Source of the DNA: a virus | IMG/VR virus record: IMGVR_UViG_3300020446_000067 | Location: 1 to 26,678 of that record | Direction: 5' to 3' (one strand) | DNA length: 26,678 bases | Shown here: positions 1 to 26,678 of the stretch, piece after piece | How positions within the stretch are numbered: the stretch's first letter is position 1 | Layout of the letters: each line of letters begins with the position of its first letter | The notes under the pieces: generated by a model | Seen by the model: only the letters and a program-made list of their open reading frames with translations | The model's database searches: none | Told to the model about the DNA's origin: nothing | Translations under genes and position numbers: made by a program

Positions 1-1
1 T

Positions 2-766
2 TACTTAGAAGATAATAATCTTAAAGAAAAACCAATTAACGCTTGGCGTAAAAAAATTAAAAATTGCAAGTTTGATTGTTGGGAATGTCATTATTGTGAT
101 GATATATTTAGAGTAAAATCAGAAATAGAACACACGCCATTAGTAAAACATGTTGCACAATCTCTTTTAGATTCCGGCGTACCAAGTGTAAAAAATAAAG
201 TAATAGGGTTAACAAGTACAAGAGTCAAAAGTTTAATGAATAGTTTTGCTTCAAAAATAGAAAATTATATGGAAGTTGGTATAGGTAATGGCTCTATTTT
301 TTGTAGTGTTTTAGAAAATAATAAATTAAATGCTGTGGGTATTGATAATTTTGAATTACAAATGCAACCAGGAAGAACAGATATTTCAAGTTTGCCCGGA
401 TCTAGCTTTTTTACTTTAGAACAAAATATAAATCAATGGCGAGGCGATAATCAAGTTGAAATTATAAACCAAGATCTGTTTACAGTTGATACAAGTAAAT
501 TTAAAGGTAAAATTAATATGTGGTTTTATGATGGCCCGCATGACCTAGAAAGCACTAAAAGGGCAGTTGAACATTATGGCAAATGTTTTGCAGACGAATG
601 TTTACTAGTGTTCGATGATGCTAATTGGGATGGTGTTGTAGAAGGTGCAAGGCAAGGAATAAATTCTATTAATAGATTAGTAAGTTATGAAAAAATACTT
701 TTAAATGAACAAGAAGATGCAAGTGCTTGGTGGAACGGCTTGTATATTGTGGTGTTGAACGTATGA
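2..766 (+). CDS. SAM-dependent methyltransferase-like protein, 5' end cut by window
   Basis: The reading frame is open from base 2, so the start lies upstream of the window and 254 C-terminal residues are visible. The last ~175 residues look like a class I SAM methyltransferase. There is a glycine-rich motif I (MEVGIGNGS), an acidic residue after the next strand (AVGID), and later FYDGPHDLEST and LLVFDDANWDG segments resembling the Methyltransf_24 type. Ahead of this, codons at 65-97 encode a tight cysteine cluster, C-x3-C-x2-C-x2-C, which could bind zinc or an iron-sulfur cluster. The in-frame ATG at 236 is not the likely start, because the frame continues without a stop through the cysteine cluster. 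It is coupled to the next gene by an ATGA overlap. The methyl acceptor is unknown. The methyltransferase call is fairly secure; the N-terminal domain is not identified. Confidence 0.65.
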   Translation, partial: YLEDNNLKEKPINAWRKKIKNCKFDCWECHYCDDIFRVKSEIEHTPLVKHVAQSLLDSGVPSVKNKVIGLTSTRVKSLMNSFASKIENYMEVGIGNGSIFCSVLENNKLNAVGIDNFELQMQPGRTDISSLPGSSFFTLEQNINQWRGDNQVEIINQDLFTVDTSKFKGKINMWFYDGPHDLESTKRAVEHYGKCFADECLLVFDDANWDGVVEGARQGINSINRLVSYEKILLNEQEDASAWWNGLYIVVLNV

Positions 767-1389
767 GGACTAGTATAAACGATATCTTTAGTGTGCCTAT
801 ATATCAATCCCCTTTCGGACATGTAGAAATAATCAGGGAGGAAATTAATAAAGCGATAGAACAATCAGATTTTAAAAATGAATGGCAACCTGATAATGAT
901 ACTGCAACAACTACATATGTGCCTAATAAAGAAACAAATGTAATTGAAAAATTTAGTATGTCAATTTTTAAAAAAGGCTTAATGTATCATTGCTATGAAT
1001 ATTTAAAACAAACACAGCAACCTTTTGTTGATAATACTTTACAAGTAGATGCATCATGGATAAACATATTTTCTACAAAAGAATTAATAGGTTACCATGA
1101 GCATGGATACCAGCCTAATATGATAAGCGGTGTGTACTATCATGAAGCACCTGAAAACTGTGGAGATATTATTTTTAAAAGTAGCAATCCTTATACTGTT
1201 AGCTTTCCTCACCCATCGCCTTTATATAACAACTTATTTAAAATTAAAGCAATACAAGGAAATATACTATTATTTCCTAGCTGGATTCTACACAAAGTAG
1301 AACCTAACAAATCGGAAAATCAAAGATCATCTTTGTCTTTTAATGTAACATTTGATTATACATACTATAGTAGGAACGAAAATGAATAA
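763..1389 (+). CDS. 2OG-Fe(II) oxygenase, TIGR02466-like (1 of 3)
   Basis: A protein of 208 residues, probably a 2-oxoglutarate/Fe(II)-dependent hydroxylase of the TIGR02466 / 2OG-FeII_Oxy_5 type. The visible core is a His-rich metal motif at residues 112-114 (HEH), followed by SGVYY (residues 122-126). The distal metal His is H167 in FPSWILHKVEPN, with R178 as candidate 2-oxoglutarate anchor in the closing strand (QRSSLSFNV). I chose the ATG at 763, which overlaps the previous stop as ATGA, over an in-frame ATG at 727 that would add twelve residues buried in the upstream gene. Its stop overlaps the halogenase start. The substrate is unknown. Relatives are common in marine phages and are assumed to hydroxylate proteins or small molecules. 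Confidence 0.75.
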   Translation: MRTSINDIFSVPIYQSPFGHVEIIREEINKAIEQSDFKNEWQPDNDTATTTYVPNKETNVIEKFSMSIFKKGLMYHCYEYLKQTQQPFVDNTLQVDASWINIFSTKELIGYHEHGYQPNMISGVYYHEAPENCGDIIFKSSNPYTVSFPHPSPLYNNLFKIKAIQGNILLFPSWILHKVEPNKSENQRSSLSFNVTFDYTYYSRNENE

Positions 1390-2914
1390 AAAAATAGAAA
1401 ATATTATAATTTTTGGCGGTGGTACTAGTGGTTGGTTAACAGCTTCTTATCTAACAGCAAATCTAAGATTACCAACAAAAATTACTCTTATAGAAGATGC
1501 AAGTGCTGGTCCAATCGGTGTTGGTGAAGGCACACAACCACTAACAGCACAATTTTTATATGCTTGTGGACTTGATCCTAAACAATGGATGCAACCAAGC
1601 AATGCTAGTTTTAAATTTGGTGTTGAACTTACTGGTTGGAATGAAGATCCTTACTTTGTTGATAATGATAGTGTAAACAATTATATGCCAACTACAGGAA
1701 TTTTTACAAGCGATTACTTTATAGGAAAGCCGTATAAAGAATTTGCTAAATGGCATCCTGCTTATAGATTGGCTAAAGCAAATAAAAGTCCAAAAATGAC
1801 TGAACTTTTAGATCATAATTATAATCAAGGTTTAGACGGGTACGGTGCAGTGCATTTTGGTGCATATGATATAATTACTGCATTAAAAGATCTATTAGGA
1901 GATAAAATAGAATATGTAGATACAAAAATATCTAGTGCGGAAACAGACGAAAACGGAATAACAAAACTAATTGATGAAGAAGGAAAAGAATATTCTGCAG
2001 ATTTATACTTAGATTGTTCAGGGTTCAAAAGTCAATTACTAGAAAAAACACTAGGATCAGAATTTGTCGATTATAAAAAAGAAGGCTGGTTGTTGAATAA
2101 TAGTGCAGTAGCTATACCTACACAATATACAAAACCAGAAGAAGAGTGTCACCCTTATACAAAAGCAACTACAATGACATGTGGTTGGAGATGGACTATC
2201 CCTACATATGCACGAATAGGTAACGGTTATGTATATGATAGTGATTTTATTTCTCCAGAAGATGCTGAAAAAGAATTAAGAGAAGCAATAGGTGATTTTG
2301 ACACTCCAGCAAAGCATTTACAAATGAAATGTGGTACACACAAAGAAATTGCTCTTAAAAATGTATGCGGTATTGGCTTAGCTGGCGGGTTTGTTGAACC
2401 ATTAGAAGCAACTGGGATAACATTTACAACTGGCATTGTGAAATCTTTATGTGAGTTGCTAAACATTTTTGGATCAAATTGGAATCAACAAGTTACAGAT
2501 AATTTGAACCAAGGTTGGTATGAAATGTGTGTAGAAATATTAACATTTGTTTGGTCCCATTATTACTTTAGTCAAAGATCAGATACTCCTTATTGGAAAA
2601 AAATAAGAGAAAAAACACCGACAGAGTTACCAAGTGATGCACAATTTATGTTAAATCAATATTTTCCAGAACTAAAAAGATTTTTGTTCTTTAGTAAACA
2701 AAGTATGTTTAGTTCACAACAATGGTTTAGCATGTTACATGCCGGCGGAGCATATAAAACTTTTGAAGGTACATTTGGTCACAGCGGAAAAGTTGAAGAA
2801 TATATAGAAGACTTTTTAAAGCAACAAACTGATAGAGTAGATAATGTAATTAAAAAGTTTCCAAATCAGTATACATATTTAAAGGATTGGTATGAAGGAT
2901 GGACAGTAGATTAA
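1382..2914 (+). CDS. Flavin-dependent halogenase (tryptophan halogenase family), first copy
   Basis: 510 residues, close to the usual length of the PF04820 family, which uses reduced FAD, oxygen and halide to halogenate an aromatic substrate. All diagnostic parts are visible. They are the dinucleotide-binding GGGTSG near residues 12-17, GVGEGT near 46-51, and the catalytic lysine at K78 in ASFKFG, matching Lys79 of PrnA/RebH. The WxWxIP signature is at 269-274 (WRWTIP), and FVEPLEATGI at 337-346 carries E342, equivalent to the catalytic Glu. The start at 1382 has AGGA six bases upstream and overlaps the previous stop; an in-frame ATG at 1352 lies inside the oxygenase gene. No flavin reductase is seen nearby, so host reductase is presumably used. 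A viral precedent is VirX1, a cyanophage halogenase. The substrate is not known. Confidence 0.9.
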   Translation: MNKKIENIIIFGGGTSGWLTASYLTANLRLPTKITLIEDASAGPIGVGEGTQPLTAQFLYACGLDPKQWMQPSNASFKFGVELTGWNEDPYFVDNDSVNNYMPTTGIFTSDYFIGKPYKEFAKWHPAYRLAKANKSPKMTELLDHNYNQGLDGYGAVHFGAYDIITALKDLLGDKIEYVDTKISSAETDENGITKLIDEEGKEYSADLYLDCSGFKSQLLEKTLGSEFVDYKKEGWLLNNSAVAIPTQYTKPEEECHPYTKATTMTCGWRWTIPTYARIGNGYVYDSDFISPEDAEKELREAIGDFDTPAKHLQMKCGTHKEIALKNVCGIGLAGGFVEPLEATGITFTTGIVKSLCELLNIFGSNWNQQVTDNLNQGWYEMCVEILTFVWSHYYFSQRSDTPYWKKIREKTPTELPSDAQFMLNQYFPELKRFLFFSKQSMFSSQQWFSMLHAGGAYKTFEGTFGHSGKVEEYIEDFLKQQTDRVDNVIKKFPNQYTYLKDWYEGWTVD

Positions 2915-3480
2915 GTTTATTTCACTCGGATTTATTTTTACGTAAAAATATAGGTACTAAAGATCAAATAGATGATTTACGAAGACAAATATTAGAAACT
3001 AAAAATACCGAAGGTACAGCATTAACAGAAAATAATCCAAATTGTTGGAGATCTAATGCTAATTATCAAAACTTAGATTGGCTTATGAAAGCAACACAAG
3101 AACTTACAATGCGGGCCGCTGAATATTATTTTGAAATGGACGAATTTTTTAAAGGATATGTTACACAAAAAAGAATTAACATTAATTATTGGACAAATGT
3201 TAATGATGTAGGAGGAGGCAATGTACTTCATACACATGAAAAAGATTGCTTTGCGGCTGTATACTATTTAGATGCAGAAGATACCGGACTAATACATTTT
3301 AGTAATCCAGCTAATGTTTTAAATCAATGCAATAGACATTCTCCTTTTACTAGGTCTATGTCATTACCACCAGAAGATAACAGTTTGATATTATGGCCTG
3401 CGTGGATTCCACACGAAGTGGAAGTAAATCAATCTAATAAACAAAGGATAAACCTTGCATTTAGCATAATGGTAGCATAA
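2899..3480 (+). CDS. 2OG-Fe(II) oxygenase, TIGR02466-like (2 of 3)
   Basis: 193 residues. The C-terminal half follows the same plan as the oxygenase at 763-1389. It has an HTHEKD metal motif (H111, H113) followed by AAVYYLDAEDTG, then LILWPAWIPHEVEVN with distal H172, and R183 before the final strand (QRINLAFSI). This supports a 2-oxoglutarate/Fe(II) hydroxylase of the TIGR02466 type. The start overlaps the halogenase stop by 16 bases, with a GAAGG directly against the ATG; the next in-frame Met is far inside the protein, so 2899 is the only reasonable start. It lies between the halogenase and an unknown protein, linked to the latter by a TAATG stop/start. Substrate unknown. It is not a recent duplicate of its neighbour, since only the catalytic core is similar. 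Confidence 0.72.
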   Translation: MDSRLSLFHSDLFLRKNIGTKDQIDDLRRQILETKNTEGTALTENNPNCWRSNANYQNLDWLMKATQELTMRAAEYYFEMDEFFKGYVTQKRININYWTNVNDVGGGNVLHTHEKDCFAAVYYLDAEDTGLIHFSNPANVLNQCNRHSPFTRSMSLPPEDNSLILWPAWIPHEVEVNQSNKQRINLAFSIMVA

Positions 3481-4211
3481 TGAAAAATAAAATAGAATTT
3501 TTTTCTAAAGTAACTGGTGTTGCAGAGGCATTTCCTATAATACAATCAAAAGATTTTCATACTAAATGGATGAAAACCTGCATGGCCGACTATAAAACTA
3601 AGAAGAATACACTACAACCGAGTCATATACAAATGTGTCCCGGAATATTTGAACTATACAAATATGGATTTATGGTTCCTTTGTGGCATGATACTGTTAT
3701 TAAAGCATTTTCAGATAGAGAAGACTTTGATTATGTAATACCAAGCCAGTACCTTAATGACTTACGTGGAGGAGATGCGGTTGGCACACATCCATATGAA
3801 GTAACAAAATTCTTACCAAAAAGACATTACAGTAAACATGCAGTAGTAAAAATGAATAGTCCTTGGCATGTTGTTGCTCCTCCAGGCGTAAAATTTTTAG
3901 TCTTGCCTATTCCTTATCCAGATACATATGAATTAGAGCATACTATGGGTATTTTAGACCCAGCCGTAAGTACAGAGTTGAACTTTCAATTTTACTTAAA
4001 TATTAACCAAGGCGAAATTATGCTAAAGGCTGGTACACCTATGATGTATCTAGTGCCTATTACAGAGCATGATTACAGTTATGAAGTAAGAGATATGAAT
4101 GACCATGACAAAGCATGGTTAGAAAAACGTGAATATTTTATGGTTTTTGGATTTAAATTTAACAAACAAAAACTAAAAGAAACATTCACCAAACATTTTT
4201 ACAGGAGATAA
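3480..4211 (+). CDS. Unknown protein, paralogue of 4634-5419 (DUF6065-like)
   Basis: 243 residues, function not recognised. It shares a full-length pattern with the product of 4634-5419: an N-terminal NKIEFF segment, a CPG motif followed by an aromatic (GF) and W-x-D, then VVKMNSPWHV, a proline-rich LPIPYPD and a late AGTP-x2-Y segment before a short hydrophobic strand. The spacing of these blocks (SPW, PPG, PIPYP, AGTP) recalls proteins annotated DUF6065, whose function is unknown; I hold that match loosely. There is no signal peptide or membrane segment. The gene is translationally coupled to the upstream oxygenase (TAATG) and is followed directly by an AGGAG site for the next gene. Its place among oxygenases and a halogenase suggests a role in the same modification process, which is inference only. 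Confidence 0.55.
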   Translation: MKNKIEFFSKVTGVAEAFPIIQSKDFHTKWMKTCMADYKTKKNTLQPSHIQMCPGIFELYKYGFMVPLWHDTVIKAFSDREDFDYVIPSQYLNDLRGGDAVGTHPYEVTKFLPKRHYSKHAVVKMNSPWHVVAPPGVKFLVLPIPYPDTYELEHTMGILDPAVSTELNFQFYLNINQGEIMLKAGTPMMYLVPITEHDYSYEVRDMNDHDKAWLEKREYFMVFGFKFNKQKLKETFTKHFYRR

Positions 4212-4212
4212 A

Positions 4213-4677
4213 ATGCCATTATCAGAAACACAGAGCCAAGAATGGATATATGTGGAACAAACACTACGTGAGCCTACTAATGATTATACGGCGAGGAAAG
4301 TACAAAAAGATAGAATAAAAGTAAGAGATTTTTTAAGTGTATTCTTAAATAATAGAGAACTTGTACTGACTTGGGAAGATGAAGATGGAAAAGATATTAC
4401 AAGAATAGCTACTCTTTTTTATGTGCAGGAAGAAGAAGGTGATTTTCCTGAAATGCCAATCACTAAAGAAATTATACATGGTGAAGAAGTTGAACAAGTT
4501 CAACATGTAAAATTTTACACAATGCCCGATTTGAAAGGTTATGTTGTCCATGTAGATAAAATAAAAGGTTGGTATACTCATAATAGAGGACTAGACCAAA
4601 TAATGAATACGGCAAATAGACAAGGTAAAAAATATGTTAGACCGCCTAAAGAAGAAGATTCTCAAACCACAGAATAA
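4213..4677 (+). CDS. Hypothetical acidic protein between the two paralogues
   Basis: 154 residues with no family recognised. The start is well supported by AGGAG six bases upstream of the ATG. The composition is acidic and charged, with several aromatic strands in the middle (LVLTWEDEDG, IATLFYVQEEEG, HVKFYTMPD, YVVHVDKIKGWY), suggesting a small mostly beta domain. The C-terminal tail is hydrophilic (RPPKEEDSQTTE). There is no cysteine, no signal peptide and no membrane segment. Its last 44 bases overlap the start of the following gene in another frame, so the two are probably co-translated. It sits between two paralogous unknown genes. The coding call rests on length, the ribosome site and operon fit. 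Confidence 0.55.
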   Translation: MPLSETQSQEWIYVEQTLREPTNDYTARKVQKDRIKVRDFLSVFLNNRELVLTWEDEDGKDITRIATLFYVQEEEGDFPEMPITKEIIHGEEVEQVQHVKFYTMPDLKGYVVHVDKIKGWYTHNRGLDQIMNTANRQGKKYVRPPKEEDSQTTE

Positions 4678-5419
4678 ATTAGAATTTGTAAGTTTACTAC
4701 CAGAAGTTACAGAAATAATGCCTATTATTCCTGCTTCTAAACAACAGTATAATTGGGTAAAAAAAGCATACGAAAACTATAAAAATTCTGACTACAAAGA
4801 TAAAAATACCAGTAGTGATAGATTCACCCATGTGATGAGATGCCCAGGAATGATAAGCCTAAATAACACTGGTTGGATACAAAGATCATGGCAAGATATA
4901 ATCATTGAAACAAATGGAGATGGCAAAACATTTCAATGGCGTACTCCTATTAATCAAAAAATTATAGATACTGATCATGGCTGGAAGTGGGATTACATCA
5001 GTTATCATTCTGAAGATAATTATGGCGTGTATAATACTGATAAGAAAAACATACAATCTGTTGTAAAAGTTCAAAGTCCTTGGATTGTATATGTACCTAA
5101 AGGATATTCTTTACTGTGTATGCCTATTCCTTATCCTGATAACCATGACTTTACAAGTTGTATAGGGTTCCTAGAAGATGCCGATAAAGGACCTAATTTT
5201 TTAAATGTACAAATGTTTTGGCATGTTTTTGATGGCACAACCAAGATTCCTGCAGGCACTCCGTTGTGTCAATACATATTAGTAAAGAAAGATAAAGTTG
5301 ACTCAGTAGTAAGAGGATATGATAAGAAAGATATAGATAATTTAAGATTAAGGGCACACTTGTTAGACAGTAAGTTTGTGCCAAATTACAATGATCTTAA
5401 AAAAGTAAGGTGGAAATAA
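4634..5419 (+). CDS. Unknown protein, paralogue of 3480-4211 (DUF6065-like)
   Basis: 261 residues. It matches the protein at 3480-4211 block by block: NKLEFVS, RCPG followed by an aromatic and W-x-D, VVKVQSPWIV, a Pro-Gly then MPIPYPD, and AGTPLCQYI. It therefore belongs to the same unrecognised (DUF6065-like) family. It has twelve extra N-terminal residues (MLDRLKKKILKP, strongly basic) before the conserved part begins, and these overlap the end of the preceding gene. The ATG at 4634 has AAGGT seven bases upstream, which supports the longer form. There is no signal peptide or transmembrane segment. The stop overlaps the start of the next oxygenase gene (TAATG). The two copies have diverged widely, so the duplication is old or the copies were acquired separately. 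Function unknown. Confidence 0.55.
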   Translation: MLDRLKKKILKPQNKLEFVSLLPEVTEIMPIIPASKQQYNWVKKAYENYKNSDYKDKNTSSDRFTHVMRCPGMISLNNTGWIQRSWQDIIIETNGDGKTFQWRTPINQKIIDTDHGWKWDYISYHSEDNYGVYNTDKKNIQSVVKVQSPWIVYVPKGYSLLCMPIPYPDNHDFTSCIGFLEDADKGPNFLNVQMFWHVFDGTTKIPAGTPLCQYILVKKDKVDSVVRGYDKKDIDNLRLRAHLLDSKFVPNYNDLKKVRWK

Positions 5420-5997
5420 TGGAAGATTTTATATATGAAAAACCAAATGCACTTAATAGAAAAGAATGTGCTGACGTTATTGAATATTTCGAAACAATGC
5501 GGAAACAAGGACTAGTAATTAATAGACAAGCAATGGGTGATGGTTTAGCACACCATAAAAAAGATGAATCAATTTTTTTATTAGAACCTGACACATTAAG
5601 ATTAGAAAAAACAGCACCAACATCTGTCATGCTGATAGAAAAAATTAAAGATGCTTATGCCGAATATGTAAATGAATACAGCTTACTTAACCAATCTGCA
5701 CCACACGGAATTTACAGTGTAAAATTACAAAGGACAGAACCAGGTGGTGGATTTATGAGTTGGCATTATGAAAATGACGGAAGATTAGCTTCTAATAGAT
5801 TTGTAGTTTTCTCAATATATTTAAATGATGTTAGCGAAGGCGGCGAAACAGAATTTTTATATCAACGTAAAAGATTTAAACCTGAGCAAGGAAAACTACT
5901 ACTATGGCCAGCGGCATTTACCCACACACATAGAGGAAATCCTCCTCTAAATGAGGTTAAATACATTGCAACAGGATGGATAGAATACTTTGAATGA
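5419..5997 (+). CDS. 2OG-Fe(II) oxygenase, prolyl 4-hydroxylase-like (3 of 3)
   Basis: 192 residues with the layout of the 2OG-FeII_Oxy_3 / P4H-type fold. The first metal motif is H116-x-E118 in MSWHYENDG, with Glu in place of the commoner Asp. It is followed by FSIYLNDVSEGGETEF, the hallmark strand-turn of this family. The distal motif is THTHRGNP with H171, and K181 in VKYIATGW is the likely 2-oxoglutarate anchor. I start it at the ATG at 5419, which overlaps the preceding stop (TAATG) and has AAGGTGG upstream; a GTG at 5410 would add three residues. The catalytic region differs from the two TIGR02466-like oxygenases, so this is a separate lineage. It is coupled to the J-domain gene by an ATGA overlap. 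Substrate unknown. Confidence 0.8.
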   Translation: MEDFIYEKPNALNRKECADVIEYFETMRKQGLVINRQAMGDGLAHHKKDESIFLLEPDTLRLEKTAPTSVMLIEKIKDAYAEYVNEYSLLNQSAPHGIYSVKLQRTEPGGGFMSWHYENDGRLASNRFVVFSIYLNDVSEGGETEFLYQRKRFKPEQGKLLLWPAAFTHTHRGNPPLNEVKYIATGWIEYFE

Positions 5998-6242
5998 ACG
6001 AGTACAAGATATTAAATATATCACCAAAAGCTACCGATCAACAAATTAAAACTAAATTTAAAAAACTGTGTCAAATACATCACCCAGACAAAGGTGGTAA
6101 TTCAGATAAATTTAGAATAATAGTTGATGCCTATAATAGTCTCTGCATAAAACGTAAAATGTCTACTATGAGTTTCGATGAAAGTGGAGATCAGTTTTTT
6201 AATAGATATTTTGGCAATAGTAAACCACCTTATAGGAGATAA
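5994..6242 (+). CDS. Stand-alone J-domain (DnaJ-like) protein
   Basis: 82 residues. The first ~55 form a compact J domain: a YKILNISPKAT start, a basic helix (IKTKFKKLCQIHH), the HPD signature at residues 30-32 followed by KGGN, and a helix III ending IVDAYNSL. J domains stimulate the ATPase of Hsp70 (DnaK), with HPD contacting the chaperone. This protein lacks the Gly/Phe, zinc and C-terminal client domains of DnaJ. It would therefore recruit host DnaK through the J domain while the short tail (about 30 residues, ending PPYRR) targets it elsewhere. The ATG at 5994 overlaps the oxygenase stop. Small J proteins occur in other T4-like phages, and a role in virion assembly is plausible but not shown. 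Confidence 0.85.
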   Translation: MNEYKILNISPKATDQQIKTKFKKLCQIHHPDKGGNSDKFRIIVDAYNSLCIKRKMSTMSFDESGDQFFNRYFGNSKPPYRR

Positions 6243-6244
6243 CA

Positions 6245-6457
6245 ATGGGTGTTATTAAGATAGAAATATGTCCATATACACAAAAAGAAGGAACATTCCA
6301 AAATGAACAACATGGACGTATTTTGAAGTGGCAAAGGCAAAATATGTCAGTAAAACATGTGCTATCGCATGATAAAAGAGAGTTGTTATTTCACGAAGAA
6401 AAATATTACAAAAAATTTCAGGACACTTGGTCTTACTACTACAGAAGAATATATTAG
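6245..6457 (+). CDS. Small hypothetical protein, basic and tyrosine-rich
   Basis: 70 residues, no family recognised. The start is supported by AGGAG seven bases before the ATG, and the gene begins three bases after the J-domain stop. The protein is rich in Lys, Arg, Tyr and His, especially near the C-terminus (KYYKKFQDTWSYYYRRIY), and has a single Cys in CPYTQKEG. It has no signal peptide or membrane segment. It is the last gene before a late promoter element at 6458-6465, so it probably ends the accessory operon. The coding call rests on the ribosome site and position. Confidence 0.5.
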   Translation: MGVIKIEICPYTQKEGTFQNEQHGRILKWQRQNMSVKHVLSHDKRELLFHEEKYYKKFQDTWSYYYRRIY

Positions 6458-6465
6458 CATAAATA
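6458..6465 (+). promoter_or_regulatory. Putative T4-type late promoter
   Basis: CATAAATA, seven of eight bases of the T4 late consensus TATAAATA. It lies directly after the stop of the preceding gene and 19 bases ahead of the fibre gene start at 6485, with a TTGGAG ribosome site between. The same element precedes other virion genes in the window. Confidence 0.6.
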
Positions 6466-6484
6466 TGTATAGTTGGAGACTTAG

Positions 6485-7798
6485 ATGAGTAGAAGTGCTA
6501 TATTTGATCGAATTAGAATTATACCAAGACCTGACGATTTTCTCGATAGAAACGTAGGAAGTAGTGGTGAAATCTTCTTTGATAAACAAGCAAATACATT
6601 ACGTTTGTATAACGGAAAAGCTACGGGTGGTTTTTCAATACTTACAGCAGGAAATTTTACTCAACAAATAGCAAATACCGGCGTTGCAGTATTAGAAAAA
6701 ACTGTTACTGTCGGTGTTGATTCTGTTGCAGGACAAGCTACAGGAGTTTTTTACATAGACGGTGTAGAGAAACCTATATTACAGTTTGTAAGAGGGTATA
6801 CTTACGTATTTGATCAATCTGATGATTCAAATGCTAACTTTGGCGGACTATGGCATCCATTGATGTTTTCTACTACACAAGATGGAGATCTAGTACCAGG
6901 TGGCCTTCACTATGACCAGATTACTGCTGACCATGGCATAGTTTACTTACTAGATGACGATCCTGTTTCAATGAGGTACTATACAGACAATTTTAAAACT
7001 GCAACAACAAAAAAGATTTTAATTACTGTGCAAAGTAATGCACCTGATACACTATGGTATTGGTGTCACTTTCATACTGGTCAAGGTAACCAAATAAATA
7101 TTTCTGATCCAGGAACTGGTACAGGTAGCGGTAGTTCTAGTATAGAAGTTTCTGACACAGTACCTTCAACTCCTTCTGCAGGAAATATTTGGTTTAATAG
7201 CACTACCGGAAAGTTATATGTATATGTTAATGACGGTGATAGTTCACAATGGGTGCAACCAGCATCAAGCACTGTAGGCGATTACACACTTTTATCTAAT
7301 AAACCAACAATACCAACGTCAATCACAGACCTTGGTATTACAGACGGCACGTCTGGACAAGTATTGCAAACAGACGGAGCTGGTACATTTTCTTTTACTA
7401 CTGTAGCTACAGCAGGAATAATAGGAAGTTTTACTTTTACTGGTACTAACATTGATACAGACGATAGTAGTGGTATAACTATTACTCCACCGTTAACAGC
7501 AAATAGTGACTTAACTGTGCAAAATGATTTAAATGTAGTAAATGATGTGTTTGCTAAAAACTTTATTTCAACAGGCACTGGTTCGCCAGAGTTTGATAGT
7601 GCTAGTAAAATTACATTTACAGCACCAGACGGTGTTGTAGTTAATTTAGGTGCATTAAGGTTAGCAAATTTTAATAATGCTCAAAGAGATGCATATTCAG
7701 CAGACAACGGTGATATGATATATAACACTCAAGACAACAAAATACAAGCGTATATAAATGGTGCGTGGAGACGCATAGATGACTCGGCGATAGTATAA
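6485..7798 (+). CDS. Fibre-like virion protein with cupredoxin-like domain (Gln-type site)
   Basis: 437 residues. The N-terminus (FDRIRIIPRPDDFLDRN, then GEIFFD, LRLYNG) is a module I associate with structural proteins of marine T4-like phages. Residues ~95-207 resemble a cupredoxin: a strand ending in YTYVFD, H124 in WHPLMF, and a C-terminal loop WCHFHTGQG with C194 and H197. Where amicyanin has its axial Met there is Q200, a residue used as axial ligand in stellacyanin. After a Gly/Ser linker comes an IWFNSTTGKLYVYV hairpin. The C-terminus has a fibre-type end (DAYSADNGDMIYNT, then INGAWRRID). A late element lies upstream and the stop overlaps the protease start (TAATG). Copper binding is inference; a virion role follows from promoter, repeats and neighbours. 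Confidence 0.65.
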   Translation: MSRSAIFDRIRIIPRPDDFLDRNVGSSGEIFFDKQANTLRLYNGKATGGFSILTAGNFTQQIANTGVAVLEKTVTVGVDSVAGQATGVFYIDGVEKPILQFVRGYTYVFDQSDDSNANFGGLWHPLMFSTTQDGDLVPGGLHYDQITADHGIVYLLDDDPVSMRYYTDNFKTATTKKILITVQSNAPDTLWYWCHFHTGQGNQINISDPGTGTGSGSSSIEVSDTVPSTPSAGNIWFNSTTGKLYVYVNDGDSSQWVQPASSTVGDYTLLSNKPTIPTSITDLGITDGTSGQVLQTDGAGTFSFTTVATAGIIGSFTFTGTNIDTDDSSGITITPPLTANSDLTVQNDLNVVNDVFAKNFISTGTGSPEFDSASKITFTAPDGVVVNLGALRLANFNNAQRDAYSADNGDMIYNTQDNKIQAYINGAWRRIDDSAIV

Positions 7799-9360
7799 TG
7801 AGTGAAAAAGAATATACAGTAATTGTAAAAGCAGGTGTAAACTTAGAAGAAGTTGAAAATGATTTAACTGCTTCTTCGGGAGATTCTAGTTCTATACCTA
7901 ATAGAAGTGTAGACATAGTTAATGCTAGACCCGGTAGTAGAAGAGCAACACACTTTGCATTAACTGATGAAGAAGCTAAGAATTTAGAAAACGATCCAAG
8001 AGTCGAAGCTGTAGAAATACCACCAGATCAAAGAGATGATATAAAGATAGGTTTTAACGCAACCCAAATTGCAAACTTTACAAAAGGAGGTAATCCAGAT
8101 ACTGATACTTCTAAAGTTAATTGGGGGTTAAAAAGAGCTAACATGCCTACAAATCTATATGCAAGTGGCACAACAACAGACCAAAATTACGAATATGCTT
8201 TAGAAGGTGAAGGTGTTGATATTGTTATACAAGATAGCGGAGTACAATTTGATCATCCAGAATTTATTGACAATTTAGGAAACAACAGATGTGTATCGTT
8301 TGATTGGTATTCAACTGGAGTATCAGGATCTTTAAATGCAAATTTTTATAGAGATTACGACGGGCACGGTACGCACTGTGCAGGAATAGTTGCAGGTAAA
8401 ACATATGGTTTTGCAAAAAAAGCTAGAATATTCAGTCAAAAACTATCAGGACTAGAAGGTGCAGGAGATGCTGGTACAGGTATGCCTATACTAGATAGTT
8501 TTGATGCAATTAGGTTATGGCATGCTAATAAACCTGTTCAACCTAATGGATACAAAAGACCAACAGTGGTAAACATGAGTTGGGGCTATTTTAGTGAGGT
8601 CACAGGAAATCCTACAGGTGGCACATATAGAGGAACAAGCTGGACTTACGGTGTTGATTATACAACAAGAACTGGGTTATGGGCAGGCACTGGCGTAGTT
8701 CCAGAATTGGCGGCACTGAGTGCTTCAAGAATGCCTAATCGTGTTACAGCAGTAGATGCTGAAGTCGAAGATTTAATTGCAGGCGGAGTGCATGTTGTTA
8801 TTGCCGCAGGAAATGATTTTTATAAAGGTGATTTATCTACAGGTACTGATTATAATAATTCAGTAGTATATGGAGGATTAACATATTTCTATCATAGAGG
8901 AAGTAGTCCACATAGTGATAATTCACTTATGGTTGGAAATATTGACACAGGAGTTCAAAATGATCAAGATAAAACATATCAAAGTTCAAGTAGAGGCCCA
9001 AGAGTAAATATATGGGCTCCAGGAACAAATATTTTTTCATGTGTAAGTACAACAAATGTTTATAGTGGACTTGACTACCCTTCAAATACTAATTTTAAGA
9101 TAGCAAAATTAAATGGAACAAGTTTTGCGGCTCCTCAAGTAGCTGGTGTTTCAGCACTTATGGCTGGTGCTAACCCACAGATTACTCCGGCTCAACTAAA
9201 GCAACAGATTACAGCAGATGCAAAAAATGTAATTTACGATACAGCTAGTGACAGTGATTATGACCAATTTGGAACAAGTCTACTAGGTGCAGATAACAAA
9301 ATGTTGTTTAATAAATATGGTAGACAACCTTTTAAATTTAAAAATATAGGATTAGGATAG
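7798..9360 (+). CDS. Subtilisin-like serine protease (S8) in the virion operon
   Basis: 520 residues with the complete S8 triad: D146 in VIQDSGV, H190 in DGHGTHCAG, and S442 in NGTSFAAPQVAG. N339 in VVIAAGND fits the oxyanion hole. Residues ~5-75 (starting YTVIVKAGV and ending near RVEAVEIPP) look like an I9-type propeptide, so autocleavage near residues 75-85 is likely. There is no signal peptide, so it is not exported by the normal route. The gene is coupled to the upstream fibre gene by a stop/start overlap and followed by another fibre gene after twelve bases. It probably either matures tail or fibre proteins or is carried on the particle to attack host surface proteins. The family call is secure; the role is inference. 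Confidence 0.9.
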   Translation: MSEKEYTVIVKAGVNLEEVENDLTASSGDSSSIPNRSVDIVNARPGSRRATHFALTDEEAKNLENDPRVEAVEIPPDQRDDIKIGFNATQIANFTKGGNPDTDTSKVNWGLKRANMPTNLYASGTTTDQNYEYALEGEGVDIVIQDSGVQFDHPEFIDNLGNNRCVSFDWYSTGVSGSLNANFYRDYDGHGTHCAGIVAGKTYGFAKKARIFSQKLSGLEGAGDAGTGMPILDSFDAIRLWHANKPVQPNGYKRPTVVNMSWGYFSEVTGNPTGGTYRGTSWTYGVDYTTRTGLWAGTGVVPELAALSASRMPNRVTAVDAEVEDLIAGGVHVVIAAGNDFYKGDLSTGTDYNNSVVYGGLTYFYHRGSSPHSDNSLMVGNIDTGVQNDQDKTYQSSSRGPRVNIWAPGTNIFSCVSTTNVYSGLDYPSNTNFKIAKLNGTSFAAPQVAGVSALMAGANPQITPAQLKQQITADAKNVIYDTASDSDYDQFGTSLLGADNKMLFNKYGRQPFKFKNIGLG

Positions 9361-9372
9361 AAGGAGTAACAT

Positions 9373-10983
9373 ATGGCAATAAATTTTCCAAATAGTCCTT
9401 CAGTAAGTGATACACATGTTGTAGGTGGCACAACATGGCAATGGGACGGCACAGCTTGGAATATTGTTGGCAATTCAATTGAAGCAAACAAATTTACAAG
9501 TGTAACAGGTGATACAGGAAGTATTGTTGCAGATGCAACTGCTGATACATTTAAGGTAGCAGGTGGCACAGATATTTCAACATCTATTACAGGGGATGTG
9601 CTAACAGTAAACTTTACTGGAGCATCTGGAGGCACTACACAAAATTTATTTGAAACATTTACAGCTGATCAAGGAAGTACAACTGCTAACACAACTACAG
9701 ATACATTGAGTATTGCCGGCGGTACAAATATATCTACAGTAATAGCAACAGATTCGGATATAGTCACTATTAATATGGATTCTTTTCCAATTAATTTTTT
9801 AAGTGATGTCGACACATCATCTAATCCACCTAACGTAGGCCAAGTTTTAAAATGGGATGGAGCAAAGTGGGCACCTGGTGCAGATGCAACTTCAGGAGGA
9901 GCAGGCACTGATGCAGATACACTTGATGGGTTTGATAGTCAATACTTCTTAAATTATAATAACTTGCAAAATACACCAGCTGTGTTAACATTATCAAGTT
10001 TGAGTGTTGGTGTAGAAAATACACCTGCAGGAAATGGTGCTATAAGTTATGACAATACAACTGGGCAATTTAAATTTACACCACCAACAGCCGCAGGCTT
10101 AGGAGCATTAACTGCGGAAGTTAACGATCTTTCATCAGCAGTTACATGGGCAAATGTACCAGATGCAAATATTACACAAAGTTCAGTAACCCAACACCAA
10201 GCGGCATTAAGTATTACAGAAAGCCAAATAAGCGATTTACAAAGTTATTTGACATCTGTATCAGCAAGTGATCTTAGTGCAATTAGTATAGACGCACTAA
10301 GTGATGTAGATACAACAACATCTGCACCTAGTAGCAATGATGTATTAGCTTGGGATGGAGCTAAATGGGCACCTAGTTCAGCCGCAGGTGGAGGTGATGC
10401 TAACCAGAATGCATTTAGTAACATAGCCGTTGCAGGACAAAATACTATACAAGCAGATACTACTACTGATACACTTAATTTAATAGGGTCGGGCGGTATA
10501 AACATCACAACTAATGACAGTTCAGATACTGTTACAATAGGATTTACAGCAACTGGTTTAAACTTTAACACCTTACAAGATGCTAATAATGCTAGTTTAA
10601 ATGTTGCATTAATTTATGAACCAGCAATAGCAATGCTTAGGGTATCAGCAGTAGGACAATCGGCCTACTTATTCAATTCACATTATTCAGGAAACAATCC
10701 AACAATTTATGCACTTGCAGGTACTACTATTGCTTTTGATTTAAGTAGTGCAGGATCACATCCTTTTGAAATACAAGATCCAACATCAAATCCTTACAAT
10801 GTAGGATTAGTATATGTTGACAGTTCCGGAGGCGTGCAAACAGGAAGTAATGCACAAGGTAAAGATAGTGGTGTTTTATATTGGCGTATTCCTGAGTCTA
10901 TTAGTGGAAATTATAGATATCAATGCACAGCACACCCTGCTATGGTAGGTGCAATTACAATTAAAAGATTGTCAGTAATTTAA
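9373..10983 (+). CDS. Fibre-like virion protein with C-terminal cupredoxin (full type-1 Cu ligand set)
   Basis: 536 residues, with AAGGAG seven bases before the ATG. Residues 1-30 carry a W-rich cap (TWQWDGTAWN). Three beta repeats with a TxDTxxxxGG(T)xIx pattern lie near 41-82, 96-135 and 348-392. A 27-residue unit beginning LSDVDT and ending WDGAKWAP occurs at 143-169 and again at 309-335. Residues ~445-536 look like a cupredoxin: GTTIAFDLSS, H463 in SHPFEI, then YQCTAHPAMVGAI with C518, H521 and M524. The C-x2-H-x2-M spacing equals that of amicyanin. The repeats and the preceding fibre and protease genes support a tail fibre or other surface protein. Its stop shares bases with the stop of the convergent minus-strand gene. 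Metal content is predicted, not shown. Confidence 0.7.
   Translation: MAINFPNSPSVSDTHVVGGTTWQWDGTAWNIVGNSIEANKFTSVTGDTGSIVADATADTFKVAGGTDISTSITGDVLTVNFTGASGGTTQNLFETFTADQGSTTANTTTDTLSIAGGTNISTVIATDSDIVTINMDSFPINFLSDVDTSSNPPNVGQVLKWDGAKWAPGADATSGGAGTDADTLDGFDSQYFLNYNNLQNTPAVLTLSSLSVGVENTPAGNGAISYDNTTGQFKFTPPTAAGLGALTAEVNDLSSAVTWANVPDANITQSSVTQHQAALSITESQISDLQSYLTSVSASDLSAISIDALSDVDTTTSAPSSNDVLAWDGAKWAPSSAAGGGDANQNAFSNIAVAGQNTIQADTTTDTLNLIGSGGINITTNDSSDTVTIGFTATGLNFNTLQDANNASLNVALIYEPAIAMLRVSAVGQSAYLFNSHYSGNNPTIYALAGTTIAFDLSSAGSHPFEIQDPTSNPYNVGLVYVDSSGGVQTGSNAQGKDSGVLYWRIPESISGNYRYQCTAHPAMVGAITIKRLSVI
9799..9879 (+). repeat. Intragenic 27-codon repeat, copy 1 (LSDVDT...WDGAKWAP)
   Basis: Encodes residues 143-169 of the fibre protein. 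The second copy lies at 10297-10377, 498 bases later. Both start LSDVDT and end WDGAKWAP, with a variable middle. Third-position differences show the copies are not recent. Confidence 0.8.
10297..10377 (+). repeat. Intragenic 27-codon repeat, copy 2
   Basis: Second copy of the unit at 9799-9879, encoding residues 309-335 of the same protein. The WDGAKWAP end is identical at the protein level. Confidence 0.8.
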
Positions 10984-11243
10984 GTTTTAACAGATAACAG
11001 GCTTTGTACTTCAGATCTTAAACGTACAATTTTTTCTCTATCATCAGAAGCGAGATTAGGTCTAATAAATCCACCCGCTCTAGAATCATGCTGTTGGTCT
11101 ATTGATTCTGCTACACGCAATATTTCTTTGCATAATTTTAAAACTTTTTCTTTTATGTTTTTATTAGGTTGAGATCTAGCAGTTTTTTTGAAACCTTCTA
11201 TTTCTACTCTAAGCGTACTAGCATGTGTTAATTTATTCAGCAC
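10980..11243 (-). CDS. Small hypothetical helical protein, GTG start
   Basis: 87 residues starting with GTG. The start is supported by GGAG seven bases upstream (CCGGAGAATAAAA, then GTG), and it overlaps the cupin gene end by 11 bases. The protein is basic and almost wholly helical in appearance (KEKVLKLCKEILRVAESID, later DDREKIVRLRSEVQSLLSV), with a short loop containing SRAGGFIRPN. No family is recognised. It is the last gene of the minus-strand operon, and its stop (TAA read from 10982-10980) shares two bases with the stop of the plus-strand fibre gene. It could be a small DNA-binding or structural protein; there is nothing to decide. Confidence 0.5.
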   Translation of the reverse strand: MLNKLTHASTLRVEIEGFKKTARSQPNKNIKEKVLKLCKEILRVAESIDQQHDSRAGGFIRPNLASDDREKIVRLRSEVQSLLSVKT

Positions 11244-11610
11244 TTTTATTCTCCGGATTTATTGGTTTTGCAGGTATAACAATATGCGTATCACTTCCTG
11301 CATTATTATTTACCTCAGAAACAGAGCTATTATCTACTAGGGCTTCCAAAGAACAAGGTATTAATGGAGGAGCATGAAATACACTACCTTCTGACATTTC
11401 TTGATCATATATTTGTCCTGTAGATGTATCTATATATCTTAACTTAAATTTACCTGTATTAACAAAGTAATGTTTCTCTTTTTCTTTATGATAGTGTAAA
11501 GGAGTTTTATTTCCAGCTTTTTCAAATACTAATATTTTACCTTGGTAATTTGCTGTTGATGCCCAAAGTAAATCATAACCGTAATCTGTTTTAATTGAAT
11601 TGTTTGCCAT
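11233..11610 (-). CDS. Cupin-domain protein with Cys in the second metal motif
   Basis: 125 residues forming a single cupin barrel. Motif 1 is intact: G33-x5-H39-x-H41-x3-E45-x7-G53 (HYHKEKE). In motif 2, beginning EGSVFHAPPLIP, the position normally held by the metal-binding His is C86 (IPCSLEA). The metal site would therefore be His2-Glu-Cys, as in some thiol-ligand cupins, or weakened. The last ~35 residues are a polar tail. The gene overlaps the halogenase end by 20 bases and the next gene by 11, so the three are translationally linked. It may act on the product or substrate of the neighbouring halogenase, or be a sugar or metabolite binding protein; this is inference from context. Confidence 0.7.
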   Translation of the reverse strand: MANNSIKTDYGYDLLWASTANYQGKILVFEKAGNKTPLHYHKEKEKHYFVNTGKFKLRYIDTSTGQIYDQEMSEGSVFHAPPLIPCSLEALVDNSSVSEVNNNAGSDTHIVIPAKPINPENKSAE

Positions 11611-12802
11611 TGATTTTATTTTCCAAGTTTAGTCCTTTTATGTTTTGATACCAAGAATGTAACCCCCAAGTGCCATATTCTGTGTCATTACTACTAGATT
11701 TAAATTCTTTGTCTACTAATCGATTCATAATTTTATTTTTGCTTGATTTTACAGTATTAAAAAATTCAGCAAATTCTGTATCATAAAACACTCTATTTTT
11801 ATATAATTTATTTGCTTTATCCTGTGCGTTTATCCAAAAATGAGTGTCGTATTTACTGCCTGCAAGGTAATGTAAATTTATCATATTTTCTACTTGTTGC
11901 AATTTTAGTGTGTAGACATTGTTTATATAGTCTAAAGAGTCGTTTACTCCTAACACATACCCTGCACAGAGTTTACTAACCATTATCATAGAACTAATAG
12001 AAGTGGCTTCTAATGGTTCCAAAAAGAAACTTGCGTTACCATTATATCCTACATGGTCTTCAAAATTTGTATTTCTATAATAATTTTTAAAACTAAAGGC
12101 ATTTGTAGTTTCACTAGGTTGTAAATTAAATTCTTCAAAAATATTTTTTACATCTTCTTTTACTTCTTCTAAAGAATTTATTTTATTATTGTACATATAC
12201 CCTATACTACATCTGTTTTGTAATGGTATTCCCCATACCCAACCATATGGTCTTGCAACAGTTAACGTATAATCAAACTTTGGTTCTGGCCAAAAACATT
12301 GGGTGACATAAACACTATTAACTGGTATGTATTCAGTTAGGTTATAATCTTCGTATGACTTAGGTTTGCCCGAGCAATCTAGCACATAGTCACTGTCATT
12401 ATTGTGTGTATCTTTATTACCTTGTATAATTTTTACATTAGGATAATTTTCTTTTATTTTTTGTTCTATAAAATCCTGTAATTTTAATGCGTTGAAATGA
12501 ATTGCAACATTAGGCGTCATAAACTTGTGCGTATAATCACAACCTGTAGTTGTATATCCTATTTTTCTTATTCCATTTTTATAATTACCGTCAATATGTT
12601 TTAGGTCCGGCCATCCAAATCCTAAACTTTCTCCTAACATGTTTACAACATCTAAAGTAGTTCCTTCTCCTACAGCTTGTGGATTGATTTCAGGATCGTA
12701 TATCCATTCTATTTCTAAATCATGGTAATTAGATATATTAGCAATATTTGCAACTGAAATACAACCTGCTGTGCCTTTACCTATGACTGTAATCTTTTTC
12801 AT
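11591..12802 (-). CDS. Flavin-dependent halogenase-like protein, second and shorter copy
   Basis: 403 residues, about 100 fewer than the first halogenase, but with the family's key parts. These are GKGTAG (residues 8-13) for FAD, AVGEGTT (43-49), and candidate catalytic K75 in GNYKNGI. The WxWxIP signature is at 188-193 (WVWGIP), and FLEPLEATS around 260-268 carries E265. Everything needed for hypohalous acid chemistry thus seems present, and the shortening lies mainly in the middle substrate-binding region. It begins within the stop of the NUDIX gene (ATGA on the minus strand) and overlaps the cupin gene. It is strongly diverged from the copy at 1382-2914, so it is probably not a local duplication. 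Some PF04820 members have other activities, so the substrate and even halogenation are unproven. Confidence 0.8.
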   Translation of the reverse strand: MKKITVIGKGTAGCISVANIANISNYHDLEIEWIYDPEINPQAVGEGTTLDVVNMLGESLGFGWPDLKHIDGNYKNGIRKIGYTTTGCDYTHKFMTPNVAIHFNALKLQDFIEQKIKENYPNVKIIQGNKDTHNNDSDYVLDCSGKPKSYEDYNLTEYIPVNSVYVTQCFWPEPKFDYTLTVARPYGWVWGIPLQNRCSIGYMYNNKINSLEEVKEDVKNIFEEFNLQPSETTNAFSFKNYYRNTNFEDHVGYNGNASFFLEPLEATSISSMIMVSKLCAGYVLGVNDSLDYINNVYTLKLQQVENMINLHYLAGSKYDTHFWINAQDKANKLYKNRVFYDTEFAEFFNTVKSSKNKIMNRLVDKEFKSSSNDTEYGTWGLHSWYQNIKGLNLENKINGKQFN

Positions 12803-13227
12803 ACTAAATCAATTAATTTGAACACTGTTTCTAGTTTAGTTAAATTAACTTTATTTGAAAGTGTGTTTCTCAATCCTTGGTGTAATGGTTTTGGCCATTT
12901 ATTAAATGATACCCAAGCATAACCATTGTGTTCTATATTCAAAGTTGGTATAAACTCTTTTTCTATTACACAAAGGTATGTATGGAATTTAAATTTACTA
13001 TCATTACTAATAAATGTTTCAAGAGGTATAGTTTTGATAATCGAAGTTTCGCCTATTTCTTCTTTTATTTCACGTTGTAAGGCTGACCACGGTGTTTCTT
13101 TGTCTTCATTTGTACCACCAACAAGACCCCATAGATCTTTCTGTTTGCCTTGCGTTCTATGTAAAAACAAAAATCGCTTAGATTTTTTGGCGTAGAATAA
13201 TGCACCACTACAGATAATTTCTTTCAT
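12799..13227 (-). CDS. NUDIX hydrolase
   Basis: 142 residues, a complete small Nudix domain. The Nudix box runs from G38 to G59 and fits G-x5-E-x7-RE-U-x-EE-x-G: G38, E44, R52-E53, E56-E57 and G59 are all present, with Glu instead of a hydrophobic residue after G59. The family hydrolyses a nucleoside diphosphate linked to another group, including oxidised nucleotides, NAD(H), sugar nucleotides and RNA caps. The gene follows gp15 by 13 bases with no clear ribosome site, so it probably depends on upstream translation, and it overlaps the halogenase start by four bases. A link to FAD or NAD turnover for the halogenase is attractive but only inferred from position. Confidence 0.88.
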   Translation of the reverse strand: MKEIICSGALFYAKKSKRFLFLHRTQGKQKDLWGLVGGTNEDKETPWSALQREIKEEIGETSIIKTIPLETFISNDSKFKFHTYLCVIEKEFIPTLNIEHNGYAWVSFNKWPKPLHQGLRNTLSNKVNLTKLETVFKLIDLV

Positions 13228-13240
13228 ATAACTAATTATC

Positions 13241-14704
13241 TTAGAATTTTATACGCCAGGTTCCTTGTGGATACTCACCTTCAAATGCAAGTAGCCATTC
13301 ACCTTTTTCAAATTTGTATTGTATTCCTGTATTTAGATTTGTGGTATAGACTGTAGTACTAGCATTACTGCTAGAATCAAATACTATATGCCATTTAGAC
13401 CCATCCCATTCTACTATATCGTTAGCGCCTGCAATAAAGTCTGTACCATCTGCATTTTTCCATGCATCAGCACCATCAGCATTAATAGCATCACCAATAG
13501 ACTCGTCAAGTAACAGTATTCGCGTACCTGCGGTTTTTAAAGATAATGGATTTGTTTTAGAAGGATCAATTATAAAGTTTATCTTTGAATTATCTCCTGT
13601 AGGCCCAGTTATAACTGTGTCTGTTGGTAATGTATCTGGATCCCAATTGACTGTAAGCATATATTCGTTTAATGGATTAATTGTAACAGTACCAGTTATT
13701 TCATTAGTCAAATCAGAGCGTTTCAATCTTAGCTCTGTTATTCCTGATTGATATGTTTCAGTAAATGCTTCCAACCAAGCTGGCCATGCAATTTTTCCTT
13801 CAACACCATTTTCTACTAATTGTGCTGTGTTGTTTAAAACTAATAAATCGTAATTTTTATACGTTGTGGTTTGTAAACTAGTAGTTTGAGATTTTTCTTT
13901 ATCAAGAACAAACTCATTTACAACATTTCCGTTTTCATCTATAGAAACTTTTGCTTTAGTGGTTGCTTCAGGTCGAGCAGTATCAGCAAACGCTAATTGT
14001 TCGGGCATAGATAAATGTAAATTAATTGTTCCTCTAGACTCATCAAATATACTTGTTACAATATTAGTAACAACGCCAAGTTTTTTAACTTTTGTAGGTG
14101 GTGAAATATAAATTGGGGAACTAAAACTTAATGTAGCTACGTCTATTTCACTTTCTGTTCCCATTGGAATACTTCTACTGCTAAAATTCACAGTTTCTAA
14201 ATTTAACACAGACAAACTGGTCCAATCAACATAGTTGTCTGTAGTCTGTATTTCCAAACTAGGATTGAACAACATCATGATTTGTTCCATAATCTGTAAT
14301 TTTTGATCTGTGTTTGTTGACCAAACATCTACGTTTACTGTTAAATTATAAGGAGTGGGCATGAGTCTTTCAACAGTATAATTTTTACCTTTAGTGTTTA
14401 AGTACTCTTTTCCTGATTCATCATACGCTCTTTCTCTTAAATTTAATTTATTAACATAACTACTGTCTGCTAATCTGTTACGATCTAATTCCAAGCCAGT
14501 AATGTATACAGCCATCCTTGGTGCAGAAGGAATAGCATTTTCACTGTTTTTGTTTATAATAGAAGCTACCTGCCTAGTCATATCACCATACATAACAGGC
14601 ACTTCTACAAATTTTGCTTGGTTGTCTTTATAAGAAAAATTACTAAACAATCTTACAATTTGTGTAATATATCTTCTTATTTGTCCGTCATAAAAGTGTT
14701 GCAT
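13241..14704 (-). CDS. 15: Tail sheath terminator / proximal tail sheath stabiliser, gp15-like
   Basis: 487 residues, against 272 in T4 gp15. The first ~215 residues align with gp15 as I recall it: FYDGQIRRYITQIVRLFSN, then VPVMYGDM, TPYNLTVNVDVWS, QIMEQIMMLFNPSLEI, and a closing SFSSPIYISPP. In T4, gp15 caps the tail and joins it to the neck. The extra ~270 C-terminal residues contain beta-rich segments and a WDGSKWHIV hairpin of the type also found in the fibre proteins here. The start lies one base after the gp14 stop, and the two genes form the head of the minus-strand operon. The gene name follows T4; identification rests on motif pattern and on gp14 next door. Confidence 0.8.
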   Translation of the reverse strand: MQHFYDGQIRRYITQIVRLFSNFSYKDNQAKFVEVPVMYGDMTRQVASIINKNSENAIPSAPRMAVYITGLELDRNRLADSSYVNKLNLRERAYDESGKEYLNTKGKNYTVERLMPTPYNLTVNVDVWSTNTDQKLQIMEQIMMLFNPSLEIQTTDNYVDWTSLSVLNLETVNFSSRSIPMGTESEIDVATLSFSSPIYISPPTKVKKLGVVTNIVTSIFDESRGTINLHLSMPEQLAFADTARPEATTKAKVSIDENGNVVNEFVLDKEKSQTTSLQTTTYKNYDLLVLNNTAQLVENGVEGKIAWPAWLEAFTETYQSGITELRLKRSDLTNEITGTVTINPLNEYMLTVNWDPDTLPTDTVITGPTGDNSKINFIIDPSKTNPLSLKTAGTRILLLDESIGDAINADGADAWKNADGTDFIAGANDIVEWDGSKWHIVFDSSSNASTTVYTTNLNTGIQYKFEKGEWLLAFEGEYPQGTWRIKF

Positions 14705-14705
14705 G

Positions 14706-15869
14706 TTAATTATCCGTCTTAGGTCTTAGAGCTTTACTTAAACTTTGTCTTTCTTGTACTGTTTCATCTGCTATTGTATTTGTTTGTACATTATTAATGA
14801 AGCTAGTTTTTTGTGTATTACGTGTATCAGTATTAGTCATTGTCATTCTGACTTTATCTTCCATCTTGACCCATCTACGGCCATCATATCTAAATAATCT
14901 ATTAGGTAACATATCTGTCCTCAAAAAATAATCGCCTTCTACTTGTCCGGTTGGAAAACTTATACCATGTCCAAACGCTTCACCGTTTGGTGCAATACCA
15001 TCTCCTACTAGATATCCATCGTATCCTTTACGTTTAGGAGTTTGTGTAACTCTATCTGCAAGTTCATTTGCAGTACTGGCATCTAATTCGCTAGTATCAG
15101 TTGTTACAATATCTATCGTACCATCTTCTTTAGTTGCAACAGTATACAAATGACTTGTGTCATATCCACTTTGTTTGGTGTCTGCTTCAGCTTGTTTTAC
15201 AACAGCATCATTAATTTCTTTTTGCTTGTTGTAATTACTCATTAAATCTCTAAGAGTATCACCACCTGGATTTTCTTCTTCAGCAGGTTTATCTAAAATA
15301 TCCTTAAATTCTTGGCTATCTACTATTTGTTTTAGTTTTAATCTATAAAGGTGTGGATACCAGGTAGGACTGTAACCTTCCGAAGCACGACTTACTTCTT
15401 CAACAACGTAATATCTTTTCATAGAAGTTGTAAAATCGCCCAATGCGTGTTCATCTCTTAAATGGGGAAGTTCTATTACATCTCCGCTAATAAATTTTCT
15501 ACCCAGAGTTTTCACTGAATTATTAATGTGTACAGTCATAAAAAGTGTATCATTAGCTAAGAATAATCCAAACTGTGATAAATTAAAATCAATATCTTGC
15601 ACATTATATACACCTCTTATAGTGTATATGTCTTGATCATATTTCCTATCCCTGTTTTCTAAAAATAGTAAATCCTGTATGTTTGTTTCTTGAAATACAT
15701 CATATTGAGGTTGATCAGCAGTTGCGTCTGCTGATGCCACTTGTTTAGGACCTAAATATTTGTGTACATGAACGTCTGTTCCGCCCACAGTAAACATCTC
15801 ATAGATACGGTCATCTATAAATTGATAATCTCGGCCCTTTTCTGGTTTGTATAAAGATAGTCTTGGCAT
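14706..15869 (-). CDS. 14: Neck protein, gp14-like
   Basis: 387 residues from the ATG at 15869 (MPRLSLYKPEKG). The N-terminal ~200 residues have the pattern of marine T4-like gp14: RDYQFIDDRIYEMF, LLFLENRDRKYD, LSQFGLFLANDTLF, GDVIELPHLRDEHAL and YSPTWYPHLYRLKLKQI. T4 gp14 is 256 residues; here a long hydrophilic linker and a C-terminal hairpin module (YFLRTD, then FRYDGRRWVKMED) are added. gp14 works with gp13 at the head-tail junction. An ATG two codons earlier (15875) is possible but overlaps the late promoter element on this strand. Neither start has a Shine-Dalgarno sequence. The gene is divergent from gp13 across only about 40 bases. Confidence 0.8.
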   Translation of the reverse strand: MPRLSLYKPEKGRDYQFIDDRIYEMFTVGGTDVHVHKYLGPKQVASADATADQPQYDVFQETNIQDLLFLENRDRKYDQDIYTIRGVYNVQDIDFNLSQFGLFLANDTLFMTVHINNSVKTLGRKFISGDVIELPHLRDEHALGDFTTSMKRYYVVEEVSRASEGYSPTWYPHLYRLKLKQIVDSQEFKDILDKPAEEENPGGDTLRDLMSNYNKQKEINDAVVKQAEADTKQSGYDTSHLYTVATKEDGTIDIVTTDTSELDASTANELADRVTQTPKRKGYDGYLVGDGIAPNGEAFGHGISFPTGQVEGDYFLRTDMLPNRLFRYDGRRWVKMEDKVRMTMTNTDTRNTQKTSFINNVQTNTIADETVQERQSLSKALRPKTDN

Positions 15870-15874
15870 ATACA

Positions 15875-15882
15875 TATTTATC
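15875..15882 (-). promoter_or_regulatory. Putative T4-type late promoter, minus strand (gp14-gp15 operon)
   Basis: GATAAATA read on the minus strand, one arm of a perfect palindrome. It ends at or inside the possible first ATG of gp14, so a transcript begun here would start close to the ATG at 15869, with almost no leader. Confidence 0.5.
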
Positions 15883-15893
15883 GAACGATAAAT
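15876..15893. repeat. Inverted repeat joining two divergent late promoter elements
   Basis: ATTTATCG, a two-base AA centre, then CGATAAAT: a perfect 8-bp inverted repeat. Each arm belongs to a GATAAATA element, one on each strand. Confidence 0.85.
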
Positions 15894-15894
15894 A
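15887..15894 (+). promoter_or_regulatory. Putative T4-type late promoter, plus strand (gp13)
   Basis: GATAAATA, matching the late consensus at seven of eight positions. It lies 17 bases ahead of the gp13 ATG, with the ribosome site GGAG between. It is the plus-strand arm of the palindrome at 15876-15893. Confidence 0.65.
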
Positions 15895-15911
15895 CTATGG
15901 AGAAATAGTTT

Positions 15912-16670
15912 ATGGCAACATTATCAACAAAGAAGCAAGAGATATTCGATTATGTCAATAATATGCTGGGTGGCGGCATGGTTGATGTTGAATTAGATCC
16001 AGCTCACTACGAAACTGCAATTACCAAAGCACTAACTAGATTTAGACAAAGGTCAGATAACTCTGTTGAAGAAGCATACTTCTTTATGCCAACTGTGGTT
16101 GATCAAAACGAATATACATTGCCAAATGAGATAATAGAAGTTAGACAAATTTTTAGAAGAAGCATAGGATCAAGATCAGGCGGTGGCGATGGTGGTACTT
16201 TATTTGAACCTTTTAATTTAGCATATACAAATACCTACTTATTAGCAAGTTCTAACATGGGTGGTTTAGCAACTTACAATATGTTTTCGCAGTATCAAGA
16301 GCTTGTAGGAAGAATGTTTGGTTCTTTCATTGAATTCAAATGGAATACAGCAACAAAAAAATTAACTATTTTACAAAGATCGAGAACAGAAGAAACATTA
16401 CTGCTAATGTGTTACAATTATCGTCCAGACGATCAGCTATTAGATGATTATCTAGCAAAACAATGGATAAAAGATTACACACTTGCTACATGTAAATATA
16501 TGCTAGGTGAAGCAAGAAGCAAGTTTGCTACTATTGCAGGTCCACAAGGTGGCGGACAACTCAATGGTGACACTCTCAAAAATGAAGCGGCCGCTGAAAT
16601 TGAAAAATTAGAACAAGAAGTTAGTACAGCTATTCCCGGAGGTATGGGTTATGGCTTCACAATTGGTTAA
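15912..16670 (+). CDS. 13: Neck protein, gp13-like
   Basis: 252 residues; T4 gp13 has 309. The visible pattern is that of head-completion neck proteins. An N-terminal helix (KKQEIFDYVNNMLGG) is followed by the acidic ELDPAHYETAITKALTRFRQRS segment, YFFMPTVVDQNEYTLP, then EFKWNTATKKLTILQRS. A late helix IKDYTLATCKYMLGEARSKF comes before a Gly-rich loop and a closing coiled segment. gp13 binds the portal and supports gp14 at the head-tail junction. The start has GGAG nine bases upstream and a late promoter element before that. It diverges from gp14/gp15, whereas in T4 the genes 13, 14 and 15 run together on one strand. Its stop is followed after eight bases by an independent promoter. Confidence 0.8.
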   Translation: MATLSTKKQEIFDYVNNMLGGGMVDVELDPAHYETAITKALTRFRQRSDNSVEEAYFFMPTVVDQNEYTLPNEIIEVRQIFRRSIGSRSGGGDGGTLFEPFNLAYTNTYLLASSNMGGLATYNMFSQYQELVGRMFGSFIEFKWNTATKKLTILQRSRTEETLLLMCYNYRPDDQLLDDYLAKQWIKDYTLATCKYMLGEARSKFATIAGPQGGGQLNGDTLKNEAAAEIEKLEQEVSTAIPGGMGYGFTIG

Positions 16671-16677
16671 AATCCAC

Positions 16678-16706
16678 TTGACATTCTGATAATAATCCCT
16701 TATACT
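16678..16706 (+). promoter_or_regulatory. Sigma70-type promoter for dNMP kinase
   Basis: TTGACA at 16678-16683, a 17-base spacer, then TATACT at 16701-16706: a near-perfect host sigma70 promoter. Transcription should begin near 16713, with the ATG at 16729. It is the only clear promoter of this kind I saw, and it contrasts with the late elements around it. Confidence 0.85.
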
Positions 16707-16721
16707 AATTACAGTATAAGG
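16698..16721. promoter_or_regulatory. Candidate operator: perfect 9-bp inverted repeat over the -10 box
   Basis: CCTTATACT (16698-16706), six-base spacer AATTAC, AGTATAAGG (16713-16721). The left arm contains the whole -10 element and the right arm holds part of the ribosome site. The left arm lies before the predicted transcript start, so a DNA operator is more likely than an RNA hairpin. Confidence 0.65.
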
Positions 16722-16728
16722 ATTCATT

Positions 16729-17322
16729 ATGATTATTGGTATTTGTGGACTCATTGGAAGTGGCAAAGGTAGTGTCGCTGATATTCTAGTAGAAGAACAC
16801 AATTTTAAAAAAATTAGTTTTGCAGACAAATTGAAAGATGGCGTTGCATCTGTGTTTAACTGGGATAGACAGATGTTAGAAGGAGATACTAATGACTCAA
16901 GAAAATGGCGAGAAGAAAAAGACGATTTTTGGTCAAAAGAAACTGGTGAAACAATTACACCGCGCCTTGTCCTTCAATTATTTGGTACTGATTGTATGCG
17001 TAGTGGTTTTTTTGATGGTATCTGGGTAAGCCTTGTAAAAAAACATCTGTTAGAAAATCCTAATGTAAATTATGTAATACCAGATGTAAGATTTGAAAAC
17101 GAAGCTAAAATGATACATGCATTAAATGGACACGTTTGGCAGGTTCGTAGAGGACCAGATCCTTTATGGTTTAGACTATATAAAGACTTAGGACAAGTTC
17201 CCGAAGATGTTCATAAGTCGGAATGGGCTTGGGCAAATATACAAATGAGTGCAATACTAGCTAATGACGGTTCATTAGAAGATCTTAAAAGTCTGGTAAA
17301 AGATCTCCTTGCTTCCACTTAA
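16729..17322 (+). CDS. 1: Deoxynucleoside monophosphate kinase (T4 gp1-like)
   Basis: 197 residues (T4 gp1 has 241). The P-loop GLIGSGKGS occupies residues 7-15. Further on are FADKLKDGVASVF, a segment rich in acidic and Trp residues, LQLFGTDCMR, and YVIPDVRFENEA, which is typical of phage dNMP kinases. The enzyme phosphorylates dNMPs to dNDPs, supplying precursors for phage DNA synthesis. It has its own sigma70-like promoter with an inverted repeat across the -10 box, and AAGGA ahead of the ATG, which fits early or middle expression. It is embedded between late genes. The last 38 bases overlap the end of the convergent HNH-like gene. Confidence 0.9.
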   Translation: MIIGICGLIGSGKGSVADILVEEHNFKKISFADKLKDGVASVFNWDRQMLEGDTNDSRKWREEKDDFWSKETGETITPRLVLQLFGTDCMRSGFFDGIWVSLVKKHLLENPNVNYVIPDVRFENEAKMIHALNGHVWQVRRGPDPLWFRLYKDLGQVPEDVHKSEWAWANIQMSAILANDGSLEDLKSLVKDLLAST

Positions 17323-17620
17323 CTCCTTCTTTTTGTAATACTCGTTGACAGTTTGCACAGATTGTTTTTAAGTTTCTATATGATGTGTTACGTAAAGAAC
17401 CATCTATATGGTATACATTAAACTGCTCTAAATGTTTGCTTTTAAAACCGCATTTTTCACACAGAGGTTTTTTATCATATCCTGCTTGTTCCCATAGGGG
17501 TATGCCGTGACCAACACCGTTTTTCAAACACTGTTCACATTTTTTTCTATAAAATGTTTTTCCGTTTTTCTTATAATTAACTGCGGCAGGTCTTTTACCA
17601 CATACACATAAAGGTCTCAT
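17285..17620 (-). CDS. HNH-like zinc-ribbon protein, probable endonuclease relative
   Basis: 111 residues. Four cysteine pairs are visible: C5/C7, C28/C31, C54/C57 and C88/C91. The second half follows the HNH plan: CEKCGF, then VYHIDG with H71, N78, and NL at 83-84, ending CANCQ. The final metal or catalytic His of HNH (usually CANCH) is Gln92, so cleavage activity may be reduced or rely on a variant site. Similar free-standing HNH proteins are scattered in T4-like phages, where some are homing nucleases. It converges on and overlaps the dNMP kinase 3' end by 38 bases. The ATG has AAGGTGAG about eleven bases upstream. Confidence 0.7.
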   Translation of the reverse strand: MRPLCVCGKRPAAVNYKKNGKTFYRKKCEQCLKNGVGHGIPLWEQAGYDKKPLCEKCGFKSKHLEQFNVYHIDGSLRNTSYRNLKTICANCQRVLQKEGVKWKQGDLLPDF

Positions 17621-17624
17621 GTTG

Positions 17625-17632
17625 TATTTAGC
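17625..17632 (-). promoter_or_regulatory. Possible late element on the minus strand before the HNH-like gene
   Basis: GCTAAATA on the minus strand, the same variant as at 17688-17695 on the plus strand. It ends only four bases before the ATG at 17620, so if used it would yield a nearly leaderless transcript; AAGGTGAG just upstream argues that transcription may start further back. Confidence 0.3.
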
Positions 17633-17654
17633 TCACCTTTTCGACCCCTTTTTG

Positions 17655-17676
17655 ATATGTTTTATTACATATTTTT
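17655..17676 (+). terminator. Possible weak terminator
   Basis: ATATGT, six-base loop TTTATT, ACATAT, followed by TTTT. The stem is short and all A-T apart from one G-C pair, so it is weak. It sits between the dNMP kinase/HNH pair and the sheath gene, where a plus-strand stop would make sense. Confidence 0.3.
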
Positions 17677-17687
17677 CCATTCAATTT

Positions 17688-17695
17688 GCTAAATA
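17688..17695 (+). promoter_or_regulatory. Putative late promoter for tail sheath
   Basis: GCTAAATA, a weaker match to the late consensus (six of eight) than the other elements. It lies 37 bases before the sheath ATG. It is the only candidate in the 112-base gap before the most highly expressed type of late gene, which raises its credibility. Confidence 0.5.
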
Positions 17696-17713
17696 CATGT
17701 AGAATGTACATGT
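17695..17713 (+). repeat. Inverted repeat in the tail sheath leader
   Basis: ACATGTA, five-base GAATG, TACATGT: a perfect 7-bp inverted repeat ending 19 bases before the sheath ATG. If transcription starts at the late element, most or all of it would be in the mRNA leader just upstream of the AGGAG site. Confidence 0.7.
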
Positions 17714-17732
17714 CCACGATAGGAGAAATAAA

Positions 17733-20700
17733 ATGGCAGGATTAGTATCACCAGGCGTACAGGTTAGCGTTGTTGATGAAAGTTTTTACACACCAGCTGA
17801 ACCAGGTACCCTTCCAATGTTATTTGTCGCAACTGCGGCAAACAAGCAAAACGGTTCCGGCACAGGTATTGCACCGGGTACCCAAACAGCAAATGCAGGT
17901 AAACCTTACCTATTAACTTCGCAAAGAGATCTAGTAGATACTTTTGGCGATCCAGTTTTCAAAGCAGACACAACCAACAATCCAATTCATGGAAGCGAAT
18001 TAAACGAATATGGATTACAAGCGGCTTACTCATACTTGGGTATTGCTAACAGAGCTTATGTTGTAAGAGCAGATTTAGATGTAGGACAATTAGAAGCAAG
18101 TGCAACAGCACCCGCGGCAAATCCAACAGATGGAACATATTGGTTTGACACTAAGAATACACTATGGGGTATTCAAGAGTGGAATGGTGCTTCAGTATTA
18201 AGCGGCGGACAAAACTTTACTAACAAAGTTCCGATTGCAATTACAGATGAAACACAAACAAGCAATACAGGATCATTAAGCACAAACGGATACACCGGCG
18301 TTATACCTGCCAGTACAGTCGGCGCCGTTGGTGATTATGCTGTAGTTGCAACTTCAACTTTAAATAGAATATACTACAGAAACACTTCAGGTACTTGGGT
18401 ACTTGTAGGAAGTGATGCATGGACTAAGAGTTGGGCAACTGTAAAAGGTTCAACTTCTAACCCTTCATTTGCAGGCACTGCAAATATTACTATTAATGAA
18501 ACTGCGGTTGCAGTTAACACTTCAGATACTGTAACAAATGTTGCAAGTACAATTAATGGACTTAGTATTCCTGGAGTTACAGCGGCGGCAGTAGATGGTA
18601 GATTAGAAATCTACAGTGATGGTAATTCATTATCTGAAGATTCAACACTAAGTGGTGAAATAATTATTGCAGGTGATTCAACTAGATTAACAGAGCTAGG
18701 AATTTCAGCAGGAACATATTATCCACCTATTTGCCAAATTTCAAAACACACAAGTATTCCAGAATGGAAAACAGGAGATACTTACACAAGACCAACAGGT
18801 AGTGTATGGATGAAGACAACTACTCCTAACTTGGGTGCAAAATATGTTGTTAAGAAATGGAATAACAGCACAGCATTATGGGAAACTGCAAATCCAAGCA
18901 TATATGCATCTAATAACGAAGCTATCTTTAACGCAGACAAAACAGGCGGCGGAGCAAACATGCTTACTGGCGATTTGTATGTATTAAGTAATGTAGCTGG
19001 AGATGTTAGACCATTAGCTACTTTTAAATTATATCGTAGAAATGGAATAGCACCTACAACAATTACAGGTGCAAAAATTATTGCTGGAAGTATTAGTAGT
19101 GGATCGGCTTCATTTACAGTACAAAGTACAGATAACTCACAACTTGCTTTTAATGCGGCTGTAACTGTTTCAGGTACATATACTGGCGCGGCTTCAGATG
19201 CAAATGTTTTAGCAGGCGCTATTAATGATGCAAATATTGAAAACGTTACTGCAACTGTAAATGCTCAAAATAAAGTTGTAATATCACATGCTTTAGGTGG
19301 AGAAATTAAATTTGTAGATACAAATAGTGTTCTTACAGAAGCTGGGTTTACACCATTTGTGGATGCCAACACAGGTACTCCAAACTTATCTTATGTACAA
19401 GGTACAGACAGTGGAACAAGTCCTTTACAATTACAAGCTAGCCTTTGGAAAGTTCTTTCATATACTGCTAGTGACAATGAAGTTACAGCAACAACAGCAG
19501 AAGGTACTTTATGGTACAATTCAACTGTTGACGAAGTAGACATCCTTGTACACAATGGAAGCGAATTTGTAGGTTATCTATATGATGGATCAAGCGGACA
19601 AGCCGCAACAGCAAGTCCTTACTATAATGTAGATGCTACAAAAGAAACAGATCCTGCAGGTCCTATTGTAGGTGCAACAGCACCAACAACACAGAGTGAC
19701 GGTACTGCATTGGTGTCAGGTGATCTTTGGATTGATACTTCAGACTTAGAAAACTATCCAAAACTATATAAACATAATTCAGACAGAACTGATTTACCAG
19801 TTGCAAACAGATGGTTTGCTGTTGATACAACAGACCAAACAACTGAAAACGGTATTCTGTTTGCTGATGCAAGATACAATACACAAGGAGCTAATTCTAA
19901 TAATGCTGGCGACATTGATGACTTATTAGCAAGTGATTACATGGATCCAGATGCTCCAGATCCTGCATTATATCCAAAAGGCATGTTGTTATGGAATACT
20001 AGAAGAAGTGGTTTTAATGTTAAAAAATACAGAAGAAACTACATCAACACAGCAACTGACAATACTAGATTTAACGATCAGTCAATGTCAGGATATTTTG
20101 CAAATCGTTGGGTAACAGAATCTGCTAATCAACCAGATGGCTCTGGTAGCTTTGGTAGAAAAGCTCAGCGTAAAGTTGTTGTACAAGCACTTCAAGCATT
20201 AGTTAATAGCAACGAAGATATTAGAGACGATGAGTCAAGAATCTTTAATATGATGGCATGTCCTGGGTATCCAGAATTAATTGGCGAGATGAAATCACTT
20301 AACTTTGATAGAGGCTTAACAGCATTTATAGTTGGAGATTCACCGTTCAGATTAAAAGCCAATGCAACTGACATAAACAACTGGGCGACCAATGTTAATA
20401 ATGCTGTAGAAGACAACGACAATGGTTTAGTTACAGCAGATCCATACTTGGCAGTATTTTATCCAAGCGGATTTACAAGTGACAACTTTGGTAAAAACGT
20501 TGTTGTACCACCAAGTCACATGATGCTTAGAACTATTGCACTTAGTGATCAAGTTTCTTTTCCATGGTTTGCACCAGCAGGCACAAGAAGAGGCGGAATT
20601 ACAAATGCTAGTTCAACAGGATTCGTTGACGCAGAAGGCGAATTTAAATCAGTAGCATTGAACGAAGGTTTGAGAGATACTTTATATGCAAATAATGTAA

Positions 20701-21095
20701 ATCCAATTACGTTTATTACAGGTGCTGGTTTAGTAAACTTTGGTCAAAAAACAAGACAACTTACAGCAAGTGCTCTTGATAGAATCAATGTATCTAGATT
20801 GGTAATATATCTACGTAGTCAACTTAATGTTCTTGCAAAACCTTACTTGTTTGAACCAAATGATAAAATTACAAGAGATGAAATAAAACAAGCGGCTGAA
20901 AGTTTATTATTAGAACTTGTAGGTCAAAGAGCACTTTATGATTTCTTAGTAGTTTGTGATGAATCAAATAATACACCTGCAAGAATTGATAGAAACGAGC
21001 TTTACTTAGATATTGCTGTTGAACCTGTTAAGGCAGTTGAGTTTATTTACATTCCACTTAGACTTAAAAATACTGGAGAAATAGCAGGATTGTAA
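17733..21095 (+). CDS. 18: Tail sheath protein gp18, greatly enlarged
   Basis: 1120 residues, against 659 in T4 gp18. The sheath core is split. Residues 1-~125 contain the N-terminal domain (AGLVSPGVQVSVVDESF, QAAYSYLGIANRAYVVRADL). From ~720 to the end is the C-terminal sheath domain (SGYFANRWV, MMACPGYPELI, AFIVGDSPFR, VFYPSGF, PWFAPAGTRRGGI, then LYDFLVVCDESNNTP). Between them lie ~600 residues of beta-rich insertion. It contains Trp hairpins (GTYWFDT, GSVWMKT, GTLWYNS, GDLWIDT) and two segments (~250-327, ~446-548) resembling flagellar hook IN motifs (NETAVAVNTSDTVTNVASTI). The insert should decorate the outside of the sheath. The start has AGGAG. The sheath identity is secure; the insertion's role is unknown. 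Confidence 0.92.
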   Translation: MAGLVSPGVQVSVVDESFYTPAEPGTLPMLFVATAANKQNGSGTGIAPGTQTANAGKPYLLTSQRDLVDTFGDPVFKADTTNNPIHGSELNEYGLQAAYSYLGIANRAYVVRADLDVGQLEASATAPAANPTDGTYWFDTKNTLWGIQEWNGASVLSGGQNFTNKVPIAITDETQTSNTGSLSTNGYTGVIPASTVGAVGDYAVVATSTLNRIYYRNTSGTWVLVGSDAWTKSWATVKGSTSNPSFAGTANITINETAVAVNTSDTVTNVASTINGLSIPGVTAAAVDGRLEIYSDGNSLSEDSTLSGEIIIAGDSTRLTELGISAGTYYPPICQISKHTSIPEWKTGDTYTRPTGSVWMKTTTPNLGAKYVVKKWNNSTALWETANPSIYASNNEAIFNADKTGGGANMLTGDLYVLSNVAGDVRPLATFKLYRRNGIAPTTITGAKIIAGSISSGSASFTVQSTDNSQLAFNAAVTVSGTYTGAASDANVLAGAINDANIENVTATVNAQNKVVISHALGGEIKFVDTNSVLTEAGFTPFVDANTGTPNLSYVQGTDSGTSPLQLQASLWKVLSYTASDNEVTATTAEGTLWYNSTVDEVDILVHNGSEFVGYLYDGSSGQAATASPYYNVDATKETDPAGPIVGATAPTTQSDGTALVSGDLWIDTSDLENYPKLYKHNSDRTDLPVANRWFAVDTTDQTTENGILFADARYNTQGANSNNAGDIDDLLASDYMDPDAPDPALYPKGMLLWNTRRSGFNVKKYRRNYINTATDNTRFNDQSMSGYFANRWVTESANQPDGSGSFGRKAQRKVVVQALQALVNSNEDIRDDESRIFNMMACPGYPELIGEMKSLNFDRGLTAFIVGDSPFRLKANATDINNWATNVNNAVEDNDNGLVTADPYLAVFYPSGFTSDNFGKNVVVPPSHMMLRTIALSDQVSFPWFAPAGTRRGGITNASSTGFVDAEGEFKSVALNEGLRDTLYANNVNPITFITGAGLVNFGQKTRQLTASALDRINVSRLVIYLRSQLNVLAKPYLFEPNDKITRDEIKQAAESLLLELVGQRALYDFLVVCDESNNTPARIDRNELYLDIAVEPVKAVEFIYIPLRLKNTGEIAGL

Positions 21096-21099
21096 TTAT

Positions 21100-21107
21100 G
21101 ATAAATA
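21100..21107 (+). promoter_or_regulatory. Putative T4-type late promoter for tail tube
   Basis: GATAAATA immediately after the sheath stop and 22 bases before the tube ATG, with TTAGGAG between. A separate promoter would allow more tube than sheath mRNA. Confidence 0.6.
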
Positions 21108-21129
21108 ATAGTAGATTAGGAGCAATATA

Positions 21130-21756
21130 ATGGCGATATCAACACTATCAAAAATGACAGTGCCTTTGGCAAGCGGAGATTCTGCTAGTAACCAAGGCTT
21201 GTTAATGCCTAAACTTCAGTATAGGTTTAGGGTGTCTTTAGAAAATTTTGGTGTATCAACACCGACAACAGAACTTACAAAACAAGTTATAGATGTAACT
21301 CGTCCTAATGTTAGTTTTGATCAAATGACTATTGACATTTATAATTCACGTGTATACTTGGCTGGCAAACATACTTGGGAGCCAATTACAATTAATTTAC
21401 GTGAAGATGTTAATAACAATGTACAAAAACTTACAGGCGAACAATTACAGAAACAATTTGACTTTTATGAGCAATCAAGTGCGGCTTCCGGACAGGATTA
21501 CAAATTTACAACTAGAATGGAAATCCTAGACGGTGGTAACGGAGTTAATACTCCAACTGTATTAGAAACATTTGAGTTGTACGGTTGTTACTTAGAAAGT
21601 GCAAATTACAATACTTTAGCGTATGCAACATCGGAACCAGTTACAGTAACATTAGCTGTTAGATATGACAATGCTGTACAATCACCACAAGGTACAGGAA
21701 TTGGTACTGCGGTAGGCAGAACAGTGAACACGTTAGTAACAGGCGGTGGCGCTTAA
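21130..21756 (+). CDS. 19: Tail tube protein gp19
   Basis: 208 residues (T4 gp19 has 163). The pattern is that of the contractile-tail tube fold. A first strand YRFRVSLENFG is followed by a loop, then TKQVIDVTRPNVSFDQMTIDIYN, KHTWEPITINLRED, the helix GEQLQKQFDFYEQ and a strand pair ending ESANYNTLAYATSEPVTVTL. A Gly/Val tail closes the protein. gp19 forms the inner tube within the gp18 sheath through which DNA passes. The gene has its own late element and an AGGAG ribosome site, follows gp18 as in T4, and is closed by a strong terminator. The ~45 extra residues are mainly at the ends. Confidence 0.9.
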   Translation: MAISTLSKMTVPLASGDSASNQGLLMPKLQYRFRVSLENFGVSTPTTELTKQVIDVTRPNVSFDQMTIDIYNSRVYLAGKHTWEPITINLREDVNNNVQKLTGEQLQKQFDFYEQSSAASGQDYKFTTRMEILDGGNGVNTPTVLETFELYGCYLESANYNTLAYATSEPVTVTLAVRYDNAVQSPQGTGIGTAVGRTVNTLVTGGGA

Positions 21757-21785
21757 TAATTAAACTAAATCCTAATCTATTTCAT

Positions 21786-21818
21786 ATAGGGGTATTATTG
21801 CAATACCCCTATTCTTTT
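21786..21818 (+). terminator. Rho-independent terminator after gp19
   Basis: Perfect 11-bp stem ATAGGGGTATT / AATACCCCTAT with a five-base ATTGC loop, followed by TCTTTT. It stands 29 bases after the tube stop and before the late element of the next gene. Confidence 0.92.
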
Positions 21819-21840
21819 ATATACCCACTTAATAGCAATC

Positions 21841-21848
21841 GATAAATA
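21841..21848 (+). promoter_or_regulatory. Putative T4-type late promoter after the terminator
   Basis: GATAAATA, 20 bases before the ATG at 21869, with TAGGAG between. It restarts transcription directly behind the strong terminator, which supports its being a true promoter. Confidence 0.7.
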
Positions 21849-21868
21849 CATTATAGGAGCAAAAAGTA

Positions 21869-22921
21869 ATGTCAATTTTTAATGGTTTTTTAGATAATTT
21901 AGGAGACGGCTTATTCAATCCTAAAGGTAATTTAGGAGATGCTAGACATGCATCTAGAACCTTTGTTGAAGATAGTTTTAGACTTGCTCCTAAAGTAAAG
22001 TTTCTTTATCATGTAGCATTTACATTTAGTCCTACAGCTTTAAAAGCTATTCCTACATTTGAAAACAGACATAAATTAGAAGCAGGATTATTAGTAAAAG
22101 CCGCAGATTTACCTAAGTACTCGGCTGTAATAGACAGTAGAAAAAGCTATAATAGAATTAAAAATATTCAAACAAGTATTCAATATGATCCTGTAAACAT
22201 TACTTTTCATGATGATAACCTGGGTATAAGCACAGCATTGTTAGAAGCCTACTACAGATATTACTATGCTGATGGTAATTATGGTGTATACCCTGTTGCA
22301 TATAATAAGGTAGCAAATAGTACAAATTCACAACCTGGTGATAACACATATTTAGGATCAGGCTACAATGGTTACCGTTATGGTTTAGATAACAACAGTT
22401 CAGAGCCATTTTTTACAAACATACAACTTAGTCAAATGACTAGGAAAACTTACACAACATATACATTGGTCAATCCAATCATAGAAAATTGGGGACATGA
22501 TTCTGTTGATGCTTCAGACGGCGCAGGCGTAATGCAAAATCAAATGACTGTAAGATACGAAGCTGTGTGGTATGATAGAGGACCTGTAGAAGCTGGAGCA
22601 GATGGAAATCCAAAAGGTTTTGGATCAGCAGAACATTACGATAAAACACCTAGCCCAATTACATTAGCCGGTGGAGGTAATTTAGGACTAGGAGGTATCT
22701 TAGGTGTTGGTGTAGATCTATTTGACTATGCACGTACAGGTAAAGGATTTAGTAGTCCTTTAGCGGCAGGATTAGCGGCGGCACAGTTAATAGGAAATGT
22801 TAGAGGACTAAGTTCAGAGGGCATAAGAAGTGAGGGATTTAATGTATTGAAAAAAGGAATAGGTAATATTGGTGGTGTCGATGTAAGCGGTGTTGCTAAT
22901 ACTATATTCCCGAAAGGATAA
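21869..22921 (+). CDS. Second tube-like tail protein (gp19/gp48/gp54-type)
   Basis: 350 residues. After a short N-terminal segment, residues ~40-250 recall the tube fold: VKFLYHVAFTFSP, LLVKAADLPKYSAVIDSRK, IKNIQTSIQYDPVNITFHDD, an aromatic helix ending EAYYRYYYADGNYG, and later NQMTVRYEAVWYDRG. A loop of ~50 residues is inserted in the middle. The last ~90 residues are Gly/Ala/Leu-rich (LAGGGNLGLGGILGVGVDLF, LAAGLAAAQLIG). In T4 the baseplate-tube junction proteins gp48 and gp54 share the tube fold and are 320-364 residues long, so this could be one of them; I cannot say which. It has its own late element and a good ribosome site. Confidence 0.6.
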   Translation: MSIFNGFLDNLGDGLFNPKGNLGDARHASRTFVEDSFRLAPKVKFLYHVAFTFSPTALKAIPTFENRHKLEAGLLVKAADLPKYSAVIDSRKSYNRIKNIQTSIQYDPVNITFHDDNLGISTALLEAYYRYYYADGNYGVYPVAYNKVANSTNSQPGDNTYLGSGYNGYRYGLDNNSSEPFFTNIQLSQMTRKTYTTYTLVNPIIENWGHDSVDASDGAGVMQNQMTVRYEAVWYDRGPVEAGADGNPKGFGSAEHYDKTPSPITLAGGGNLGLGGILGVGVDLFDYARTGKGFSSPLAAGLAAAQLIGNVRGLSSEGIRSEGFNVLKKGIGNIGGVDVSGVANTIFPKG

Positions 22922-22924
22922 TCA

Positions 22925-23287
22925 ATGTCAGAATTACCAGCTAAAGAACAAAAATCAGAACAAAGAGTAGTAGAATTTTTTGACAACTACTATAATAAGA
23001 CACTAGAATTTCCTAGTAATGAATTTGATGCTGTAATAGGATTTTTTACAAAAAGAGGATTTGACAAAACTTCTGCGATAAGTGTTGGACAAAGTTTATT
23101 AAAACAAGCAAAATTAGATAACGTAAAAACATTCGAACTACTAGATACCTTAAAGGGTTTACAGGAAGTGCAATTGAGTAGAGTGGTTACAGAAGTTCTT
23201 AACTTTCAAAGAAATAAAGGATCTACTTTAGGTTTTAAAGTTGATACCAATATAGAATATTTTGAAAAAAGAAATATTGTAGTATGA
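22925..23287 (+). CDS. Conserved small virion-operon protein
   Basis: 120 residues. The middle looks like a small helical bundle: FDAVIGFFTKRGFDKTSAIS, VGQSLLKQAKLDN, FELLDTLKGLQEVQLSRVVTEVL, then NKGSTLGFK. I recall similar proteins with this RGFDK / LLDTLKG / LGFK pattern beside tail genes in marine T4-like phages, with no assigned function. It starts three bases after the upstream stop, with AAAGGA as ribosome site, and is followed directly by gp4. It is probably a structural or assembly factor, judged only by position. Confidence 0.6.
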   Translation: MSELPAKEQKSEQRVVEFFDNYYNKTLEFPSNEFDAVIGFFTKRGFDKTSAISVGQSLLKQAKLDNVKTFELLDTLKGLQEVQLSRVVTEVLNFQRNKGSTLGFKVDTNIEYFEKRNIVV

Positions 23288-23288
23288 T

Positions 23289-23723
23289 ATGGCAAGGTTC
23301 GCACAGGGAAAATTTGTTTGTAAAAATCCTGGCAAATATGTAGGAAACAAAAAACCTACTTATAGAAGTAGTTGGGAATTTGCTTTTATGCGTTTTTGCG
23401 ATGAACACCCAGGTGTAACACAATGGGCTTCTGAAGCAATCAAAATTCCATATAGAAATCCATTGACAGGAAAAAATACAATTTATGTTCCTGATTTTTT
23501 TATTAATTATTCAGACAAAAACGGCTCTAATCATGCTGAATTAATAGAAGTCAAGCCACAAAATCAATCGTTGAGAGAGAAAGTTGGTAATAGTAGACAT
23601 AATCAAGCCAGCTACATACTTAACAAAGCTAAATGGGGAGCCGCAAATCATTGGTGTAAACAACAAGGACTGCGTTTTAGGGTAATAACCGAGAAAGATA
23701 TTTTCCACCAAGGCATGAGATAA
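23289..23723 (+). CDS. 4: Head completion protein gp4 (TnsA-like nuclease fold)
   Basis: 144 residues, close to T4 gp4 (150). The matching pattern is clear: GKFVCKNPGKYVGN, PTYRSSWEFAFMRF, a central WASEAIKIPY, VPDFFI, then LIEVKP and the C-terminal KWGAANHWCKQQGLRFRVITE. E30, D69, E87 and K89 fit a PD-(D/E)xK nuclease site of the TnsA type. In T4, gp4 (also called gp50) acts late in head completion and is needed for infectious particles. The gene begins one base after the previous stop without a clear Shine-Dalgarno sequence, so it is likely translated by coupling. A late element for gp16 overlaps its end. Confidence 0.88.
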   Translation: MARFAQGKFVCKNPGKYVGNKKPTYRSSWEFAFMRFCDEHPGVTQWASEAIKIPYRNPLTGKNTIYVPDFFINYSDKNGSNHAELIEVKPQNQSLREKVGNSRHNQASYILNKAKWGAANHWCKQQGLRFRVITEKDIFHQGMR

Positions 23724-23731
23724 AATAAATA
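23724..23731 (+). promoter_or_regulatory. Putative T4-type late promoter for gp16
   Basis: AATAAATA directly after the gp4 stop and 25 bases before the gp16 ATG, with AAAGG between. Confidence 0.5.
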
Positions 23732-23756
23732 ATACTAGCATTTAAAGGTTATTACA

Positions 23757-24242
23757 ATGACTAAAAAATTAGAAGACTTACTTAATCTGCCTGATTCTAA
23801 ACAAATAGTAGAAGAAAGTAGAAAAGAAAAAAAAGAAACTGCTATAGTTGAACAAGAAGATACTATGCGTAGCATTCAAGAGCTTGATAAAATACAAGCG
23901 GCTTTGCCTCAGGTCAAAGGGCTTGGTGACTTAGGTGATACAGAGCTAGATGAAGTAGCTACTAAAAGCATGGATGCTTATGAAGACTTAATGGATTTAG
24001 GCATGAATGTTGAATCTAGGTATAGCGGAAGGATCTTTGAAGTTGCTGGACAAATGTTAAAGACAAATTTAGATGCTAAAAATGCAAAACTAGAAAAAAA
24101 ACTTAAAATGGTTGAACTGCAATTAAAAAAAGAAAAACTAGATAAAGAAAGCGGACCAGAAGGTGATATAGTGCAAGGCGAAGGATATGTAGTAACAGAC
24201 CGTAATAGTTTATTAGAAAAACTAAAGAAAATGGATAAATAG
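23757..24242 (+). CDS. 16: Small terminase subunit gp16
   Basis: 161 residues, almost the length of T4 gp16 (164). An N-terminal KLEDLLNLPD segment is followed by a charged linker. The central helical hairpin contains DEVATKSMDAYEDLMDLGMN, then RIFEVAGQMLKTNLDAKNAK, running into a strongly charged coiled coil (KLEKKLKMVELQLKKEKLD). A C-terminal tail ends with LLEKLKKMDK. The central coiled coil drives ring assembly in T4-type small terminases, which recognise DNA and regulate the large subunit during packaging. The large subunit gp17 is not inside the window; two other genes follow instead. The start has AAAGG eight bases upstream. Confidence 0.8.
   Translation: MTKKLEDLLNLPDSKQIVEESRKEKKETAIVEQEDTMRSIQELDKIQAALPQVKGLGDLGDTELDEVATKSMDAYEDLMDLGMNVESRYSGRIFEVAGQMLKTNLDAKNAKLEKKLKMVELQLKKEKLDKESGPEGDIVQGEGYVVTDRNSLLEKLKKMDK
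24234..24241 (+). promoter_or_regulatory. Putative T4-type late promoter for the internal head protein
   Basis: GATAAATA overlapping the gp16 stop codon, 20 bases before the ATG at 24262. The element lies in coding sequence, but its position fits the pattern of the other late genes. Confidence 0.55.
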
Positions 24243-24261
24243 ATAATATAGGACTGATACA

Positions 24262-24828
24262 ATGAAAACTTTTACAGAATATTTAACAGAATCAAAAAAA
24301 ACATATCATTTTAAAATTCGGATCGCTGGTGAATTACCAGAAGGTTGCGAAGATAAAATGGAAAATGCACTTAACAAATATGAAATTATCAAGTTTAACA
24401 AAGTTAAAACAGGACCAATTTCAGAAAAACCGATGGACTTTCCAAAACTACAAAACATGGAAGTAACACATTATGAAGCAGAATTAACATATCCAATTAC
24501 TGCACATATTTTAGAAAAATATTTAAGTGATAATATTCCTTGTAGTCATGAAAGATTAATTGTAAGAGGCGAAGGAGATCCTGTAGAAGAATATCAGCCT
24601 GACGATCCTAAAGAAGAACCATACGAAGCAAAATTAAATACACCAGAAATGGAACAAGCCGATCCTGACTGTCAAGATAAAGTAGGACAAAATAGGATTA
24701 TGGATCTGCTTAAAGAATTAGAAACAGCTCGTAAAGATAGGGAAATAGATCCAATAGACGGAGTCAAACCAGGTGAGTCTAAAGATATTGGAAATGAAGA
24801 AAATGCAAAAAGTCCTATAGGGAGCTAA
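24262..24828 (+). CDS. Putative internal head protein with capsid-targeting N-terminus
   Basis: 188 residues. The first eleven (MKTFTEYLTES) closely match the capsid-targeting sequence of T4 internal proteins (MKTYQEFIAEA). They contain L-T-E before Ser, fitting the (L/I)-x-E cut site of the gp21 prohead protease. If so, the first ten residues are removed after packaging into the head. Residues ~14-105 form an alpha/beta domain (YHFKIRIAGELPEG, VTHYEAELTYPITAHILEKYL). The rest is acidic and probably disordered (PDDPKEEPYEAK, DPDCQDKV, IDGVKPGESKDI). A late element lies upstream and gp16 precedes it. The family of the folded domain is not recognised. Packaging is inference from the N-terminal match. 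Confidence 0.6.
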   Translation: MKTFTEYLTESKKTYHFKIRIAGELPEGCEDKMENALNKYEIIKFNKVKTGPISEKPMDFPKLQNMEVTHYEAELTYPITAHILEKYLSDNIPCSHERLIVRGEGDPVEEYQPDDPKEEPYEAKLNTPEMEQADPDCQDKVGQNRIMDLLKELETARKDREIDPIDGVKPGESKDIGNEENAKSPIGS

Positions 24829-24829
24829 C

Positions 24830-26678
24830 ATGCGTGAATTACTTGACATTGTATCAGAAACACAACTCAACGAAGCAACATACGATAAAGAACTAGACAA
24901 AATTGTAGCAAAAGTTTTGCGAGGATCTGCAGGCTTTAGCAAAGGTAAAATGATTGACAGAGACCTTGTGCTAAACAAAGGCTTCAATATGGCTATGAAG
25001 TTAGACAATAGCAGAGATAAAGATAAATTATCTTTAGGTAATATACTTGGAAAAATTAAAGACTTTGTTGTTACTGATGATTTTTTAGAAAGACAATATT
25101 TTGGAAAAATAGCAAAACGTCTACGTCTTGACGGTATGTTTATGAATGATGGAAATTTTGTTAGTACTGATGTTGACGAGTTTGATAGATTTCAATCAGG
25201 TAGCGGAAGTGCAGAAGATGCAGAACGTCAAAACAACATGGGCATACTTCCTGGAAAAATTGCAAAAAAATTCAATATAAAATTAAAAATGAAAGGCGCG
25301 GCGGATGATGCAATGGATAAAGATTCTCCTCCAGCCAAGGAATACAGATTACAAAATAACGGAAGTCGTGTAAATTTTAACATTAAAAAAGATCAGCCAT
25401 ATGTTGATAATATTGAAGACGGCAAAAAAATTCGTACATACGGAACTGTAGAATTATTACAAGCACGTTTTGGGAAAGATGCAGATATACAAGGCGCAGG
25501 CATGGCGTCTAAGGCAGATGCTGGCAAAAAAGCAGATGCTCCTTCAAATATAAAATTAGATGACGCAAAGAAAAAATTAAAAAGATTCAAAGAACTTCTT
25601 GCAAAAGCTGAAGCAGATTTAAAACAAAAATCTGAAGCATGGAAACCTAAATCACTTGCAGATCAATTACTAGAACAATATTTTTTAGCTGAAGCACTTA
25701 CAGATGACGAAGCAGACGAACTTGCACAGTTAGCTAAAGAATTAGGTAGTGTGCCAGAGTTTGGTGATGACGTAGATGATCAAATTTCAGACGCACTTAA
25801 CAAACACGGAATGTGGTTGCAAAATTATAAAAAATCATTTAGTGCTAAAAGCAAAGCAGATGATCCAACTATAAAAGGAATGGAACTTAATCCTGACGGA
25901 AGTATTAAGAAGAGCGACAGTACAGCAGGAATAGATGGGCCAGCAGATACAATGCAAGGTGATCCAGCTATATATGATCCTAACTATGCTGATGATGCAC
26001 AAGCAACTGATAAAAAAGATAAGTTTGCAGGTATGTCAGGAGATCCAGCTTTATATGATCCAAACTTTGCAGATGATGCACAAGCAACTGATCCTGCAGA
26101 TAAAAAATTAGCTGACTTTGAAAAAGGCGAACTGTTAAAATTTTCTAAGAGTGGTAAAAAAGGTCTTGCTAATGACGCAGATGAAGTTGGTGCAATCAAA
26201 GAATTACAAAACAGACTAAAAGAAGTTGGTATTGATATTACTGTATCAGGAAAATATGATCGTGCAACTGTTGATGCTGTAAAACAATTCCAAGAAATGC
26301 TAGGTACAAAGCAAGACGGTGATGCGGGTCCTAACACGATTGGTGCAATTATGAAACTTGGTAATGCTCCAAAAGCATATACCTACTACTCACAACTTAA
26401 AAGAGTTGTCGAATTACAAAAGAAAGCCAAAGGTACTACAGCAGGTGAAAGCATTAGATATTTTAGCAATGTAGTTCAAGGTGTGTTATTTGAAGCTCTA
26501 AGTGATGCTGAACAAAAAGAGTTAAATGATCTACTTACAGGACTTAAAAGTGTTTTAGAAGATCCTGAATATCAAGCTAATCTTCCGAAGCCTATGACTG
26601 ATTTAATAGGTCAAGTTGACATGTCACAAATGCCAAAAGGTGCAGAAACCGGAGCCGCACAAACTGCTGATGCAGGAG
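24830..26678 (+). CDS. Large virion protein with peptidoglycan-binding domain, 3' end cut by window
   Basis: The frame is open from the ATG at 24830 to the window end, giving 616 complete codons with no stop, so the true C-terminus lies outside. GGGAG six bases upstream supports the start. The N-terminus (MRELLDIVSETQLNEA) includes L-N-E before Ala, a possible prohead protease site. A Lys-rich helical region (KKKLKRFKELLAKAEADLKQ) lies near residues 245-265. A tandem repeat (GDPA, then YDPN, then ADDAQATD) lies near 377-421. Residues ~454-510 match a PG_binding_1 domain (AIKELQNRLKEVGIDI, YDRATVDAVKQFQ, GPNTIGAI). The overall composition is acidic and Ala-rich. It could be a virion protein that engages the cell wall at infection; no catalytic domain is visible in the part present. 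Confidence 0.7.
   Translation, partial: MRELLDIVSETQLNEATYDKELDKIVAKVLRGSAGFSKGKMIDRDLVLNKGFNMAMKLDNSRDKDKLSLGNILGKIKDFVVTDDFLERQYFGKIAKRLRLDGMFMNDGNFVSTDVDEFDRFQSGSGSAEDAERQNNMGILPGKIAKKFNIKLKMKGAADDAMDKDSPPAKEYRLQNNGSRVNFNIKKDQPYVDNIEDGKKIRTYGTVELLQARFGKDADIQGAGMASKADAGKKADAPSNIKLDDAKKKLKRFKELLAKAEADLKQKSEAWKPKSLADQLLEQYFLAEALTDDEADELAQLAKELGSVPEFGDDVDDQISDALNKHGMWLQNYKKSFSAKSKADDPTIKGMELNPDGSIKKSDSTAGIDGPADTMQGDPAIYDPNYADDAQATDKKDKFAGMSGDPALYDPNFADDAQATDPADKKLADFEKGELLKFSKSGKKGLANDADEVGAIKELQNRLKEVGIDITVSGKYDRATVDAVKQFQEMLGTKQDGDAGPNTIGAIMKLGNAPKAYTYYSQLKRVVELQKKAKGTTAGESIRYFSNVVQGVLFEALSDAEQKELNDLLTGLKSVLEDPEYQANLPKPMTDLIGQVDMSQMPKGAETGAAQTADAG
25958..26092 (+). repeat. Tandem repeat, two 54-base units spaced by 27 bases
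   Basis: Units at 25958-26011 and 26039-26092 each encode 18 residues beginning GDPA and ending ADDAQATD, with a period of 81 bases (27 codons). Differences are few (Ile/Leu, Tyr/Phe), so the duplication looks fairly recent. Confidence 0.85.

Follow-up and report, generated by a model that had tools for sequence, protein, structure and literature searches.

Cupredoxin-like domains with a complete predicted type-1 copper pocket in two phage tail proteins

Several families of copper proteins provide a frame of reference for the domains described here. Asparagine follows the first histidine ligand in amicyanin, plastocyanin and stellacyanin, while HPF forms part of the type-1 site motif of the multicopper oxidases. 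Stellacyanin and the phytocyanins combine a C-x4-H-x4-Q ligand spacing with a disulphide. In phage tails, the metal sites of which we are aware hold iron, zinc or iron-sulphur, and a type-1 copper site in baseplate or fibre proteins, if true, would represent a class of cofactor new to virions. In the titles and abstract openings searched we found no account of a cupredoxin in a phage virion, tail fibre or baseplate, most subscription papers and bioRxiv being outside the scope of the search. For T4 gp37 iron-binding HxH sites have been reported, and for the tail fibres of marine phages they have been proposed (PMC11705849).

Here we analyse a viral stretch of 26,678 nucleotides (IMGVR_UViG_3300020446_000067; hereafter the window), in which two genes on the plus strand encode proteins with predicted cupredoxin domains. 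We consider it probable that both are myovirus baseplate or tail-fibre components with a true cupredoxin domain, whose type-1 pocket has been selectively kept and which serves as a copper-loaded structural module. The metal, its loading, the place of the module and its role are inferred.

Two tail proteins and their gene neighbourhood

The first gene (6485..7798, plus strand) is an ORF for a 437-aa tail or baseplate protein with an internal cupredoxin domain related to part of phrog_708, and it matches 123 phage records by tblastn at E up to 1e-5. In PHROGs, residues 72-205 match phrog_708 (baseplate wedge subunit) at E 7.5e-17; a full-length match was not met, the alignment being confined to these residues and to profile positions 556-684 of 1383. 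Judged by this profile match, the two share a domain and are not the same protein. The domain itself (708-type, residues 71-213; 6695..7123, plus strand), supported by AlphaFold2, Foldseek and VIA, contains H124 (6854..6856, plus strand) within WHPLMF, the predicted N-terminal copper ligand, which is His in 49 of 51 aligned domains. The sequence and the alignments further delineate a predicted ligand loop, C194-H195-F196-H197-T198-G199-Q200 (7064..7084, plus strand), where C194, H197 and Q200 lie within YWCHFHTGQGN in a C-x2-H-x2-Q arrangement.

The second gene (9373..10983, plus strand) encodes a 536-aa gp9-like baseplate wedge/tail-fibre connector with a C-terminal cupredoxin domain, and finds matches in 246 phage records (E ≤ 1e-5). 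Its residues 201-531 align with phrog_677 (baseplate wedge tail fiber protein connector) over profile positions 80-409 of 412 (E 1.9e-66, PHROGs), a match that spans both the shaft and the C-terminal domain; as far as sequence comparison can place it, the protein is a member of the cyanophage gp9 "baseplate wedge tail fiber connector" family. The C-terminal domain (residues 401-536; 10573..10980, plus strand), again supported by AlphaFold2, Foldseek and VIA, carries the predicted N-terminal ligand H463 (10759..10761, plus strand) within SHPFEI and a predicted C-x2-H-x2-M loop, C518-T-A-H521-P-A-M524 (10924..10944, plus strand), whose C518, H521 and M524 fall within YQCTAHPAMVG. H463 is invariant in 46/46 aligned domains, as are the C, H and M of the loop. 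In each window protein the sole cysteine is the ligand cysteine (C518 and C194, respectively). The ORF translations bear out the ligand pattern claimed for both proteins in the initial annotation, whose description of them as fibre-like was fair and is made sharper by the PHROGs assignments to the phrog_677 connector and to part of phrog_708.

A subtilase (peptidase S8) gene lies between both cupredoxin genes (7798..9360, plus strand; Pfam PF00082, E 6.2e-33; phrog_9158). This neighbourhood is observed recurrently: in 20 of the 43 distinct cases that could be evaluated, a subtilase is encoded upstream of the gp9-type gene. S-H38, which has a subtilase, gave no match to our first profile. A fusion of subtilase and cupredoxin was also considered: members of the A1 family match phrog_9158 (for the window member at positions 591-695), the earlier part of the same profile matches the window subtilase, and the fold is matched by two BFVD proteins carrying the name S8/S53 peptidase. 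Despite these matches no fused ORF was present among the loci examined, and the fusion was rejected.

Predicted fold and distant homology

AlphaFold2 models of the gp9-type (residues 401-536) and 708-type (residues 71-213) domains have pLDDT values of 95.5 and 94.7, respectively. The former retrieves amicyanin 1sf3 as its top Foldseek match (E 1.3e-5), and the best 50 of its 1,742 matches (E up to 10) are all copper-protein entries; among the matches listed, TM-scores are moderate, at 0.35-0.54 by query with an rmsd of about 5-10. Its best VIA Z (11.5) is to a copper nitrite reductase. The 708-type domain finds CueO first (E 4.5e-4) and then rusticyanin, with a best VIA Z of 8.9 to copper nitrite reductase 2dv6, a value barely exceeding the level of unrelated models. 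Taken with the moderate TM-scores, models, Foldseek and VIA indicate a Greek-key beta barrel of the cupredoxin type in both domains. The initial annotation had placed a cupredoxin domain in both proteins and proposed structure prediction as a check; the models match solved copper proteins first, and both folds match cupredoxins by Foldseek and VIA, so that the proposal is sustained.

Homology to cupredoxins is also observed between profiles. Searched against the PDB, the gp9-type profile (A4) gave 54 matches at E up to 1, every one a cupredoxin or copper enzyme (best 2.5e-5), and hhalign aligned it with phage-encoded plastocyanins (85.7%, E 5.5e-6), pairing His, Cys, His and Met in register. 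It aligned likewise with the profile of the second, 708-type family (A2; 97.1%, E 6.3e-11). The latter had no match in the PDB by sequence and paired only weakly with plastocyanin (16.9%), in the C-terminal loop alone. The second family may be considered homologous to cupredoxins through the gp9-type family only, not directly.

The gp9-type window domain does not meet the cut-off of Pfam Copper-bind (PF00127; 13.1 bits vs 21.2), and two unrelated Pfam families outrank Copper-bind for it. Thirty of 46 gp9-type members reach E up to 1 with PF00127 (best 0.0015), and other Pfam families are matched by up to 12 of the 46. No NCBIfam model was matched by the window domain at E 0.01; three of the 46 members match TIGR02657 (amicyanin), at best with 0.0015. 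Separately, PF25489 (At5g54830-like), which may be a lead, is matched by 5/41 A2 members (best 2.5e-7) and by the S-SM1 gp9 domain; of six phage genomes, four give a match with E no higher than 0.1, and none exceeds the cut-off. A scan of genome contigs with the window domain, which reaches close relatives only, returned 48 pattern matches, none of them a relative, and thus no cellular donor was identified. On the models, both domains would share the architecture of the photosynthetic blue copper proteins and hold a complete predicted pocket, one that many related ocean phages keep; there are no copper-binding data.

Ligand conservation and the nature of the metal

Some loci had originally been fetched with peptides containing the ligands, and an ascertainment bias is possible. 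We controlled for it with a query stopping before the domain, with ligand-masked profiles, and by recovering the second family through loci of the other protein. With the shaft-only query, which makes no use of the domain, HP[FT]...C-x2-H-x2-M is present in 59 of 60 distinct tails; L206, a shaft homologue, ends in another domain. Profiles with masked ligand columns recover 127 distinct gp9-type domains, of which 120 show HCHM, two show LCHM and five are cut short; these masked-profile searches covered all loci, including those fetched with ligand peptides. A masked tblastn query matched only seven records. Two masked-profile matches, L092 and L104, keep C-H-M with the first His unaligned. The pattern is kept in 9/9 annotated cyanophage gp9 tails, and the Pro after the first His is invariant in 46/46 gp9-type domains.

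The second family behaves similarly. Among its 89 distinct domains 69 are fully aligned, and four ligands occur in 62 of these, none in 5, one in 1 and three in 1; all 62 domains retaining His-Cys-His have Met or Gln at the axial position. In loci fetched without using this domain the ligands are kept in 30 of 31, with a mostly Met axial residue (27 M, 3 Q). The first domain of phrog_708 proteins from annotated cyanophages keeps the pattern in 8/8. A chance motif is ruled out by this conservation together with shuffling: C-x2-H-x2-M did not occur in 20,000 shuffles of the 536-aa protein, and C-x2-H-x2-[MQ] occurred 6 times in as many shuffles of the 437-aa protein. The observed joint conservation of His, Cys, His and Met/Gln in both families, as opposed to free variation, is what the initial annotation had called for from an alignment of homologues. 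From these alignments the ligands look to be under selection, and we regard the fold and the conserved site as well supported.

Conservation of the four residues need not imply a metal. The cupredoxin fold could have been inherited and its ligands kept for packing or hydrogen bonding: a copy of the domain found in cyanophage phrog_708 proteins retains the family sequence after losing the ligands, and the persistence of such copies indicates that a metal is not needed for the domain to be useful. However, the ligands are kept or lost jointly (62 with four and 5 with none, of 69), the axial residue is Met or Gln in 62/62 fully aligned domains retaining His-Cys-His, and the lone loop cysteine is kept in two window proteins otherwise free of cysteine; a metal-free pocket is highly improbable. 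It is also very unlikely that in the virion the site holds Zn or Fe, copper being only a possible ligand in vitro. In vitro, cupredoxin sites are known to accommodate various ions, Zn and Co among them. Iron has been reported in the T4 gp37 tail fibre (PMC11705849). The His-Cys-His-Met/Gln set found here, however, is that of type-1 copper. That the bound metal is copper is likely; it is inferred, neither metal nor ligand geometry having been measured.

The same site raises the question of redox activity. In an alternative scenario the copper centre cycles between Cu(II) and Cu(I), sensing or exchanging electrons at the host surface or triggering a change in the fibre joint. A complete type-1 site suits fast electron transfer, the axial Met/Gln variation would tune its potential, and electron carriers are among the relatives of the domain. 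Nevertheless, no redox partner has been identified, and the multicopper oxidase motif has a second and a third histidine that are absent here (HPFEIQ in the window); we hold this scenario to be unlikely. A structural or attachment role in the virion, rather than a catalytic one, is the most likely inference. We put forward that the domain would fold metal-free inside the infected cell and take up copper after lysis; the pre-formed pocket would then lock it into a module that is stable and rigid, inferred to lie close to where baseplate and fibre join, or else within the proximal fibre.

Distribution, and comparison with known systems

The gp9-type domain occurs almost exclusively in cyanophage and marine records: of the 50,697 phage records searched it matches 332, of which 326 bear cyanophage names and many are near-identical isolates. 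The earlier remark that such a domain would be unusual on a phage fibre therefore does not hold. Cupredoxin domains are also observed in proximal tail-fibre proteins, twice in P-SSM2 PSSM2_298 and once in the long tail fiber proximal subunit of S-SCSM1. Among annotated phages the window sheath is nearest to that of Agrobacterium phage Atu_ph07, so the domain is not restricted to one phage lineage.

This distribution bears on whether the copper might act as bait or cargo, the virion being tethered by copper-binding or uptake proteins of the host surface, as in the iron "Trojan/Ferrojan Horse" idea. The near restriction of the domain to cyanophage and marine records, and its location in tail proteins, would fit, as would the HxH iron sites, reported for T4 gp37 and suggested for marine phage tail fibres (PMC11705849). 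In cyanophage gp9, however, the domain sits in the baseplate/fibre connector and not in a known receptor-binding tip, and there is no receptor evidence; a type-1 site also buries its metal, making hand-over poor. We find such a function rather unlikely. If a type-1 copper site is accepted, the 332 matching records, nearly all of cyanophages, mean that it would bear on the assembly and attachment of common marine phages and on marine copper chemistry. The C-terminal part of a cyanophage protein annotated in the records examined as connector, baseplate wedge/tail pin or hypothetical also gains a fold and a likely cofactor. More speculatively, and only as a tentative possibility, the tails of marine T4-like and jumbo-related myoviruses might as a rule contain copper-loaded cupredoxins, a component so far undescribed, in both gp9 and the proximal fibre and so on either side of the baseplate-fibre joint; the joint would then be copper- or redox-gated, infectivity would depend on copper, and these abundant virions would be a class of marine copper ligand.

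Compared with known systems, HPF at the first His resembles the type-1 motif of multicopper oxidases, CueO tops Foldseek for the 6485-7798 domain and copper nitrite reductases give the best VIA Z for both window domains; unlike these enzymes, the phage domain has one site, without the further oxidase-motif histidines. The likeness of the 6485-7798 protein to stellacyanin, as initially annotated, is retained for the identity of the Gln, an axial ligand candidate in the window protein, but not for the spacing, which is C-x2-H-x2-Q, nor for the disulphide, the phage protein having a single Cys in 437 aa. Amicyanin shares the cupredoxin fold, and its C-x2-H-x2-M loop has a spacing identical to that of the gp9-type domain, confirming this part of the annotation of the 9373-10983 protein; in the loop alignment (P94A mutant chain) yrYqCtsHaamvGsitv stands against YDYHCTAHPFMRGKVVV. 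In contrast, the phage domain is one module, the C-terminal one, of a fibre/baseplate protein of 536 aa, has 14-20% identity to the amicyanins listed among the Foldseek matches, and, like the 708-type domain, carries Pro (HPF/HPL) and not Asn after the first His. That Asn is seen in the phage plastocyanins. Cyanophage plastocyanin (the petE auxiliary metabolic gene), which exceeds the Pfam cut-off in 4/6 phage genomes searched, belongs to the same superfamily and pairs all four ligands with the gp9-type profile, but is a small separate protein of 107-126 aa, whereas the tail domain sits in large proteins. T4 gp37 is likewise reported to have a metal site in a tail protein, with HxH and iron (PMC11705849), in place of the His-Cys-His-Met/Gln and predicted copper of the window proteins. 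The phage families to be compared are cyanophage gp9 (phrog_677), which the gp9-type window protein matches over shaft and domain, and phrog_708, inside which the second window domain matches.

Two domain-bearing proteins among myovirus tail genes

The 26,678-base window holds myovirus structural genes, including a sheath and other virion families (PHROGs). For the 1,120-aa tail sheath (17733-21095) the top annotated-phage match is Agrobacterium phage Atu_ph07, and, out of 2,576 matching records, the 12 that score best come from Agrobacterium, Sinorhizobium and Pseudomonas phages with genomes of 286-490 kb. Translation places both open reading frames of interest, and the residues named in them, exactly where the initial annotation had put them: a 536-aa protein (9373-10983, +) with predicted ligands H463, C518, H521 and M524, and a 437-aa protein (6485-7798, +) with H124, C194, H197 and Q200. 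C518 and C194 are the sole cysteines of their respective proteins. In shuffled sequences C-x2-H-x2-M arose in 0 of 20,000 for the former, and C-x2-H-x2-[MQ] in 6 of 20,000 for the latter.

The 536-aa protein, with relatives in 246 phage records (E up to 1e-5), is matched by phrog_677 (baseplate wedge tail fiber protein connector; E 1.9e-66) and is here called gp9-type. The long tail fibres of T4 are borne by gp9. Cyanophage gene 9 is entered as "Baseplate socket" in a review (PMC2984593). The 437-aa protein, or second type, has 123 matching phage records, and phrog_708 (baseplate wedge subunit) matches its domain part (E 7.5e-17). Because the phrog_708 profile spans 1,383 positions, the two are, on sequence grounds, holders of a common domain and not the same protein.

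A search of 50,697 phage records with the gp9 domain of cyanophage S-SM1 finds 332 matches (E up to 0.001). By record name they are Synechococcus (250), Cyanophage (51), Prochlorococcus (25), Marine (4), Pelagibacter (1) and uncultured (1). Many of these are near-identical isolates, and the ligands were not checked by that search; enterobacterial phages are absent from the 332 matches. The predicted site is kept in all nine translated annotated cyanophage gp9 tails. Two copies of the domain, each with its loop complete, occur in PSSM2_298 of P-SSM2, whose 1,098-aa open frame is annotated as a tail spike; S-SCSM1 carries a single copy, in its long tail fiber proximal subunit. That subunit is termed a virion protein in the note of its database record, and according to the S-SCSM1 paper mass spectrometry detected 45 virion proteins (PMC9602691). 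Fourteen records, picked for holding a locus, were tested with profiles at E up to 0.01: the second profile matches all 14 and the first 13, S-H38 being the only one of the 14 without a match to it.

In the window, a subtilase gene stands between the second-type cupredoxin gene, which comes first, and the gp9-type cupredoxin gene. The subtilase (7798-9360; Pfam S8, E 6.2e-33) carries the D/H/S motifs DIVIQDSGV, DGHGTHCAG and NGTSFAAP. Among 97 distinct gp9-type domains (IMG/VR loci plus the window), 43 have more than 4.5 kb upstream; 15 of these are preceded by both subtilase and second-type genes, 12 by the second type only, five by a subtilase only and 11 by neither, with the subtilase directly upstream in 20. 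Subtilase and a cupredoxin-like end seem to be joined in other phages (phrog_9158). Two tryptophan-halogenase-family flavoproteins (PF04820, E 2.5e-85 and 4.2e-33) flank the tail genes, at 1352-2914 (+) and 11591-12802 (-). Together with three 2OG-Fe(II) oxygenases (727-1389, 2899-3480, 5410-5997) and a weak cupin match (11233-11610), they form an unexplained oxidative set within the structural cluster. A small J-domain-like protein with HHPDKGG (5994-6242), matching seven PHROGs of unknown function, lies between oxygenase and tail genes, and a TnsA-like endonuclease N-terminal domain (PF08722, 23289-23723, E 2e-21) lies among the latter.

Predicted fold and homology to copper proteins

The cupredoxin fold proposed by the initial annotation is supported by prediction in both proteins. 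The C-terminal 136 residues of the gp9-type protein, modelled from an alignment of 46 sequences (A1), reach a mean pLDDT of 95.5. A Foldseek search of the PDB finds 160 matches with E no higher than 0.001, led by amicyanin 1sf3 (E 1.3e-5). Each of the 50 matches listed belongs to a copper protein (a blue copper protein, a copper nitrite reductase, a laccase or an engineered CuA domain); their TM-scores are moderate (0.35-0.54 by query), at an rmsd of about 5-10. VIA-align pairs the model with a copper nitrite reductase (Z 11.5, rmsd 3.7, 122 aligned; the chain range covers more than one domain) and a small laccase (Z 9.9, rmsd 2.2, 97 aligned). The 143-residue second-type domain, modelled from 38 sequences (A3; pLDDT 94.7), has 19 Foldseek matches at E up to 0.001, led by CueO (E 4.5e-4) and rusticyanin (E 8.5e-4); the list also includes an antibody chain, at rank 39. 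Its VIA match to copper nitrite reductase (Z 8.9, rmsd 2.8, 100 aligned) is only modestly above the level of unrelated models.

Sequence profiles point the same way. Against the PDB, A1 finds 38 sequences at E up to 1 (best 0.039) and A4, with cyanophage gp9 domains added, 54 (best 2.5e-5), all of them cupredoxins or copper enzymes. Four of six cyanophage genomes have a plastocyanin gene that passes the Pfam cut-off, and hhalign joins A4 to these phage-encoded plastocyanins at 85.7% (E 5.5e-6), pairing the His, Cys, His and Met of the two sides in register. The second family has no sequence match in the PDB and does not reach plastocyanin alone (16.9%); it aligns with the gp9-type family at 97.1% (E 6.3e-11). 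At E up to 1, Pfam Copper-bind matches 30 of the 46 A1 members, the best of them at 0.0015. The gp9-type window domain scores below the Copper-bind cut-off, and there ADAMTS_spacer1 and OFeT_1 outscore it, both also below their own cut-offs. The At5g54830-like domain PF25489 matches the second-type family (alignment A2, best 2.5e-7) and the S-SM1 gp9 domain (L131:12310-12663, 0.00017), hinting that PF25489 may itself be a cupredoxin relative.

Conservation of the ligand set

Since the seeds of the first two locus searches were partly peptides holding the ligands, three controls were applied. The first queried with residues 1-396 only, giving 225 pattern matches, 198 relatives and, from the best 80 of the 198, 79 loci, all with the shaft ORF. 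HP[FT] followed by C-x2-H-x2-M occurs in 59 of their 60 distinct tails (56 HPF, 3 HPT). In the remaining one (L206) a gp9-type shaft homologue carries an unrelated domain at its C terminus, so this end module can be exchanged. In the second control, ligand columns were set to X in the profiles, which were run on all loci fetched by then. This gave 127 distinct gp9-type domains: 120 retain His, Cys, His and Met, two have LCHM instead, and the alignment truncates the other five. In L092 and L104, C-x2-H-x2-M is present, the first His is not aligned and the N-terminal half is unusual.

The same masked search recovered 89 distinct second-type domains, 20 of them not fully aligned (three without ligands where aligned); the other 69 comprise 62 with the full set of four ligands, five with none, one with a single ligand and one with three. 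The third control took only those second-type domains whose loci had been found through the gp9 protein alone; all four ligands are present in 30 of the 31 that align fully (axial Met 27, Gln 3). Nearer the window the axial residue is more often Gln, with 31 Q against 19 M in 51 aligned domains. The joint conservation that the initial annotation proposed to check is found in both families, and in the second the ligands are kept or lost together.

All six second-type domains with none or one ligand are the second domain of annotated cyanophage phrog_708 proteins. Eight such proteins (L131, L213, L214, L216-L220) have tandem cupredoxin-like domains: in all eight, the first keeps C-x2-H-x2-M and all ligands, and the second no longer has the Cys-x2-His loop. 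The ligand-less domain is a natural metal-less contrast.

The inferred metal and comparison with known systems

Homology to cupredoxins, a complete and jointly selected ligand set and placement in baseplate and proximal-fibre families are established, as is, by prediction, the cupredoxin fold. From these we infer that the domain would form a metal-loaded rigid module near the joint. Copper is the best single guess for the metal, since these four ligands are the copper set and type-1 sites use both of the residues that alternate at the axial position; this is inferred without copper-binding data. Four rival readings, ranked roughly from first to last, are redox gating, copper as bait, another metal in the site and a fold without metal.

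No account of a cupredoxin in a phage tail, baseplate, tail fiber or virion showed among the papers listed by the literature searches, most of them judged on title and start of abstract; the collection searched was incomplete, so earlier mention elsewhere, such as in domain databases, is possible. For iron, binding motifs of the HxH type have already been published in tail fibres (PMC11705849).

The initial annotation had likened the two sites to those of amicyanin and stellacyanin. Small blue copper proteins have Asn after the first His, whereas the phage domains have Pro, and identity as either protein was dropped on this ground. HPF at the first His is reminiscent of the type-1 motif of multicopper oxidases. 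Given this Pro and the oxidase-like HPF, we therefore class the domains as cupredoxins with a predicted type-1 site: that much of the likeness stands, but they are neither amicyanin nor stellacyanin.
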